Positions 1-64,000 of a DNA stretch of 64,000 nt are shown here, piece after piece. The position numbers were made by a program, and so were the translations under genes. The stretch spans positions 62,001-126,000 of the forward strand of contig NZ_JACTVA010000006.1 in NCBI RefSeq assembly GCF_014490485.1, written 5' to 3'. The notes under the pieces are model-generated. The model did not search any database. It was not told the origin of the DNA and saw only the letters and a list, made by a program, of their open reading frames with translations. The stretch is from Teichococcus aerophilus (GTDB lineage Bacteria; Pseudomonadota; Alphaproteobacteria; Acetobacterales; Acetobacteraceae). Within the stretch, counting starts at the first letter, position 1. Every line of letters begins with the position of its first letter.

Positions 1-596
1 GTGACGCGGTCGCCATCGGTGAAGCCCTTGGCCACCAGCACGTCCACCAGCATCTGCGAGGTATCGGCATGGATGGCGGAGCCGTCGATGAAAGTGCCGG
101 TATAGGCGAAGTGCGTCGGGCTCTTGGTCTCCGGCGCGATGCCGATCTTGCGGCCCGTCTCGACCTCGACCTGGTTCACCAGGTCGATGATCTCCTCGAC
201 CGTCGGAATGCGGAACTGGTCGTCGTAGCTGGCGCTTTCCGGCCGCGTCTCGGGGATGCGCTCGCGCGCCCAGAGCGTCTTGATCTCGGCCAGGGTGAAG
301 TCCTCGGCGAACCAGCCGCTGACATTGCGGCCGTTGATGGCCTTGGTGGTGTAGAGATGCGCGAATTCCGCCCGCTCGCCGACATCGGTGGTGTGGTCGA
401 GAAGGTTTTCATGCCGGGCGATCAGGTGGCCATCCTTGGTCATGACCACGTCGGGTTCGATCACCTCGGCACCCATCTCGATCGCCAGCTTGTAGGCTTC
501 GAGCGTGTGCTCCGGCCGATAGCCGCTGGCGCCGCGATGGCCGATGACCTGCGGCGCGCCGCCATTGAGCGAATCGTACTGAGCCATGACATCCAT
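1..596 (-). CDS. Glycerophosphodiester phosphodiesterase, 5' part (cut by window start)
   Basis: Hydrolyses glycerophosphodiesters to an alcohol and glycerol-3-phosphate. The N-terminal 198 codons are visible; the C-terminus lies outside the window. The GDPD catalytic signature is clear: His20-Arg21 in IGHRGASGYRPEHTLEAY, Glu47-x-Asp49 in EPDVVMTKDG, and His62 in IARHEN. The following stretch (TTKAINGRNVSGW) resembles larger GlpQ-type enzymes rather than short UgpQ enzymes. No signal peptide is seen, so a cytoplasmic location is likely. The start ATG at 596 follows GGATGGGA; a second in-frame ATG lies 9 nt downstream. The gene is separated by over 500 bp from its divergent neighbour. Confidence 0.9.
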   Translation of the reverse strand, partial: MDVMAQYDSLNGGAPQVIGHRGASGYRPEHTLEAYKLAIEMGAEVIEPDVVMTKDGHLIARHENLLDHTTDVGERAEFAHLYTTKAINGRNVSGWFAEDFTLAEIKTLWARERIPETRPESASYDDQFRIPTVEEIIDLVNQVEVETGRKIGIAPETKSPTHFAYTGTFIDGSAIHADTSQMLVDVLVAKGFTDGDRV

Positions 597-1123
597 ATCC
601 CATCCGTGCGGCGCGAGGGACGGCCGGAGGGAAATGCCACCCGCTCTTGCGCCGCGTTTGAGCGGCCGGGGTATCCGCGCTGCGGGACAGGGCGATGAAG
701 GGAAGATGACGTTCAGGTTAAGTGAGTGACAGATACGCGCTGGCGAAGCATGTCCGGCGACTGATGGTACGGATGGCTGTCGCCCCGCGGTGCCGGCGTC
801 GGGCCGGGCAGCACAAGGTTGTGCGTGCGGGTGGGGCGCGCGCCTGTGCTAGACTTTCGTTGAAGCAGCGGGAAGTTTTGCGACGCAGCATTGACCTGCG
901 TGAGTCGGTTGCTGGCGCGGTGATCCACCAGAGGCCAGACCTTCTTCTTTGGCTCGTGCTTGAAAGCAGATGAACTGTACGTAATTTATAGTGCGGAAGC
1001 GGCGCTCATCGAGCGTGCAGCAGGCCCGGCCGGCCCGTGCCAGAGCGGGGCATTCACTCGCGCCCCGCCGCGTGCCTGCCAGAACGGCGCCATCGACGCC
1101 TGAACAGAGAGGAGAACGCCAGC
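597..1123. other. Divergent intergenic region, no gene recognised
   Basis: This 527-bp gap lies between the divergent GDPD and CBS-BON genes and should hold both promoters. Short open frames exist on both strands (for example 722-973 plus and 713-928 minus), but they have no recognisable domain, no convincing ribosome site and composition typical of chance frames in GC-rich DNA. An A/T-richer patch near 965-990 is the best place for a promoter of the CBS-BON gene. None of the repeat families found elsewhere is present. Confidence 0.5.
1106..1115 (+). promoter_or_regulatory. Ribosome binding site deciding the CBS-BON start
   Basis: AGAGAGGAGA ends 8 nt before ATG 1124. It supports starting the CBS protein there rather than at an upstream in-frame codon near 1037. 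Confidence 0.6.
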
Positions 1124-1810
1124 ATGTTCGTCCGCGATATCATGACCCGCGAAGTGATGACGGTGACGCCGGAAACCCCGGTGCCCGCCCTGGCGGCCTT
1201 GTTCGCCGAACGCGGCATCTCCGGCGTGCCGGTGGTGGAAGCCAGCGGCAACCTGATCGGCCTGGTCACCGAGGGCGACCTGATCCGCCGCTTGGTGGCG
1301 GAGGATGAGCAGCCACGCTCCTGGCTCTCCCGCCTTTTTGGCTCCTCGCCGCAGCAGGCGCATCAATACGCGCAGATCCATGGCCAGCGGGCGCGGGACG
1401 TGATGTCCACGCAGCTGCAGGTGGTGGGGGAGGATGACACCGTCTCCCACGCCGCTTCGTTGCTGGAGAAGCACCACATCCGCCGCCTGCCGGTGGTGAA
1501 GGACGGCAAGCTGCTGGGCATCCTCTCCCGCGCCGACATGATGCGCGCCCTGCTGGCGCCTATCGCCAAGTCCGACGCGCCGGTCAGCGACAGGGAGCTG
1601 CTGCTGCGTGTCCGGGCCGAGATGCGCAAGCAGTCCTGGGCGGATTCCTACCTGATCTTCGCCGATGTCGCCGATGGCGTCGTCACCTTCCACGGCTTCA
1701 GCCGCTCCGCCGATGTCGAGCGCGCGTTGCGGGCGCTAGGGGAGGGCATCCCCGGTGTGAAGGCGGTGAAGCTGGACCTGGCGCCGAAGCCCGCCTTCGT
1801 CGCCGATTGA
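1124..1810 (+). CDS. CBS-pair domain protein with C-terminal BON domain
   Basis: A 228-residue cytoplasmic protein, probably a nucleotide-sensing regulatory module. Two CBS motifs are visible (about residues 6-60, starting VRDIMTREVMTV, and 92-145, starting RDVMSTQLQVV, with the typical GIL/GLV-S/T-x-x-D ends). They are followed by a BON-like domain (about 155-220, LLLRVRAEM ... GVVTFHGFSRSADVERAL). CBS pairs usually bind adenosyl ligands; BON domains are usually linked to membranes or partner proteins. The target is unknown. It is monocistronic, and its 3' side holds repeat B and repeat element A1. Confidence 0.9.
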   Translation: MFVRDIMTREVMTVTPETPVPALAALFAERGISGVPVVEASGNLIGLVTEGDLIRRLVAEDEQPRSWLSRLFGSSPQQAHQYAQIHGQRARDVMSTQLQVVGEDDTVSHAASLLEKHHIRRLPVVKDGKLLGILSRADMMRALLAPIAKSDAPVSDRELLLRVRAEMRKQSWADSYLIFADVADGVVTFHGFSRSADVERALRALGEGIPGVKAVKLDLAPKPAFVAD

Positions 1811-1964
1811 GGTTGCCTGCGCCTGGCCATGTCGGGCGCCGGCAGCGTCACTCCCCATGCGGCGTGGAACTCTGTCTGGAGCGCGCATGCCGTGCTTATG
1901 GCAGCCACGCGCATGGCGCTCGGACTGATGGCACGGCCCATGCCAGCTAAAGCATGAAGTGTTT

Positions 1965-2044
1965 GCACAGGCTTGCTTCGAATACTCTAGCTTGTTCTTC
2001 CGAAAAGCATCTTCTCGCCATCGGGTGATTCCACCTGATGGAGA
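1965..2044 (+). repeat. Dispersed repeat B, copy 1
   Basis: An 80-bp sequence related to 20272-20353 (inverted) and 49503-49582. It runs from GCACAGGCTTGCTTCGAAT through a CTTGTT segment to a terminal hairpin, GGTGATTCCACCTGATGG, whose arms are ATCRGGTG and CACCTGAT. It is intergenic and contains no gene. Its function is unknown; it resembles REP-like palindromic repeats. Confidence 0.7.
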
Positions 2045-2080
2045 TCGGCTCGAGGACGGCTCGAAATGCAGCTTTGGGGA

Positions 2081-2340
2081 AGAAGGCTAGGGAAGGAATT
2101 CCCCAGGCCCCATCTTTCTTCTGCGAGTTCTTTGGGTGTCGATACGGGGGGAAAGGGACGTCGGCCATCATGGGCCCAGACCAGTGTTGCGCGGAGGGTC
2201 TGTGGCCGCCGGAGGCCGATCGTTCAGCCCGGTGGCTCATGGCCGCACCCGCCGGCCCTGAAGCCCCACGCCAACTGCCAGAAAAAAGACGGCGTAAACG
2301 TATACGTTTACGCAGGGGAATTCCTTTCCCTGACCTTCCT
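2081..2340. repeat. Paired terminator-like element A1
   Basis: The left end (2081-2130) and right end (2275-2340) are inverted copies of the family-A terminal unit: a GGGAA/TTCCC hairpin followed by a T-rich tract reading outward to inward. The right end carries a 22-bp perfect palindrome at 2292-2313 (arm GCGTAAACGTA). The element lies between the convergent CBS-BON and DUF3891 genes. The right end is 33 bp from the DUF3891 stop codon, in the orientation expected of its terminator. Confidence 0.85.
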
Positions 2341-2373
2341 CACCCCCCCGGTTGAATGTCGATCGGCTCCAGG

Positions 2374-3141
2374 TCAGCCCTTGGCCTGCCCCGGTTCCAG
2401 CCGCAGCGTGAAAGGCGCCCGGCGGACCCCCGCATGCCATGCCCGCATCGCGGCTTCATCGGCGAAGCGGCCAGAGGCGGGAAGCGGCATGGCCTCAGCC
2501 TCCAGCACCAGGGCAGGTACGCGCAGCGGCCAGGGGGAGAGGGTGAAGCGGCCCGGCGCCTCGGGGTCGGCCTCCAGGCGCAGCGTCTGCTCGCCGCCCT
2601 GCCCATCCGGTGCCTTGACCTCCAGCGGCGTCTTCAGATCGCCGCATAGGGCGAGGGAAAGCGCATCGGCCATGGCGATCATGCCGGTGTCGTGCTCCAG
2701 CACCGCCTCGGTCAGCCCCAGCGCCTCGGCCCATTGCCGCTGCAGCGGGCGTTGCTGGCGCAGGAAGCCTTCCACTGCCGCGGCATCGGCTGGGCTCATC
2801 CGCGCCGGGTCGGCAAAGCGGGTGTAGAGCAGCGCACCATGGCGGGAGATCAGCAGCGCCACCCGCATCCCCCAGGCCGCCAAGGCACGCTCGATCCCTT
2901 CCGCCCACATCGGCGCATGCGTGGCCGGGCCCAGGGCACGGAAGCTGTGCGGCCGGCCGGTCGTCGCGGCGAAGCTGGGCGACCGTTCCCAATCCAGCCA
3001 GGCGATGTCGTGCTGGTCCGCCGCCAGCAGCAACGCCTGGTCCAGGTCCCGGGCCCAGCTCCGCAGGATCTGCCCGGCGATCCAGGCATGCGAGGGCTGG
3101 CTGATGGCGAGGACCGGGGCCGGGTGCGCGCGGAACATCAT
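2374..3141 (-). CDS. DUF3891 family protein
   Basis: A 255-residue soluble protein of unknown function. It has the conserved DUF3891 pattern: an N-terminal AISQPSHAWIAGQI segment, EQHDI-type motif at DQHDIAWLDWE, TGRPHSFR, and the ISRHGALLYTR core. The histidines and aspartates resemble an HD-type metal site, but no activity is established from the sequence. The start can be ATG 3141 or 3138. It is monocistronic, with element A1 behind its stop and element A2 upstream. Confidence 0.8.
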   Translation of the reverse strand: MMFRAHPAPVLAISQPSHAWIAGQILRSWARDLDQALLLAADQHDIAWLDWERSPSFAATTGRPHSFRALGPATHAPMWAEGIERALAAWGMRVALLISRHGALLYTRFADPARMSPADAAAVEGFLRQQRPLQRQWAEALGLTEAVLEHDTGMIAMADALSLALCGDLKTPLEVKAPDGQGGEQTLRLEADPEAPGRFTLSPWPLRVPALVLEAEAMPLPASGRFADEAAMRAWHAGVRRAPFTLRLEPGQAKG

Positions 3142-3173
3142 GACGGCAGGTTAGGTTGGGTCTGGAGGAGGGG

Positions 3174-3346
3174 GAAGGAAGGCCGGGGAAGGAATTCCCC
3201 GGACCCCTTCTTTCTTCTTGGCAGTTTCAGCAGCGGGGGTTTGCCGAGGCTGTTGGACACCGAGCGCCCGGAAGCGCCACCAGTTCAGCACACCCCAAAC
3301 TCGCAGAACAAAAAGAAGAAGTTCCGGGGATTCTTTCCCCGGCCTT
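3174..3346. repeat. Paired terminator-like element A2 (short interior)
   Basis: Left end (about 3174-3230) has CCGGGGAA-GGAA-TTCCCCGG then CCCCTTCTTTCTTCTT; right end (about 3295-3346) is its inverted copy. The interior is only about 65 bp, the shortest of the family. The right end stops 15 bp from the DUF983 stop codon at 3362, in terminator orientation for that gene. Confidence 0.85.
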
Positions 3347-3361
3347 GACCCGGCAGGATGG

Positions 3362-3757
3362 TCAGGGCTGGCGCGGCCCGAAGCGGCCCTCAGCGGCCTT
3401 GTTGATGTACTGCGAGCAGACCAGCCAGCCTTTGAACGGGCGCAGCAGCGCCAGCGAGCTCAGGATCAGCAGCGGGAAGGTGGTCATCAGGTGCACCCAG
3501 AAGGGTGGCTCGTGCCGCAGTTCCAGCCATCCAGCGAAGATGGTCACTGGCACCGCGACGACCGACATGACGAAGAAGGCGGGGCCGTCGGCCGGGTCGG
3601 CGAAGCTGTAGTCCAGGCCGCACACCTCGCACTCGCGCCGCAGGGTTAGGAAGCCCTGGAACAGGTGGCCACGGCCGCAGCGTGGGCACAGCCCGCGCAC
3701 GCCCAGGCTGAAGGGGGTTTCGCCGGCGGGCAATTGGTGTTCGGTCGGTTCGGCCAT
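3362..3757 (-). CDS. DUF983 zinc-ribbon membrane protein
   Basis: A 131-residue protein with an N-terminal zinc ribbon (CPRCGRGHLFQGF and CEVCGLDYSF, two CxxC knuckles) followed by two membrane segments (about FFVMSVVAVPVTIFAGW and MTTFPLLILSSLALL). This is the DUF983 layout; members are often near cytochrome oxidase or peptidase genes, but no biochemical role is known. ATG 3757 is chosen because AGGGGGAAC lies just upstream; an upstream in-frame ATG at 3790 lacks one. The upstream region 3775-3850 is A/T-rich and is the likely promoter. Confidence 0.85.
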   Translation of the reverse strand: MAEPTEHQLPAGETPFSLGVRGLCPRCGRGHLFQGFLTLRRECEVCGLDYSFADPADGPAFFVMSVVAVPVTIFAGWLELRHEPPFWVHLMTTFPLLILSSLALLRPFKGWLVCSQYINKAAEGRFGPRQP

Positions 3758-4021
3758 GGTCGTTCCCCCTGGGACAGGGTTGGAATCCATTCAAATAAAT
3801 ATTGTATGGATTATGATGTGCTTTCAGCCTGTAATGTATGCATCCATGCTTGGCCCGCCTAGCCCTTTCACGGTAGCCCATGGCTCACATGCGCTGGCCG
3901 CGCCGGCCACTGCGTCATGGGCCCGCCTGTCCCGTTGCGTGTGCATCACCGGCCCGGGCGGCGGCAAATACCGGCGCCCTGTACCCGGAGGCCAGGGCCG
4001 AACGCCGGCCCCTTCCTGCCA

Positions 4022-4426
4022 TCAACGCCGCGAAGGGTGGGTCAGTTCCGCCAGGATCGCGGCGAGGATGAGGGCGCCGATCATGCCCACATGCTCCGTC
4101 GCCGTATGGAAGGCGACGATGGCGCGGGGGCCTTCCAGGCTCCAGAAATGGTGCACCAGCGGGATCGTCAGGGCGGTGAAGACGGCCAGCGCCCCGGCCC
4201 CCAGCCACGCGCTGCGGTTGGCGATGATCAGCGCCGAGCCGGCCAGTTGCACGATGATGGTGGCGATGTTGAAGACGACCGGCGGGTTCAGGCCGAACAT
4301 GGCCATCTCCGCCACGCCGCCCTGGAAATCGATCAGCTTGGCCAGGCCGCTGCCCCAGAAGGGGAAGGTCAGCAGGATGCGGGCCAGCAGCAGCACGGCA
4401 CGGTTCAGCAGGATCGCACGGATCAT
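4022..4426 (-). CDS. DoxX family membrane protein
   Basis: A 134-residue integral membrane protein with four predicted helices and the DoxX-type N-terminus (LLLARILLTFPFWGSGLAKLIDF). DoxX proteins are small quinone-linked or redox-associated membrane proteins; the substrate here cannot be told. ATG 4426 has GGGAGAG 6 nt upstream, so the longer frame to 4492, which would run through the terminator of the next gene, is rejected. Monocistronic. Confidence 0.85.
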   Translation of the reverse strand: MIRAILLNRAVLLLARILLTFPFWGSGLAKLIDFQGGVAEMAMFGLNPPVVFNIATIIVQLAGSALIIANRSAWLGAGALAVFTALTIPLVHHFWSLEGPRAIVAFHTATEHVGMIGALILAAILAELTHPSRR

Positions 4427-4479
4427 CAGTCGGTCTCTCCCAGCACAATGTTGCTTGCCCCGGGATGGGAAGAACCCAT

Positions 4480-4512
4480 GAAAAAACCGCATCCGGAGCG
4501 TTCCGGATGCGG
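4480..4512 (-). terminator. Rho-independent terminator of the NPD-family gene
   Basis: Read on the minus strand, an 11-bp perfect stem (CCGCATCCGGA with its complement, 4487-4512) is followed by six T residues (plus-strand AAAAAA at 4481-4486). It lies 34 bp behind the stop codon at 4546. It is a classical terminator, unlike the bulged ends of repeat family A. Confidence 0.9.
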
Positions 4513-4545
4513 TTGTGTCACGCCTTAGCTACTGACGGAAGATCG

Positions 4546-5946
4546 TTATCGACCCGTCATGATCCGTTCGACCAGCTGCTTCACGGACGGCACAAAACCG
4601 TTGGAGTAGAACGGGTCCTGGCCGAAGCGGTAGGCGTTGTGGCCGGCGAACATCAGGTTGTGCTCGATCGAGCCATCATGCGCGATGTCCTGCAGCGTCT
4701 TCTGGATGCAGAAGCTGCGGGGGTCCGCCTTCTTGCCGTTGCTGTATTCCGGCGCGTGCTGCGTCCAGTTGCTGAAACGGCAATGGGACAGGCAACCCAT
4801 GCAATCCGTCTGGTCCTTCAGGATCTCGCGCGAATTCTCGGGCGTGACGAAGACCAGGGTGGAATCCGGCGTGCGCAGGGCCTCGGTATAGCCAGCGGCT
4901 TCCCAGTTATGCACCCGCTCCAGGTCGCCCGGGGCCAGCCAGACCAGGCGCTTGCGGGGGCCCACGCCGTATTCGGCGGTGTGCTCGCCTACCGGTTCCG
5001 GGCTGATGGCCACCTGGCGCTCGTTGCGGGCTTCTAGGTCGCGCAGGAACTCGTTCCGCACGGCGCTGGAATAGAAGCCGGTGGGGGAGAAGGGCTGCAG
5101 CAGCACGTCCCCGGGCTTCAGCGTCAGCAGCTTCTGCTTCCAGGTATCGCTGATCGGGCTTTCCTGCGTCACCAGCGGCCTGGTGCCGAACTGGAAGGCG
5201 ATGGGGCCGAGCTCGGGGTTGTCGATCCAATCCTCCCACTCCTCCAGCCACCAGACGCCGCCGGCCATGATGATCGGCACGTCGCCCAGGCCGAACTGCC
5301 GCATCTGCTCGCGCAGCTTCAGCACGCGGGCATAGGGCGCCTCGGGCTTGTGCGGGTCCTCGGAGTTGGAAAGGCCGTTATGGCCACCGGCCAGCCACGG
5401 GTCCTCGTACACCACGCCGCCCAGCAGCTCCGCCACCTTGGAGTAGCTGCGCTTCCACAGCGCCGTGAAGGCGCGGCCGGAGGAGACGATCGGGTAGTAG
5501 AAGACGTTGAACTCGCGGGAGATCTCGGCGAGCTTGTAGGGCATGCCGGCACCGCAGGTGATACCGTTGATCAGCCCGCGGGCACCTTCCAGCACACCGC
5601 GCAGGATGCGCTCGGCGCCGCCCATCTCCCACAGCACGTTCATATGCACGCGGCCATGGCCACCGGCGCGCTCATACGCCTCGCGCGCCTGGGTGATGCC
5701 GCCGGAAATGCCGTAGGCCACCAGCTCTTCATGCCGGGCCACGCGGGTACGGCCCTGGTAGGTCTGGCGGATGACATTGCCATCGGCGTCAAAGCTATCC
5801 GCATTGACGCCCGAGAAGGTGCCGACGCCGCCAGCGCCCGCCCATTCGCCGCAGGAGGCACCGGTCGAGACAGCGACGCCCTTGCCGCCTTCCACCAGCG
5901 GCAGCACATCCACCCCACCCATCCGGATCGCGTTGATCGCTTTCAA
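4546..5946 (-). CDS. NPD-family FMN oxidoreductase (nitronate monooxygenase-like) with four-Cys tail
   Basis: A 466-residue TIM-barrel flavoenzyme of the 2-nitropropane dioxygenase/FMN-oxidoreductase group. The N-terminus (VLPLVEGGKGVAVSTG, then AGAGGVGTFS) and the centre (VPIIMAGGVWWLEE, FQFGTRPLVTQES) fit the phosphate- and FMN-binding loops. The C-terminal extension has Cys382, Cys385, Cys389 and Cys413 (CMGCLSHC ... SFCIQ), which could hold a metal or Fe-S centre; classical nitronate monooxygenases lack this. The likely start is TTG 5946, because the residues before Met9 (ATG 5922) look family-like; the ATG is an alternative. Substrate unknown. Confidence 0.8.
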   Translation of the reverse strand: MKAINAIRMGGVDVLPLVEGGKGVAVSTGASCGEWAGAGGVGTFSGVNADSFDADGNVIRQTYQGRTRVARHEELVAYGISGGITQAREAYERAGGHGRVHMNVLWEMGGAERILRGVLEGARGLINGITCGAGMPYKLAEISREFNVFYYPIVSSGRAFTALWKRSYSKVAELLGGVVYEDPWLAGGHNGLSNSEDPHKPEAPYARVLKLREQMRQFGLGDVPIIMAGGVWWLEEWEDWIDNPELGPIAFQFGTRPLVTQESPISDTWKQKLLTLKPGDVLLQPFSPTGFYSSAVRNEFLRDLEARNERQVAISPEPVGEHTAEYGVGPRKRLVWLAPGDLERVHNWEAAGYTEALRTPDSTLVFVTPENSREILKDQTDCMGCLSHCRFSNWTQHAPEYSNGKKADPRSFCIQKTLQDIAHDGSIEHNLMFAGHNAYRFGQDPFYSNGFVPSVKQLVERIMTGR

Positions 5947-6143
5947 AGCCGTTCGCCGTTCCTACGGTTAATGATCACTGTTTTGTCATATCATGCCGGT
6001 AGCAGCGATGTCGAAGGGAACGCGGCATCGCTGTCCGGGAGACCCGCCATTTGGCGCAGGTTGGGCTGGCTTTCAACGGCCTACCCAGCCTTTCGTCGCG
6101 GTAGGGGGGGTCTCACCGCCCTTTCGCGCGCCAGGCGCGCATT

Positions 6144-6167
6144 CCGGGGCGGGCATTGCCGCCCCGG
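6144..6167 (-). terminator. Strong hairpin downstream of pnp
   Basis: A 9-bp GC stem (CCGGGGCGG / CCGCCCCGG, loop GCATTG) lies 30 bp behind the pnp stop. No T-tract follows on the minus strand, so it may protect the mRNA 3' end or assist Rho-dependent termination rather than act as an intrinsic terminator. Confidence 0.4.
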
Positions 6168-6196
6168 TTGCAGGCACGTTTCAGCCCGTGGGCTGA

Positions 6197-8401
6197 TCAG
6201 TCACGGCGGGGGCGGCGCTCACGGCGCTCGCCACCACGGTCATTGCGGGGCTCGCGCTCGCCGCCTTCACCCTCTTCGCGCGGACGGCGGGCGCCGACCT
6301 GGTCGGAGATGTCGGCACCGGTCGCCTGGTCCACCATCCGCATGGACAGCTTGACCTTGCCGCGATCGTCGAAGCCCAGGACCTTGACCTTCACCTTGTC
6401 GCCGACGTTGACGATGTCGCCGGTCTTGTTGACCCGCTCATTCGCCAGCTCGGAGATATGGACCAGGCCGTCCTTGGCGCCGAGGAAGTTCACGAAGGCG
6501 CCGAAATCGGCGGTCTTCACCACGGTGCCGTTGTAGATCGTGCCGATCTCGGCCTCGGCGGTGATGCCCTTGATGCGGTCGATCGCCGCCTGGGTCGCCT
6601 CGGGGCTGGTCGACGCGATCTTGATCGTGCCGTCATCCTCGATGTCGATCTTGGTGCCGGTGGTCTCCACGATGTCGCGGATCACCTTGCCGCCGGTGCC
6701 GATGACTTCGCGGATCTTGTCCTTCGGCACCTGGATCACGGTGATCTTCGGCGCGTTGCCAGCCACGTCGCTCCGCGCGCCGGACAGGCCCTTGGCCATC
6801 TCGCCCAGGATGTGCAGGCGGCCATGCTTGGCCTGCTCCAGCGCGATCTTCATGATCTCCGGCGTGATGGACGTGATCTTGATGTCCATCTGCAGCGCGG
6901 TGATGCCCTGCTCGGACCCCGCCACCTTGAAGTCCATGTCGCCGAGGTGATCCTCGTCGCCCAGGATGTCGGACAGGACGGCGAAGCCCTTGTCTTCCTT
7001 GATCAGGCCCATGGCGATGCCGGCGCAGGGGCGCTTCAGCGGCGCACCCGCATCCATCAGCGCCAGCGAGGTGCCGCAAACGGTGGCCATCGAGGAGGAG
7101 CCGTTGGACTCGGTGATCTCGGACACGACGCGCATCGTGTACGGGAACTTCTCCTTCTCCGGCAGCAGCGGCCGGATGGCGCGCCAGGCGAGCTTGCCAT
7201 GGCCGACTTCACGGCGGCCCGGGCTGCCCATCCGGCCCGTCTCGTTCACCGAGTACGGGGGGAAGTTGTAGTGCAGCATGAACGCCTCGCGGTACTCGCC
7301 TGCGAGCTGGTCGATGATCTGCTCGTCCTGCCCGGTGCCCAGCGTGGCGACGCACAGCGCCTGCGTCTCGCCACGGGTGAACAGGGCGGAACCATGGGCG
7401 CGGGGCAGCACATGCACCTCGGCCACGATCGGGCGGACCGTCTTGGTGTCGCGGCCATCGATGCGCATGCCGGTGTCGAGGATGTTGTTGCGGACGACAT
7501 CCGCTTCCAACGCCTTCAGCAGGCCCTTGGCGGCGGCCGCCTCGTCCTCGGTCAGCTGCGCCAGGATCGCCTTCTTGGCCTCGCCCACCTTCTTCTGGCG
7601 AAGAAGCTTCTGGGTCTCCTTGTAGGCCTCGCCGATGGAGGCGGTGCCCAGCTCGGCCAGCTTCTTCTTCAGCGCGGCGGTCTCGGCGGATTCCTCCGGC
7701 AGATCCCACGGCTCCTTCGCGGCCTTCTCGGCCAGCTCGATGATGCCCTGGATGACCGGCTGGAAGCCGGCATGGCCGAAGGTCACGGCGCCGAGCATCA
7801 CGTCCTCGGTCAGCTCATGCGCCTCGGACTCGACCATCAGCACGCCTTCCTCGGTACCCGCGAGCACCAGGTCCAGCTTGGACTGCTTGATCTGCTCCAG
7901 GGTCGGGTTCAGCACGTACTCGCCGTCGACATAGCCGACGCGCGCCGCGCCCACCGGGCCGAAGAACGGAATGCCGGACAGCGTCAGCGCGGCGGAGCAA
8001 CCCACCAGCGCGACGATGTCGGGGCTGTTCTCCATGTCATGCGACAGGACGGTGGCGATGACCTGCACCTCGTTGCGGAACCCTTCCGGGAACAGCGGGC
8101 GCAGCGGGCGGTCGATCAGGCGGGAGATCAGCGTCTCGGCCTCGGACGGACGGCCCTCACGCTTGAAGAAGCCGCCCGGGATCTTGCCGGCCGCGAAGGC
8201 CTTTTCCTGGTAGTTCACCGTCAGGGGGAAGAAGTCCTGGCCCGGCTTGACGCTGCGGGCGCCGACCACGGTGCAGAGCACGATGGTGTCGCCCAGGCGG
8301 GCCATGACGGCGCCATCGGCCTGACGGGCGACCTTGCCGGTCTCCAGCGTCAGGGTCTTGCCACCCCAGTTGATGTCCTTGCGGAAATAATTGTCGAACA
8401 T
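6197..8401 (-). CDS. pnp: Polynucleotide phosphorylase
   Basis: A 734-residue 3'-5' phosphorolytic exoribonuclease of the RNA degradosome. The order is standard: two RNase PH domains (first from [22 protein letters not shown]; second containing the ALMDAGAP and [16 protein letters not shown] motifs), a KH domain ([20 protein letters not shown]), an S1 domain ([28 protein letters not shown]), and an Arg/Glu/Gly-rich tail. ATG 8401 is the family start. Unlike the usual rpsO-pnp arrangement, no rpsO is found upstream; a non-coding stretch with element A3 is there instead. Confidence 0.97.
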
Positions 8402-8856
8402 GAAAGGTCCTTAGCTTCGGCCGCGCCATTGCTGCGCCGGCCTTCGCCCGGCCGCCCCGCTCGGGGAGGCCACGTCAATGAGCGATGCGGAACCCAGCCC
8501 TGCCGCCCGGCCCGCCCCACCTGGGGGCTGCAAGGACCGGCGTTTCGGGCGGCATGGATGGCCGCGGAGAACCGCGGAACGCACCATGTGGCCGGAAACG
8601 CCGCCACGACCGAAGGTCGCGCTACGACAGATTGGCTGCGGCCCCGCCTACGCTCGCGGGTCCGGCCTACCCGCGAATGGCAGGTAAACCGCGCGCCTTA
8701 TGGACCGGGGAAGCCCCCGATACCACTGGAAAATATCTCGGGGCCCCGGGGCATGCCCTCGGGCGGGCCAAGGCGGCGCCGCGGCCTGGAGCCTCGGTGA
8801 GTGGCAGCCCGCCTTGGAATGCTGGGGTCAGTGGCGGGGAAGCCGAAGGCAGTGGG
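8402..8856. other. Leader/intergenic region upstream of pnp, no gene recognised
   Basis: This stretch holds the pnp promoter and leader. Open frames on both strands are Arg/Pro/Ala-rich chance frames. rpsO, which commonly precedes pnp, was looked for on both strands and is absent. Confidence 0.5.
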
Positions 8857-9092
8857 GAGGGCCAGGGGGAAGGAATTCCCTGGACCCCATCTTCCTTTTG
8901 CGAGTTGGCGCTGCGCTCTCAGGTGCGAGTGGGGGCTCCAGATAATTACAAAATATCCATGGCAGCATCGGTAGTCATCAAAGGCCATGATCCCTCCCAA
9001 AGCCTCCGGCTTCATAAAGCCCACCTCCAACCGCCCACCCCCAAAACTCAAAAAAAAGAAGAAGGGGTCCGGGGAATTCTTCCCCGGCCTTC
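8857..9092. repeat. Paired terminator-like element A3 (divergent context)
   Basis: The left end has a CCAGGG...CCCTGG version of the hairpin followed by CCCCATCTTCCTTTT; the right end (9040-9092) is the standard CCGGGGAATTC...CCCCGG form. It is the only copy placed between two divergent gene starts (pnp and the beta-propeller gene), so neither end follows a recognised stop codon. Confidence 0.8.
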
Positions 9093-9188
9093 CCTCCCTC
9101 CAATTCAGCCCTTGCGAAGCGCGCGCCGCGAAGCAGAGACTTCGCCAGGGACAGAGATCCCGACCAAGAACGATCAGGGAAGAACGTG

Positions 9189-10355
9189 ATGAGAAGAGCA
9201 GTCCTCCTGGCTGGGGCGGCGCTGACGCTGGCCCTCGCGGCGCAGGCCTCGGCTGAGATCGTCGTCTCCGGCAACGACAACAAGCGCGCGCTGGTCAACG
9301 GCGTGAACACCGTGGTGCGTAACCCGCAGCCGGATACGCTGGCGGTGTTCGACCTTTCCGGCGGCACGCCACGGCTGGTGGGGGAGGTGCAGGCACCGCA
9401 TTCGGTGATCGGCCCGCCCAACTCGATCGCGGTGACGCCGGATGAGAGCCTGGCCCTGGCGACCTCGGCTGAGCGGATCGACCCCGCCGACCCGGCCAAG
9501 ACGGTGCCCGACAACCGCGTCTCCGTGGTCGACCTGAAGGCATCGCCACCCCGCGTACTGGCGACGCTGGAGGTCGGCGCCGGTCCGTCCGGTATCGCGG
9601 TCAACCCGGCCGGCACACTGGCACTGGTCGCCAACCGCAATGGCGGCACCGTCTCCGTGCTGCGCATCGCCGGCCAGCAGGTCAGCGTCGCCGGCACCGT
9701 GCCGATCGGCGCGGCGACCACCGGCGCCTCCGGCGTCATCTTCACCGCCGACGGCCGGCACGCCCTGGTGACGCGGGACAATGACAGCATCGTCTCCGTC
9801 CTGCGCATCGAGGGCGAGACGGTGACCAAGCTGGAGCGCGACCTGACGGTGGGCGTGCGGCCCTATTCCATCTCCGCCTCCCCCGCCGGCTGGGCGGTGG
9901 TCGGCAATGTCGGGCGCAGCGCCAACAATACGGGGGACCTGGACACCGTCAGCCTGATCGACCTGTCGCGCGAGCCGTTCCGCACGATCGACACCGTCAC
10001 CGTCGGCCCGACGCCGGAAGGGGTGATGGCCAGCCCGGACGGGGTCCACGCGGTGACGGTGGTGCATAACGGCTCCAGCCGCGCGGCGGCGGACCCGCTG
10101 CGCGGCCGGGCGATGGTGAAGCTGCTGAAGGTGGAAGGCGGCCGACTGCGCGTGGTGGCCGAAGCCCCGGCGGGGGATTGGGTGCAAGGCATGGCCTTCT
10201 CCCGCGACGGCCGCACGCTGATGATCGGTAACATGGTGGACCGGCAGATCGGCCTCTACCGGATCGAGGGCGATACTCTGCAAGCCACCGGCCAGACCCT
10301 GCCGGTGAATGGCGGGCCTGCCGCGCTGGGTACCGCTGCTGCGCCGGCGCGCTGA
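9189..10355 (+). CDS. Secreted beta-propeller (YncE/lactonase-like) protein
   Basis: A 388-residue exported protein. The N-terminus MRRAVLLAGAALTLALAAQASA is a Sec signal peptide ending in an AxA cleavage site. The rest is repeated propeller blades of the YVTN/YncE type (for example NSIAVTPDESLALATS, PSGIAVNPAGTLALVANRNGGTVSVL, PEGVMASPDGVHAVTVVHN). Ligand and activity are unknown. ATG 9189 is preferred over the overlapping GTG 9186 because AGGGAAGAAC lies just upstream. Element A4 begins 14 bp after the stop. Confidence 0.85.
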   Translation: MRRAVLLAGAALTLALAAQASAEIVVSGNDNKRALVNGVNTVVRNPQPDTLAVFDLSGGTPRLVGEVQAPHSVIGPPNSIAVTPDESLALATSAERIDPADPAKTVPDNRVSVVDLKASPPRVLATLEVGAGPSGIAVNPAGTLALVANRNGGTVSVLRIAGQQVSVAGTVPIGAATTGASGVIFTADGRHALVTRDNDSIVSVLRIEGETVTKLERDLTVGVRPYSISASPAGWAVVGNVGRSANNTGDLDTVSLIDLSREPFRTIDTVTVGPTPEGVMASPDGVHAVTVVHNGSSRAAADPLRGRAMVKLLKVEGGRLRVVAEAPAGDWVQGMAFSRDGRTLMIGNMVDRQIGLYRIEGDTLQATGQTLPVNGGPAALGTAAAPAR

Positions 10356-10369
10356 GGGACGGGGTCAGC

Positions 10370-10610
10370 AAGGCCGGGGGAAGGAATTCCCCCGGGCCCC
10401 ATCTTTTTCTTCGAGTTTGATAGTGATGCGGGGGAGGGCTGACCGGCGAAGCCTTTTTGAATCAAAAGGCCCCAGGGGCTGCGCTGTTAGTCGCCGAAGG
10501 TCCTGCACCTCCGGCGCGACCCGTCCGGACTTAAAAAGCCCGGCCCTGGCAACAGCCACCAGACTCGCAGAAAGAAAAGAAGGGGTCCGGGGAATTCCTT
10601 CCCCGGCCTT
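10370..10610. repeat. Paired terminator-like element A4
   Basis: Left end hairpin CCGGGGGAA-GG-AATTCCCCCGG then a CATCTTTTTCTT tract; right end the inverted standard form. It fills the gap between convergent genes: 14 bp from the beta-propeller stop and 6 bp from the scoB stop. The interior contains the family hairpin around CGAAGGTCCTGCACCTCCG. Confidence 0.9.
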
Positions 10611-10616
10611 CTCCCG

Positions 10617-11267
10617 TCAGGCCTGGACGGCCAGCGCCGTCTCGTACTCCGCCTCGGTTTTCTCCCGCACTTCTTCCTCGGTCACGCCCGGCGCCAGTTC
10701 GATCAGCGTGGCGCGGCCCAGGGCGCGGTCGATGCTGAACACGGCCAGTTCCGTCACCACCAGGTCCACCACGGCCTTGCCGGTCAGCGGCAGGGTGCAC
10801 TCCCGCAGCAGCTTCGGCTTGCCGCCGGCCGTGTGCTCCATCAGCACCACCACTTTCTTGACGCCGGCCACCAGGTCCATGGCGCCGCCCATGCCCTTCA
10901 CCATCTTGCCCGGGATCATCCAGTTGGCGAGGTCGCCGTTCTGCGCCACCTGCAGCGCGCCCAGGATGGAGATGTCGATATGCCCGCCACGGATCATGGC
11001 GAAGCTGTCGGCGGAGGAAAAGAAGCTGGTGGTGGGCAGGGCCGTCACGGTCTGCTTGCCGGCATTGATCAGGTCGGCGTCCTCGTCCCCTTCATAGGGG
11101 AAGGGGCCCATGCCGAGCATGCCGTTCTCGGACTGCAACTGCACGCTGATGCCATCCGGGATGTGGTTGGCCACCAGGGTGGGGATGCCGATGCCGAGAT
11201 TGACGTAGAAGCCGTCCTCCAGCTCGCGCGCGGCGCGGGCGGCCATGTCGTCGCGGGTCCAGGCCAT
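10617..11267 (-). CDS. scoB: Succinyl-CoA:3-ketoacid CoA-transferase subunit B
   Basis: A 216-residue beta subunit of the family I CoA-transferase that moves CoA between succinyl-CoA and acetoacetate or a related 3-oxoacid. The catalytic glutamate is Glu47 in QSENGMLG, the family hallmark. The N-terminus ([17 protein letters not shown]) and the [14 protein letters not shown] segment are typical. It lies 172 bp downstream of scoA, so co-transcription is likely. The ATG start at 11267 follows AGGGAGAA. Confidence 0.95.
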
Positions 11268-11439
11268 GTGCGTTCTCCCTTAGGGCGTGATCGTCGGGGG
11301 CCAGTGGCCGGTGGCGCGAATCACGCAATCAAACACGAAGCAGCGGTGGGCGCGGTCGTCACCGGTTGGGTCAACCGGCAACGGGGGCCGCGCCATCCAT
11401 ACAAAGGTCCAGTGCACGCCCGCCGCGGCGGGCAGGGTG

Positions 11440-12177
11440 CTAGGCCACGTTGCTGTTGGCGGGGTTCAGGTCGGTCACCCGCTTGCGCAGGGTCCGCTGC
11501 TCGATCCGCTTCTCGTAGTTCTCCGGCAGCTTGACGATGCGCTTCACGTAGATGCCGGGGGTGTGGATGTGGTCGGGGTCCAGCTGGCCGGGCTCCACCA
11601 GTTCCTCCACCTGCACGATGGTCAGCTTGGCGGCGGTGGCCATCATCGGGTTGAAGTTCCGCGCGGTCTTGCGGAACACCAGGTTGCCCTCGGTATCCGC
11701 CTTCCAGGCATGGATGATGGCGAGGTCGGCGAAGATGCCGCGCTCCATCACGTAATGCTCGCCGTCGAATTCCCGCGTCTCCTTCCCCTCGGCGACGGCG
11801 GTGCCGTAGCCGGTCTTGGTGAAGAAGGCGGGGATGCCGGCGCCGCCGGCGCGGATGCGCTCGGCCAGCGTGCCCTGCGGGTTGAACTCGATCTCCAGCT
11901 CACCGGCCAGGAACTGCTCCGCGAAGGTCTTGTTCTCCCCCACATAGGACGAGATCATCTTCTTGATCTGCCGCGTCTTCAGCAGCAGGCCGAGCCCCGC
12001 ATCGTCGATGCCGGCGTTGTTGGAGACGACGGTAAGGTCCTTCACGCCCGAATCCCGGATCGCCTCGATCAGCGCGGACGGAATGCCGCAGAGGCCGAAG
12101 CCGCCGGAATGGATCAGCATGCCATCCTTCAGCACGCCATCCAGCGCGGCGCGCGCATCGGGGTAGATCTTCCGCAT
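11440..12177 (-). CDS. scoA: Succinyl-CoA:3-ketoacid CoA-transferase subunit A
   Basis: A 245-residue alpha subunit, partner of scoB. It has the glycine-rich CoA-binding loop (GGFGLCGIP near residue 25), the VVSNNAGIDDAGLG segment and the C-terminal PGIYVKRIV motif of this family. ATG 12177 is taken as the start, with GGGAG upstream; an adjacent in-frame GTG lies at 12180. It is the first gene of the scoA-scoB unit and diverges from tRNA-Ala. Pathway inference: ketone-body or 3-oxoacid use, or polyhydroxybutyrate turnover. Confidence 0.95.
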   Translation of the reverse strand: MRKIYPDARAALDGVLKDGMLIHSGGFGLCGIPSALIEAIRDSGVKDLTVVSNNAGIDDAGLGLLLKTRQIKKMISSYVGENKTFAEQFLAGELEIEFNPQGTLAERIRAGGAGIPAFFTKTGYGTAVAEGKETREFDGEHYVMERGIFADLAIIHAWKADTEGNLVFRKTARNFNPMMATAAKLTIVQVEELVEPGQLDPDHIHTPGIYVKRIVKLPENYEKRIEQRTLRKRVTDLNPANSNVA

Positions 12178-12350
12178 CACTTCGCTCCCTAGCCTTGATC
12201 GTGCGCCACGCTACCGGGCCCCAACAGGGGCGGGAAGGGGGATGCGGAGCCGTGCGGGATGCCTGCGCGAAATAATCGTGACAGGGGGCTTGCGTGCCCA
12301 TCGGGCCGCAGTTATACCGCGCCACCTCGTTGAAAGACGAGAGTGACTGC

Positions 12351-12426
<76 letters not shown>

Positions 12427-12435
12427 GTATTCAAA

Positions 12436-12466
12436 CAGGGCGCCCGGAAACGGGCGCCCTGTTTTG
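12436..12466 (+). terminator. Rho-independent terminator of tRNA-Ala
   Basis: An 11-bp perfect stem (CAGGGCGCCCG with its complement, GAAA tetraloop, 12436-12461) is followed by TTTT, 10 bp behind the tRNA CCA end. Confidence 0.92.
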
Positions 12467-12576
12467 CTTTCCACGCCCCGCGCGCAATAATCCCGGCCCG
12501 CCAAGCCGCCGCGGGGCGGGGGCGATCCACGCCGCCGGCCACCCCCGCGACCACGCCCCAGCCGAAGGCCACGCCC

Positions 12577-14370
12577 ATGACCCGTGAACCGCACGACCTG
12601 CATGAAAGGGCGCTGCGCGACCGCGCGGTCCGCGCCGCCCGCGGCCAGGCGCCCTTCGATACGCTGATCACCGGCGCCACCCTGGCCGATGTCGCCACCG
12701 GGGAATTGCGCCCGGCCGATATCGGCCTGGTCGGCCCGCTCATCGCCAGCGTGCACGCGCCCGGCAGCCGCGCCGATGCGGCGGAGACGCTGGATGCCAC
12801 CGGGCTGATCGCCGCCCCCGGGCTGATCGACACGCATATGCATGTCGAAAGCTCGATGATCACGCCGCGCCGCTACGCCGCCGCCGTGGTGCCGCACGGC
12901 ACCACCACCATCTGCTGGGACCCGCATGAGGTCGGCAACGTCTCCGGCCTGCCCGGCGTGCGCTGGGCGCTGGAGGCGATGCGCGGCCTGCCGCTGCGCG
13001 CGCTGGTCATGGCCCCCTCCTGCGTCCCCTCCGCCCCGGGGCTGGAGCGCGCCGGCGCCGATTTCGGCCCGGCCGAGCTGGAGGAAATGCTCTCCTGGCC
13101 CGAGATCGTCGGCGTGGCCGAAGTGATGGACATGCGCGGCGTGGTGGAGCGCAGCCCCCGCATGGCCGGCATCGTCGGCGCCGGGCTGGAGGCGGACAAG
13201 CTGGTCTGCGGCCATGCCCGCAGCCTGACCGGCCCGGACCTGCAGGCTTTTGCGAGTGCCGGCATCGGCTCGGACCATGAGATCGTTTCCGCAGACAACC
13301 TGCTCGAAAAACTCCGCGCTGGCTTCACCGTGGAGCTGCGCGGCAGCCACGACCACCTGCTGCCCGAATGCGTGCAGGCGCTGGCCACCCTGCCGCAATA
13401 CCCGCAGACCCTGACGCTCTGCACCGACGATACTTTCCCGGACGACCTGGCGGCCAAGGGTGGCATGATCGACCTGCTGCGGCGCCTGGTGCGCTACGGC
13501 ATGCCGCCGATGCAGGTGCTGCGCGCCGCCACGCTGAATGCCGCCTACCGCTTCCGCCGCCCCGATCTCGGCCTGGTCGCCGCTGGCCGCCGGGCGGACC
13601 TGATCCTGCTGGACGGCCTGGAAAGCCTGGGCGTCCGCCACGTCTTTGCCTCCGGCCGCCACGTCGCCGCCGATGGGCGCCTGCTGGCGCAACTGCCGCC
13701 CGAGCCCGCCGCCGGCCCGTTGCGGGACACCATGAAGCTGGCACCGCTGACGCCGGAGGATTTCCGCATCCGCACCCTGGGCGTCACCACCGGCACCGCC
13801 ACCCTGCGCACCGTGGTGAACCCGCGCTTCACCGAATGGGGCACGGCCGAGGTGCCGGTGCGGGACGGCATTGCCGAATTGCCGGAGGACGGCATTTTCA
13901 TGGCCGTCATCCACCGCCACGGCCTGTACCCCGCCACTCCGGTACTCGGCGTACTGCAGGGTTGGAGCCGGTGGCGCGGCGCCCTGGCCACCACCGTGGC
14001 GCATGATTCCCACAATTTGGTGCTGTTCGGGCGGGATCCGGTGGACCTCGCCGCCGCCGCCAATGCGCTGATCGGCTGCGGCGGCGGCATGGCCGTGGCC
14101 CAGGGCGGCGCAGTCACCGCCCTGCTGCCGCTGCCGATCTGTGGCCTGCTCTCCGACGCGCCGGTGGAGGAGGTGGCGGCGCAGTTCGCCGCGGTGAAGG
14201 CCGCCGCCGATGGCATCGCCGACTGGCAGCCGCCCTACCTGATCTTCAAAGCCATCGTCGGCGCCTCGCTCGCCTGCAACGCCGGGCCGCATGTCACTGA
14301 TGTCGGCGTGGCGGATGGCGGAACCGGGGAGACCATCCCGGCCTCCCTCGTCGAAGCCCACGCCGCCTGA
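12577..14370 (+). CDS. ade: Adenine deaminase
   Basis: A 597-residue amidohydrolase that deaminates adenine to hypoxanthine for purine salvage. Family marks: metal-binding DTHMHVESS (His87, His89), CWDPHEVGNV, HARSLTG, GSDHE and DDTFPDDL, with the C-terminal adenine-deaminase domain (TGTATLRTVVNPRFTEWG ... AVIHRHG ... GALATTVAHDSHNLV). ATG 12577 gives the usual family length; frames extending upstream would run through the tRNA. Deduced start lacks a strong ribosome site. The next gene follows within 70 bp. Confidence 0.92.
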   Translation: MTREPHDLHERALRDRAVRAARGQAPFDTLITGATLADVATGELRPADIGLVGPLIASVHAPGSRADAAETLDATGLIAAPGLIDTHMHVESSMITPRRYAAAVVPHGTTTICWDPHEVGNVSGLPGVRWALEAMRGLPLRALVMAPSCVPSAPGLERAGADFGPAELEEMLSWPEIVGVAEVMDMRGVVERSPRMAGIVGAGLEADKLVCGHARSLTGPDLQAFASAGIGSDHEIVSADNLLEKLRAGFTVELRGSHDHLLPECVQALATLPQYPQTLTLCTDDTFPDDLAAKGGMIDLLRRLVRYGMPPMQVLRAATLNAAYRFRRPDLGLVAAGRRADLILLDGLESLGVRHVFASGRHVAADGRLLAQLPPEPAAGPLRDTMKLAPLTPEDFRIRTLGVTTGTATLRTVVNPRFTEWGTAEVPVRDGIAELPEDGIFMAVIHRHGLYPATPVLGVLQGWSRWRGALATTVAHDSHNLVLFGRDPVDLAAAANALIGCGGGMAVAQGGAVTALLPLPICGLLSDAPVEEVAAQFAAVKAAADGIADWQPPYLIFKAIVGASLACNAGPHVTDVGVADGGTGETIPASLVEAHAA

Positions 14371-14437
14371 GGCGGCAAGCCGGGCCGGCCCGGGCGGAAT
14401 CCCTGGCCCGCCCGCGCCGGATGGCGGAGGGTACGGC

Positions 14438-15043
14438 ATGACCCTCTCCCGCCCGGCCGCGCCGCCCACCCCCGCCGCATCCCACGCGGCCGGGCCGATG
14501 GGGCCGCTGGGCCGCTACCTGCACCATCCGCAGCCCCGCGTGGCCGCCGCCAACCTGCTGGCGCTGGTGGTCGGCTGGAACACGCCCTTCTATCCGTTGA
14601 TGCTGCGCTGGGCCGCCGGGCCGGAGGTCTGGCCGATCGGGTGGCTGACCCTGCTATCCTGCCCGCTGTTCCTGGCCGTGCCCTGGCTGGCCCGGCGGAA
14701 CCCCACGGCAGGGCTGGCCCTGCTGGCATCGGCCGGTACCCTCAACACCTTGTTCTGTGCCTGGGTGCTGGGGCCGGGCACCGGCATCGCCCTGTTCTTG
14801 CCACCCTGCGCCCTGCTGGCCGCGCTGCTGCACCGGCCGCAGGAACGCAGCTTGATGCTGGGAGTCCTTGGTCTCATCCTCGCCGTGGCGGTCCTCTGCG
14901 CCTGGATGCCCGTGCCGCCGCTACTGACGATGCCAACCGAGGCCGCCGCCCGGGTGCTGGCGATGAACGCCGGCAGCGTGCTCTGCCTCTCCCTGGTCAT
15001 GGCCCTGCGCTACGCGCGTCTGCTGGAGGGTGAGGGGAGGTGA
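14438..15043 (+). CDS. Hypothetical integral membrane protein (six helices)
   Basis: A 201-residue protein with about six hydrophobic segments (LLALVVGWNTPFYPLML, WLTLLSCPLFLAVPWL, ALLASAGTLNTLFCAWVL, LFLPPCALLAALL, GVLGLILAVAVLCAW, VLCLSLVMALRYA). No catalytic motif is seen. It could be a membrane sensor module similar to those attached to cyclases, but no output domain is present. ATG 14438 has GGAGGG 6 nt upstream, and starting there avoids overlap with ade. Possibly co-transcribed with ade. Element A5 starts 2 bp after the stop. Confidence 0.65.
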   Translation: MTLSRPAAPPTPAASHAAGPMGPLGRYLHHPQPRVAAANLLALVVGWNTPFYPLMLRWAAGPEVWPIGWLTLLSCPLFLAVPWLARRNPTAGLALLASAGTLNTLFCAWVLGPGTGIALFLPPCALLAALLHRPQERSLMLGVLGLILAVAVLCAWMPVPPLLTMPTEAAARVLAMNAGSVLCLSLVMALRYARLLEGEGR

Positions 15044-15045
15044 AG

Positions 15046-15294
15046 AGAGAAGGCCGGGGAACGAATTCCCCGGACCCCTTCTTTTCTTTTTTCGAGTTCT
15101 TCGGGCGGCATTGTTGGAGCGGTGCGCTGAAACGACGGCTGGGTGCGCCGGAGGTCCTAGACCTCCGGCGACTGAGGGTTCAGCCTGCGGGGCCCATTAT
15201 AAAATCATCAAGCAGCGCCCGCTCTCAGTCCTGCAGCGCCACGCCAAACTCGCAGAAAAAAAGAAGGGGTCCGGGGAATTCTTTCCCCGGCCTT
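15046..15294. repeat. Paired terminator-like element A5
   Basis: A textbook copy: left end with GAAGG-CCGGGGAA-CGAA-TTCCCCGG-ACC-CCTTC then TTTTCTTTTTTCG, right end its inverted copy. The interior holds a perfect hairpin (CCGGAGGTC-CTA-GACCTCCGG, about 15149-15169) and is almost identical to the interior of A11. The ends lie 2 bp and 7 bp from the stop codons of two convergent genes. Confidence 0.92.
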
Positions 15295-15301
15295 TCCTGC
15301 C

Positions 15302-15709
15302 TCAGCGCAACCAGCGCAGCACCGCGTCGCCGAGGGTGAGGCCGAGGGCGGAGGCGATGCCGGTCATGGCGGCGCCCCACAGGATGTCGGCCACGGTCAG
15401 GCCCAGGGTCCAGGGGCGCAGCACGGCAAAGTTGGTCAGGGTGAAGGTGGCGTAGGTGAACAGGCCGAACAGGGCGCCGTAGAGCAGGGCGGTTTTCCAG
15501 CCATCACCGTTGAAGGCCAGGGGCAGCACGAACACGCAGATGCCAAGGACGTAGACGAGGTAGAACACCACGCCGGGGATGGGGCGGAACTGCAGCAGGT
15601 CGCCCAGGGCGGCGCGGTACTGGGGCAGGGCCACCTGGCTGATCCACAGCGCGTCCAGCACCAGGATGACCAGGAGGGTGGCGAGGCCCGTGGTGGCGTA
15701 GCGCAGCAT
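15302..15709 (-). CDS. DUF2177 family membrane protein
   Basis: A 135-residue protein with four membrane helices. It shows the DUF2177 pattern: an N-terminal LATLLVILVLDALWIS helix, FRPIPGVVFYLVYV, GALFGLFTYATFTLTN, and a C-terminal VADILWGAAMTGIASALG helix. Function unknown; some relatives sit near photolyase or lipocalin genes, which are absent here. Monocistronic; element A5 follows the stop by 7 bp. Confidence 0.85.
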   Translation of the reverse strand: MLRYATTGLATLLVILVLDALWISQVALPQYRAALGDLLQFRPIPGVVFYLVYVLGICVFVLPLAFNGDGWKTALLYGALFGLFTYATFTLTNFAVLRPWTLGLTVADILWGAAMTGIASALGLTLGDAVLRWLR

Positions 15710-16003
15710 GCGGTGTGGTCCTTTTGCCGCGTTCTGTTGCCGGGCGCAGGGGCAAGTCCGCAGCCCCGCCCGTGGTTGCAGTGGGTCTTTGCGTCAGCGT
15801 AGCGGCGGGGCCTGTGTGCGCCTGGCTTGCACGAGATGGCGCCGCGTCTTGCATGAGAGCCAGGCCGCCACGGATGCTCAAGAAGCCAAGGCGGCGCGGG
15901 CACTTCAGGGCGGCGTCGCGCGGCCGACGCCGGGAACGGCCGGTGCCAGCGCAGCGGCGGGCGCACGGGCCGAGGGTTAATGCCTCGGCCCGCTGAGACA
16001 CGC

Positions 16004-16828
16004 TTACCAGCTCGGCGCGAAGGCCGGGTTCACCAGGCGCTGGTCCTTCGGCAGGGCATCGATTGCCGCCACGTCTTCGGCATCCAGCTTGGCGGCCAGG
16101 GGGATGGCGTCCAGGTTGGCCTGCTGCGTCGTGGCGCTGCTGGCCTTCGGGATCGGCACCACGCCCTTCTGCCGCAGCAGCCAGGCCAGGCCGACCTGCG
16201 CGGCGCTGGCGCCATGCTTGGCACCGATGCGCGCCAGCACCTCGTTCTCCCGCAGCTTGCCCTGGGCCAGGGGGGAATAGGCTTCCAGCACGATCTCCCG
16301 CGCCTGGCACCATTCCAGCAGCGGCGCCTGGGAGAGCAGGACGTGGTACTCGACCTGCAGCGCCGCCGGGGTCTCGCCCAGCGCTTCCACCTGCTGCATC
16401 AGCGCGATGGGGAAGTTGGAGACGCCCCAGGCGCGGATCATGCCGCTGCCCTGCGCCGATTTCAGCACCTTGATGGCGCCTTCCAGGTCCATCGACGGCG
16501 TCGGCCAGTGGATCAGGAACAGGTCGAGGTAATCGGTCTTGAGCAGGGAGAGGGAGTTCTCCAGGCTGCGGTACAGCGCCTCGGGCTCCAGGTTCTCCCA
16601 CCAGACCTTGCTGGTCAGGAAAATGTCGCCGCGGGCGACGCCGCTGGCCTGGATGGCGCTGCCTACCTCGGCCTCGTTGGCGTAGCGGGCGGCGGTGTCC
16701 AGGTGGCGGTAGCCGAGGGAGAGCGCGCTCTCCACCGATTTCTGGCCTTCCGCGTCCCGCAGCTGCCAGGTGCCCAGGCCGAGCTTGGGGATGGCGAGTC
16801 GCGGGGTCTTCTCAACGGGAACGGTCAT
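16004..16828 (-). CDS. Aldo/keto reductase (2,5-diketogluconate reductase-like)
   Basis: A 274-residue NADPH-dependent (beta/alpha)8 reductase. The catalytic tetrad is intact: Asp44 and Tyr49 (HLDTAARYANEAEVG), Lys74 (LTSKVWW) and His107 (LFLIHWP). The C-terminal IPKASS loop is the usual NADPH-phosphate site. It looks most like DkgB-type short enzymes. The physiological carbonyl substrate cannot be told. ATG 16828 has AAGGAT upstream. It is 89 bp downstream of the WD40 gene and may belong to that transcription unit. Confidence 0.9.
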   Translation of the reverse strand: MTVPVEKTPRLAIPKLGLGTWQLRDAEGQKSVESALSLGYRHLDTAARYANEAEVGSAIQASGVARGDIFLTSKVWWENLEPEALYRSLENSLSLLKTDYLDLFLIHWPTPSMDLEGAIKVLKSAQGSGMIRAWGVSNFPIALMQQVEALGETPAALQVEYHVLLSQAPLLEWCQAREIVLEAYSPLAQGKLRENEVLARIGAKHGASAAQVGLAWLLRQKGVVPIPKASSATTQQANLDAIPLAAKLDAEDVAAIDALPKDQRLVNPAFAPSW

Positions 16829-16917
16829 GCGGAAATCCTTGAAGAGGACCGGCGGGGCTGGGGCGCAGCGTCGGCTGCCCCGGCCCCGCCGGCCCGGCGG
16901 AAGTTCCGCTCAGTCTC

Positions 16918-17955
16918 TCACCGCTTGGACAGATCGACCAGACCGCCGAAGCCCGTCTCGGTCCCGAAGGCGAGCTGCGTGCCGGTGGCGTTCCAGGCGA
17001 GGGCGGAGACCGGGCCACGGCCAGGGGCGGCGACGGGCACGACCTTGCCGGAGGCGATCTCGGCCATCAGCACCAACCCGTCATCGAAGCCGGCGGCCAC
17101 CACCTCGTGCTGCGGGTGGCAGGCCACGCGGGTGCACAGCACGCCGTCGCCGCCGGCCAGTTCCATCGGCGGCTTGCCCATCGGGCCGCCGGCGAAGAAG
17201 GGCCACAGCACGATGCAGTCGGCGCCCGCCGTGGCCAGCCAGCGGCCTTTGGCGGTGAAGGACACCGACTTGATCTTGGATTGGTAGCCGGACATCCGCA
17301 TGTCCTGCCCATCCGCCAGCCGCCAGCCATGCAGGGCATTCTCCTGCATGGTGGTGACGACATGGGTGCCGTCCGGGCTGAACCACACGCCCTGGTGGCT
17401 ACCCTTCCAGGGCAGCACGCGGGGCTTGTCTTCCTTGCTGTTCACGAACCACAGGCTGGCGCCGTTGTAGTGCGCCGCCGCCACCCGCTTGCCCTTGGCA
17501 TCGAAGGCGATGCCGCCGACCGAGGAGGGATGCTCCAGCACCTTCAGCGGGCCGCCCTTGCCGAACACATGCAGCTTCTTGCCGACCGAGGCGGCGCGCA
17601 GCCCGTCCGGGTGGCTGGCGACGCAATCCACCCACTTCATGGCGCCCAGATTGGCCAGTTCTTCCACCGTGCCGTCATGCGCCGTGCGGACCATGCGGCC
17701 GTCATCGCCACCGGTCAGGAAGCCGCTGGCGATATCGGCCACCATGGACAGGCACGCGCCCTCATGCGCCTCGACCCGCTGCCAGTCGCCGGTGATGTCG
17801 CCAGTGGAGGCCAGGCGCAGCGTGCCATCCCCCAGCGCGAAACCGGCGGACTTGCCATCGCGCGAGAAGGCGGCACCGACGACCCAGGCATCCAGGTCCT
17901 CGGCCTTGCCGCGATGCGTCAGCAGGAAATCGGCGTCGGTGACGGTCTCGCTCAT
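16918..17955 (-). CDS. WD40 repeat protein coupled to COG0523 GTPase
   Basis: A 345-residue cytoplasmic beta-propeller without signal peptide. WD40-type blades are seen along its length (for example VVGAAFSRDGKSAGFALGDG, VGGIAFDAKGKRVAAAHYNG, IKSVSFTAKGRWLATAGADC, VSALAWNATGTQLAFGT). Its ATG overlaps the stop of the upstream GTPase gene by 4 nt (ATGA), so the two are translationally coupled. I infer a role in metal handling together with the GTPase; nothing in the propeller itself proves it. Confidence 0.85.
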   Translation of the reverse strand: MSETVTDADFLLTHRGKAEDLDAWVVGAAFSRDGKSAGFALGDGTLRLASTGDITGDWQRVEAHEGACLSMVADIASGFLTGGDDGRMVRTAHDGTVEELANLGAMKWVDCVASHPDGLRAASVGKKLHVFGKGGPLKVLEHPSSVGGIAFDAKGKRVAAAHYNGASLWFVNSKEDKPRVLPWKGSHQGVWFSPDGTHVVTTMQENALHGWRLADGQDMRMSGYQSKIKSVSFTAKGRWLATAGADCIVLWPFFAGGPMGKPPMELAGGDGVLCTRVACHPQHEVVAAGFDDGLVLMAEIASGKVVPVAAPGRGPVSALAWNATGTQLAFGTETGFGGLVDLSKR

Positions 17956-18968
17956 TCTGCGCCAGCCCCGGTGGCCGTGCTCGCTTCGGTCGCCACGCAG
18001 CTCTCGAAGCCGCGGCGCAGGCGCGGGCGGTTCAGGTCGCGGCCAATGAAGACGATCTTGGACTTGCGGGGCGAACCTTCCGGCCAGGGGCCGATGAAGT
18101 CGCCATCGGCGATCATGTGCACCGCCTGGAAGGCGAAGCGGCGGTCCTCCCCGGCATAGGCCAGCACGCCCTTGGTGCGCAGCAGGTCCTGCCCCTTGGT
18201 CTGCAGCAGCTCGCCGATCCAGTTCTGGAACTTGGCCTCGTCCAGCGGCTGATCCACCTCGAAGGACAGGCTCATCACGTCCTCGTTGTGGGAGTGGTTG
18301 TCCTCGGTCAGGAAGGTCGGCTCGCGCTCCAGGATGCGCTCCAGCTTGAAGGCGTCGCGGCCCATCACCGTCTCGATCGGCACGGCGGACTTGGTGGCGC
18401 GGCGGATCTCGGCATACGGGTTGATGGCGGCGATGCGGCGCTCGACCTCGGCCGCCTCTTCCTCCGTCACCAGGTCCATCTTGTTCAGCACGACGATGTC
18501 GGCGAAGGCGATCTGGCTGGCGGCTTCCTTGCTGTCCGCCAGCCGGGCCGCCAGGTTCTTGGCGTCCACCAGCGTGACGATAGCGTCCAGCCGCGTGGCG
18601 CGCTTCACGTCCTCATCCATGTAGAAGGTCTGGGCGACGGGGGCGGGGTCGGCCAAGCCAGTAGTCTCGACGATGATGCCGTCCAGCTTCTGCCGGCGCT
18701 TCATCAGGCTGCCCAGGATACGGACGAGATCGCCCCGCACGGTGCAACAGATGCAGCCGTTGTTCATCTCGAACACTTCCTCGTCCGCGTCGATGACGAG
18801 GTCGTTGTCTACGCCGAGCTCACCGAACTCGTTGATCACCACGGCGTATTTCTTGCCATGGTCCTCGCTGAGGATGCGGTTGAGCAGCGTGGTCTTGCCG
18901 GCGCCGAGATAGCCGGTCAGCACGGTAACGGGGATGGTGGTGTCTTCGGTGGGCGCGGTATCGCTCAT
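17952..18968 (-). CDS. COG0523 (CobW/ZNG1-type) GTPase
   Basis: A 338-residue G3E GTPase, a metal-chaperone family. Walker A is TGYLGAGKTTLLN (residues 18-30), the metal-binding CxCC is Cys72-Cys74-Cys75 in NNGCICCTVRGD, and the guanine motif is NKMD (162-165). A short His-containing insert (DNHSHNED) precedes the C-terminal CobW domain. The start at ATG 18968 gives the family length; the longer frame to 19214 would run into repeat C. No cobalamin genes are nearby, so zinc-related function is more likely. A Zur-box-like sequence lies at 19041-19053. Confidence 0.92.
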   Translation of the reverse strand: MSDTAPTEDTTIPVTVLTGYLGAGKTTLLNRILSEDHGKKYAVVINEFGELGVDNDLVIDADEEVFEMNNGCICCTVRGDLVRILGSLMKRRQKLDGIIVETTGLADPAPVAQTFYMDEDVKRATRLDAIVTLVDAKNLAARLADSKEAASQIAFADIVVLNKMDLVTEEEAAEVERRIAAINPYAEIRRATKSAVPIETVMGRDAFKLERILEREPTFLTEDNHSHNEDVMSLSFEVDQPLDEAKFQNWIGELLQTKGQDLLRTKGVLAYAGEDRRFAFQAVHMIADGDFIGPWPEGSPRKSKIVFIGRDLNRPRLRRGFESCVATEASTATGAGAE

Positions 18969-19039
18969 GGGGGAATCTTCCTGTCGGTGGCCAAGCGGGT
19001 CAATCGGCGTGGTCAGTGAGTGGGGGCCACTCGGTCGGG

Positions 19040-19055
19040 GCGTTATATGATACGC
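19040..19055 (-). promoter_or_regulatory. Candidate Zur-like operator / -10 region of the COG0523 gene
   Basis: GCGTTATATGATACGC, an imperfect 16-bp palindrome 72 bp upstream of the GTPase start. By eye it matches about 10 of 13 positions of the enterobacterial Zur core GTTATAnTATAAC. It is A/T-rich in a GC-rich neighbourhood and may equally be a promoter -10 region. Confidence 0.35.
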
Positions 19056-19100
19056 CTCCCCCCCAAGGTCACGGGGGGCTGCCCTGCATAATGGTGTGCC

Positions 19101-19386
19101 GGGGCCAAAGAGGGCTCCGCCCTCTCTGGACACTCCCGCTGGGGTGGCAGTGCCACCCCAGACCCCGCCGTCGGTTTTCAGGCAGGCGGCACGGTGGTTC
19201 CGCCGAGCGTCCATGACCCTCGACGACTGACGCCCCCAGCCAGCATGGCCTTATAAAAATACTTTGAACCCGTCCTGCGGCAGCGTTCCGCTCAAGCCGT
19301 AAAGCACTGAAAAAACCTGACAGCGGGGTCCGGGGTGGACTTTCCACCCCGGCGGGGCCTGGGGTCAGCACCCCCAGTACCAGCGC
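19101..19386. repeat. Paired repeat element C1
   Basis: The left unit (19101-19180) begins GGGGCCAAAGAGGGCTCCGC and contains the hairpin GGGGTGG-CAG-TGCCACCCC followed by CGGTTTTC. An inverted related unit (about 19308-19386) contains GGGGTGG-ACTTT-CCACCCC and an inner AAAAAACCTGACAG matching the complement of the left inner part. Thus it too is bounded by inverted hairpin/T-tract ends. The left unit recurs at 34633-34706. It lies between the GST stop and the COG0523 start. Confidence 0.65.
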
Positions 19387-19400
19387 CAGCGCAACAGAAC

Positions 19401-20033
19401 TCAGGCCGGCTCGGCATCCCGTTCCGCCCACATCGCCTGGAAGGCCGGGCGCGCGTGGCAGGCGGCCAGCCATTCCTTCACCGCCGGGTGCTTCTCGAAC
19501 AGCGCGGGGGCGGATTGCGCGTAGCGCACGCATTCCGCCACGTTCAGGTCGGCTACGGTGAAGCGCCCGCCCAATAGCCAGCCGCCGCCGGCCTTCAGGG
19601 CCGAAGCCAGCACGCCGAACTGCTTGTCCAGCCCCGGGAAGGCACGCTCGATCGCGTCCGGGCCCGCGCGCATCGACAGGGCCTGTTCCTCGACCGAGGT
19701 GGTGGCCCACAGGCTCCACATCATCGCCTGGGCTTCCTCGGTCAGGTCACGCGGGGCGAGGGGTCCGCCATGCTTCTTGGCCAGATAGAGGGTGATGGCC
19801 AGGCTCTCATGCAGCACCAGCCCGCCATCCTGGATGGAGGGGATGAGGCCGTTCGGATTGATCTCCCGGAAGGCGGGGGTGACGGTGTTGAAAGGCGCGT
19901 CCAGGGCCAGCGGGTCCGCCAGGCGGTAGCCCTGGATGACGGGGACGTGGCGATAGGGGATGCCCAGCTCCTTGGCCAGCCAGATGGGGCGGGAGGCGCG
20001 GGAGCGCAGTACGCCATAGATCGTCAGGGACAT
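19401..20033 (-). CDS. Glutathione S-transferase family protein
   Basis: A 210-residue protein with an N-terminal thioredoxin-like domain (MSLTIYGVLRSRASRPIWLAKELGIPY; cis-Pro in NGLIPSI; ESLAITLYLAKKHGG for the glutathione gamma-glutamyl contact) and an all-helical C-terminal domain (LLGGRFTVADLNVAE is the conserved N-capping motif). The usual catalytic Tyr/Ser is probably Ser12 in SRASRP. Substrate unknown. ATG 20033 is preceded by AAAGGAAA. Monocistronic. Confidence 0.88.
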   Translation of the reverse strand: MSLTIYGVLRSRASRPIWLAKELGIPYRHVPVIQGYRLADPLALDAPFNTVTPAFREINPNGLIPSIQDGGLVLHESLAITLYLAKKHGGPLAPRDLTEEAQAMMWSLWATTSVEEQALSMRAGPDAIERAFPGLDKQFGVLASALKAGGGWLLGGRFTVADLNVAECVRYAQSAPALFEKHPAVKEWLAACHARPAFQAMWAERDAEPA

Positions 20034-20176
20034 CGCGTTTCCTTTGTCAGGCCCTCGCGCCGCATGGACGGCGGAGCCTTGTCTGCTGGTTCCGGACGGT
20101 CCCACCGAACACGGGCGTGCTCAAGGGCGAAAAGCCGGCGTGAACACCCCCGGCCATCGACACTTGGCCTGGGGCA

Positions 20177-20494
20177 AGGAAAGGTCAGGGGAAGGAATTC
20201 CTCTGAAACCCCATCTTTTTTCTGCGGGTTTTGGCGGCGGGCTTCAGGACTGCCTGGCAGAGCTAGAGCAGATATCCATCAGGTGGAATCACCTGACGGC
20301 GTGACGATGCCCTTCAAAACAACAAGCCAGAGCATTTGAAGTGAGCCTGTGCGAACAAAAAATGCTCTCAGTGAATGAGGATCGACCTCCAACGCAGCGC
20401 TGGCCTGGGCAGGAAAAAGCGAACGCTCCAACCGTCAGCCTCAAAAGACTCACAGACAAAAGATGGGGTCTGGGGAATTCCTTCCCCAGCCTTT
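20177..20494. repeat. Paired terminator-like element A6 with nested repeat B
   Basis: Left end hairpin TCAGGGGAA...TTCCTCTGA, right end CTGGGGAA...TTCCCCAG; both are followed by T-rich tracts in their reading direction. The interior (20272-20353) contains an inverted copy of repeat B. The right end is about 150 bp from the hrcA stop, in terminator orientation for hrcA. Confidence 0.8.
20272..20353 (-). repeat. Dispersed repeat B, copy 2 (inside A6)
   Basis: Inverted relative to copies at 1965-2044 and 49503-49582. It shares the terminal hairpin (ATCAGGTGGAATCACCTGA), the AACAAGCCAGAGCATTTGAA segment and the GCCTGTGCGA end. Its position inside element A6 suggests B inserted into, or was captured by, an A element. 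Confidence 0.7.
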
Positions 20495-20646
20495 CTTCTC
20501 CAGCTGAAGATTGGCCGCCTCTGCAGCTTATCTAAAAATACGGGCCAGTTCGGAGGATGTTCCGCGCCAACTCAACCGGCGACTTTGCCCAATATCCCTA
20601 CAACCGGGCCGAGCAGCCTACGCGGGCATAAGGCCCGGACAGCCTC

Positions 20647-21750
20647 TCAGCCGAGCAGGCGGCCGATGACCTGGGCCGTGTAGTCCACCACCGGGATCAC
20701 CCGGCCGTAATTGATGCGGGTCGGGCCGATGACGCCGATGGCGCCAACGATCTGCTCCTCCCCATTGCGGAAGGGGGCGACGACCATGGAGAGGCCGGCG
20801 CTGTCGAACAGCCCGCTCTCCGCGCCGATGAAGATCTGCACGCCCTGGCCGCGTTGGGTCAGTTCCAGCAGGCGCAGCATCGTCTCCTGCGCTTCCAGCC
20901 GTTCAAACAGCGCCTGGATCTCGTGCACGCGGGCCAGCTCGCCCAGGTTCTCCAGCAGCTTGGCCTGGCCGCGCAGGATGAGGGAGCCGCCGCCGCCGCC
21001 GGCACGGGTGGCGAGGCCGGCGGCGATGACCTGCTGGCTCAGCTCATCCAGCGTGTTGCGGTTGGCCTTGATCTCCTCGGCCACCAGGGCGCGGGTTTCC
21101 TCCAGCGTGCGGCCGGAGAGGCGGGCATTCAGGAAGTTGCTGGCCTGGGTGAAGGCGCTGGGCGGCAGGCCGGCCGGCACCTCCATGACGCGGTTTTCCA
21201 CCTGTCCGTGCGCGTTGACCAGTACTACCAGCGCCCGGCCGGGGGAGAGGGCGACGAACTCGATATGCTTGATCGGCGCCTCGGTCTTCGGCGCCACCAC
21301 CAGCCCGGCGGCACCGGCGAGGCCGGAGAGCATCTGCCCGGCCTCCGCCAGTGTCTCCTCATAGCTGCGGCCGGAACTGGCGCAGCGCAGGGCGATGGCT
21401 TCCCGCTCCTTGTCCGTCAGGTCGCCAAATTCCAGCAATCCATCGACGAACAGGCGCAGGCCCTGCTCGGTCGGCAGGCGGCCGGCGGAGGTGTGGGGGG
21501 CGTAGAGCAGCCCGGCCTCCTCCAGGTCCGCCATCGCGTTACGAATTGTTGCGGGTGACAAAGCCAGCGGCAGGCGCCGGGATAGGGTGCGGGAGCCCAC
21601 CGGTTCCCCGGTTTCCACATAAAGTTCAACGACTTGGCGCAGGATCGCGGCGCCGCGGCTGTCGAGGCCCGGCAACAACGCGGCACCGGACAGGTCCCTG
21701 GGCAGGGTACTGCGGGGGAAGCCTGTGCGTGAGAAGGGTGGTGCACCCAA
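20647..21750 (-). CDS. hrcA: Heat-inducible transcription repressor HrcA
   Basis: A repressor of class I heat-shock genes that binds CIRCE operators. The N-terminal winged helix is clear (ILRQVVELYVETGEPVGSRTLSRRL ... LSPATIRNAMADLEEAGLL ... HTSAGRLPTEQGLR), followed by the GAF-like and dimerisation domains ending VVDYTAQVIGRLLG. No ATG fits; a TTG at 21750 is chosen because AAGGGGAT lies 9 nt upstream. A TTG at 21777 is the alternative. No CIRCE element is visible upstream and grpE does not follow, unlike the common hrcA-grpE order. Confidence 0.92.
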   Translation of the reverse strand: MGAPPFSRTGFPRSTLPRDLSGAALLPGLDSRGAAILRQVVELYVETGEPVGSRTLSRRLPLALSPATIRNAMADLEEAGLLYAPHTSAGRLPTEQGLRLFVDGLLEFGDLTDKEREAIALRCASSGRSYEETLAEAGQMLSGLAGAAGLVVAPKTEAPIKHIEFVALSPGRALVVLVNAHGQVENRVMEVPAGLPPSAFTQASNFLNARLSGRTLEETRALVAEEIKANRNTLDELSQQVIAAGLATRAGGGGGSLILRGQAKLLENLGELARVHEIQALFERLEAQETMLRLLELTQRGQGVQIFIGAESGLFDSAGLSMVVAPFRNGEEQIVGAIGVIGPTRINYGRVIPVVDYTAQVIGRLLG

Positions 21751-21949
21751 GTTGAAGCCATCCCCTTGAACAACCAAGTAAAACGGTAGGGATCACATCT
21801 CCCTGCGTCAAGCGCCAGCGCGGCGGCAGCTCACTCCCTTGTGTGGGATATGAGGAGCACCGCGCAACGTGTTGTCACACCATAGCCATTTTGCCGTTTC
21901 ATACAGGTGGTTACTAGCAGCACAGACCGCTGCAGCATGAGGAGGTCGC

Positions 21950-22189
21950 ATGACGGACATACCGCCGAACCGCCTCTGGCCCCTGGCACTGATGGGCTGG
22001 CTGGCCGCCTTCCCACCCGCGGGGCGTGAAGCCGCCGCGCAAACCCCAGACCCCGCCGCCATCCGCTACGAAAGCGGCAACCCCGGCAGCCGTGCCGCCT
22101 GGCTGCGCGATGCCCGCGCCCTGTACGCGCCCCTCTCCGCCACGGAACGCGCCACGATCCGCCGGCGCCGGCGGCGGGACCGCGCGTGA
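21950..22189 (+). CDS. Small hypothetical exported protein
   Basis: A 79-residue protein with a very good ribosome site (AGGAGGT, 6 nt before ATG 21950). The N-terminal hydrophobic stretch (LWPLALMGWLAAFPPAG, ending near AAAQT) looks like a signal peptide or single membrane segment. The C-terminus is Arg-rich (RRRRRR). No family is recognised. Its stop overlaps the start of the next small gene (GTGA), so the two are probably coupled. Confidence 0.55.
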   Translation: MTDIPPNRLWPLALMGWLAAFPPAGREAAAQTPDPAAIRYESGNPGSRAAWLRDARALYAPLSATERATIRRRRRRDRA

Positions 22190-22362
22190 CAGCAGCCGCC
22201 TTCAACGCCCTGATGGCAGCCTTCCTGCTGTTCTCCGTGCTGGCCGGCCTGGGCGGCCTGCTGCTGGACCGCGCCGCACGCTGCCCCGGCATGGCCACCG
22301 CCGTGGTCGTGGTGGTGTTCTTCGGCCTCTCCTGGGGTGGCAGCCTGCTGCTGGTGGACTGA
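22186..22362 (+). CDS. Small hypothetical membrane protein
   Basis: A 58-residue protein starting at GTG 22186, overlapping the preceding stop by 4 nt. It has two hydrophobic helices (ALMAAFLLFSVLAGLGGLLL and AVVVVVFFGLSWGGSLLL) joined by a short DRAARCP loop, so a hairpin membrane protein is expected. No homologous family is recognised. Translational coupling and an intrinsic terminator directly after the stop support it being real. Confidence 0.6.
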   Translation: MTAAAFNALMAAFLLFSVLAGLGGLLLDRAARCPGMATAVVVVVFFGLSWGGSLLLVD

Positions 22363-22397
22363 ACGCGCCGCCCGTCCTGTGAAGCGGCGGCGCGTTT
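22362..22397 (+). terminator. Terminator of the two small-protein genes
   Basis: An 11-bp stem (AACGCGCCGCC / GGCGGCGCGTT, 22362-22372 and 22386-22396) with a short T-run begins right at the stop codon. The element A7 terminator-like end follows 30 bp later. Confidence 0.75.
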
Positions 22398-22425
22398 CTT
22401 GTCGCGGCCGTAGTGGTCTTGGCGC

Positions 22426-22669
22426 GTAAGCTGGGGAATGAATTCCCCAGACCCCTTCTTTCTTTCTGCGGGTTTGGTGGAGCGCTGCAGGACTGAGGGC
22501 GGGCGCTTCCGAGGATATTCAATATCGGTCGTGCGGGCTGAACTCCCAGTCGCCAAGGTCTGAGACCTCTGGCGCTCCCAGCCTTATCCGCAGATCAACT
22601 CCTCAACGGCCACGCCCAAAAACTTGAAGAAGGAAAGAAGGGGCCCGGGGAATTCCTTCCCCGGCCTTC
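22426..22669. repeat. Paired terminator-like element A7
   Basis: The left hairpin is CTGGGGAA-TGAA-TTCCCCAG (a C:G/T:A covariant of the usual CC/GG arms); the right end is the CCGG form. The interior has the family hairpin CCAAGGTC-TGA-GACCTCTGG. It lies between the convergent small-gene pair and wbpE. Confidence 0.9.
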
Positions 22670-22831
22670 ACTGTCCTGCCTGGCTTCCATCCATCAAGGC
22701 GGCTCCAACCCGGACGCCGCGGCCGCCAAAGCATCGCCGCCAGATCACCCGGATGCGCGCCTGGACCGTCCCGGAAGAGCATTGCCCATCAGCGTGGCCG
22801 CCCCAAACGGCGGCGGCCACGAACGGGGCCG

Positions 22832-23992
22832 TTACAGCGCGGCGATGAGGGCGCTTGCCACCGTCGCCACTTGGCCTTCGTCCAGATAGGGGTGCATGGG
22901 CAGGGAGAGGACGCGGCCACACAGGTCTTCGCTGACGCTCAGGGCCGGGCCGTTGGGCAGGCCGTAGGCGTGGGCGGCGGCGTAGGCCGGCTGGTGGTGC
23001 AGCGGCTTCGGGTAGTAGATGGCGCTGGGCACGCCGCGGTCCTTCATCGCCGCCTGCACGCGCTCACGCGTCGCGCTGTCCGGCAGGATGACGGTGTAGA
23101 GGCCCCAGGCGGATTGGGCGCCCGGGCGTTCGCGCGGCACCACCACGTGCTCGCCCAGCTGCTCGGCATACCAGCCGGCGATGCGGGTGCGGGCGGCCAG
23201 TTCCTGTTCCATCAGCGGCAGCTTGCACAGCAGGATGGCGGCCTGGATCGTGTCCAGCCGGCCGTTCATGCCGGTGCGCTCCACCTCGTAGCGGGTCTTG
23301 CCTTCGCCATGGGTGCGGAGGCTGCGGTACAGCTCGGCGCGCTCGGCGTCGTTGGTCAGGATGGCGCCGCCATCGCCGTAGCAGCCCAGCGTCTTGGTCG
23401 GGTAGAAGCTCAGCGCCGTGGCGGTGCCCCAGCGGCCGAGGCGTTTGCCATCCAGCGCGCCACCGAAGGCCTGGGCGGCGTCATCCAGCGCGAACATGCC
23501 CTCGGCCTGGCAGATTTCCAGGATGGCGGGCCAGTCGGCCGGCAGGCCGTACAGATCCACGCCGACGACGGCGCGGGGGCGCAGCTTGCCCTGCTCCTTC
23601 ACCAGCGCGATGCGGCGCTTCAGGTCGGCGATGTCGATGTTGAAGCCGTCGGCCGCCACGTCCACGAAGACCGGGGTGGCGCCCAGCACCAGCGGCACCT
23701 CGGCGGTGGCGGTGTAGGTGAAGGCGGGCAGGAACACCGCGTCGCCCGGGCCGATCTTCTCGGCCATCATGGCGATCTGCAGCGCATCGGTGCCGGAGGA
23801 GACGCCGACGGCGTGCTTGGCGCCGGCGAAGGCGGCCAGCTTCTCCTCCACTTCGCGGACTTCGGGGCCGTTCACGAAGGCGCCGCTATCTAGCACCTTG
23901 GCGATGCGGGTGTTCATCTCCGCGCGGATCAGCGCCTGCTGCGCCTTCATGTCGAAGAGGGCGATCGGGCGCGCGGTGGTCTCAGTGGTCAT
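22832..23992 (-). CDS. WbpE-like UDP-3-keto-sugar aminotransferase (DegT family)
   Basis: A 386-residue PLP enzyme, probably adding the 3-amino group in UDP-diacetamido-uronic acid synthesis. It closely matches the WbpE pattern: SSGTDALQIAMMA (63-75), FTYTATAE, ALDDAAQAFGG, the PLP lysine Lys200 in SFYPTKTLGCYGDGGA, NGRLDTIQAAILL, and the C-terminal LSLPMHPYLD. It is the last gene of the minus-strand operon, 57 bp behind the UDP-sugar dehydrogenase that would act two steps earlier in the WbpA-B-E-D-I pathway. Confidence 0.88.
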   Translation of the reverse strand: MTTETTARPIALFDMKAQQALIRAEMNTRIAKVLDSGAFVNGPEVREVEEKLAAFAGAKHAVGVSSGTDALQIAMMAEKIGPGDAVFLPAFTYTATAEVPLVLGATPVFVDVAADGFNIDIADLKRRIALVKEQGKLRPRAVVGVDLYGLPADWPAILEICQAEGMFALDDAAQAFGGALDGKRLGRWGTATALSFYPTKTLGCYGDGGAILTNDAERAELYRSLRTHGEGKTRYEVERTGMNGRLDTIQAAILLCKLPLMEQELAARTRIAGWYAEQLGEHVVVPRERPGAQSAWGLYTVILPDSATRERVQAAMKDRGVPSAIYYPKPLHHQPAYAAAHAYGLPNGPALSVSEDLCGRVLSLPMHPYLDEGQVATVASALIAAL

Positions 23993-24049
23993 AGTCGGAT
24001 TGCTCCGGTCATCTCAGGGTCGGCCGACGCCGCCCTGGGAAGGGGGCGC

Positions 24050-25591
24050 TCAGGCCTGGATGACGCGGTGATAGGCCCGGTGGGGGGCGGATGGGAAATC
24101 ACCGGGCATTTCAGGGTGCAATGCACCCTGGGCGGTGCCGGGGCGCGGCGCATCCGCCAGGGCGGTGGCATGCGCCGGTGCGTGGGCCATGGCGGGGCCC
24201 GCATCCGGGCGGCACGGCGCGGCCCGCGACCCGGCCCCTCGCAACTCGGCCCAGGGCGCGTCTTGATCCGGGCCATCGACCCGCACGGCGGCATCGCGGT
24301 AGACGCCGCGCGTATCCACCACCAGCGGCGCATGGTCGCGTACCAGGGCGAAGTCGATGCCCGGCTGCGGGGTGACGACCAGCACCGCATCCTGCGCCGC
24401 CAGCAGAGCGGGCGTCAGCTCCTGGCTTTCCAGCCCCGGCGCCTGGCCGTGCAGCCGGCGGGTGACCGGGAAATGCGGCACCAGCGGGTCGTGATAGGCG
24501 ATCTCGACCCGCTTTTCCTCCAGCAGGCGGAAGATCTCGATGGCGGGGCTCTCCCGCGTATCCGGCACGCCGGGCTTGTAGGCGAGGCCGAGCAGCAGCA
24601 CCTTCGCCCCCCGCAGCGCGATGCCGCGCGCATCCAGCGCATCCCGCAGCCGGCCCACCACATAGGGCGGCATCGCGTCGTTCACCCGCCCGGCGAGCTC
24701 GACAAAGTCGCTCGGCACGCCGAGCTCGCGCGCCTTCCAGGCCAGGTAGTAGGGATCGACCGGGATGCAGTGGCCGCCGAGGCCGGGGCCGGGGCGGAAG
24801 GGCATGAAGCCGAAGGGCTTGGTCTGTGCCGCGTCGATCACCTCGTGCACGTCGATGTCCAGGGCGTGGCTGATGCGCTTGAGCTCGTTCACCAGGCCGA
24901 TATTCACCGCGCGGAAGACGTTCTCGTACAGCTTGGTCAGCTCCGCCGCCGCCAGCGAGGTCATGGGCACCAGATGCGGCGTGGCGGCGCCGTACAGCGC
25001 CATGCCGACCTGCAGGCAGGCGGGCGTCGCGCCGGCCACCAGCTTCGGCACGCGGCCGAAGGTGCCGTCCGGGTTGCCGGGGTCCTCGCGCTCCGGGCTG
25101 TAGAGGGCGAAGGCGTCCACGCCGACGCGCAGGCCCGCTGCCACCAGGGCGGGGAGGACGAAATCCTCCGTGGTGCCAGGATAGGTCGTGCTCTCCAGCG
25201 CGATGGCGTGGCCGGGGCGCAGATGCGGCGCCAGGGAAGCGAGGGTCTGCCGCACCGGCTCCAGGATCGGCTCCTTGTGCGGGCCGATAGGGGTGGGGAC
25301 GCAGATCAGGATGGCATCGCAATCCCGCGCCGCTGCGAAATCCTCATGCGCGGCGATGCGGGCGGCGGCGACACGGGCATCCGGGATGCCGTGCACCGGG
25401 CTCCGCCCCGCATTGATGGCGGCCACCTTGGCGCCGTCGATATCGAAGCCGGAGACGGCGAAGCCGCATTCGGCGAAGCGCAGCGCCAGCGGCAGCCCGG
25501 CATAGCCCAGCCCCACCACCCCGATACGCGCCTGCCGGCCCTGGATACGTTCGATCAAGCCCAGGGCAGTGGGCGTAGGGGCAGCGGTCAT
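24050..25591 (-). CDS. UDP-N-acetylglucosamine 6-dehydrogenase (WbpA-like)
   Basis: A 513-residue NAD-dependent enzyme that oxidises UDP-GlcNAc (or a similar UDP-sugar) to the uronic acid. The Rossmann motif is GVVGLGYAGLPLA (24-36), Lys220 lies in ELTKLYEN, and the catalytic Cys275 in GLGGHCIPVDPYYL. It carries an unusual Ala/Pro-rich C-terminal extension of about 75 residues beyond the family core. ATG 25591 lies 4 nt after the stop of the dehydratase gene. Alternative substrates such as UDP-glucose cannot be excluded. Confidence 0.88.
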   Translation of the reverse strand: MTAAPTPTALGLIERIQGRQARIGVVGLGYAGLPLALRFAECGFAVSGFDIDGAKVAAINAGRSPVHGIPDARVAAARIAAHEDFAAARDCDAILICVPTPIGPHKEPILEPVRQTLASLAPHLRPGHAIALESTTYPGTTEDFVLPALVAAGLRVGVDAFALYSPEREDPGNPDGTFGRVPKLVAGATPACLQVGMALYGAATPHLVPMTSLAAAELTKLYENVFRAVNIGLVNELKRISHALDIDVHEVIDAAQTKPFGFMPFRPGPGLGGHCIPVDPYYLAWKARELGVPSDFVELAGRVNDAMPPYVVGRLRDALDARGIALRGAKVLLLGLAYKPGVPDTRESPAIEIFRLLEEKRVEIAYHDPLVPHFPVTRRLHGQAPGLESQELTPALLAAQDAVLVVTPQPGIDFALVRDHAPLVVDTRGVYRDAAVRVDGPDQDAPWAELRGAGSRAAPCRPDAGPAMAHAPAHATALADAPRPGTAQGALHPEMPGDFPSAPHRAYHRVIQA

Positions 25592-25595
25592 GCGG

Positions 25596-27572
25596 TCAGC
25601 CGGTTCCGGTGTTGTGGTCGAATTCCGGCACCAGCTGGGCCAGCTGGGCCAGGGCGCCGGCGGTGTCGCCAGCACGGGCGCTGGCGGCGATGCGGTCGAT
25701 CGCCGCACCCATCTCCGCCGCGTCGGACGTGCGCGGGGTGGCGACGAGCAGGCCGGGGAACTGGGTGGGGCGCGGCGGCTCCTGCCCATGGAACAGTTCC
25801 TCGAACAGCTTCTCGCCTGGGCGCAGGCCGGTGAAGCGGATCTCCACCTCCTCGTCCGGCCGCAGCCCGGCCAGGCGGATCATCCGCCGCGCCATGTCGA
25901 CGATCTTGACCGGCTTGCCCATATCCAGGACGAAGATGCCGCCATCGGCCAGCTCCGGCGGCTGGTCCTGCCGGTCCTCGGCGCCCACGACGGAGGCCTG
26001 CAGCACCAGGCCGACGGCTTCCCGCACGGTCATGAAGTAGCGGCGCATATCCGGGTGCGTCACCGTCAGCGGCCCGCCGCGTTCCAACTGGCGGCGGAAC
26101 AGCGGCACGACGCTGCCAGTGGAGCCGAGCACGTTGCCGAAGCGCACGGTGACGCAGCGCATGCCGCCCTGCCCGTGCCGTGCCTGCACGTCCAGCGCCT
26201 GGCAGTACATCTCTGCGAGTCGCTTGCTGGCACCCATGACGCTGGTGGGATTCACCGCCTTGTCGGTACTGATAAAGACCATCGCCCGGCAGCCGACGGC
26301 CAGCGCCGCATCGGCGATGATGCGCGTGCCCTGGGAGTTGGTGAGCAGCCCCTCCAGCGGGTCGTTCTCCACCATCGGCACATGCTTCAGCGCGGCGGCG
26401 TGGAACACCAGTTCCGGCCGCACGTCCTGCATCAGCGTGGCGATGCGGGCGGCGTCCCGCACATCGGCCAGCATGGCGCGGCGCGGCACGCCGGGGTGGT
26501 TTTCCGCCAGTTCCAGGTCGATGGAGTAGAGGGCGAATTCGCCGTGATCCAGCAGCGTCAGCTGGGAGGGACCGAGGGCGGCCACCTGCCGCGCCAGCTC
26601 CCCGCCGATGGTGCCGCCGGCGCCGGTGACCAGCACGCGGCGGCCCTGTACCAGGCGGGCCATGCCCTCGCGGTCCAGCGGCACCTGCGGGCGGTCCAGC
26701 AATTCCTCGATCGCCACGGGGCGCAGGTCGAAGCGGCGGGTGCTGACGGTGTCCTCCCGCTTGGCAGGGTCCAGCCGCGTCAGGCGCGGGGCGCGGCTGA
26801 CGGGCACGCCGTGGCGGTCGGCAGCGTCCAGCACCTCTTCCAGCGCTTCGCCATGCAGGTCGGGGTCGGCCAGCACCAGGGCGGTGGGCAGGCGTTCCTC
26901 GGCCCGCAGGCGGTCCAGCAACGCGCCGATATCCTCGATGGCGCCGAGGATGGGGTAGCCATGGATGCGCCGGCCGGCGGCGCGGGAGCGCGGCGCCAGG
27001 ATGCCCATGACCTGGTAGCCCGGCGCCCGCTGCTGGATCAGCGCACGGATGAACAGGTCGGCGGCATCGCCGGTGCCCAGCAGCAGCACCGGCTGGGCCG
27101 GCGCCTCGCTGACGCGGCCGACGCGGTGCGCCTGGGTCATGCGGCCGATGACGCGTGGCACCATCAGCGCGGCGGAGAGCACGCCGGCATGCAGCAGCGG
27201 GAAGGCGGGGTTGGGCGAGCCCCAGCCCCCCAGCAGATGCGCGCCGACGGAGAAGATGGCGGCCCCGCCGATGCCGGCGCCCAGCACCCGCGTCAGGTCC
27301 CGCAGGGCGGCGAAGCGCAGGTATTGCTGCGGCAGCCGCAGCGGCAGCGCGGCGGCGACCAGGGAGGCCACGGCGCCCGGCACCGCCCCCGCCCACCACA
27401 GCGGCGGCGGCCAGGTGCCGGGGGCTGCCAGCCAGACCGCGGCCGGCAATGCCACGCCGGCCAGCAGCGCGTCGATGCCGAGGTTCATCAGGATGCGTTG
27501 GGGGGCCATAGGGGCCGCGTATAGGCGCAGTAAACGGCGCGGTGAAGCACCTGCTGTAGGGAGGGTGGTCAC
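25596..27572 (-). CDS. Membrane-bound UDP-sugar 4,6-dehydratase (CapD/PglF/FlaA1-like)
   Basis: A 658-residue polysaccharide enzyme. The N-terminal membrane part (about four helices, residues 25-150) and a CoA-binding-like domain (LLLGTGDAADLFIRAL) precede the catalytic SDR domain: GAGGTIGGELARQ, HAAALKHVPMVE, ISTDKAVNPTSVMGASKR (Lys in the modified SxnYxK site, MGASK), and RPGEKLFEEL. It should form UDP-4-keto-6-deoxy-GlcNAc, the substrate of the PglE-like aminotransferase at the head of the operon. The GTG start at 27572 overlaps the upstream stop (GTGA). Confidence 0.9.
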   Translation of the reverse strand: MTTLPTAGASPRRLLRLYAAPMAPQRILMNLGIDALLAGVALPAAVWLAAPGTWPPPLWWAGAVPGAVASLVAAALPLRLPQQYLRFAALRDLTRVLGAGIGGAAIFSVGAHLLGGWGSPNPAFPLLHAGVLSAALMVPRVIGRMTQAHRVGRVSEAPAQPVLLLGTGDAADLFIRALIQQRAPGYQVMGILAPRSRAAGRRIHGYPILGAIEDIGALLDRLRAEERLPTALVLADPDLHGEALEEVLDAADRHGVPVSRAPRLTRLDPAKREDTVSTRRFDLRPVAIEELLDRPQVPLDREGMARLVQGRRVLVTGAGGTIGGELARQVAALGPSQLTLLDHGEFALYSIDLELAENHPGVPRRAMLADVRDAARIATLMQDVRPELVFHAAALKHVPMVENDPLEGLLTNSQGTRIIADAALAVGCRAMVFISTDKAVNPTSVMGASKRLAEMYCQALDVQARHGQGGMRCVTVRFGNVLGSTGSVVPLFRRQLERGGPLTVTHPDMRRYFMTVREAVGLVLQASVVGAEDRQDQPPELADGGIFVLDMGKPVKIVDMARRMIRLAGLRPDEEVEIRFTGLRPGEKLFEELFHGQEPPRPTQFPGLLVATPRTSDAAEMGAAIDRIAASARAGDTAGALAQLAQLVPEFDHNTGTG

Positions 27573-28960
27573 GCCACTTCCAGCGGGGCCGGGGCGGCGG
27601 GCGCGGCGACGGTGGCGGGCAGGGGCGCCAGCCGCCGGTACAGCCCGACCAGCCGCGCCGCTTCCGCCCCCCAGCCGAAGCGGCCGAGTGCCGCATCCCG
27701 CCCGTTGGCGCCCATGCCGGCCCGCATGGCGGGGTCCCGCAACCGGTGGATGGCGGCGGCGATGGCGGCGGGATCTTCCGTCGGCACCAGCAGGCCGCAG
27801 GCGGCGTCGCGCACCACCGATGCCACTTCCTCGGCGAAGGCGGGGGCGATGATGGGCAGGCCGGCCAGCATGCAGTCGAACAGCTTGTGCGGCAGGGCCA
27901 GCCGGTGGTTCTCCACCCCCGGCTGGAACAGTACCAGGCCGATATCGGCGCTGGCGGCGGCCTGCAGCGCCGCCTCATGCGGCATCCAGCCCAGCTGGTC
28001 GATCCGCCCGGCCAGGCCGAGCTCGGCGGCGCGGGCGGAAAAGGCCTCGCCGCTGCCATCGGTGAAGCGGCCGATCAGCCGCAGCCGGGTCTCCGGCGGG
28101 CAGAGCGCCAGCGCCTCCAGCATCTCCCATGCGCCGCGGGAGCGGCCGAGCGCGCCAAGATGCACCAGCGTCAGCGGCCCCGGCGCGTGGCGGCGGGGGG
28201 TGACGGCGGCGGGGGTAGCGTAGTTGCGGACCGGAATGGTGCGGGCAGGGGCGGCGAAATCGGCATCCAGGCCATCCTTGGCCACCACCACCGCGTCGGC
28301 GGCGCGGGCGGAGAGGCGGCAGGCCAGCCGCAACCCGGCGCGGCCCAGCGGCCGCAGCACCCTGGGCAACCGGTGGTCCAGGCGGGAGGGGTAATGCTCG
28401 TGCACATCCAGCACCACCCGGGCGCCGCTGCGCCGCGCGGCGAGGATGGCGGCGATCCAGGCATCCGGCTCACTGGCATGCAGCACAGCGGCGCCGGTGG
28501 CGGCGGCGCGGCGGGCCAGCGCCGGAATGCCCAGCAGCCGCCCGCGCCAGCCGGGGGCGCGGCGATAGGTCTGGATGGCGACCCCGGCATGGCTGGCGGG
28601 GACGTGGCTGTTGGGGACGCGGCCGGCGGCGGCCGGACGGGGTGGCGTGCTGCGGGCCGCGGTGTCGCCGGTGGCCAGCGTGCTCTCGGCCCCCGCACCG
28701 CTGGACGGGACGTCACTGGCAAATGCGTTGCCGACAGCCGCGCCGCCGACCAGTGCGCTTGCGATGGATGCGCGCCCGTTGAGCGCGGCGGGCGCGGCCG
28801 TTTCCTGCAACGGTGCGGAAGCGTCCTGGCGTGCGGGGGCGGGGCACAGATGCATCACCCGCCAGCCGGCGCTGGCCAGTGCGGCGCCTTCCTTGCCCAC
28901 CACCCGCACATCCGCCGGCGGATGCGCGGCGGAGAGCATGCAGACCAGCGGCGCGGTCAC
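27569..28960 (-). CDS. Glycosyltransferase family 4 protein
   Basis: A 463-residue GT-B transferase. Recognisable parts are VVLDVHEHYPSRL, VRNYATP, LVHLGALGRSRG (start of the Glycos_transf_1 domain), GWMPHEAALQAAASADIGLVLFQPG, and LPHKLFDCMLAGLPIIA. Starting at GTG 28960 (GTGA overlap) gives MTAPLVCMLSAAHPPADVRVV. Residues about 40-110 are an Ala/Ser/Pro-rich low-complexity insert inside the N-terminal domain, which is odd for the family. Donor and acceptor sugars are unknown. Confidence 0.85.
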   Translation of the reverse strand: MTAPLVCMLSAAHPPADVRVVGKEGAALASAGWRVMHLCPAPARQDASAPLQETAAPAALNGRASIASALVGGAAVGNAFASDVPSSGAGAESTLATGDTAARSTPPRPAAAGRVPNSHVPASHAGVAIQTYRRAPGWRGRLLGIPALARRAAATGAAVLHASEPDAWIAAILAARRSGARVVLDVHEHYPSRLDHRLPRVLRPLGRAGLRLACRLSARAADAVVVAKDGLDADFAAPARTIPVRNYATPAAVTPRRHAPGPLTLVHLGALGRSRGAWEMLEALALCPPETRLRLIGRFTDGSGEAFSARAAELGLAGRIDQLGWMPHEAALQAAASADIGLVLFQPGVENHRLALPHKLFDCMLAGLPIIAPAFAEEVASVVRDAACGLLVPTEDPAAIAAAIHRLRDPAMRAGMGANGRDAALGRFGWGAEAARLVGLYRRLAPLPATVAAPAAPAPLEVA

Positions 28961-30192
28961 GCCGCCACCTGCGCCGCAGGGGCCAGCACCACGGCAGGGG
29001 CCAGCACCTGCCGCAGATGCGCCACCATACGGGTACCGACCGCGTCGTCCCATAACGGGATGGGGCGGGCCGGCGGCCAGCGGCCGGCCAGCACCTCGGC
29101 CATGGCATCGGGCAGGGCGGCGGTGGCCACCAGCCGGTTGGCGCCGGATTCGAGCGTGACGGGCCGCTCGGTGGAGGGGCGCAGCGTCAGGCATGGCACA
29201 TCCAGCCCCGCCGCTTCCTCCTGCACCCCGCCGCTATCGGTGGCGACGAGGCGGGCGCGGCTGAGCAGGGAGAGGAAATCCAGGTAGCCCAGCGGTGGCA
29301 GGCGGGTGATTCCGGCCGGCATCGCCAGGCCGAATTCCGCCATGCGGCGTGCCGTGCGCGGGTGCAGCGGCCAGGCCAGCGGCAGCAGCCGCGCGGCCTG
29401 TTCCACCGCCGCCAGCAGGCCGGCCAGCGCCGCCGGGTGGTCCACATTGGCCGGGCGGTGCAGCGTCAGCACGCCATAGCCGCCTTCCCGCAGCCCGACC
29501 GGCAGGGAACGGGTGTGGGCGGCTGGCAGGCGCGCCAGCAACGTGTCGATCATGCTGTTGCCGACGGCGCGGATGCTGGCCGGCGCATGGCCCTCGGCCA
29601 GCAGCCGGGCGGCGGTGGCGTGGTCCGGCGCCCAGAGCAGGTCGCTGATCGCATCCACCGCGCGGCGGTTGATCTCCTCCGGCATGTCGCGGTCGCCGCA
29701 GCGCAGCCCGGCTTCCAGGTGCGCCACCGGCAGGCCCAGCTTGCGCGCGGCCAGGGCGGCGGCCAGCGTGCCGTCCACATCCCCCGCCACCACCACCATT
29801 GCCGGGCGGCGGGTGCGCCACAGCGCCTCGCACGCCATCATGGTGCGGCCGGTCAGCTCGGCATGGCCACCGCCGGAGATATCCAGCGCGATCTCCGGCG
29901 CCGGCAGGCCGAGATCGGCCAGGTGGGCATGGAACATCGCCGCATCGTGGTGCTGGCCGGTATGCAGCAGCACCGGGCGGCAGAAGGGCGCCGCATCCCG
30001 CGCCAGGGCATGCCACAGCGCCGCCAGCTTCGGCAGGTTGGGCCGCGCGGCGGCGACGAGGTGCAGTTCGGGCAAGGGCGATGCCGGCACGCTTGCATGG
30101 TGGCCGGGCAGGCTGGGCGCGTGCGCCACGTCCGTGCACGGCAGGGGCGGTTCCATCATCGGCGGTCCGGCCAGGTCAGGTGTGGGCGGCAT
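28957..30192 (-). CDS. UDP-N-acetylglucosamine 2-epimerase, non-hydrolysing (WecB/WbpI-like)
   Basis: A 411-residue epimerase converting UDP-GlcNAc-type sugars to the manno form. Seen: TGQHHDAAMF, VVVAGDVDGTLAAALAA, HLEAGLRCGDRDMPEEINRRAVD (catalytic Asp/Glu region), LTLHRPANVD (His of HRxEN, here with Ala for Glu) and ATDSGGVQEEAAGL. The usual N-terminal GTRPE is AARPN here, and about 30 extra residues precede it. The start ATG 30192 overlaps the upstream stop (ATGA). With WbpA- and WbpE-like genes it suggests a ManNAc3NAcA-type sugar. Confidence 0.85.
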   Translation of the reverse strand: MPPTPDLAGPPMMEPPLPCTDVAHAPSLPGHHASVPASPLPELHLVAAARPNLPKLAALWHALARDAAPFCRPVLLHTGQHHDAAMFHAHLADLGLPAPEIALDISGGGHAELTGRTMMACEALWRTRRPAMVVVAGDVDGTLAAALAARKLGLPVAHLEAGLRCGDRDMPEEINRRAVDAISDLLWAPDHATAARLLAEGHAPASIRAVGNSMIDTLLARLPAAHTRSLPVGLREGGYGVLTLHRPANVDHPAALAGLLAAVEQAARLLPLAWPLHPRTARRMAEFGLAMPAGITRLPPLGYLDFLSLLSRARLVATDSGGVQEEAAGLDVPCLTLRPSTERPVTLESGANRLVATAALPDAMAEVLAGRWPPARPIPLWDDAVGTRMVAHLRQVLAPAVVLAPAAQVAA

Positions 30193-31454
30193 CAGGCGGC
30201 GACCAGCGACGCCTCGGCGGCGGGAACCAGCCCGACGGCGTGCTCGGCGGCATGGACGAAATCGGCGGCCAGCAGCCGACGGTCCCACCGCCGCACCGCC
30301 TGGGCGCGGCCGGCGGCGCCCATCCGGCCGCGCAGGGCAGGGTTATCCGCCATCCAGGTCAGGGCATGGGCCAGTGCTGCGGCATCGCCCGGGGGTGTGG
30401 CGATGCCGCAGGGGGAATCCCTATGGCCCTCGGCCAGCAGCCTTGCGGCCCGGCCGGAGAGGTTCGCCACCACGGGAAGCCCAGCGGCGAGGTAATCCAT
30501 CAGCTTGTTCGGCGCCGTCCACTCGGCAAACTCGGGCACCGGGGCCAGGCACTGCACCCCCACCTGCGCGCCGGCCAGCAGGGCCGCCAGGCGCTGCTTC
30601 GGCAGGCTGTCCAGGAAAGTCACGTTGGCCAGGCCGCGCGCCACGGCCGCCTGCTGCAGCCGGGGCTTCTCGCTGCCCTCGCCCACCAGCAGCAGGCGCA
30701 GCCGGCGCTCGCCCTGGCGTTGCAGCAGCGCGGCGGCATCCAGCAACTGGTCCAGCCCGTTGGCGCGGCCATGCGCACCGGCATAGACGGCCAGCACCTC
30801 CCACATTGCGGCACCGGGCGGCCGCCATGGGGCGATATGCGGGCCGAACAGGTCCAGGTCGCAGCCATTCGGCACCACGCGGACGCGGGCGGGGTCGGCA
30901 CCCCGTGCCAGGGCGGTCTCGGCCATGCCCTCGCTCAGCGCCACTACGCCGGCGGCGCGGCGGCAGGCGGCGGTGGCCAGCGGCTCCATCGCCGCCAGCG
31001 CCAAAGCGGGCGCCGCCTTCATGGCGCGCGGCAACTCCGGCCAGGGGTCCCGGATCTCGAACAGGAAGGGGGTGCCGCGCAGCCGGTGCGCCACCAGCGC
31101 CGGGATCGCCACCGTCAGCGGGGTGGAGCTGGCGACGACCAGGTCCCAGGGCTCGGCCAGCGCCAGCCGGCTGGCGGCGGCGGCGAAGCGCCCGAAGGCG
31201 GCGGTGCGGCGCGCGAAGCCCTGGTGGTTACCGCAGGGAATGGCGAATTCCACCAGCTTCACGCCGCGCACCACGCCTTCACGCCGCCCGTGGCGGAACG
31301 GGCCGGCCAGGCCGGTGACGGCGCCGGCATACTGCCCGCAGGCGATGGTGACGCTGTGGCCCGCCGCCGTCAGCGCACGCGCCATGGCGTGGCTGCGCGT
31401 GGCGGTGGCGCCGCCGGGGCCGGAATAGTGCTGGTGCAGGTACAGGATACGCAC
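30192..31454 (-). CDS. Glycosyltransferase family 4 protein (WbuB-like)
   Basis: A 420-residue GT-B transferase. It begins MRILYLHQHYSGPGGATATR, typical of WbuB-like fucosamine/amino-sugar transferases, and has FEIRDPWPELP, VVPNGCDLDLFGPH, GAHGRANGLDQLLDAA, LLVGEGSEKPRL and APNKLMDYLAAGLPVVA. The GTG start at 31454 gives the family-like N-terminus and lies 11 nt behind the aminotransferase stop. Sugar specificity is not predictable. Confidence 0.87.
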   Translation of the reverse strand: MRILYLHQHYSGPGGATATRSHAMARALTAAGHSVTIACGQYAGAVTGLAGPFRHGRREGVVRGVKLVEFAIPCGNHQGFARRTAAFGRFAAAASRLALAEPWDLVVASSTPLTVAIPALVAHRLRGTPFLFEIRDPWPELPRAMKAAPALALAAMEPLATAACRRAAGVVALSEGMAETALARGADPARVRVVPNGCDLDLFGPHIAPWRPPGAAMWEVLAVYAGAHGRANGLDQLLDAAALLQRQGERRLRLLLVGEGSEKPRLQQAAVARGLANVTFLDSLPKQRLAALLAGAQVGVQCLAPVPEFAEWTAPNKLMDYLAAGLPVVANLSGRAARLLAEGHRDSPCGIATPPGDAAALAHALTWMADNPALRGRMGAAGRAQAVRRWDRRLLAADFVHAAEHAVGLVPAAEASLVAA

Positions 31455-31465
31455 GCCGAAACCCT

Positions 31466-32686
31466 TCAGCCCCGGTAGCAGGCGCGGATCGTGTCGATCA
31501 CCCGGTCCTGTTCCTCCGGCAGCATGGCGCCGGAGGGCAGGCAGAGGCCGCGATCGAACAGGTGGCCGGAGACGCCGTTGCCGTGGAAGGCGGCGCCGCG
31601 GAAGGCGGGCTGCAGGTGCAGCGGCTTCCACACCGGGCGGCTTTCCACCCCCGCAGCGTCCAGCGCCTGCCGCACCTGTTCCCGCGACGTGCCGAAGCGC
31701 GCCGGGTCCACCGTCAGGACGCTGAGCCAGCGGGAGGAACGGCCCCAGCCGGGTTCCGGCATGAAGGCGATGCCCGGCAGGTCCGACAGCCGTAGGGCGT
31801 AGCGGGCGAAGACGGCGCGGCGCGCCGCCACCCGGTCCTGCAGCGCGCCGATCTGCGCCAGGCCAACCGCCGCGAGCACGGAGGAGAGGCCGTAGGAATA
31901 TCCCGTCGTCTCATGCTGGTAGTGCGGCGCGGTTTCCTTCGCCTGGGTCGCCAGGTGGCGGGCGCGGGCGATCAGCCCGGCATCGTCCGAGACCAGGGCG
32001 CCGCCGCCGCCTGCCGTGATGATCTTGTTGCCGTTGAAGGAGAAGGCGGCCAGCGCCGCGCCCTTGCCCACCGGGCGGCCGTGGTACTCGGCGCCCAGCG
32101 CCTCGGCACTGTCGCACAGCACCGGCACGCCCCAGCGGCCGCACAGGGTGACAATGGCATCGAGGTCGCAGGACTGGCCGTAGAGGTCCACCGGCACCAC
32201 GGCGCGCGGCAGCTTGCCCTTGTTGGCGGCCTGGCGCAGCCGGGTCTCCAGCATGTCCGGGTCCAGCGTCCAGCTATCGGCCGTGACGTCCAGGAAGCGG
32301 GGGCGGGCGCCCATCTGCACCGCGGGCGCGATCGTGGCGACGAAGGTGAGGGTGGAGGTCCAGACCTCGTCCCCCCGCTCCACGCCCAGCACCCGGTAGC
32401 CGAGATGCAGCGCGGCGGTGCCGGAGGAGACGGCGAGGCCCTGTTCCGTGCCGGTGGCGGCGCGGATGGCGGCCTCGAACGCTTCCGGCACCGGGCCGGC
32501 GGGGGCGATCCAGCCCGAAGCCAGGGTATGGTCCAGCGAAGCCAGCTCTCCCCCCACCAGGGATGGCGGGGATAGCAGGATCCGTTGCCGGGGCCGCGCC
32601 GTGGCAACTGGGCGGCCGGGGAAGAGGCGGATATTCTCACCCAGTGCACCGTCTCCGGTCGCACCAAGCCTCAGCGCCAAGGCCAT
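31466..32686 (-). CDS. PglE-like UDP-4-keto-sugar aminotransferase (DegT family)
   Basis: A 406-residue PLP aminotransferase, first gene of the operon ending at wbpE. Motifs: ASGWIAPAGPVPEAFE, SSGTAALHLGYRVL, FVATIAPAVQMGA, PVDLYGQSCD, CDSAEALGAEYHGRPVG and the PLP lysine Lys221 in SFNGNKIITAGGGG. It should aminate the 4-keto product of the CapD/PglF-like enzyme, giving a bacillosamine-type precursor. About 35 residues precede the family core. ATG 32686 is chosen; a TTG lies 6 nt upstream. A palindromic A-tract motif sits 10-23 nt before the start. Confidence 0.88.
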   Translation of the reverse strand: MALALRLGATGDGALGENIRLFPGRPVATARPRQRILLSPPSLVGGELASLDHTLASGWIAPAGPVPEAFEAAIRAATGTEQGLAVSSGTAALHLGYRVLGVERGDEVWTSTLTFVATIAPAVQMGARPRFLDVTADSWTLDPDMLETRLRQAANKGKLPRAVVPVDLYGQSCDLDAIVTLCGRWGVPVLCDSAEALGAEYHGRPVGKGAALAAFSFNGNKIITAGGGGALVSDDAGLIARARHLATQAKETAPHYQHETTGYSYGLSSVLAAVGLAQIGALQDRVAARRAVFARYALRLSDLPGIAFMPEPGWGRSSRWLSVLTVDPARFGTSREQVRQALDAAGVESRPVWKPLHLQPAFRGAAFHGNGVSGHLFDRGLCLPSGAMLPEEQDRVIDTIRACYRG

Positions 32687-32695
32687 GCTCAAAGC

Positions 32696-32709
32696 TCACT
32701 TTTTTGTGA
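32696..32709 (-). promoter_or_regulatory. Candidate operator upstream of the polysaccharide operon
   Basis: Read on the minus strand, TCAC-AAAAAA-GTGA, a perfect inverted repeat around an A-tract. A related site lies at 32758-32771 (opposite strand) and another upstream of the heparinase/Wza genes at 37951-37964, where the match extends to GGCGCTCGCAAAAAAGTGAAC versus GGCGTTCACAAAAAAGTGAGC. Confidence 0.5.
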
Positions 32710-32757
32710 ACGCCGACCTAACGAAACAGGTCGCCCCCCAGCATGCAAGGGGAATTA

Positions 32758-32771
32758 TCACCAAAAAGTGT
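32758..32771 (+). promoter_or_regulatory. Second A-tract inverted-repeat site
   Basis: TCACCAAAAAGTGT matches the 32696-32709 site in the opposite orientation at 12 of 14 positions. The two sites are about 62 bp apart centre to centre, between the sugar-transferase stop and the aminotransferase start. Confidence 0.4.
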
Positions 32772-32783
32772 ACAGAGCTTGAT

Positions 32784-33395
32784 TCAGTTCTCTCTGCGGC
32801 TGATGGCCGAACCACCGAAAGCGGGCATCGTGGCATGGCCCGGGGCGCTGACGCCCTTTCTTTTCAACAGGATCATCGCTGTGCCCAGAAGGGCACGCAG
32901 ATCCCGTACCAGGGTCGGCCCCGGGGCGGCAGCATAGCAGGCATCCAGCTCCAGCCGATCTTCCCATGGCACGCCATTGCGCCCGGCGGCCTGCGCCACT
33001 CCGGCCAAGCCGGGACGTACCGCCAGGCGCAACCGCTGCCGGGGCGAATAGCAGGCCGTATAGGCCATGGGCAGCGGCCGGGGGCCGACCAGGCTCATCT
33101 CACCCCGCAACACGTTCAGCAATTGCGGCAGCTCATCCAGGGCACTGGCGCGCAGGGCGCGGCCGAAGCGGGTCAGCCGCTCGGCATCCTCGCCAGGGCC
33201 GTCCCGCATGCTGCGGAACTTGATCAGGGTGAAGGGTACCCCGCCTCGCCCGGCCCGTTCCTGCCGGAACAGCACCGGCCGCCCCAGCGCCAGCGCCACC
33301 GCCAGGGCCACCAGCAGCAGCAGGGGGGCCAGCATCACCAGCGCCAGCCCCGCGCCCGCCACATCCAGCGCCCGCTTTCCAAACCGGTCATACAC
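32784..33395 (-). CDS. Phosphoglycosyl transferase (PglC-like sugar transferase)
   Basis: A 203-residue enzyme transferring a sugar-1-phosphate from UDP to undecaprenyl phosphate, the first committed step of repeat-unit assembly. It has the Arg/Lys-rich start KRALDVAG, one hydrophobic re-entrant helix, [24 protein letters not shown], the catalytic-dyad region [29 protein letters not shown], and PGLAGVAQ. Its size is that of the small monotopic PglC type, not the large WbaP type. The GTG start at 33395 overlaps the ligase gene by 8 nt. Confidence 0.9.
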
Positions 33396-34710
33396 GCCGC
33401 GCCACAACCCCTGTCGACAACACCAGACCCAGGGCGAACCAGACCATCCGGTTCCCCAGGTCGGTGGATACCATCGCCGCCATCGCCACCGGCAGCACCA
33501 GGGCGGCCACCCGCGCCAGCCGGCCGGGCGCCATCCGCCGCAGGCGCAGCAGCGGCACCAGCGCGGCGCCGCCAAAGCACAGCAGCCAGAAGGCCAGACC
33601 GGGCAGGCCGCCCTCCGCCCAGGCTTCCAGCAGGTGGTTGTGCGGATACAGACCGCGCCGTTCCCCATAGCCGGCCGCCAGGGTGAAGCCGCCGGTGCCC
33701 ACACCCAGCGGCGCTGCGCCGCCCCACTCCATCGCCGCGCGCCACAGCGCCGGCCGTGCGGAGGATTCGACACCGCCCTGGGTGAAGCGCTCCAGAGTTC
33801 GCAGCCCCTCCATCCGGGCCGGGTTCAGCAGCATCACGCCCAGCGCCAACACGCCGCCCGCAGCTATCAGCGCCAGCCAGCCCAGCGCCGCGCGTGGCTT
33901 TGCCGCCGACCACAGCCGCAGCACCGGCACCAGCGCCACGCACAATCCCAGCGACAGCAGCGCCGTGCGGCCGCCCGGCAGCAGCACCGCCACCGCCATG
34001 GCGCCGATATAGCCCAGCCAGCCCAGCCGCCCGGCCCAGCCGCGCGCCTCCACCGCCCGCACGCCGCCCAGACCCGCCGCACAGGCGATGATCAGGCCCG
34101 CCAGCTGGTACTGCACCCGCACCAGGTCCGGATTGGCGCCCACCGCGCCGCCCAGCACCACCGAGCCTGTGGCCAACCCCCACGCGACCGAGGCCCCCAC
34201 CAGTGGCCCCGCCACCAGCACCAGCCCCACCAGCCAGCGCCGCGCCGCCGCATCCGCCCCCACCGCCAGCCCCGCCAGCAGCATCAGCGGGCCGAGCAGC
34301 ACGATCTCCGGCAGCTTGGCGGCCAGGATGTCGTGGCTGAGGCTCCAGGTGCCGGCCAGCACCGCCCACAGCCACAACAGCCCCGCCCCGGCGAGCGAGG
34401 GCGCCAGCAACGGATGCACCCACCACCGCCGCGTCAGCAGCAACAGTGCCAGCAAGGGCGGCAGTGCGAGCAGGGACAGCACCGTGATGTCGAACGGCAG
34501 CCCCGCCAGCACCGGCGAGGATTTCAGCGCCCCGGCGAATTGCAGGATGGCGGCGGCGAGGCCGGCCAGGGAGGCGATGGTGGCGGTGTCGATGCGGATG
34601 CCGCTGGTGATGCCTGTGCTGGCATGCGGGCCGGGGCCAAAGAGGGCTCCGCCCTCCCTGGACACTCCCGCCGGGGGGACAGGGTCCCCCCGGACCCCAC
34701 GGTCAGACAT
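33388..34710 (-). CDS. O-antigen ligase / polymerase family protein (Wzy_C)
   Basis: A 440-residue polytopic membrane protein (about ten helices). The Wzy_C/WaaL signature is in [29 protein letters not shown], preceded by [15 protein letters not shown] and a periplasmic loop with [19 protein letters not shown]. It may polymerise the repeat unit or ligate it to a carrier. The first about 28 residues (from ATG 34710, containing [15 protein letters not shown]) are encoded by a copy of repeat C; no other ATG or GTG start in frame precedes the first helix, so the native start is uncertain. Confidence 0.85.
34633..34706. repeat. Repeat C, second copy (inside the ligase 5' end)
   Basis: A 74-bp unit nearly identical to 19101-19175 in its first 45 bp (GGGGCCAAAGAGGGCTCCGC ... 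GGACACTCCCGC), then a diverged hairpin (CCGGGGGGAC/GTCCCCCCGG). No inverted partner is seen close by. It provides the first about 28 codons of the ligase frame on the minus strand. Confidence 0.75.
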
Positions 34711-35064
34711 GGGCGGCAGCCTTTATGCGCCGGAGGTTCAGGGCCTTCGGCACTCGCGCTCTTGCCCTGATCGGTGTGCTGAGAGCAGCAGGAATGGCAT
34801 TGAGCCACTGTCTGGGCAAAGTGCTGGCTGAAGGCGCGGCTGGAATGCTGCGTGCTGGCACGGCGGTGATGCAGACCGCATGCGAGGAGCTTGGACCACG
34901 CCGCCGACGAAGCTGGCGCGAAGCAGGCCGCCAAGACGGACCCGGCGGATGATTGCAGCACTCCGCAAAGTGCCCTTCTGCCGGTTGCGATGCTACGCCA
35001 ACGTTTCCAGACGGTGGGTATCCATCGCACGGCCTGAGGACAGAGCGACCTTCAGCCTTGGACA
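34711..35064. other. Intergenic region, unexplained unique sequence
   Basis: About 350 bp between the ligase start and element A8. It should contain the promoter for the ligase/sugar-transferase unit. Open frames on both strands (for example 34725-34952 plus) show no recognised domain. The sequence is less GC-rich than coding DNA here and could be the remains of a lost gene, but I cannot identify one. Confidence 0.4.
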
Positions 35065-35312
35065 GGAAGGCCGGGGAAGGAATTCCCCGGGCCCCTTCTT
35101 TTTCTTGCGAGTCATTCGGGTGTGGCTGTGGTGGCGTCAGCCATTCCGAGCCCAGGCTGGCGTTACGCCGGAGGTCGGTGATGTTCAGCGACTGACGGTT
35201 GAGTCCGGGTAGCCCACGATCTTTCCCATGGCACCACCTGCTGATCTTGAAGCCCCACGCCAACTGGCAGAAAAAAGATGGGGTTTCAGGGGAATTCGTT
35301 CCCCTGACCTTC
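35065..35312. repeat. Paired terminator-like element A8
   Basis: Left end is the CCGG/CCGG hairpin with CCCCTTCTTTTTCTT; the right end is the CAGGGGAA-TTCG-TTCCCCTG covariant. It lies upstream of the ligase gene, and its right end is 37 bp from the Wzz-like stop codon in terminator orientation. Confidence 0.88.
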
Positions 35313-35349
35313 CTCCTGACCCCCTGGATGGCGACGGCAACGCCGGCCA

Positions 35350-36183
35350 TCAACGCTTCCCCCCGCGCAGCAGCACCAGGCAGGCCCCCAGGAACAGGCA
35401 GGCCATCGGTGCCACCACCAGCAGCATGGCCAGCAGCAGCGGCCGGTTGGGGACGGAGGGCTTCAGTTCCACGCTGGGGCCGGAGACGAGGCGGGCGGCC
35501 ACCGCTTCGTCCGCCGCCAGTACCATGGCGGCGCGCTGGTGCTGGGCCAGCAATTCGAAGATCGGCGTGCGGAGGTAGATGTCGCGTTCGGTGGAAAGGC
35601 GGGCTTCCAGCACCTTCACGCGCCGCGCCACCAGCTCCAGCAAATCGGTGCGCACCTTGGCTTCGGCGAAGGCGTGCAGGCGGGTCAGGATGTCCCGCGC
35701 CAGATCCCGGTCCGCCAGCGAGACTTCCAGCGTCCAGGTAACGGAGGCGAGGGACTGGGTGACGGCGAGGCTGCGTTCCAGCCAGCCGCCGACATCATCC
35801 ATGTCGGCTTCCAGCCGCAGGCCCAGCGTTTCCCGCACGCTGCCGGCGGGGCCGTCGGCGCGGCGGTCCCGCAACGCGTCCAGCAGGCGGGTGTCGCGCG
35901 CCAGCATCGCCGCGGCTTCCGTGCTGCGCAGGGCGGCCAGGTAGACGGCGAAATTGCCGGAGGGCCTGGTGTCCAGCAGGCTGCCCGGCGAGAGGGCGCT
36001 GGCGGAGATGAGGGTGGAGGTGGCGAGTCCGGTGGTCTCCGCCGGGGCGATGATCGCCTGGGCGGTGAAGGCGCGCGGCCAGGAGAGGATGAGGGCGCCA
36101 CCGGCCAGCCAAAGCAGCAACGTGCCGAGCAGCAGCCAGGGTTTCAGGCGCCAGACGCCCCGCAGCAGCACATCCAGCGGCAT
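35350..36183 (-). CDS. Wzz-like chain-length determinant protein
   Basis: A 277-residue inner-membrane protein with the polysaccharide co-polymerase layout: an N-terminal helix (LLLGTLLLWLAGGALILSW, about 17-35), a long periplasmic helical part (to about 240), and a C-terminal helix (PLLLAMLLVVAPMACLFLGACLVLL). The Pro-rich segment before the last helix (KPSVPNRP) is a family mark. No tyrosine-kinase domain is attached. Its ATG overlaps the upstream heparinase stop by 4 nt (ATGA). It should set polymer length. Confidence 0.8.
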   Translation of the reverse strand: MPLDVLLRGVWRLKPWLLLGTLLLWLAGGALILSWPRAFTAQAIIAPAETTGLATSTLISASALSPGSLLDTRPSGNFAVYLAALRSTEAAAMLARDTRLLDALRDRRADGPAGSVRETLGLRLEADMDDVGGWLERSLAVTQSLASVTWTLEVSLADRDLARDILTRLHAFAEAKVRTDLLELVARRVKVLEARLSTERDIYLRTPIFELLAQHQRAAMVLAADEAVAARLVSGPSVELKPSVPNRPLLLAMLLVVAPMACLFLGACLVLLRGGKR

Positions 36184-37907
36184 CAGGGCAGTTCGATACG
36201 GGTTTCGAGGTGCCGGACCGGCGCGCGGGCCCGCGCGGTCAGCACCGTGCAGGGGCGCACCGTGCCATAGGCGGGGCTTTCCCAACCGGCTTCCAGCGAG
36301 ACCGCCAGCGGGGCGTCGGCGGAGAGGGCAAGGATGGCTGGGCCAGAGGCGCCGTTGGCGGTGGCGCGCCATGCGCCGGGGCCAAGCCGCCAGCGCAGGG
36401 CGATCTCGGTGAATGGGCCTTCCACGTCATCCAGCACGCGCCAGAGGCGGCCTTCGGGCAACACCCGGCGGCGGTGGGTATGGCCATGCGTGTCCCGCCG
36501 CGCGGCGCCATCGGCCAGCGTGGCCATGGCCGGCCAGCGGGCGTGCAGGAAGCGGGAGGCACGCGGCATCGGCTCCTGCCCATCGAAGACGATGAGGTTG
36601 TGCGCGGTGGCGGCGGAGAAATGATCCAGCCACCAGCGGTCGGCCGGGGCGGGGTTGTAGGCGCCGGTGCCGGCATCGGTCAGCAGCGGGCGGGTGCCAT
36701 CCCACAGCTCCAGGTGCAGCAGGTCGGCCTGGCCGGGGCGGAAGCGCAACGGGCCGGTGCGCAGCAGGGCGCGGGCGCCGGCGGCCTCCCACCCCATGCT
36801 GCCGCTGGCCTGCCAGTGGCTGGGGCGCGCCGCCGTTGCCATGGCGGGCAGGCCGAGCCAGGCGCAGCCGGAATCCGCGGCGAAGCCGGCCGAAGCCTGG
36901 GCGAACAGCCGCATCGCCCGCTCCACGCTGCCGCGCGCATCGGCCGGGCCGGCGGCCGAGAGATCGGCGAAGGCCGAGCCGTCCTGGTGGCCGAGGCGGG
37001 GCATGGCGCCATCCGCGGCCACCAGCCGGGCCAGCCATGTGGCGGCGGCGGCGGCGCGGCCGGCGAAGGGGGCGGGGAAATCCGGCGCGCCGTGCCGCCG
37101 CCGCAGCCATTCGACGATGGAGAGCACGTCCAGCAACAGCCGGTGGTAGCCGGTGGAGACCTGGGCGAAGCCGCCATCCGGCGCCACCAGCCGGGCCATG
37201 GCCACGGCCAGCTCGGCCGCCGCGCGGTCCCGCCCCGCAGCGTCGCCCAGCAGCAGGGCGCAGGCATAGAGCCCGGCGGGCTCACTGATGCTGTGGTTGT
37301 TGTCCTGCGCCTGGGCGTAGCGGGCGGTGGCGCCGATGCGGCGGGCATGCAGTTGCAGCACGGCACGGGTGGCCAGGGTGGGGGCTTTGTCCTGCTCCAG
37401 CAGCGCCAGGGCCAGTGCCAGGTGCAGCGCCCGCAACGCTGCTTCCTGCCCGCAGGCCCAGTTGGGGCCGTGGAAGGGCGGGTTGGCGGCCAGCCAGGCG
37501 CCGAGCCAGCCACCCAGCGCCGCCTGGTGCCCGGCCTGCGGCCAAAGCCGCGCCGCCTGGGCCAGCAGGGGCAGGGCCTGGAAGCGGTTGGCCTCCCACA
37601 CCGGGCGGACATCGCCGGGGCCGAACAGGTCCATCCCCAGTGCCGGGACGGTGGCAGGGAAAGGGCCATGCACCGCAGGGGGCGGCAGGGTGGCGAGGCT
37701 GGTGCGCAGTGCGTCCCGCGCCGCTTCCGGCAAGCTGGGCGGCGGCGGCGTGGGCTGATTTGTCAGGAACGGGCCGGTCGGCGCCCGCGCGCCGGCCAGC
37801 CGCCGCCCGGCCTGTCCGCTCAGCATCGAGAGGCGGTAGCGCCCGTAGCGGCCCAGCGCGCGCGGGCCGAGGCGCCAGGCGGCGTCGGCTATCAGCAGCG
37901 TCCTCAT
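36183..37907 (-). CDS. Heparinase II/III family polysaccharide lyase
   Basis: A 574-residue protein with an (alpha/alpha) toroid N-terminal part (QDNNHSISEPAGLYACALLL holds the conserved Asn-His; GFAQVSTGYHRLLLD a second conserved His/Tyr region) and a C-terminal beta-sandwich heparinase II/III domain (LLTDAGTGAYNP, SAATAHNLIVFDGQEPM, RRRVLPEGRLWRVLDDV). It probably trims or degrades the uronic-acid polymer made by this locus. No clear signal peptide. The start may be ATG 37907 or the in-frame ATG 37928; neither has a good ribosome site. Coupled to the Wzz-like gene. Confidence 0.85.
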   Translation of the reverse strand: MRTLLIADAAWRLGPRALGRYGRYRLSMLSGQAGRRLAGARAPTGPFLTNQPTPPPPSLPEAARDALRTSLATLPPPAVHGPFPATVPALGMDLFGPGDVRPVWEANRFQALPLLAQAARLWPQAGHQAALGGWLGAWLAANPPFHGPNWACGQEAALRALHLALALALLEQDKAPTLATRAVLQLHARRIGATARYAQAQDNNHSISEPAGLYACALLLGDAAGRDRAAAELAVAMARLVAPDGGFAQVSTGYHRLLLDVLSIVEWLRRRHGAPDFPAPFAGRAAAAATWLARLVAADGAMPRLGHQDGSAFADLSAAGPADARGSVERAMRLFAQASAGFAADSGCAWLGLPAMATAARPSHWQASGSMGWEAAGARALLRTGPLRFRPGQADLLHLELWDGTRPLLTDAGTGAYNPAPADRWWLDHFSAATAHNLIVFDGQEPMPRASRFLHARWPAMATLADGAARRDTHGHTHRRRVLPEGRLWRVLDDVEGPFTEIALRWRLGPGAWRATANGASGPAILALSADAPLAVSLEAGWESPAYGTVRPCTVLTARARAPVRHLETRIELP

Positions 37908-37950
37908 GATGCGCGCTTGGATCGGCATGCGGGCGATGATAAATGGGTGT

Positions 37951-37964
37951 TCACTTTTTTGCGA
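37951..37964 (-). promoter_or_regulatory. Candidate operator in the heparinase/Wza divergent region
   Basis: On the minus strand TCGC-AAAAAA-GTGA, the third A-tract inverted repeat of the locus. It lies in the divergent gap, 44 bp before ATG 37907 and 48 bp before GTG 38012, so one bound regulator could affect both units. Confidence 0.5.
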
Positions 37965-38011
37965 GCGCCTAGGTCGCGCGCTTGCCTCTCGCCAGGGAAA
38001 ACTCCGGCTCC

Positions 38012-40777
38012 GTGTCCCGCGCACCACGTCTGTCCTTGCTGATGGCCTCCGGGCTCCCCCTCGCGATGCTGGCCACCGCCCTGGGGGTTGTCGCCCCCAT
38101 CCTGGCCAGCCCGGCCCTGGCGCAGGCGACACCAGGCGGCGCCACGCCCAGCCCGCTGCTCTCGCCGCCACAACTGCCTTCCATGCTGCCTGGCGGCATT
38201 CCGGTGCCGGCGCTGCCACCCGGCGTGCAGCAGGACATCCTGCAGCGCATTCTCGACGCCTCCGGTGCCGGGCAAGTGGGCGCGCAGCCGCCGGGCTTCC
38301 CGGCCTCCCTGCCGCAGATCGCCAGCCCCACCCGGCCGGCGGTGATGCCGCAGCCGGCGCCACAGTTGGTGGAAAGCCTGTCCCACACCGAGGTGTTCTA
38401 CGCCGCCCGGCTGGAAGCCCCGCTGCGGCAGTTCGGCTACGACACCTTCCGCGAGATGCCGATGACCGGCGCTCCGCCGGCGCTGGGCGTCTTGCCGGAC
38501 AGCTACGTGCTGGGCCGTGACGACGAGGTGATGGTGGCCATCCGCGGCCGTACCCGGCAGACCGTGACGCTGCGCGTCAACCGCGACGGCACCCTGCTGC
38601 TGCCGGACCTGCTGCCCTTCCCTGCCGCCGGGCGCAGCCTGGGCGAGGTGCGGGCCGACATCATGGCCCGCGTGGCGCAGGAGCTGGGTGGCTCCGAGGC
38701 CTATGTCTCGATCGGCCAGGTGCGGCAGATCGGCGTCTTCGTGGCGGGGGAGGTGGCGCGGCCCGGCATGCAGGCGCTGCCCGCTTTGGCCTCGGCGCTG
38801 GATGCGCTGGCCATGGCCGGCGGCGTGAAGAAGACCGGCTCGCTCCGCGCCATCCGGATCGAGGGGCCGAACGGCCGCCGGGTGGTGGACCTCTACAGCG
38901 TCATCGCCGGCGAGGCCGGCGCGCCCGACCTGATGCTGCGGGAGGGCGAGCGGCTGGTGGTGCCGCCGCTGGGCGCCACCGTGGCGGTGGCGGGGGAGGT
39001 GACACGCCCCGGCATCTATGAACTTCCGGCCGGTGCCACCCGCGCGCCGCTGGCCAGCCTGCTGCGCCTGGCGGGGGAGCCGCTGCGCCCCGCCGGCAAC
39101 CGCTTCCTGCTGCAGGGCACCGACGCCGAGGGCCGCCGCAGCTTCAGCGAGATCAACACCGCCGCCCAGCTGCGCCGGGGCGATGCCGTGGTGGTGCAGC
39201 CGGGGGCCGACGTGGCGGCCGGGCAGGTCCGGCTCTCCGGCCATGTCACCGCGCCGGTGCTGCGGGCGCCGCGCGGCGGCGGGCTGCGCGCCATGCTGCA
39301 TGACCCGCGCCTGGTGCGGCCGGACCCGTATATCCGCCTCGGCGTCATCTGGCGCGTCGACGGCCGCAGCCGCGTGCGGCGCTTCATCGGCTTCGACCTC
39401 GGCCGCGTGCTGCGCGGCGAGGTGGACATGCCGCTGGATGAGAGCGACGAGATCGTCCTGCTCTCCCAAGCCGACGTGCTGTGGCTGGCCAGCCCGCCGG
39501 TGCAGCGGGCGCTGCGGGGAGAGTTGACCCCGGCCATCGCCGTGCCCGTCGCGGCCGGCGCCATGCCGGTCCAGGCAGCGCCCGGGGCCGAATGCGCGGC
39601 GCTGCAGGCCCTGGCGGTCGCCGCCCGGTCCTCCCCCGCCCGCTTCGCCCATGCGCGCGGCGCCGGCTTCCCCGACCTTGGCGCGCCGCCTTGCCCGCAG
39701 GCCTTCATCGATTACCCGCAGTTGCTGCCCTGGCTGCTGGACCAGTCCGTGCTGCTCTCCGGCGAGGCACGGATGCCCGGCCTCTACCCCATCCTGGACG
39801 ATACCGGGCTGGACAAGGTGCTGGCCGCCGCCGGTGGCGTGACCGACACCGCCGACCTCTCCGCCGTCGAACTCTCCCGCGAGCCGATGGAACAGGCGGG
39901 CGCCATCCCGCTCTCCCGCACCTTGCTGGACCTGCGCAGCCGCAACTATGCCGCCATCCGGCTCTCCCCGCGCGACGCCATCCGCCTGCCACGCGGCTTC
40001 GGGGACCGCGATAGCGGGCCTGTGACGTTGATGGGCGAGTTCCTCCGCCCCGGCATCTACGACATCCGCCGCGGCGAGCGCTTCTCCGAGCTCATCGCCC
40101 GCGCCGGCGGCCTCTCCCCCCAGGCCTATCCCTATGGGGCGGTGTTCACGCGGGAAAGCGTGCGGCAACGGCAGCAGGACGGCTTCGCCCGCACGGCGCG
40201 GGAGCTGGAGCAGAGCCTGATCCAGGTTGCCGCCGGGCAGGCGGTCTCCGGCAGCCGGGCCAGCGGCATGGACCTGGGCGGCGCCATCACCGCCGGGCGC
40301 GAACTGGCCGGCGCGCTGCGCGACGCCCGTGCCGCCGGCCGCATGGTGGTGGAAGCCAATCCCGTCATCCTCGCCGCCCGGCCTGAACTGGACGTGCTGC
40401 TGGAACCGGGCGACCTGATCGCCATCCCGAAGCGGCCGAACGAAGTGACGGTGGTGGGCGCGGTGCTGAACCCCGGCAGCCTGCAATTCACCACCGGCTG
40501 GCGGGTGGCGGAATATGTCCGCGCCTCCGGCGGCGCGCAGCGCTTCGCCGATGGCTCCCGCGCCTTCATCGTGCTGCCCAATGGGCAGAGCGTGCCCTCC
40601 GGCCTCGGCTCCTGGCAGGCCAGCGGCCCGCCAGTGCCGCCCGGCAGCCTGGTGGTGGTACCCCAGGACCCAAGCCCCTACGAGACCTGGGGCTTCATCC
40701 GCGACCTGACGCAGGTGCTGGGGCAGATCAGCATCAGCGCGGCCGCACTGGCGGTGATCGGGAAGCAGGCGCGCTAG
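38012..40777 (+). CDS. Very large Wza-like polysaccharide export protein with several SLBB domains
   Basis: A 921-residue outer-membrane/periplasmic export protein. From GTG 38012 it starts MSRAPRLSLLMASGLPLAML and ends the signal peptide near SPALA-QA; there is no lipobox cysteine, although Wza proteins are usually lipoproteins. The Poly_export domain is YVLGRDDEVMVAIRGRTRQT ... NRDGTLLLPDLLP, followed by repeated SLBB units (IGVFVAGEVARPGMQALP; VAVAGEVTRPGIYELPAG; VLLSGEARMPGLYPI; VTLMGEFLRPGIYDI; VTVVGAVLNPGSLQF). Typical Wza is about 380 residues. TTG 37982 and ATG 38042 are other possible starts. Confidence 0.9.
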   Translation: MSRAPRLSLLMASGLPLAMLATALGVVAPILASPALAQATPGGATPSPLLSPPQLPSMLPGGIPVPALPPGVQQDILQRILDASGAGQVGAQPPGFPASLPQIASPTRPAVMPQPAPQLVESLSHTEVFYAARLEAPLRQFGYDTFREMPMTGAPPALGVLPDSYVLGRDDEVMVAIRGRTRQTVTLRVNRDGTLLLPDLLPFPAAGRSLGEVRADIMARVAQELGGSEAYVSIGQVRQIGVFVAGEVARPGMQALPALASALDALAMAGGVKKTGSLRAIRIEGPNGRRVVDLYSVIAGEAGAPDLMLREGERLVVPPLGATVAVAGEVTRPGIYELPAGATRAPLASLLRLAGEPLRPAGNRFLLQGTDAEGRRSFSEINTAAQLRRGDAVVVQPGADVAAGQVRLSGHVTAPVLRAPRGGGLRAMLHDPRLVRPDPYIRLGVIWRVDGRSRVRRFIGFDLGRVLRGEVDMPLDESDEIVLLSQADVLWLASPPVQRALRGELTPAIAVPVAAGAMPVQAAPGAECAALQALAVAARSSPARFAHARGAGFPDLGAPPCPQAFIDYPQLLPWLLDQSVLLSGEARMPGLYPILDDTGLDKVLAAAGGVTDTADLSAVELSREPMEQAGAIPLSRTLLDLRSRNYAAIRLSPRDAIRLPRGFGDRDSGPVTLMGEFLRPGIYDIRRGERFSELIARAGGLSPQAYPYGAVFTRESVRQRQQDGFARTARELEQSLIQVAAGQAVSGSRASGMDLGGAITAGRELAGALRDARAAGRMVVEANPVILAARPELDVLLEPGDLIAIPKRPNEVTVVGAVLNPGSLQFTTGWRVAEYVRASGGAQRFADGSRAFIVLPNGQSVPSGLGSWQASGPPVPPGSLVVVPQDPSPYETWGFIRDLTQVLGQISISAAALAVIGKQAR

Positions 40778-40800
40778 GGGAGCTTCGGTCTGGCGGCAGG

Positions 40801-41314
40801 AAGAAGGCCGGGGAAAGAATCCCCCGGCCCCTTCTTTTATGTCTGCAAGTTTGAGTAAGGGGACTTGCGGAGGTGTGCGGCCGTTGTGAGCCAAGTAGGT
40901 GACAGCGATCGTTGAGTGGTTTGGCAGAGATCTTCAGCAGATCAACTGCATCTTCGTGGCGGCCCCAGACTGCCTCCGCGCGTGTGCGGTGGGCTGTCTT
41001 CTGATTGAGGCACAGCGCTGAAGGATTTTTGGAAATTTGCTGCGCGCGGTTGAAGCCGCTGTGCCAGACATATGCCGCGTTCCGACGGATCATATTCTGA
41101 AAAAAATTATTGTAATAATAAGGTTGTTTTCGACGTAGGCTCTGCCGAACAACTGGCGAAGCCATACAAAAGAGTGGCCACATGCGTGGCGGGTGCAGTC
41201 AGCAAAGGTCCCTGACCTTCTGCGCACCACGGAATGGCGGTGATGGCCGCGGCCCGCACCCCCAAACTCGAAGAAAGGAAAGAAGGGGCCCGGGGAATTC
41301 CTTCCCCGGCCTTT
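40801..41314. repeat. Paired terminator-like element A9 (long interior with AT-rich patch)
   Basis: The left end (CCGGGGAAAGAATCCCCCGG then CCCCTTCTTTTATG) follows the Wza-like stop by 23 bp; the right end (41263-41314) is 43 bp from the acetolactate-synthase stop. The 410-bp interior is longer than in other copies and contains a strongly A/T-rich run (about 41085-41130, AAAAAAATTATTGTAATAAT). No gene is recognised in the interior. Confidence 0.8.
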
Positions 41315-41357
41315 GCTTAAAAACCCGACGGCTCCAACGACTGCCGGTAGCGCCCCG

Positions 41358-42998
41358 CTACAACTGCGGGCGCAGCTTGCTTTGCAGTTCCTCCACCAGT
41401 ACCCGGGTGTTTTCCGAATAGTCCACCGGGATGGTGACGAGGTGGACGCCGCCGGCGGTGAAGGCCTTTTCCAGCGTCGGTACGAAGTCGCCGATCTCGG
41501 ACACGCGCCAGCCGGTGGCGCCGTAGCTTTCGGCGTAGCGGACGAAGTCGGGGTTGCCGAATGTCATGCCGAAATCGGGGAAGTGGTCCACCGCCTGCTT
41601 CCAGCGGATCATGCCGTAGGCGCCGTCTTCCAGGATAAGTACCACCAGGTTCAGCTTCAGGCGGACGGCGGTTTCCATCTCCTGGCTGTTCATCATGAAG
41701 CCGCCATCGCCGCACACGGCCATGACGCGGCGGTCCGGATGCAGCATCGCCGCCATCATGGCGGAGGGCAGGCCGGCGCCCATGGTGGCCAGCGCGTTGT
41801 CCAGCAGCAGGGTGTTGGCCTGGGTGGTGCGGTAATTCCGCGCGAACCAGATTTTGTACATGCCGTTATCCAGCGCCACCACGCCATCGGCGGGGATGAC
41901 GCGGCGCACGTCGTGCACGATGCGCTGCGGCGTGAAGCGGTCCTCCGTCGCGCGGTCCGCGATGCGGGCGAGGATGCCTTCGCGCAGCGGCAGCAGCGCT
42001 TCGGCGTTCGGGATGCGGCCTTCGATGCGGTCCGCCAGCAGGCGCAGCGAGGGGCCGATATCGCCGATGACCTCGGCCTGCGGGAAGTAGACCTGCTCCA
42101 CCGTCGCCGGCTGGTAGCCGACATGGATCACGTGCGGCCCGCCGGGGCCCATGATGAAGGGCGGCTTTTCGATCGTGTCGTGGCCGATGGTGATGATCAG
42201 GTCGGCCTGCTCAATTGCCTCATGCACGTAGTCGCGTTCGGAGAGGGCGGCGGTGCCCATGTAGAGCGCGGTGCCGCCGGGCACGGTGCCCTTGCCCATC
42301 TGCGTGGTGAAGTAGGGGATGCGGCTGCGGAGCACGAACTGCGCCAGGTCGTCGGTGGAGCGGGGGCGGGAGGCCGCGGCACCCAGCATCACCAGCGGCC
42401 GCTTCGCCGCCAGGATCAGCGCGGCGGCGCGGTCCAGCGCCTCGGCGCTGGCCACCGGCAGCTCGGTCGGGTGGGGCGGGATCATCGGCAGCGCCTCGCA
42501 CTCCTCCGCCGCGATGTCCTCGGGCAGTTCCAGGTGCACGGGGCCGGGGCGTTCCTCGGCGGCGATGCGGAAGGCTTCGCGCACCAGGGTCGGGATCATC
42601 TGCGGGGAGACGATCTGGCGGGAGAGCTTGGTCAGCGGTTTCATCGCCGCCACCACGTCCACCACCTGGAAGCGCGCCTGGCGGGAGGAGAGGATGCCCT
42701 TCTGCCCGGTGATCATCACCATCGGCATGCCGCCGAGATGCGCGTAGGCGGCGCCGGTGGAGAGGTTGAGCGCCCCGGGGCCGAGGGTGGTGATGCAGAC
42801 GCCGGGCTTGCCGGTCAGCCGCCCATAGGTGGCGGCCATGAAGGCGGCGGCCTGCTCATGCCGTGTCAGCACCAGCTTGATGGAGGAGTTCCGCAGCGAT
42901 TCCAGCACGTCGAGGTTCTCTTCCCCCGGCACGCCGAAGATGCGCTCCACGCCCTCATTCTCCAGCGATGCGACGAGCAGATCCGAGCCCTTGGTCAT
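41358..42998 (-). CDS. Acetolactate synthase-like ThDP-dependent enzyme
   Basis: A 546-residue thiamine-diphosphate enzyme. The N-terminal Pyr domain has the catalytic-type Glu in FGVPGEENLDVLESL, the central domain follows, and the C-terminal PP domain has the ThDP motif VCGDGGFMMNSQEMETAVRLKLNL. No acetolactate-synthase small subunit gene is adjacent, so a catabolic AlsS-type enzyme or another carboligase/decarboxylase is possible. ATG 42998 has AGGAGTGG just upstream. Monocistronic, with elements A9 and A10 on either side. Confidence 0.85.
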   Translation of the reverse strand: MTKGSDLLVASLENEGVERIFGVPGEENLDVLESLRNSSIKLVLTRHEQAAAFMAATYGRLTGKPGVCITTLGPGALNLSTGAAYAHLGGMPMVMITGQKGILSSRQARFQVVDVVAAMKPLTKLSRQIVSPQMIPTLVREAFRIAAEERPGPVHLELPEDIAAEECEALPMIPPHPTELPVASAEALDRAAALILAAKRPLVMLGAAASRPRSTDDLAQFVLRSRIPYFTTQMGKGTVPGGTALYMGTAALSERDYVHEAIEQADLIITIGHDTIEKPPFIMGPGGPHVIHVGYQPATVEQVYFPQAEVIGDIGPSLRLLADRIEGRIPNAEALLPLREGILARIADRATEDRFTPQRIVHDVRRVIPADGVVALDNGMYKIWFARNYRTTQANTLLLDNALATMGAGLPSAMMAAMLHPDRRVMAVCGDGGFMMNSQEMETAVRLKLNLVVLILEDGAYGMIRWKQAVDHFPDFGMTFGNPDFVRYAESYGATGWRVSEIGDFVPTLEKAFTAGGVHLVTIPVDYSENTRVLVEELQSKLRPQL

Positions 42999-43240
42999 AT
43001 GCCACTCCTGTTGCGGGCCCAAGGGGGGGGCGCGTCGCGTGCGACGCGTCTTCCCCCGGGCCGGCCACGGTGCCGCCCCCGGCGGGCGGCCACGCGACCT
43101 GTCCCGGCCAGTTGGCCACTTTCCCCGGCGCGACGGAAGCGCGGGCTGGTCGGCCCAGCCTCCCGCCCCAGGGGTGGCGGTGGGGCCAGGGGAAACCTCA
43201 CCGGCCTTTGGGGGCGGTTGGTATCGGCTCGGGAAGCCGA

Positions 43241-43481
43241 GGAAGGTCAGGGGAATGAATTCCCCTCAAACCCCATCTTTTTTCTGCGAGTCTGGTGTGG
43301 TGCTTCAGGACGGCCGAGCGGAGCCTGGATGAATGTTGAAGAGGCGGAACCGCATTCGCGTGACATCACGGACCGACAGCGTGACCCGGCTGAGCCATGA
43401 AAAGGCTGACGCCGCCGCCGCCACGCCCCAAAGACTCGCAAAAGAAAGAAGGGGTTTGGGGAATTCCTTCCCCAACCTTCC
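43241..43481. repeat. Paired terminator-like element A10
   Basis: The left hairpin is AGGGGAA-TGAA-TTCCCCT followed by CAAACCCCATC and six T; the right end is the TTGGGGAA-TTCC-TTCCCCAA covariant. The right end is 66 bp from the dehydratase stop codon at 43548. An outer flank (CTGAATATCAATCGG, about 43491) recurs beside A1, A15 and A16. Confidence 0.88.
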
Positions 43482-43547
43482 TGCCCAAGGCTGAATATCA
43501 ATCGGACCTGGGGCACATCATCAGGCAACGTGCCAGATGCAGCGCCC

Positions 43548-44573
43548 TCAGGCCGCAGCCGGCAGGTCCTGGCTGACGGCATCCAGCCACACCGCCTTGT
43601 CCGTGTTGGCGCCGCTGGCGACGATGAGGACCGTGCGGCCGCGCAGCCCCTCCGGCCCGCCGAGCAGGGCGGCCAGGGGCAGGGCACCGCCGGGCTCCAC
43701 CACCAACCCGAAATACTCGAAATAGGCGGCCATGGCGGCGCGGGCCAGGTGGTCCGGTACGGCCTGGGCGCGGGTGCCCTCTGCGTGGTTGATGCCGAAG
43801 CACAGCTCGCCCGAGATGGGGGAGAGCAGGGCATCGCAGATGGTGGTGGCACCGGGGGCGTTGGCCAGGCGCTGGCCGGCGGCCAGGCTGCGGCCCATGT
43901 CGTCGAAGCCCTCGGGCTCCACCGCCAGCAGCGGCACCGGGGCGGGGTGCGCAGCCAACGCCAGGGCGCAGCCGGCGGCCAGCCCGCCGCCGGAGCACGC
44001 CACCACCATCTGCGTGGGCGTGGCGCCCACGGCGGCGGCCTGGGCCAGCGCCTCGGTGGCGATGGTGCTGGTGGCGGCGACGATGCGGCGGTCGTCGAAG
44101 GCGGGCACCATCACGTGCCGCCGCTCCTCCACCCAGTGCCGCATCAGGGCGGCGCGGTCGACGCTGGTCCGGTCATAGGCCGCCACCACGGCGCCCCAGG
44201 CGCGGGTGCGGGCCACCTTGGCCGCGGGTGCGTCCACCGGCATCAGGATGGTCACCGGCCCCAGGCCAAGCCGCCGCGCCGCCCAGGCGACCGCCTGGCC
44301 GTGGTTGCCGGAGGAGAGGGCGACGATGCCGCCCGCCGCCGCCGTGGGGTCCAGCTGCGACAGCCAGTTCCAGGCGCCGCGCGCCTTGAAGCTGCCGGTG
44401 TGCTGCAGGCATTCGGCCTTCACCAGCACGCGGCCGCCGAGCCGGTCGTTCAGCCGCTCGCTCTCCAGCAGCGGGGTTTCCAGCAGCACCCCGCGCAGCC
44501 GGGTGGCGGCTTGCGCCCGCTCCTCCGCGCCGGGCGGTTGCATCCACCACGGCGAACCCTCCGTGCCGGTCAC
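43548..44573 (-). CDS. Threonine/serine dehydratase-like PLP enzyme
   Basis: A 341-residue fold-type II PLP enzyme. The PLP lysine is in HTGSFKARGAWN, the substrate loop is SSGNHGQAVAW, and the glycine-rich phosphate cup is ACSGGGLAAGCAL. These fit threonine deaminase, serine racemase or hydroxy-amino-acid dehydratases; no ACT regulatory domain is present, so a catabolic form is likely. The GTG start at 44573 overlaps the upstream SMP-30 gene stop (GTGA), so the two are coupled. Confidence 0.87.
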   Translation of the reverse strand: MTGTEGSPWWMQPPGAEERAQAATRLRGVLLETPLLESERLNDRLGGRVLVKAECLQHTGSFKARGAWNWLSQLDPTAAAGGIVALSSGNHGQAVAWAARRLGLGPVTILMPVDAPAAKVARTRAWGAVVAAYDRTSVDRAALMRHWVEERRHVMVPAFDDRRIVAATSTIATEALAQAAAVGATPTQMVVACSGGGLAAGCALALAAHPAPVPLLAVEPEGFDDMGRSLAAGQRLANAPGATTICDALLSPISGELCFGINHAEGTRAQAVPDHLARAAMAAYFEYFGLVVEPGGALPLAALLGGPEGLRGRTVLIVASGANTDKAVWLDAVSQDLPAAA

Positions 44574-45448
44574 GCCGCCGGGCCCTCGCCGAAGCGGTGG
44601 GGCGGCAGCCCGGCCACCTCCGTGCGGAAGGCGATGAGGCGGCCGGGCTGGTGGCTGCCGGAACGATCCGAGGCCAGGGAGGTGACGAAGAGCGTGCGCA
44701 GGTCGGCGCCGCCGAAGCAGGGCATGGTCGGCGCGGTGACGGGCAGGGGAATCCGCTCGACGATGATGCCATCGGGCGAGATGCGGTTGAGCACGCCGGC
44801 GGTGATGCCGGCGCTCCAGTAGAAGCCATCCGCATCCATCGCCGCGCCGTCCGGCAGGCCCTCCGCCTCGGTCAGCGACAGCAAGCGGCGGGGGTTGGTG
44901 GCCAGGCCCTGGCGGGCGTCGAAGTCGAAGGCCTGCAGCCAGGGGCCGCGGCTGTCGGAATGGTACAGGGTACGGCTATCCGAGCTCCAGGCCAGGCCGT
45001 TGGAGCAGAACAGGCCACCGACGATGCGGGTGGATTCGCCGGCGGGGGTGATGCGGTACAGCGCCGCCGTCGCCTCCCGCTTCGGCCGGTCGTCCAGGCT
45101 GCCGACCCAGAAATTGCCGTCCGGCCCCACCTTGCCGTCGTTCAGGCGGTTGGTCGGTGGCGTGGGCTCGGGGTTCACCAGGAACTCCAGCGCGCCGGTG
45201 GCGGGGTCGAACAGGTGGATGCCGGTGCGCAGCGCGAGGACGAGGCGCCCCTGCGTGGCCAGGCCGAGGCTGCCGACCTCGGCTGGCATGGGGAAGCGGT
45301 CCAGCCGGCCGCTCTCCGGCTCAAGCCGCAGCACCAGGGGGGCGGTGATGTCCACGAACCAGAGCACGCCTTCGCGGTCGTCCCAGACGGGGCTCTCCAG
45401 CAGGGCGAAGGCTTCGTGGGTCAGGGTCCTGAGGTCGGTGAGCTGCAT
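44570..45448 (-). CDS. SMP-30/gluconolactonase family protein
   Basis: A 292-residue six-bladed propeller lactonase. Metal ligands and motifs are recognisable: ESPVWDDREGVLWFVDI (metal Glu), RLNDGKVGPDGNFWVGSLDD, LFCSNGLAWSSDSRTLYHSDS. Such enzymes open sugar-acid lactones; substrate here unknown. ATG 45448 has GAAGGA upstream. It heads a two-gene unit with the dehydratase and diverges from the amidase gene, which suggests a shared catabolic theme for an amide/lactone compound (inference). Confidence 0.87.
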   Translation of the reverse strand: MQLTDLRTLTHEAFALLESPVWDDREGVLWFVDITAPLVLRLEPESGRLDRFPMPAEVGSLGLATQGRLVLALRTGIHLFDPATGALEFLVNPEPTPPTNRLNDGKVGPDGNFWVGSLDDRPKREATAALYRITPAGESTRIVGGLFCSNGLAWSSDSRTLYHSDSRGPWLQAFDFDARQGLATNPRRLLSLTEAEGLPDGAAMDADGFYWSAGITAGVLNRISPDGIIVERIPLPVTAPTMPCFGGADLRTLFVTSLASDRSGSHQPGRLIAFRTEVAGLPPHRFGEGPAA

Positions 45449-45633
45449 GGGAATCCTTCGGCGATGGATGCTGCTGTGTTTTTGATGTACCAGAAATGGC
45501 AAAATTTCCAGGGTAATTTGGCAAAGAAAACCACTTGCGCTTTCTTGCAGGGTGATTTGCTATATCAAAATCTTCGGCGTTTGGCCCTGGACCCAAGCCG
45601 CCCCCTGGAACCACCGAAAAGGCCGTGCATGCC
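45449..45633. promoter_or_regulatory. Divergent promoter region with direct repeats
   Basis: An A/T-rich gap between the SMP-30 and amidase genes. CAGGGTAATTTG (45509-45520) and CAGGGTGATTTG (45548-45559) are direct repeats 39 bp apart, near four helical turns. TTTTTGATGTA (45479 onward) and TATATCAAAA (about 45561-45570) form distant inverted arms. This is what a regulator-controlled divergent promoter would look like, but no regulator gene lies nearby. Confidence 0.45.
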
Positions 45634-47076
45634 ATGAGCGACGAAGATCTCTGCTTCACCCCCGCCACCGAGCTGGCCGGCCTCATCCGCTCCAAAGCCC
45701 TTTCCCCGGTCGAGCTGACCGAGGCGGTGCTGCGGCGGATCGAGCGGCTGGAGCCGCAGCTCAACGCCTTCGCCCGGCTGACGCCAGACATCGCCCGCCA
45801 GCAGGCGCGCGCGGCGGAGGACGCGGTGATGGCGGGCCAGACGCTGGGGCCGCTGCACGGCGTGCCCGTCACCATCAAGGACCACGAGGCGATCGCAGGC
45901 CTGCCGACCGAATTCGGCAGCTACACCCGCCAGGGCGATACGCCGGCTTTCACCACGCCCATGGTCACCCGGTTGCAGGAGGCCGGCGCTGTGCTGCTGG
46001 GCAAGACGACCACGCCGGAATTCGGCTGGAAGGGCGTCAGCGACAGCCCGCTGACCGGCATGACGCACAACCCGTGGAAGCACGGCTACAATGCCGGTGC
46101 CTCCTCCTCCGGCGCCGGGGTGGGGGCGGCGGCGGGGTATGGGCCACTGCACCAGGCGGGGGATGGCGCCGGCTCCATCCGCATGCCGGCGCATTTCTGT
46201 GGCGCCTTCGGGCTGAAGCCGACCTATGGCCGCGTGCCCGTCTATCCCCCCAGCGCCGGGGACCAGACGCTGCATCTGGGGCCGATGACGCGGACTGTGG
46301 CCGATGCCGCGCTGATGCTGCGGACCATGGCCGGGCCGCATCCCTGGGACCAGACCAGCCTGGAAGCCCCGCCGGCCGACTACCCTGGCCTGCTGCGCGA
46401 ACCTTTCCCCCGCCAGCCCCGCATCGCCTTCAGCGCCGATCTCGGCCACGCGCGGGTGGACCCGGAGGTCGCTGCGCTGGTGCAAGCCGCCGCCGATGCC
46501 ATCGAGACCAGCCTCGGTCTGCCGGTGGAGCCGGTAGTGCCCGAATGGGGCAGGCGGGGGCCGGACCTCGCCCGCTTCTTCTGGCCCGCGCATATGAACC
46601 GCTTCGGCGCCCTGCTGCCGGAGTGGGAGGCGCGGATGGACCCCGGCTTCGTCGCCTGCATCCGCGCCGGCGAGGGCTGCGACCTGAACAGCTACCAGCG
46701 CATGCGGCTGGAGAAATACGCCTACTGCGTCGAGATCCATCGCTTCTTCGAGGACTGGGACTTCCTGCTTACCCCCGCCGTCTCGGTCGCCGCCTTCCCG
46801 GCGGAGCGGCTGCAGCCGGAGCATTGGCCGCAGCACCCGTGGGACTGGCTGAGCTGGGCGGAATTCTCCTACCCCTTCAACCTGTCCGGCAACCCGGCGG
46901 CCTCCATTCCCTGCGGCTTCACCGCGGCGGGCCTGCCGGTCGGACTGCAGATCGTTGGCCGCCGCTTCGACGACCTCGGCGTATTGCGGCTCTCCGCTCT
47001 GTTCGAGGCCGCCCGGCCCTGGGCCCGGCATCGCCCCCGCCATCTCGACTCTCCTGCCGCCGCCACGGCCGCCTGA
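45634..47076 (+). CDS. Amidase (amidase signature family)
   Basis: A 480-residue amidase. The Ser-cisSer-Lys triad is visible: Lys82 in VTIKDHEA, Ser157-159 in NAGASSSGAG, and the nucleophile Ser181 in GDGAGSIRMPAHFCGAFGLKPTYGRVP. The length and C-terminal ASIPCGFTAAGLPVGLQIVGRRFDD match the family. ATG 45634 is taken as the start; a GTG lies 9 nt upstream. The substrate is unknown. Probably co-transcribed with the SDR gene 68 bp downstream. Confidence 0.9.
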   Translation: MSDEDLCFTPATELAGLIRSKALSPVELTEAVLRRIERLEPQLNAFARLTPDIARQQARAAEDAVMAGQTLGPLHGVPVTIKDHEAIAGLPTEFGSYTRQGDTPAFTTPMVTRLQEAGAVLLGKTTTPEFGWKGVSDSPLTGMTHNPWKHGYNAGASSSGAGVGAAAGYGPLHQAGDGAGSIRMPAHFCGAFGLKPTYGRVPVYPPSAGDQTLHLGPMTRTVADAALMLRTMAGPHPWDQTSLEAPPADYPGLLREPFPRQPRIAFSADLGHARVDPEVAALVQAAADAIETSLGLPVEPVVPEWGRRGPDLARFFWPAHMNRFGALLPEWEARMDPGFVACIRAGEGCDLNSYQRMRLEKYAYCVEIHRFFEDWDFLLTPAVSVAAFPAERLQPEHWPQHPWDWLSWAEFSYPFNLSGNPAASIPCGFTAAGLPVGLQIVGRRFDDLGVLRLSALFEAARPWARHRPRHLDSPAAATAA

Positions 47077-47144
47077 CCGCGCCGGTCCTCGCTCCTGACC
47101 ATTCCCTTCCACCAACGCGCCTGGGCGCAGAAGGATACCGCTTC

Positions 47145-47924
47145 ATGACACATTGGGCCTTCGTCACCGGCGGCGGCGGCGATATCGGCGGCGCCATCTG
47201 CCACGCCCTGGCACGGGACGGGCTGGGCATCGCCTGCGTCGACCTGAGCCAGGAGCGCGCGGAGGAAGTCTGCGCCGGCATCCGCCAGGCCGGCGGCCAG
47301 GCCGTGGCCCTGGCGGCGGATGTGACGGACCCGGACGCCGTCTCTGCCACCGTGGCGGCGGCGCGGCGGCTGGGCGATATCCGCGTGCTGGTGAACACCG
47401 CCGGCAAGGCCAATGGCCGCTCCATCTTCACCACAGACTACGCCACCTGGCGCGCCGACATCGCGGTGAACCTGGATTCCGCCTTCCTCTGCATCCAGGC
47501 GCTACGGGACCATCTGATCGAGCAGCAGGGCAACGTGGTCAACATCGCCTCGGTCAACGGCGTCGGCGTCTATGGCTTCCCCAGCTACAGCGCGGCGAAG
47601 GCGGGGCTGGTGCATCTCACCAAGTCCCTCGCCGTGGAACTCGGCCCGCGCGGGCTGCGGGTGAACGCGGTGGCGCCAGGCAGCGTGATGACCCGCGCCT
47701 GGAACGCACGGCTTGAGAAGAACCCTGGCCTGTTCGAGGACCTCACCGCCCTCTGCCCGCTGCCGCGCCTGTCCACCCCCGCTGATATCGCTGATGCGGT
47801 GGCCTTCCTGGCATCGGACAAAGCCCGCATGATCACCGGGACCATCCTGGCCGTCGATGGCGGCCTCTCCACCGGGGTGCCCATGGTGGGGCGCACCGTG
47901 GCGCAACTGCCGAAGGGTGGGTGA
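47145..47924 (+). CDS. Short-chain dehydrogenase/reductase (3-oxoacyl-ACP reductase-like)
   Basis: A 259-residue classical SDR. The cofactor loop is VTGGGGDIGGAI, Asp in CVDLSQ suggests NAD, NTAGKAN replaces the NNAG motif, and the catalytic residues are Ser in NIASVNGVG, Tyr148 and Lys152 (YSAAK). The C-terminus ITGTILAVDGGLSTG is typical. ATG 47145 follows AGAAGGAT. Substrate unknown; it may act on the amidase pathway product. Element A11 starts 41 bp after the stop. Confidence 0.88.
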   Translation: MTHWAFVTGGGGDIGGAICHALARDGLGIACVDLSQERAEEVCAGIRQAGGQAVALAADVTDPDAVSATVAAARRLGDIRVLVNTAGKANGRSIFTTDYATWRADIAVNLDSAFLCIQALRDHLIEQQGNVVNIASVNGVGVYGFPSYSAAKAGLVHLTKSLAVELGPRGLRVNAVAPGSVMTRAWNARLEKNPGLFEDLTALCPLPRLSTPADIADAVAFLASDKARMITGTILAVDGGLSTGVPMVGRTVAQLPKGG

Positions 47925-47965
47925 GGGCTTCGTTCCTGTCTCTGCCTGGGTCTTTTGGATTGGGG

Positions 47966-48230
47966 AGGAAAGCCGGGGAAGGAATTCCCCGGGCCCCTTC
48001 TTTTCTTTTTTCGAGTTTTTACCGGGCGGGCCGTTGAGAGGGCGGGTCTGAGAGACAGCTGGGTGCGCCGGAGGTCCTGGACCTCCGGCGACTGACGGTT
48101 CAGCCCGCGTGGCCCATTGATAAAATCATCAAGCAGCGTCCGCTCTCAGCCCTGCAGCGCCACGCCAGACTCGCAGAAAAAAAGAAGGATCAAACCTATA
48201 GGTTTGATGGGGAATTCATTCCCCAGCCTT
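47966..48230. repeat. Paired terminator-like element A11 with extra palindrome
   Basis: The left end is the CCGG form with TTCTTTTCTTTTTTCGAG. The right end has TGGGGAA-TTCA-TTCCCCA and, between it and the A-rich tract, a 20-bp perfect palindrome (48189-48208, arm ATCAAACCTA). The interior hairpin CCGGAGGTC-CTG-GACCTCCGG and flanks are almost identical to A5 in the same orientation. Confidence 0.9.
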
Positions 48231-48361
48231 GCGCCAGCCGATCCGTAGCCGGACACGATCGATTCCCGAACGAAAGGCACCCAAACCCGGCGCAGGTGCG
48301 AAGGCTCTCCAGCTATGCCAGCATGTGGCTGAGGCTTGGCGCAGAGGGGGGAGCGACTGTC

Positions 48362-49225
48362 ATGGATGCCGTGCTGCCCCTGCGCCTGTCCGGTGGCTAC
48401 CAGGAGCATGATCTGGAGCGCGCGCGGATGCTGCTGCATTCGCTGGAGCATTTCTGGTGTGGACCGGAGGCGCTGCGCCTGATCGTCATTGCGCCGGAGG
48501 GGGATGTGGAGGCGGTCCGCGCCGCGCTGGTGCCGCGGCATGTGCGGGTGGTGGTGGTGCGGGAGGGGTTGCTGCTGCCTGGGCTGGGCGCGGTGCCGGA
48601 GGTGGGCGGCTGGTTCCGCCAGATGGCGCTGAAGCTGGCGGCCCATGTGCTGGTGGAGGGGACGTTCTTCCTGACCCTGGATGCCGATTTGGTCTGCATC
48701 CGCCCCGTCTCCACCGACCGGCTGGTGCGGGAGGGACGGGCGCTGACGGATTGGGAGAGCCGCAACCTGCACCGGCCCTGGTGGGCGGCTTCCGCCGCCG
48801 CGCTAGGGGTGGAGGAAGCGGCGGAGCGGCGGCCCGGCATGGCGGTGACGCCGGAGCTGCTGGCCACCGAGGTGCTGCGGCGCCTGCAACGGGCGCTATG
48901 TGCCGAGGGTGGGCCGGAGGCCTGGATGCGCCTGCTGCGGCGCCCGGGCCTGTGGAGCGAGTACAGCCTCTACACCCTGTTCGCCGAGCGGCAGGGGCTG
49001 CTGGAGCGCCACCACCACGACCTTGCCTGGATGCGGGCGCATGGGCAGGCGCTGCGAGCCAGGCAGAGCCTGTGGTCCGCCGCGCAACTGCAGGACTGGC
49101 AGCCGGAGGATGCCTTCGCGCCGGAGGCTGTGGGGTTCTTCATGGTTTGCCAGAGCAGCACGCGCATTCCGCCTCGGGAGATCTGGGAGCGGCTGGCGCC
49201 GTTCATTCCGGGTTCGCCTTTCTAA
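48362..49225 (+). CDS. DUF6492-type (glycosyltransferase-like) protein
   Basis: A 287-residue cytoplasmic protein. The region WFRQMALKLAAHVLVEGTFFLTLDADLVC contains a DxD-like motif (DAD) as in GT-A fold transferases, and LWSEYSLYTLFAE is the other conserved block I associate with DUF6492. Activity is not established. The start at ATG 48362 is preferred because AGAGGGGGGAG lies about 9 nt upstream; an open frame continues upstream without a better site. Monocistronic. Confidence 0.65.
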   Translation: MDAVLPLRLSGGYQEHDLERARMLLHSLEHFWCGPEALRLIVIAPEGDVEAVRAALVPRHVRVVVVREGLLLPGLGAVPEVGGWFRQMALKLAAHVLVEGTFFLTLDADLVCIRPVSTDRLVREGRALTDWESRNLHRPWWAASAAALGVEEAAERRPGMAVTPELLATEVLRRLQRALCAEGGPEAWMRLLRRPGLWSEYSLYTLFAERQGLLERHHHDLAWMRAHGQALRARQSLWSAAQLQDWQPEDAFAPEAVGFFMVCQSSTRIPPREIWERLAPFIPGSPF

Positions 49226-49745
49226 GGGGACGCTGTGGCAAGCCAAGCGGGTGAGGGCCAGGGTTATGCACCAGCGCGGGCCTGGCGCTCGCCGCATGGG
49301 GCCGGTGCGGAGACCCAGCAATGCCGCCAACAACGCTGGCCGCGAGTCCGCTGGCGATGGCCTAGCGGATTGTCTCCACAGCCCTTCAGCCGGTCCGGAA
49401 AAGGCCGCCGCGATCAAGCAGCTAGGACGTCCTGGTAGCCGGCGAGGCGACCGGCAGCCCCGCCCGGGCGCTTTCTGGCCGGTCGCCAGAGTATTTTCGG
49501 TCGCACAGGCTCACTTCCAATGCTCTCGCTTGTTGTTTTGCAGGGCAGGGCCACTCCATCCGGTGATTCCACCTGATGGAGCTCTCCTCCAGCCCGCGCA
49601 AGAAAGATGGCCGCGATTGCGCTTGCGGGATGCCAAGTGGTCGATGCAGCGCTTCCCGCCCATACCCGCACCGTATCGCCCCTACCCGGCGCCTGCATTG
49701 GACATCACCGGTGCGGCGGCGCATCCATCGGGGTGGAACCCACCG
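49226..49745. other. Intergenic region upstream of the chromate transporter
   Basis: About 520 bp with no recognised gene. It contains repeat B copy 3 (49503-49582). Open frames here are Arg/Ala/Gly-rich chance frames. The promoter of the chrA pair should lie between 49590 and 49740; no riboswitch or operator motif is recognised. Confidence 0.45.
49503..49582 (+). repeat. Dispersed repeat B, copy 3
   Basis: An 80-bp copy in the same orientation as 1965-2044: GCACAGGCTCACTTCCAATG, then GCTTGTTGTTTTG, then the hairpin GGTGATTCCACCTGATGG. It is not associated with a family-A element here. Confidence 0.7.
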
Positions 49746-49760
49746 ATGACGAGGCCTTCC

Positions 49761-50351
49761 ATGCAGACCCCGCACGCGCCCCCGGCCAATTCTCAAGCAC
49801 CCGAGGCCGGGACGTTGCGGGCGCCGCCCAGCTGCGCCGCCCTGTTCACCGGCTTCCTCGGCCTCGGCTTGATCGGCTTCGGCGGGGTCCTGCCGCTCGC
49901 CCGGCACATGATCGTGGAGGACAAGCGCTGGCTGACGGCCGAGGCCTTCGCCGAGATGCTCGGCCTCTGCCAGTTCCTGCCAGGCGGCAACATCATCAAC
50001 CTCTCCGTCGCCATCGGGCTGGAATTCCGCGGCGTCGCCGGCGCCGTCTCCGCGCTCATGGGGCTCATCCTGGGGCCGACCGCGGTGGTGATCGGCCTCG
50101 GCGTGATCTACGACCGCTTCCGCGACGACCCGCACCTGCAGCACCTGTTCGCCGGCCTGGCCGCCGCCGCCGCCGGGCTGCTGGTGGCCACCGCGCTGAA
50201 GATGCTGCTGCCACTGCGCCGCAACCTGCCGGGCCTGGCCATCGTGCTGCTGTGCTTCCTGGCCATCGCGGTGCTGCGGCTGCCGCTGCTGCCCAGCATG
50301 GCGGTGCTGGCGCCGCTCAGCATCCTCGCCGTGAAGTGGAGCAGCCGGTGA
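49761..50351 (+). CDS. chrA: Chromate transporter, first half (short-chain CHR family)
   Basis: A 196-residue membrane protein, one half of a two-gene chromate exporter. The conserved CHR motif is at the N-terminus (FTGFLGLGLIGFGGVLPLARHMIVE), followed by FAEMLGLCQFLPGGNIINLSVAIG and further helices ending LLPSMAVLAPLSILAVKW. Single-domain CHR proteins work as pairs of opposite topology. ATG 49761 has GAGG upstream; ATG 49746 is an alternative. Its stop overlaps the next gene's start (GTGA). Confidence 0.88.
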   Translation: MQTPHAPPANSQAPEAGTLRAPPSCAALFTGFLGLGLIGFGGVLPLARHMIVEDKRWLTAEAFAEMLGLCQFLPGGNIINLSVAIGLEFRGVAGAVSALMGLILGPTAVVIGLGVIYDRFRDDPHLQHLFAGLAAAAAGLLVATALKMLLPLRRNLPGLAIVLLCFLAIAVLRLPLLPSMAVLAPLSILAVKWSSR

Positions 50352-50866
50352 GCACGCTGCTGGCCCTGGCGCTGATCTTCGCGGAACTCTCCCTGCTCGC
50401 CTTCGGCGGCGGCAACACCATCCTGCCCGAGATGCAGCGGCAGGTGGTGGAGGTGCACGGCTGGATGTCCGCCCAGGATTTCAGCGCCTTGTTCGCCCTG
50501 GCCCAGGCGGCACCCGGGCCGAACATGATGGTGGTGCCACTGGTAGGCTGGCACGTGGCCGGCTGGGGCGGGCTGCTGGTGTCTTCCCTCGCCAAGTTCG
50601 GCCCGTCCTCCCTGCTGACGGGCATCGTGCTAGGGCTGTGGAAACGCTTCAAGGACCGCCCCTGGCGCCGCACCATCCAGGCCGGGCTGGTGCCGATGAC
50701 GGTCGGCCTGGTCGCCGCCAGCGCCGCCCTCATCACCGAAGCCACCAGCACGCACTGGCTGCTGGTGGGCATCACCGCCGCCACGGCGGCCGCGATGACC
50801 CTGACCCGGGTGCATCCGCTCTGGTTGCTGGGCGGAGGGGCGGTGGCGGGGTTGTTGCTGTTGTGA
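50348..50866 (+). CDS. Chromate transporter, second half (short-chain CHR family)
   Basis: A 172-residue partner of the preceding gene, coupled by GTGA overlap. It has the CHR motif FAELSLLAFGGGNTILPEMQRQVVE and FALAQAAPGPNMMVVPLVGW, then about four helices. Together the pair should form an efflux carrier for chromate (or sulfate-like oxyanions). Element A12 starts 12 bp after the stop. Confidence 0.88.
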   Translation: MSTLLALALIFAELSLLAFGGGNTILPEMQRQVVEVHGWMSAQDFSALFALAQAAPGPNMMVVPLVGWHVAGWGGLLVSSLAKFGPSSLLTGIVLGLWKRFKDRPWRRTIQAGLVPMTVGLVAASAALITEATSTHWLLVGITAATAAAMTLTRVHPLWLLGGGAVAGLLLL

Positions 50867-50878
50867 CGTGCCGGGGGA

Positions 50879-51123
50879 TGCAGGCCGGGGAAAGAATTCC
50901 CCGGACCCCTCCTTTTCTTTCTGCGGGTTTGGCGGCGCGCCTCAGCGCGTAGGACGGGCGCTTCTTGATGATTTTAAAGATGGGTCATGTGGGCTGAACC
51001 GTCAGTCGGAGGTCTTAGACCTCGGCGCACCCAGCCGTCTCTCAGGCCTAACCCACCAAAAGTCACTCCTGAAAACTCGATAAAAAGGGAGAAGGGGTCC
51101 GGGGAATTCCTTCCCCGGCCTTC
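50879..51123. repeat. Paired terminator-like element A12
   Basis: Both ends are CCGGGGAA-type hairpins with T-rich tracts, 12 bp and 17 bp from the stop codons of convergent genes. The interior is in the opposite orientation to A5/A11: TTGATGATTTT, then GGGCTGAACCGTCAGTCGGA and the hairpin CGGAGGTC-TTA-GACCTCGG. Confidence 0.9.
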
Positions 51124-51140
51124 CTCCAACGCCCCAGGTC

Positions 51141-51776
51141 TCAGCGCCCCGTCGGCACGTACCGCCACACGCTCGCCGGCGGTACGTTCAGCGGTGTCCA
51201 GGCTTCGCGTTTCGCCCGCAGGCCCAGCCGGGCGTAAGGCAGGGGGGAGGTGGCGCAGTAGGTGTAGAGCAGGAAGCCTTTCCCCGGCGCGACAGCTTCC
51301 ACCGCATCGACGAAGCGTTGTTGCTGGGGTTGCGGCAGCAGCACCAGCGGGATGCCGCAGATGGCGGTGCCGACCTTGCCGTGCAGGGCGCGGGGCAGGA
51401 TGTCCGGCAGGGCGAAGGCGTCGCCGGTCAGAACGGTCACGCCGGGCAGGGTGTCGCGCAGGTGGCTGGCCATGTCTGGCTCGATCTCCACCACCACCAG
51501 CTTCTCCGGCGGCAGCCCGGCTTCCAGCAAGGCGCGGGAGACGACGCCGGTGCCAGCGCCCAGCTCCACCACGATCTCGTCCGACTGCCAGCGCGTATGG
51601 CGGGCGATGCGCCGGCACAGGGCGGGGGAGGAGGGGACGACGCTGCCCATGCGCAGCGGGTGGCGCAGCCAGCGGCCAAGGAACAGGGCGATGCCGGGCC
51701 GGGGCGCGCGGCTGATGCTGTCGAGCAAGGCGGCGGTGTCCTTCATGCAGGTTTCGGCATCGGCGGTGGCGGCCAT
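51141..51776 (-). CDS. Class I SAM methyltransferase (phospholipid N-methyltransferase-like)
   Basis: A 211-residue methyltransferase. Motif I is IVVELGAGTGVVSRALLEAG, followed by VVVEIEPDMASHL and LTGDAFALPDIL; the post-motif GTAICGIPLVLLP and RHPLRMGSVVPSSPALCRRIA match the Rhizobium/Rhodobacter PmtA group that methylates phosphatidylethanolamine towards phosphatidylcholine. The rRNA-dimethylase-like fold makes other lipid acceptors possible. The start may be ATG 51776 or Met11 (51746). It lies 82 bp behind the glycosyltransferase gene. Confidence 0.75.
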   Translation of the reverse strand: MAATADAETCMKDTAALLDSISRAPRPGIALFLGRWLRHPLRMGSVVPSSPALCRRIARHTRWQSDEIVVELGAGTGVVSRALLEAGLPPEKLVVVEIEPDMASHLRDTLPGVTVLTGDAFALPDILPRALHGKVGTAICGIPLVLLPQPQQQRFVDAVEAVAPGKGFLLYTYCATSPLPYARLGLRAKREAWTPLNVPPASVWRYVPTGR

Positions 51777-51858
51777 TGTGCGTGCGGGCGCCGTTCTCAG
51801 CGGCAGCCCTGCCAGGCGTTTCGTGGCCGCCGTGGTGGACGCGGGATGCGCCCCCTTT

Positions 51859-52932
51859 TCACGCAGCGGCGGGGCGCAGTGGGGCGGCCCCGGCGGCGGG
51901 GGGCATGGCGGGTGTCAGCGTCTCGCGGAAGCGGGCGGCGCAGGCGGCCCAGGACCAGCCTTCGGCGTAGCGGCGGCAGGCCGCCGGGTCGGCCTCCAGC
52001 GCCTTCAGGCAGGCGGCGCGCAGGTCTTCGTCCAGCGCCCCGACCGGTTGCGGCGCGGTGCCGATGACGTCGATCGGCCCGGTCACCGGAAAGGCGGCGA
52101 CGGGCGTGCCGGCGGCCAGCGCCTCCAGCAGCACCAGGCCGAACGTGTCGGTACGGGAGGGAAAGACGAAGACATCGGCGCCGGCATAGGCGGCGGCGAG
52201 CTTGCCGTTCTCCAGCCGCCCGGTGAAATGTGCCCGCGGGTACTTCGCCTGCAGCGCGGCGCGCTGCGGGCCATCCCCCACCACCGCCTTGCTGCCGGGC
52301 AGGTCGAGCGCCAGGAAGGCCTCGATGTTCTTCTCCACCGCGATGCGGCCGGCATAGAGGAACACCGGGCGGGGCAGCCCGTCCCAGGCCGCGCGCGGCT
52401 GCGGCTTGAAGCGTTCCAGGTCCACGCCGCGGGACCAGGGGGCAAGGTTGTGGAAGCCGCGTTCCTCCATCTCCCGCGCCAGGGAGGGCGTGGCGACCAG
52501 CACGGCGGAGGATGGGCGGTGGAAGTGCCGCATCAGTGCCCAGCTCCACGCTTTCGGAACCTTCGTGCGGGCATGCACGTAGTCCGGGAAGCGGGTGTGG
52601 AAGGAGGTGGTGAAGCGCCAGCCGCGGCGCAGGCAGATGGCGCGGGCCGCCCAGCCCAGCGGGCCCTCGGTGGCAATGTGCACGGCATCCGGGCGGAATG
52701 CGTCCATCAGCCGCGCCAGGCGGCGGCGAGGCAGCAACGCCAAGCGGATCTCGGCATACCCCGGCGTGGCGATAGTGGGGAAGCGCTCGGGCCCGATCAC
52801 CTCCACCGTGTCACCGCCGGCACGGAGATGGTCCACCACGACGGAGAGGGTACGGACCACGCCGTTCACCTGCGGGAACCAGGCGTCGGAGATGATGAGG
52901 AGGCGGGTGGGTACGCCGGGCTGCATCGTCAC
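51859..52932 (-). CDS. MgtA-like glycosyltransferase family 4 protein
   Basis: A 357-residue GT-B transferase of the type that glycosylates membrane lipids (alpha-mannosyl/glucuronosyl diacylglycerol enzymes). Motifs: ISDAWFPQVNGVVRTLSVVV, FTTSFHTRFPDYV, PWSRGVDLERFKP, LYAGRIAVEKNIEAFL, and DTFGLVLLEALAAGTPVAAFPV (E-x7-E). The GTG start at 52932 overlaps the upstream phosphoesterase stop (GTGA). It is in one unit with a lipid phosphoesterase and a lipid methyltransferase. Confidence 0.88.
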   Translation of the reverse strand: MTMQPGVPTRLLIISDAWFPQVNGVVRTLSVVVDHLRAGGDTVEVIGPERFPTIATPGYAEIRLALLPRRRLARLMDAFRPDAVHIATEGPLGWAARAICLRRGWRFTTSFHTRFPDYVHARTKVPKAWSWALMRHFHRPSSAVLVATPSLAREMEERGFHNLAPWSRGVDLERFKPQPRAAWDGLPRPVFLYAGRIAVEKNIEAFLALDLPGSKAVVGDGPQRAALQAKYPRAHFTGRLENGKLAAAYAGADVFVFPSRTDTFGLVLLEALAAGTPVAAFPVTGPIDVIGTAPQPVGALDEDLRAACLKALEADPAACRRYAEGWSWAACAARFRETLTPAMPPAAGAAPLRPAAA

Positions 52933-53774
52933 GCGGGCAGCGACAGGCGCGGCTCGGGCGCCGGCAGCGGGGGAAGGGAGTGGGACATGCGAAGCTCCGC
53001 CGCCCAGTCGAGAAGTTCGAAGCGCCCATCGGCATGTTCGACCAGCGCGGTGCAGCTTTCCACCCAGTCGCCGTCATTCATGTAGGCGATGCCGCCGATG
53101 TCGCGCATCTCGGCATGGTGGATGTGGCCGCAGATGACGCCGTGGTGGCCGTGGCGCCGCGCCTCGGCGGCCAGCGCCGTCTCGAAGCGGTCGATCGCCT
53201 TGACGGCTTCCTTGACCTGCCGCTTTAGCCACTGGCTGAGCGACCAGTAGGGATAGCCCAGCTTGCGGCGCAGCCCGTTGAACCAGCGGTTGAGGCCGAG
53301 TGCCATGGTGTAGGCACTGTCCCCCAGCAGGGCCAGGAAGCGGTAGTAGCGCACCACGCTGTCGAACTCGTCGCCATGCATGACCAGGAAGCTGCGGCCA
53401 TCGGCGGCGGTGTGTACCGCCTGCAGCGCCAGCTTCACCCCCGCCACTTCCAGCCCCAGCCAGGAGCGGAAGATCTCGTCGTGGTTGCCGGGGATGTAGG
53501 TGACGGCGGTGCCGGAGCGGGCCAGCTTCATGATGAGGCGCAGCACCTCGTCATGATGCGCGTCCCAGTACCAGGTCTTCTTCAGCCGCCAGCCATCGAC
53601 GATGTCGCCGACGAGGTAGAGATGCTCGCATTCGACGCCGCGCAGGAAATCCGCCAGGAACTCCGCCCGGCAGCCGCGCGTGCCGAGATGGGCATCGGAG
53701 ATGAAGACGCTGCGGTAGCGGCGCTTCGAGCCCCGCTCATGGAACAGCGACTGGCTCGCTGGGCTCTGGTGCAT
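52929..53774 (-). CDS. LpxH-like metallophosphoesterase (UDP-2,3-diacylglucosamine diphosphatase-like)
   Basis: A 281-residue calcineurin-like phosphoesterase. The dimetal motifs are all present: FISDAHLG, LVGDIVDGW, IPGNHDE, MHGDEFD and CGHIHHAEM. This group is annotated as UDP-2,3-diacylglucosamine diphosphatase of lipid A synthesis, but members vary, and the genomic link with an MgtA-like glycosyltransferase could instead mean glycolipid metabolism. ATG 53774 starts the reading frame; first gene of the lipid unit. Confidence 0.85.
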   Translation of the reverse strand: MHQSPASQSLFHERGSKRRYRSVFISDAHLGTRGCRAEFLADFLRGVECEHLYLVGDIVDGWRLKKTWYWDAHHDEVLRLIMKLARSGTAVTYIPGNHDEIFRSWLGLEVAGVKLALQAVHTAADGRSFLVMHGDEFDSVVRYYRFLALLGDSAYTMALGLNRWFNGLRRKLGYPYWSLSQWLKRQVKEAVKAIDRFETALAAEARRHGHHGVICGHIHHAEMRDIGGIAYMNDGDWVESCTALVEHADGRFELLDWAAELRMSHSLPPLPAPEPRLSLPA

Positions 53775-54027
53775 GGGGCATTCCCGCGCTGCGATGGCGC
53801 CTGGATACCGGCGAACTCGATAAAAGGGCGTGACGGTTTTCTGAAATCGCCCGGCAGGATGCGGCGTGCGGCCGCCGTGTGGTCTAGAGACTGCTGCGGA
53901 GATCTGCCGGGCCGGTCACAACGGCCTCTCCCGCGCCGGCTTCGCCAGATATCCCGCCGGCACGGGAAACCCCGGCTGTGCCCTCGGCCGGCAGAGGTCC
54001 GAAACAGTTCCTGGGTGACGCGCGCGC

Positions 54028-54924
54028 ATGCTCATCGTCTTCAATCCGGCCGCCGGCAGCCGGCGCCGCTCCCGCCTCGATCGTGCCCTGGCCCTGCTGC
54101 CCGGCGCGCGGCTGGCCGAGACCCATGGGCCCAGCCATGCCGAGGCGCTGGCCCGCCAGGCCGCCGCCGCCGGCGAGGATTGCGTGGTGGCCGCCGGCGG
54201 CGATGGCACCATTGCCGAAGTGGCGGCCGGGCTGGTCGGCAGCCAGACCGCGCTGGGCATCCTGCCGCTGGGCACCGCCAACGTGCTGGCGCTGGAACTC
54301 CGCCTGCCCCGCCAGCCGGAGGAGGCAGCCCGCGCCCTGCTGACCGGGCAGGACACGGCGCTGTGGCCCGGCATCGCCCGCTTCGGCAGCGGCCAGTCCC
54401 GCCTGTTCGTGCAAATGCTGGGCGCCGGGTTCGACGCCATGGTGGTGCGCAACCTGGACCTGCGGCTGAAGCGCCGCGCCGGCCGCGCCGCCTATGTCTG
54501 GCAAGCGGCGCGGGAACTGCCCCGCTACCGGTTCCGGCCTATCCAGGCCGTGCTGGATGGCGGCGCCCCCATGCCCGCCAGCGCCCTGGTGGTGACCAAG
54601 GGCCGCCTCTACGCTGGCCCCTTCCGCCTTGCCCCCGGTGCCACGCCGCTGCGCCCTGGCTTCCACGTGGCACTGATCGGCGGCGGCGCCCTGCACGCCG
54701 CCATGGCCGGCGCGCTGCTGCCGCTGGGCCTGCTGCCGCACCTGCCCGGTCTGGTGCTGCACCAGGCCTCCCGGATTGCCCTCCGCGGCGAAGACGTGCC
54801 GACGCAGATGGATGGCGACGTGACCGGCGACCTGCCAGTGACCATCGACGACGCCCCGGCACCCCTGCGGGTCCGCTTGCCTGCGGGGTCGGGGACGGAG
54901 CATGGGAGGAAGGCTGGGGAATGA
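54028..54924 (+). CDS. Diacylglycerol/lipid kinase family protein (YegS/DagK-like)
   Basis: A 298-residue ATP-dependent lipid kinase. The N-terminal domain has FNPAAGSRRR and the nucleotide loop GGDGT (57-61), then LGILPLGTANVLALELRLP; the C-terminal domain has AGFDAMVV and a closing DGDVTGDLPVTI. Likely recycles or phosphorylates a diacylglycerol-type lipid. The last codons (from about 54906) lie in the left end of element A13, so the extreme C-terminus is repeat-derived. Divergent from the LpxH-like gene. Confidence 0.87.
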   Translation: MLIVFNPAAGSRRRSRLDRALALLPGARLAETHGPSHAEALARQAAAAGEDCVVAAGGDGTIAEVAAGLVGSQTALGILPLGTANVLALELRLPRQPEEAARALLTGQDTALWPGIARFGSGQSRLFVQMLGAGFDAMVVRNLDLRLKRRAGRAAYVWQAARELPRYRFRPIQAVLDGGAPMPASALVVTKGRLYAGPFRLAPGATPLRPGFHVALIGGGALHAAMAGALLPLGLLPHLPGLVLHQASRIALRGEDVPTQMDGDVTGDLPVTIDDAPAPLRVRLPAGSGTEHGRKAGE

Positions 54925-55144
54925 ATTCCCCAGACCCCATCTTTTTTCTTCGAGTTTGGCGAAGCGCTGCAGGACTGAGAGTGGCGCTGCTTGATGATAT
55001 TCAAAATGGGCCACGCGGGCTGAACCGTCAGTCGCCGCAGGTCCAGGACCTCCGGCCATCTCTCAGCACTGCCGGTTCAACAGCCCCACGCAGAAAACTC
55101 GAAAAAAGAAAAGATGGGGTCCGGGGAATTCCTTCCCCGGCCTT
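54906..55144. repeat. Paired terminator-like element A13 (overlaps a CDS end)
   Basis: The left hairpin CTGGGGAA-TGAA-TTCCCCAG begins inside the lipid-kinase gene and contains its stop codon; the right end is the CCGG form, 35 bp from the PhnD-like stop. The interior matches A12 in orientation (TTGATGATATTC, GGGCTGAACCGTCAGTCGCC). Confidence 0.9.
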
Positions 55145-55179
55145 CTCCTTCCCTTTCTGAACACCGCGCGTCGGGCCGC

Positions 55180-56157
55180 TCAGCGGCGCCGGCGTTGTTG
55201 GGCTTCTTCCTGGCGCATTTCCACGAACACCGCATAGTCGGCGTGGCTGGTGCGGGACCAGCCGACGGCGCTGCCGCGTTCCACGGCCTTGTGGATGTCC
55301 GGGTGTGCGGCGGGCAGGGCCAGGTGGAAGGCGACCATGTCTTCCTTGAAGGCCGCCGGCAGGTCGGACCGCACGACGATCGGCCCGTTCTGGATGGGGC
55401 GGGAGGTCCAGATGACGCGCAGGTCCTTCACGTCCAGCATGCCCTTCTCGACCGCGGCCCGCAGGGTGCCGCGCGTGTAGGGGTATTCGCCCTGGCCGGA
55501 GACCCAGGTGACGCCGGCGTCGTATTGCTTCTGCAGCACCGCCACCAGCGCCTGGTCGTGCCCGCCGCCGAAGCCGGTGCGGGAGAAGAACTGCCCGGGC
55601 TCGGGGTTGATGCCGGCGGCGCGCAGCTCGGCGCGCGGGATCAGGTAGCCGGAGGCGCTGTTGGGGTCCGCCCAGGCGATGGAGTGGCCGCGCATCTGTT
55701 CCAGGCTGGTGATGCCGGAATCGGCGCGGACATACATGACGGCGACATAGGCGGTGGAGCCGTCCTGCTCCCGCGTCACCAGGAGGGGCTCGACACCGCC
55801 ATTGGTATCCATCCACACGCCGGCATAGGCGGCGGGGGACATGTTGGCGATTTCCAGCTGCTTGGCGGCGAAGGCCTGCTGCACGCCGCCATAGTCGCTG
55901 GCGAAGTACAGGCGGGCGGGGACCTGAAAGGTATCCTCGAACAGCTTGGCGTAGGCGCCGTAGCGGCCGAGGCGGTCGCTCTCCGACTCCCCGCCGAGCA
56001 CGCCGATGCGGATCTGCGGCACCTGGGTGGCCCAGGGGCGCTTGCCGGGCGCCGGCATGGCGGGTGGTGCGGCGGTTTGGGCGCGGGCCGGGCTGGCAGG
56101 GGCCAGGGCGGTGCCGGCGGCGAGGCCGGTCAGGGCAAGCAGTGCGCGTCGTTGCAT
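55180..56157 (-). CDS. Phosphonate-type ABC transporter substrate-binding protein (PhnD-like)
   Basis: A 325-residue periplasmic protein. The N-terminus (MQRRALLALTGLAAGTALAP ... ARAQ) is a signal peptide. The mature part fits the PhnD/SsuA-like family: IRIGVLGGESESDRLGRYG, YASDYGGVQQAF, LEIANMSPAAYAG, SIAWADPNSASGYLIPRAEL and HDQALVAVLQKQYDAGVTW. ATG 56157 has GGAG upstream. No permease or ATPase gene is adjacent, so it is an orphan in this window. It could bind phosphonate, phosphite or another oxyanion. Confidence 0.87.
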   Translation of the reverse strand: MQRRALLALTGLAAGTALAPASPARAQTAAPPAMPAPGKRPWATQVPQIRIGVLGGESESDRLGRYGAYAKLFEDTFQVPARLYFASDYGGVQQAFAAKQLEIANMSPAAYAGVWMDTNGGVEPLLVTREQDGSTAYVAVMYVRADSGITSLEQMRGHSIAWADPNSASGYLIPRAELRAAGINPEPGQFFSRTGFGGGHDQALVAVLQKQYDAGVTWVSGQGEYPYTRGTLRAAVEKGMLDVKDLRVIWTSRPIQNGPIVVRSDLPAAFKEDMVAFHLALPAAHPDIHKAVERGSAVGWSRTSHADYAVFVEMRQEEAQQRRRR

Positions 56158-56338
56158 GAAGGGCACTCCGGGTGCGCGGGAGGGGTTGTGGCAGGAGGAT
56201 GACGGAATTCTTTCACCCTCCGCAACGGGCATGTCCTGGCTTCGTTACGCCTGGGCCGCCTGGCGGGCGGGGCTGGCATGCAACCCAACGAAACGGTGCT
56301 TCGCTCCCCGGTACGCATGGGTGTAAGGGGGGGACGCC

Positions 56339-58939
56339 ATGGTATCGAATGAACTCCGCGCCGGCCGTCCCCTGGTCGGTGACCGCGCTTCCGCGACGCC
56401 CGAAGTCCCGCCGCCGCCGACACCTCCGGGTGGCCGGCCGCCGGGGGGGCGGCCTCCGCGCGCGCCACGGGGCGGGGGGGGCGGCTTCGGCCGCTGGATG
56501 CGGCGGCTGATGGGCTGGGGCCTCTCGCTGGGCCTGGCGCTGGCGGTCATTGCCGGCATTGCCGCCTACGGCGTGTACCAGACCGCCGGGAAGGACCTGC
56601 CGGCGCATGCCTGGCTGGCCGACTACCAGCCCCCGCAGATGAGCCGCATGTACGCCGCCGATTCCCGCCTGATGGCGGAGATGGCGCTGGAACGCCGCGT
56701 GTTCCTGCCGATCGATGCCATCCCGAAGCGGGTGCAGGAAGCCTTCATCGCGGCGGAGGACCAGCGGTTCTGGAGCCACCATGGCGTGGACCCGGTCGGC
56801 CTGGCGCGCGCGGTGGTGACCAACCTGGAAGGCATGGGCAGCGGGCGGCGGGCCATCGGCGCCTCCACCATCACCCAGCAGGTCGCCAAGAACATGCTGG
56901 TCGGCAACGACCGGACCATGATGCGCAAGGTGCGGGAGGCGATCCTGTCCTTCCGGCTGGAAAGCGCCATGTCCAAGCAGCGCATCCTGGAGATCTACCT
57001 CAACGAGATCTTCCTGGGGCAGCAGGCCTATGGCGTCGCCTCGGCGGCGATGAACTACTTCAACAAGGGGCTGGATGAGCTGACGCTCAGCGAGACGGCC
57101 TTCCTGGCCGCCCTGCCCAAGGCACCGAACAACCTGAACCCCACCCGGTACCCGGACGCCGCCCGCGCGCGCCGGGACTACGTGCTGGACCGCATGGTGG
57201 AGGATGGCGCGGCCACCGCCGCCGAGGCCGCCGCCGCGAAGCAGGAGCCGATCGTCGTCCGTGGCCGGCAGCGGCCGGACATGCTGGCTACCGGCCAGTA
57301 CTTCACCGAGGAAGTGCGGCGCGACCTGGTGGCCCGCTTCGGCCAGGACCAGACCACGATGGGCGGGCTGGTGGTCCGCACCAGCATGGAGCCCGAGCTG
57401 CAGGCCGCCACCGAGGAAGCCCTGCGCGAGGGCCTGACCAGCTACGACCGCCGCCGCGGCGGCTGGCGTGGCCCGGTGGCGAAGATTTCCGCCGCCGCGA
57501 CCGAGTGGATGCCGCAGCTGGAGGCTACGACCCGCCCGCCCGGCGCCCAGCCGGACTGGAAGCTGGCCGTGGTGCTCTCGGTCGAAGGCCGCAGCGCCCG
57601 CGTGGCGTGGCTGGAGCGGCCGACCGACGGCCGCCCCGCCCAGCCGCGCCAGGGTACGCTGAATTTCGAGGATTTCTCTGGCTGGGCCCGCCCGGTCAAC
57701 GCCCAGGGCCGCATCGGCGGCGCGCCGCGCCGGGTGCAGGACGTGATGAATGTCGGCGACGTGGTGATGGTGGAGAACCAGCCCGCCCGCCCGGCCGAGG
57801 GCCGGACCCCGGCGCGGCCGGAACGCCTCTCGCTCCGCCAGATACCCAAGGTGCAGGGCGCCGTGGTGGCGCTGGACCCGGCGACGGGCCGCGTGCTGGC
57901 CATGGCCGGCGGCTACAGCTTCGAGCAGAGCTGGTTCAACCGCGCCACGCAGGCGATGCGCCAGCCCGGCTCCTCCTTCAAGCCGTTCGTCTATCTGCCG
58001 GCGCTGGAGATGGGCATCCCGCCCAACCAGCGCCTGCTGGACGCGCCGATCGAGATCATGACGCCGCAGGGCATGTGGCGCCCCGGCAACTACAGCCGCA
58101 ACACCAACGGCATGGTGACGATGCGGACGGCGCTGGAGAAGTCGCTCAACCTCGTCACCATCCGGCTGGCGCAGGAGATCGGCATCGACAAGGTGGCGGA
58201 TGCCGCCGCGCGCTTCGGCATCATCCCCAACATGCCGCGCGTGCTGGCCATGTCCCTTGGCGCTGGCGAGACGACGGTGCTGCGCATGGCCGCCGGCTAT
58301 GCCAGCTTCGTCAATGGCGGCAAGGCCGTGGCGCCGACGCTGATCGACAGCGTGCAGGACCGCTTCGGCCGCGTCGTCTGGCGCGCCGACAACCGCCGCT
58401 GCGAGGGTTGCGGCAGTGCCGCCAGCGCCCAGCCGCCGACCCTGGTGGATGAGCGCCGGCAGATCACCGACCCCATCGCCGCCTACCAGATGGTCTCCCT
58501 GCTGCAGGGCGTGGTGCAGCGGGGTACTGGCACGCGCGCCGGCGCCGGGCTGAACCGCCCCATCGCCGGCAAGTCCGGCACCACCAACGACTACATGGAT
58601 AACTGGTTCGTCGGCTTCACGCCGGAGATCGTCGTCGCGGTCTGGGTGGGCTTCGATGAGCCGCACAGCCTGGGCGATGGCGAGACCGGCGGCGGCAACG
58701 CGGCGCCGATCTTCCACGACGTCATTGCCGCCGCGCTGCGGAACAGCCCGCCAGTGCCGTTCCGCGCCCCGCCCGGCGTCTCCCTGGTGCGGGTACAGGC
58801 CAGCAATGGCGACACCATCCTGGAGCCCTTCCGCCCCGGCACCGAAAATGCCGCCCGCGCGCCGATCGGCGATACGGGCGAGGGGGTTGCCGCCGGGACG
58901 GCCGCCGGGGCCGATAGCTCGCTGGGCGGGCTTTACTGA
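56339..58939 (+). CDS. mrcA: Penicillin-binding protein 1A
   Basis: An 866-residue bifunctional peptidoglycan synthase. A cytosolic Pro/Gly/Arg-rich tail (residues 20-50) precedes one membrane helix (WGLSLGLALAVIAGIAAYGVY). The GT51 domain has the catalytic Glu140 in AAEDQRFWSHHGVD and ASTITQQVAKNML. An OB-like insert follows, and the transpeptidase domain has Ser545-x-x-Lys548 (GSSFKPF), the SLN motif and Lys745-Ser-Gly-Thr-Thr. This gene commonly precedes prfB in alphaproteobacteria, as here, but the gap is widened by a repeat cluster. Confidence 0.95.
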   Translation: MVSNELRAGRPLVGDRASATPEVPPPPTPPGGRPPGGRPPRAPRGGGGGFGRWMRRLMGWGLSLGLALAVIAGIAAYGVYQTAGKDLPAHAWLADYQPPQMSRMYAADSRLMAEMALERRVFLPIDAIPKRVQEAFIAAEDQRFWSHHGVDPVGLARAVVTNLEGMGSGRRAIGASTITQQVAKNMLVGNDRTMMRKVREAILSFRLESAMSKQRILEIYLNEIFLGQQAYGVASAAMNYFNKGLDELTLSETAFLAALPKAPNNLNPTRYPDAARARRDYVLDRMVEDGAATAAEAAAAKQEPIVVRGRQRPDMLATGQYFTEEVRRDLVARFGQDQTTMGGLVVRTSMEPELQAATEEALREGLTSYDRRRGGWRGPVAKISAAATEWMPQLEATTRPPGAQPDWKLAVVLSVEGRSARVAWLERPTDGRPAQPRQGTLNFEDFSGWARPVNAQGRIGGAPRRVQDVMNVGDVVMVENQPARPAEGRTPARPERLSLRQIPKVQGAVVALDPATGRVLAMAGGYSFEQSWFNRATQAMRQPGSSFKPFVYLPALEMGIPPNQRLLDAPIEIMTPQGMWRPGNYSRNTNGMVTMRTALEKSLNLVTIRLAQEIGIDKVADAAARFGIIPNMPRVLAMSLGAGETTVLRMAAGYASFVNGGKAVAPTLIDSVQDRFGRVVWRADNRRCEGCGSAASAQPPTLVDERRQITDPIAAYQMVSLLQGVVQRGTGTRAGAGLNRPIAGKSGTTNDYMDNWFVGFTPEIVVAVWVGFDEPHSLGDGETGGGNAAPIFHDVIAAALRNSPPVPFRAPPGVSLVRVQASNGDTILEPFRPGTENAARAPIGDTGEGVAAGTAAGADSSLGGLY

Positions 58940-58960
58940 GGGAGCTTCAGCTTCCGGAGG

Positions 58961-59397
58961 GTAAGGCCGGGGGAAGGAATTCCCCCGGACCCCCATCTTC
59001 TTTTTGCGGGTTTTTGCCTTTGCGGCTGGGTGCCCGGCATGGTCGCACCATCGATGGCTGTCGAGACAGACCGTTCGGCGCGCTCGGCCTGTTCCATCCT
59101 CACAGGCGCTGACGGTTGCGCAGGCCCGGAACGCCGGGCGCCGCCTGGCGCCTACCGACATTCGGCGCGCGACAGGAGGGAAGGTCAGGGAAAAGAATTC
59201 TCCTGCGTAAACGTATACGTTTACGCCATCTTTTTCCTGTCAGTCGGTGGGGGCCACCTGGGCTGAAGGTCCGGCCTCCAGCCGTCACGGGCCTCTGGGC
59301 GTAACCTGGGGCTCAACAGGCTGGACGCCCACTACAACCACATCCGAAATATTCACAGAAAAAAGAAGGGGTCCGGGGAATGCTTTCCCCGGCCTTC
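58961..59397. repeat. Family-A repeat cluster A14 with three ends
   Basis: A left-type end (58961-59015, CCGGGGGAA...TTCCCCCGG) lies 21 bp behind the PBP1A stop. A second left-type end (59180-59240) carries the 22-bp perfect palindrome at 59205-59226 (arm GCGTAAACGTA). A right-type end (59353-59397) is last. Two left ends and one right end suggest insertion of one copy into another, or tandem duplication with loss of an end. Confidence 0.85.
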
Positions 59398-59465
59398 CCC
59401 CGCCCCGGCCCATCCCAGGCAGGCTGCCCATTCAACTTCGGCCGCTTTTGTTCTAAAGAGCCCCC

Positions 59466-60596
59466 ATGCGCGCAGATGCCGAGGCCCTGAACGGGCAGAT
59501 CCAGGATTCCATCGCCCTGTTGCGGCGCCACCTCGACTGGGATGTGGCGCTGCGCCGGTTGGACGAGGTGAATGCCCGCGCCGAGGACCCGACGCTGTGG
59601 GACAAGCCCGACCTGGCGCAGGAGGTTATGCGCGAGCGTGGCCGCCTGGCCGACCAGATCGAGGGCGTGCAGAAGCTGGAGCAGGACGTCCGCGACGCGA
59701 TGGAACTGGTCGAGATGGCGGAGGCGGAGGGCGATGCGGCCACCGCTGATGCCGCCGTGGCCGACCTGAAGGAATTCGCCAAGGAAGCCAAGCGGCGCGA
59801 GATCGAGAGCCTGCTCTCCGGCGAGGCCGACATGCGCGACGCCTTCCTGGAAGTGAATGCCGGCGCTGGCGGGACCGAGGCGCAGGACTGGGCCCAGATG
59901 CTGCTGCGCATGTACACCCGCTGGGCCGAGAAGCGTGGCCTGAAGGTGACCATGACGGAGGAGAGCGAGGGCGAGCAGGCCGGCATCAAATCCGCCACCA
60001 TCCAGGTGACCGGGCCCAATGCCTATGGCTGGCTGAAGACCGAGAGCGGCGTGCACCGGCTGGTGCGCATCAGCCCCTTCGATGCCGCCGCCCGCCGCCA
60101 GACGAGTTTTGCGAGTGTCTATGTCTTCCCGGTGATCGACGACAAGATCGAGATCGAGATCAACCCGGCGGACTTGCGGACCGATACCTTCCGCGCCTCC
60201 GGCGCCGGTGGCCAGCACGTGAACAAGACCGAGTCGGGCGTGCGCTTCACGCATATCCCGACCGGCATCGTCGCTGCCTCCACCCAGGACCGTTCCCAGC
60301 ACCGCAACCGCGTCATCGCCATGGATATGCTGAAGGCGCGGCTCTACGAGCTGGAGCTGCGCAAGCGGGAAGAGGTCAATGCCGCCACAGAGGCCGGCAA
60401 GACCGATATCGGCTGGGGCCACCAGATCCGCTCCTACGTCCTCGCCCCCTACCAGCTGGTGAAGGACCTCCGCACCAATGTGGAGAAGGGCAACCCGGAC
60501 GCGGTGCTGGATGGCGAAATCGACGACTTCATGGCCGCCGCCCTGGCCAGCCGCGTCGGTGCCACCCGCAGCGAGGCCAGCGCGAACGCGCGCTGA
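59466..60596 (+). CDS. prfB: Peptide chain release factor 2
   Basis: A 376-residue class I release factor reading UGA/UAA. The codon-recognition motif SPF is in [17 protein letters not shown], and the GGQ motif is at residues 248-250 ([15 protein letters not shown]). The frame is continuous through the site where many prfB genes have a +1 programmed frameshift (here LRRHLDWD), so no autoregulatory frameshift is present. ATG 59466 gives normal length. ung follows 20 bp later. Confidence 0.96.
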
Positions 60597-60616
60597 CCCG
60601 GCGCGCGGCCACGCCG

Positions 60617-61330
60617 ATGACGGATGCATCCTGGAGCGCCGACCTCGCCGCGCTGCCACCCTGCTGGCAGGTCGCCCTCCGCGCTGAGTTCGAGGCGCCC
60701 ACTATGCGCGCCCTGGCGGCGTTCCTGGCCGCCGAGCGCGCGGCGGGCAAGCACATCTTCCCCGCAGCGGCGCTGACCTTCGCCGCGCTGCGCCGCACGC
60801 CACTGGATGCGGTGAAGGCGGTCATCCTGGGGCAGGACCCGTATCACCGGCCCGGCCAGGCTATGGGGCTGTCCTTCTCGGTGCCGGAGGGGGTGCGGAT
60901 TCCACCCTCGCTGCGGAACATCCACAAGGAACTGGCGGCCGATTGCGGCGTGGCGATACCGCCGCATGGCTGCCTGACGGACTGGGCCGACCGGGGTGTG
61001 CTGCTGCTCAACACCGCGCTCTCGGTCGAAGAAGGCAAGGCGGGCAGCCACGCCCGCGCCGGCTGGCACGTGTTCACCGACCGGGTGATCCAGGCGGTGA
61101 ATGCGGGGCCGGCGCCGGTCGCCTTCATCCTCTGGGGCGGGCACGCGCGGAAGAAGGCGGCCATGGTGGATACGGCGCGGCACCTGGTGCTGGAATCGGA
61201 CCACCCTTCGCCCCTGGCCGCCGCCCGCGGCGCCAGCAGCCTGCGGCCGTTCGCCGGCTCCCGCCCCTTCAGCCAGGCGAATGCCTTTCTGGAGAGCCAG
61301 GGGCGTGGCGGCATCGACTGGCGGCTGTAG
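60617..61330 (+). CDS. ung: Uracil-DNA glycosylase
   Basis: A 237-residue family 1 UDG removing uracil from DNA. The water-activating loop is GQDPYHRPGQAMGLSFSV with catalytic Asp74, the uracil pocket is LLLNTALSVEEG, and the Leu intercalation loop is HPSPLAA with catalytic His196. The ATG start at 60617 lies 20 bp after prfB, so the two are probably co-transcribed. Element A15 begins 44 bp after the stop. Confidence 0.96.
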   Translation: MTDASWSADLAALPPCWQVALRAEFEAPTMRALAAFLAAERAAGKHIFPAAALTFAALRRTPLDAVKAVILGQDPYHRPGQAMGLSFSVPEGVRIPPSLRNIHKELAADCGVAIPPHGCLTDWADRGVLLLNTALSVEEGKAGSHARAGWHVFTDRVIQAVNAGPAPVAFILWGGHARKKAAMVDTARHLVLESDHPSPLAAARGASSLRPFAGSRPFSQANAFLESQGRGGIDWRL

Positions 61331-61374
61331 GCGCTGGGGGCGGGCCTTTCTCCAGGTGCTGCCATTTGAGGGAC

Positions 61375-61590
61375 AGGCCGGGGAAGGAATTCCCCGGACC
61401 CCTTCTTTTCTTTCTTCGAGACACGGGGTGGCATTGGGAGCATCGGCCTTTCAGATCTTGCCGGCTACGCACGGTTCAGACCGAGTGGTCCATGATCGTC
61501 CGCAGGGCTCCATTGGCCAGGTCCGAAGCCCGACGCTGAACTCGTAGAAAAAAGATGGGGTTTGAGGGGAATTCCTTCCCCCGAACTTCC
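61375..61590. repeat. Paired terminator-like element A15
   Basis: Left end CCGGGGAA-GGAA-TTCCCCGG with CCCCTTCTTTTCTTTCTTCGAG; right end GAGGGGAATTCCTTCCCC with the complementary A-tract. The outer flank CTGAATGTCGATCGGTCCC (about 61603) is shared with A1, A10 and A16. It lies between two plus-strand genes; its left end is placed to terminate prfB-ung transcripts. Confidence 0.88.
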
Positions 61591-61834
61591 TTCCCGCGCC
61601 GGCTGAATGTCGATCGGTCCCGGCATGCAGGCTGCCCCAGGATCAGGCCGCATCGGAGGACGTCACCGGTGTGGAACCGACCTCCGGTCCGGCGCATGAT
61701 TCATGTCTTCGGTTGATTTAACTGCGACGATCACGCTCACGCCGGGTGCGAGAAGGGCGGCCTGATCAGCTGGTGGCGTAAACCCGGCCGTGGCGCCGGG
61801 CGTTCCAGGTGCAAGCCACCAAGGGACATGCACC

Positions 61835-62251
61835 ATGAGCCAGATGAGCCTCTCCGATCTGTCGGAAAAGATGCGCCAGATCGACATCGCCATGCTCTCC
61901 ACCCACGCCGAGGATGGCTCGATCGCCAGCCGGCCGATGAGCAACAATGGCGAGGTCGAGTATGACGGCCGCTCCTACTACTTCACCTGGGAGCAGTCCC
62001 ACATGGTGGGCGAGATCAAGCGCGACCCCAAGGTCTCCCTCACCTTCCAGGGTCCCAAGGCCTTCGCCGTGGCGGTGGAAGGCAAGGCGGAGCTGGTGCG
62101 CGACAAGGCGCGCTTCCAGGAACACTGGACGCCGGACCTGGACCGTTGGTTCGAGAAGGGGATCGACACGCCGGGCGTGGTGATGATCGAGGTCGGCGCA
62201 ACCCGCATCCACTACTGGAACGGCGAGGAGGACGGCGAAATCACGCTGTAA
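61835..62251 (+). CDS. Pyridoxamine 5'-phosphate oxidase family protein (general stress protein 26-like)
   Basis: A 138-residue FMN-binding split-barrel protein. It matches the stress-protein-26 group: AMLSTHAEDGSIASRPMSNNG, YYFTWEQSHMVGEIKRDPKVSLTF, AVAVEGKAELVRDKARFQEHW, and a C-terminal RIHYWNGEEDGEI. Likely a flavin- or F420-type reductase or a flavin-binding protein in stress response. ATG 61835 has AAGGGA 9 nt upstream. Monocistronic. Confidence 0.85.
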   Translation: MSQMSLSDLSEKMRQIDIAMLSTHAEDGSIASRPMSNNGEVEYDGRSYYFTWEQSHMVGEIKRDPKVSLTFQGPKAFAVAVEGKAELVRDKARFQEHWTPDLDRWFEKGIDTPGVVMIEVGATRIHYWNGEEDGEITL

Positions 62252-62290
62252 ACTGAAGGCCAGGGCCGATCGACATTCGGCTCAGGGGGA

Positions 62291-62540
62291 GAGGGAAGGC
62301 CAGGGGAAAGAATTCTCCTGCGTAAATGTAGACGTTTACGCCATCTCTTTTCTGTCAGCTGGCGTGGAACTCAGGACCAGCAGATGCGGCCTTGGGAAAA
62401 ATCACGGGCCATCTGGACTGAACCAGCAGCCTCCGGCGTCACCCTGCTCTGGGCCTGGAAAAGCTGACACCGCCACATCCGCGCCCGAAAGACTCGCAGA
62501 AAAAAGAAGGGGTCCGGGGAATTCCTTCCCCGGCCTTCCT
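62291..62540. repeat. Paired terminator-like element A16
   Basis: The left end carries a degenerate palindrome (62320-62341, two substitutions relative to the copies at 2292 and 59205), and the right end (62490-62540) is the standard CCGG form. An outer inverted flank is visible: CCGATCGACATTCGG at 62266 and its counterpart near 62550. It starts 39 bp after the stress-protein stop. Confidence 0.85.
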
Positions 62541-62607
62541 GTCCAAGCCCGGATGTCGATCCGGCCCAGGAGAACGGGGGAGCCTGCCAAAGACGGCGGA
62601 ACTCCCC

Positions 62608-62660
62608 TCTCTCGAGAAAAGAAGATGGGGCCTGGGGGAATTCCTTCCCCCAGCCTTCCC
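62608..62660 (-). repeat. Solo family-A right end A17
   Basis: A single terminal unit without a nearby left partner: CTCGAGAAAAGAAGATGGGG followed by the CTGGGGGAA-TTCC-TTCCCCCAG hairpin. It ends 5 bp before the stop codon of the ABC permease gene and reads as that gene's terminator. Confidence 0.8.
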
Positions 62661-62665
62661 TTTCT

Positions 62666-63526
62666 TCAGTCCGCCACGCGGCGCCGCCGCAGCAGCAGGC
62701 TGGAGGCCATGGTCAGCAGCAGCGTCGCCGTCATCAGGATGAAGGCGATGGCGCCGCCAAAGGGCCAATTATTCTGCTCGACGAACTGGCCATAGACCAG
62801 CGGCCCCATGGTCTGGAAGCGCGGGCCGCCGATCAGCACCGGCGTCGCGTAGGCGTTCATCCCCAGGATGAAAGTGAGGATGCAGCCGGCGACGATGCCG
62901 GGTGCCGCCAGCGGCACCAGCACGCGGCCGATCATCCGCCAGGGTGGCGCGCCCAGGTTGAAGGCCGCTTCCTCCACCGAGCGGTCGATGCCCTCGATCA
63001 CGCTTTGCAGGCTCAGCACCATGAAGGGCAGGTTGACCGCGGTGATGCCGATGATCACCGCCGTCTCCGTGAACATGATGTCGAGCGGCGTGGCGATGAC
63101 GCCGAGCCCCATGAGGGAGGCGTTCACCACCCCCTTGGCGCCGAAGGCCACCATCCAACCCGCCGCCCGCACCGCGTTGCCGACGAACAGCGGCAGCACG
63201 ACGCCGATCAGCAGCAGGTTCTTGTACCGGCTGCGGGTGCGGGCCAGCACGTAGGCCAGCGGGAAGCCGACGAACAGGCAGATCACCGTCACCAGCAAGG
63301 CGATGCGGAAGGTGCGCCACAGCACGGCGGTGTAGAACGGATCGGTGAAGAACTTGACGTAGTTCTCCAGCGTCAGCGCATCCACCATGAACTGCCCGGG
63401 CACGAAGGCGTTCAGGCTGTAGCGGAACAGCAGGGCCAGCGGCACCAGCAGCGTCAGCACCACGAAGATGGTGGCCGGCGTCACCAGCCCGGCGGCGGTG
63501 CCATGGCCCTGCGTTCCCAGGCTCAT
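62666..63526 (-). CDS. ABC transporter permease (spermidine/putrescine PotB-like)
   Basis: A 286-residue inner-membrane permease with about six helices. The EAA loop of binding-protein-dependent permeases is clear in SVEEAAFNLGAPPWRMIGRVLVPLAAPGI. The N-terminal LVTPATIFVVLTLLVPLALLFRYSLNAF and LGFPLAYVLAR-type segment fit the polyamine/2-aminoethylphosphonate group. ATG 63526 overlaps the upstream binding-protein stop (ATGA). A second permease and ATPase would be expected outside the window. Confidence 0.9.
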   Translation of the reverse strand: MSLGTQGHGTAAGLVTPATIFVVLTLLVPLALLFRYSLNAFVPGQFMVDALTLENYVKFFTDPFYTAVLWRTFRIALLVTVICLFVGFPLAYVLARTRSRYKNLLLIGVVLPLFVGNAVRAAGWMVAFGAKGVVNASLMGLGVIATPLDIMFTETAVIIGITAVNLPFMVLSLQSVIEGIDRSVEEAAFNLGAPPWRMIGRVLVPLAAPGIVAGCILTFILGMNAYATPVLIGGPRFQTMGPLVYGQFVEQNNWPFGGAIAFILMTATLLLTMASSLLLRRRRVAD

Positions 63527-64000
63527 GCCTTGAAGACCTTGTCCCACCACTCCTTCATCGCCGCGTTTTCACGGGCGAGGTAGGCGTAGTCCAGGTCCAC
63601 CAGCCGCTTCTGCTCGGTCTCCGAGAAGCCGATGCGGTCATGCAGGGCGGCTTCCACCGTGGCGTTGGTCACGGTCGGGTTGAAGCCCATGTCGATGGCG
63701 AAGGCGTCCTGCGCGGACTTCTCCAGCATCGCGTCCATGTAGGCGTAGGCACCGGCCTTGTTGGGCGCGTTCTTCTGGATGAGGAAGCCGGTGACATACA
63801 TCGGGATGCCTTCCGACGGCGCCACCATCTGCAGCGGGATGCCGGCATTCTGCCACTGCACGCCGCGCGCCTTCCACATCATGCCGAGGGCGATCTCCTC
63901 GGTCTTCATTGCCTGGGCGAAGGCCTCGTTGGTCGGGTAGAGGCGCGCGCCGGCCTTCTTGGCTTCCAGCAGCAGCGGCTTGCCCTTCTCGATATCCGCC
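63523..64000 (-). CDS. ABC transporter substrate-binding protein, C-terminal part (cut by window end)
   Basis: The C-terminal 158 codons of a polyamine-type extracellular binding protein; the start and signal peptide lie beyond position 64000. Visible parts include GIPLQMVAPSEGIPMYVTGF, NAPNKAGAYAYMDAMLEK, MGFNPTVTNATVE and the terminal MKEWWDKVFKA. The frame is open to the window edge, so the true start is not near 63909. It is translationally coupled to the PotB-like permease. Confidence 0.88.
   Translation of the reverse strand, partial: ADIEKGKPLLLEAKKAGARLYPTNEAFAQAMKTEEIALGMMWKARGVQWQNAGIPLQMVAPSEGIPMYVTGFLIQKNAPNKAGAYAYMDAMLEKSAQDAFAIDMGFNPTVTNATVEAALHDRIGFSETEQKRLVDLDYAYLARENAAMKEWWDKVFKA

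Follow-up and report, generated by a model that had tools for sequence, protein, structure and literature searches.

Recurring palindromes at one position in terminator-like repeat ends are candidates for an optional second hairpin

The locus at 48189-48208 raises the question of what a perfect palindrome does between the T-tract and the hairpin of a repeat end, and how it relates to similar inserts in the same stretch of DNA. The stretch analysed, here called the window, comprises 64,000 nucleotides (G000:C97:62001-126000; 70% GC) of a host genome of 5,663,844 bases in 140 contigs. A sequence-only reading had listed four such palindromes at one fixed position: one of 20 bp, one of 22 bp present twice, and a decayed copy. 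All four were confirmed (Table 1). The fixed position was borne out as well, each palindrome lying between the A-tract with its AGAWGG-type arm and the GGGGAATTC hairpin, where it replaces the linker. The further claim that the 22-bp palindrome (M1) and the 20-bp palindrome (M2) are unrelated sequences was wrong, as both share AAAC-S-TATA-S-GTTT about their centre.

Table 1. Positions of modules, element parts and sister elements in the window.
Feature	Positions	Strand	Remarks
Module M2, ATCAAACCTATAGGTTTGAT	48189-48208		Perfect 20-bp palindrome; 8-bp stem and 4-nt loop if folded
Terminator-like hairpin with T tail at M2	48189-48208	-	Generic scan
A-tract and AGAAGG arm of M2 end	48177-48188	+	On the - strand CCTTC, then T-tract
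First (core) hairpin of M2 end, GGGGAATTCATTCCCC	48209-48224	+	
M2 element	47975-48224		Two inward-facing ends; left ordinary (linker GGCCC), right with M2
Module M1, GCGTAAACGTATACGTTTACGC	2292-2313		Perfect 22-bp copy; terminator-like on the - strand
M1 element	2089-2330		M1 at right end; left ordinary (linker GGCCT)
Module M1	59205-59226		Perfect, identical to 2292-2313; terminator-like on the + strand
M1 element	59188-59390		M1 at left end; right ordinary
Module M1, decayed	62320-62341		Two mismatches to the 22-mer; terminator-like on the + strand
M1 element	62303-62531		M1 at left end; right ordinary
Module-free sister of 47975-48224	15056-15288		Families D9 and D15: 92% and 91% identity
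Sister with 5-nt linker at the same place	15041-15300		
Sister with 5-nt linker at the same place	22418-22674		
Sister with 5-nt linker at the same place	50872-51128		
Sister with 5-nt linker at the same place	54901-55150		

The window is crowded with short inverted-repeat elements and contains inverted repeats of 50-137 nt. From inside to outside, an element end shows an A-rich tract with an arm of AGAAGG or AGATGG, then a short linker, then the hairpin GGGGAATTCNTTCCCC, which carries one or two further pairs in the ends, and finally CCTT. In the opposite direction, into the element, the hairpin precedes a T-tract. The core hairpin had 1123 matches in the genome at up to two mismatches (control, 2). 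In 1.24 Mb of sampled stretches, which were chosen partly around modules, 318 ends were located. They formed 127 inverted pairs, so that terminal inverted repeats on a short element are present, and 64 singles; paired ends were usually about 100-400 bp apart, mostly with 160-220 bp between the cores. The end finder was blind to the module sequence. Of the 38 known module sites in the 1.24-Mb sample it recovered 30; the other eight are aberrant in arm, A-tract or core or are located at the edge of a contig. It also overlooked at least one ordinary end of the window (near 62635). The spread of the elements is uneven, with dozens of ends in contig C97 and none found in the first 100 kb of contig C108.

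Further repeats were observed in and around these elements. A long palindrome resembling GCGCCGGAGGTCC(TA or TG)GGACCTCCGGCG occupies the interior of an element subfamily (15134-15198 and 48054-48118; family D9). A second repeat of about 100 bp, beginning with GCACAGGCT and carrying the terminal hairpin GATTCCACCTGATGGA, lies at 1951-2054, 20262-20366 and 49494-49593, inside or beside some elements (families D13, I3 and I4). Another GC-rich hairpin repeat, GAGGGCTCCGCCCTC, occurs at 19098-19172 and 34630-34704 with 87% identity between the copies (family D16).

At up to three mismatches, M1 was found at 22 places and M2 at 15 places of the 5.66-Mb genome, while the reversed-pattern control gave none for either. 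The context of all 37 places was inspected, and each lies at the same site in an end; the first hairpin is badly degraded in one M2 copy (L027) and diverged in another (L023). A 38th site (C83:21139, L087) holds an M2 variant that is one base longer and still palindromic. Linkers measured 2-12 nt in 288 of the 318 ends and 20-23 nt in the other 30, no end having a linker of 13-19 nt, and every one of the 30 long linkers is M1 or M2. A third palindrome module was detected in the host genome neither by a gapped scan nor among these long linkers. Recurrence at one site is thus not chance: the limited, recurring set of modules that had been foreseen consists of two in the host, and the genome-wide catalogue did not yield isolated accidents at differing positions, a possibility that was rejected.

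The shared core, at up to two mismatches, has 39 places in the genome, of which 38 lie in ends; the remaining one is chance-like, with two mismatches. One decayed core-like site found in the core scan belongs to a decayed end in contig C91. The suggestion that the palindromes might correspond to binding sites of a known factor was not borne out, as none matched and the same scan placed nearly all core sites in ends. An operator of a DNA regulon was rejected, no standalone sites having been found.

In each pair with a module, only one of the two ends carried it (25 of 25 pairs in the host, 16 of 16 in sampled relatives), a pattern that is not significant for the 25 host pairs, having a chance of 0.42 at the genome-wide module frequency. 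In contig C51, a distance of 285 bp separates an M1 element from a lone M2 end; a copy of the approximately 100-bp GCACAGGCT repeat was seen between them.

The two modules are distributed differently among the elements. The nearest neighbour of an M1 interior was another M1 interior in 14 of 19 cases and type II in five, which assigns M1 to one subfamily. For M2 interiors it was ordinary type I in nine of 11 cases, M2 in one and type II in one, which places M2 in several subfamilies. When the element at 47960-48236 was aligned with its four sisters, the 20-nt module was found to be swapped for 5 nt exactly at the linker, and the M1 ends at 2292, 59205 and 62320 align likewise with ordinary type II ends. 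The earlier notion of a modular insertion therefore fits M2, with its several subfamilies, better than M1, which marks one subfamily. The companion notion, that each site underwent its own local inverted duplication, is unlikely for the majority of copies, given that one sequence recurs and that the genus has the core in common; such a duplication may nevertheless have been the first origin. An outer tip like GCCGAATGTCGATCGGCC was observed 15-30 nt outside the hairpin (for example at 2350-2385 and 62265-62290) in 14 of 19 M1 ends, compared to 14 of 75 type II, 14 of 202 type I and one of 11 ends with M2; shuffling gave 2 of 318. Since this tip is enriched outside M1 hairpins, the M1 subfamily may extend beyond them.

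Divergence from the consensus was far from uniform along the ends. In the 19 M1 copies, the module diverged by 4.5%, the first hairpin by 11.3%, the interior by 26.6% and the outer flank by 26.2%; the corresponding values for the 11 M2 copies were 4.1%, 8.6%, 35.6% and 54%. The low divergence of the modules can be due to purifying selection or to recent exchange, between which the data do not separate.

Searches for M1 and M2 themselves at up to one mismatch were positive in only one of 299 family genomes, that of the host, and exact M1 had no match in the contig database, from which the host genome may be absent. These searches failed in relatives because the modules there are spelled differently. 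One gapped pattern, applied to 17 genomes of the genus, showed that 11 of 16 relatives have palindromes at the corresponding site: CGCAAACGTATACGTTTGCG in G299, G302, G269 and G306, ATCAAACGTATACGTTTGAT in G107 and G307, GGTCAAACCTATAGGTTTGACC in G205 and CGCGGACGTACACGTCCGCG in G293 are examples. The pattern had no match in G016 and G305, and its matches in G162, G300 and G304 were other than such inserts. A core of YAAAC-S-TNNA-S-GTTTR is common to M1, M2 and most modules of the relatives; symmetric variation of the S pair and the outer letters is seen even in a single genome (G301). G239 is an exception with two inserts that lack the full core, one of them GC-rich. The latter (L214, 9766-9816) is the palindrome GTGCGGGGCACTGCCCCGCAC, located at the same site and devoid of an AAAC core.

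A scan of the contig database for the core followed by a T-tract returned 50 stretches. All 19 that derive from Roseomonas, Pseudoroseomonas or Acetobacteraceae AT-5844 stand behind a GGGGAA-type hairpin, and the 31 from other taxa lack such a hairpin. The core hairpin itself was present at up to one mismatch in 16 of 17 genus genomes, with 925 matches in the host, 22-346 in the other 15 matched genomes and none in G016. At one locus, orthologous to 2089-2330, G107 has a plain hairpin, GCGCGGGGGAATTGCTTCCCCCGCGC, with a T-rich tail. An orthologous empty site for the M2 element was not obtained; in the relative with the best match to the upstream gene (G301, 67% identity), another gene follows downstream.

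Pairing within the modules was analysed with 51 of the 52 collected module ends (30 from the host and 21 from relatives; a row with a 32-nt linker was left out). In this set 94.3% of module cells pair, and two-sided changes were seen in eight of nine module stem pairs, although two-sided cells are not the same as independent events. The covariation score of module and first hairpin together was 0.323, compared to 0.136 in shuffles (of 500, none scored as high) and no more than 0.075 when slid; the number of further pair types did not exceed that of shuffles (73 of 500 as high). Tallying by position was done on 33 distinct modules, leaving out two odd-centred rows. Counted from the centre, pairs 4-7 are nearly fixed as C-G, A-T, A-T and A-T. 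In the S pair and the outer stem, a change on one side is accompanied by a change on the other: pair 3 is GC (16) or CG (14), pair 8 CG (20) or TA (11), pair 9 GC (18) or TA (11), and pair 10 CG (17), GC (7) or AT (5). The central four positions vary most, and the central pair is of the Watson-Crick type in only 21 of the 33.

A different picture emerged within the host genome. Among its copies, 11 of 120 loop cells but only 17 of 518 stem cells were changed (p 0.011), and the stem changes in 29 of the 30 copies were one-sided in 17 cases and two-sided in none. The copy left out of this count (L087) shows a coordinated change by which the palindrome is kept. As changes are two-sided across lineages and one-sided within the genome, pairing is maintained between lineages and lost singly in copies. 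A strand-specific G-U signal in the first hairpin gave no support for selection on terminator-sense RNA, with counts of 31 compared to 18 in the opposite sense in the host (p 0.085) and 4 compared to 2 in relatives. In folds of single sequences the long-range pairing often varies, and a three-way junction is not always the minimum.

A generic terminator scan flagged all four module ends of the window in the T-tract direction and one (3326) of 19 ordinary ends, these being the listed ends within two scanned ranges. Three ends (15056, 55123 and the one near 62635) were flagged in the opposite direction. Total counts were 15 compared to 9.4 (sd 2.9) in shuffles, and 10 compared to 7.7 (sd 3.0), that is, within about two standard deviations. 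The scan gives no credit for a bulged outer stem, which ordinary ends form in some folds; because such stems are ignored, ordinary ends may terminate transcription as well.

Gene context was derived from a simple gene caller of our own, which was not benchmarked and predicted 1381 genes in 1.61 Mb (coverage 0.83). Element pairs were found in 55 convergent, 64 tandem and six divergent gaps and single ends in 29, 24 and four, respectively, compared to 46, 228 and 130 for end-free gaps of at least 100 bp; the comparison of pairs with end-free gaps gave p values of 3e-14 (convergent) and 1e-11. M1 pairs (eight convergent, six tandem, one divergent) and M2 pairs (three, six and none) were counted separately. 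An end is present in 78 of the 124 convergent intergenic regions that measure at least 100 bp in the sampled stretches. None of the 125 pairs with known context lies inside a called gene; with its 1123 core matches, the element is multi-copy and intergenic. The ends lie at the 3' side of genes, a location that is equally expected of a mobile element tolerated only there.

With regard to mobility, no transposase was recognised by eye among the long frames of three wider spans between ends. The PF01797 (Y1_Tnp) profile had no match in the host genome at an E value of 0.001, at which the control was positive in five of 14 genomes. In a survey for target-site duplications, no offset had matching 4-mers in more than five of 127 pairs and no longer match stood out, given that the outer boundary is uncertain and that old or unalignable duplications could be missed. 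The features of a miniature inverted-repeat transposable element (MITE) are thus present only in part, a target duplication and a mobiliser not having been found. At Rfam gathering scores, the sole match in the window was a tRNA (12351-12423).

The elements are best read as nearest in kind to SPRITE and other MITE-type repeats. SPRITE is described as a small interspersed repeat of pneumococci that combines a hairpin with a T-rich tract, is enriched between convergent genes and has no known mobiliser; co-option of these repeats as terminators was proposed (PMC3049150). The terminator-like shape and the bias towards convergent genes are common to both. As characterised in that account, SPRITE has a single hairpin, about 30 copies, an AT-rich sequence and tetranucleotide terminal inverted repeats (PMC3049150), whereas the host has about a thousand ends, most often arranged as inverted pairs, of which a few per cent carry a swappable second hairpin; the comparison is one of descriptions only. 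ERIC, Correia/NEMIS, RUP and CIR repeats are likewise short, non-coding, intergenic, multi-copy inverted repeats that are structured if transcribed (PMC10969869, PMC2229807). Block-size variants are known among them, as the 155-bp and 107-bp forms of Correia differ by a 50-bp internal sequence, but a hairpin block of 20-23 nt at one site in the end that is respelled between species with its pairing kept does not appear in the descriptions considered here (PMC10969869, PMC2229807). High-copy extragenic palindromes in inverted pairs are also a trait of REP/BIME sequences (PMC2817692, PMC3733652), in which the foot of the palindrome bears a GTAG or CGTC tag (PMC3733652); unlike REP/BIME systems with a RAYT, the host lacks a PF01797 match. 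Ordinary terminators of the genus, such as the one at the orthologous place in G107, resemble the ends in having a hairpin with a T-rich tail, but the ends in the host belong to a repeat family whose members have arms and interiors in common, unlike a plain terminator. No paper on such repeats in Roseomonas was among those listed in searches of an open-licence library, which does not prove novelty in print.

On balance we lean towards the explanation that the four palindromes represent a second hairpin, optional and structurally maintained, of genus-wide, MITE-like, terminator-bearing repeats. Alternatively, the module could act as double-stranded DNA, being a palindrome, carried by some ends, to which a dimeric transposase or host factor would bind. 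Perfect palindromes with an inner AAAC..GTTT core, near-invariance at positions 4-7 from the centre and the presence of a module at only one end of a pair would suit such a site. However, symmetric variation of outer letters and S pair within the single genome of G301 is unexpected for one sequence-reading protein, the central four positions are the most variable, the confinement of core-like places to ends gives no sign of a wider regulon, and the one-end pattern lacks significance in the host; we regard this explanation as unlikely.

Distinctly unlikely in our view is a mutational by-product, whereby an inverted duplication or template switch occurred once or a few times at a quasi-palindromic site and the product then hitch-hiked with element copies. 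Uncompensated decay of copies and the restriction of M1 to one subfamily are in line with such an origin, as is the resemblance of some ordinary linkers (GGTTTGA, two ends) to the right arm of M2, and palindrome-correcting mutation could explain part of the symmetry. Yet neutral passengers would not be expected to have a common core and an unchanged position in 11 of 16 relatives whose outer stems differ, nor to diverge far less than the interiors. A separate tiny mobile palindrome, or its footprint, inserting at a hot spot in these hairpins would account for M2 occurring in several subfamilies at the same base and for sister elements with and without a module. We consider it highly improbable, given that no such palindrome lies elsewhere in the host genome except for the one chance-like place with two mismatches, that the module replaces the 5-nt linker instead of being added to it, and that no target duplication is visible in the sister alignment.

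If the palindromes are an optional second hairpin, we infer that, in transcripts that enter the element, the module would fold into a hairpin immediately adjacent to the U-tract. This would turn the end into a terminator with two hairpins or into a junction that the arm closes. Integrity of the hairpin would have been kept in the lineages that were copied onward. M1 would have spread with one element subfamily, and M2 would have passed from one subfamily to another, for which recombination or gene conversion involving near-identical ends is the simplest route; M2 might instead represent an old state that was lost many times. More tentatively, and with considerable doubt on our part, the module may be an exchangeable cassette whose core, YAAAC-S-UNNA-S-GUUUR, is read by a putative RNA- or single-stranded-DNA-binding factor that switches selected repeat-borne terminators or marks copyable ends, the spelling being species-specific.

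If the second-hairpin explanation is right, an extra hairpin of defined kind, placed at one position, has diversified a family of terminator-like repeats; natural sister copies with and without it occur in one genome, and respelled versions across the genus. Two matters would then become directly testable: mobile repeats as a supply of the terminators of a genome, and the effect of a second hairpin beside the U-tract.
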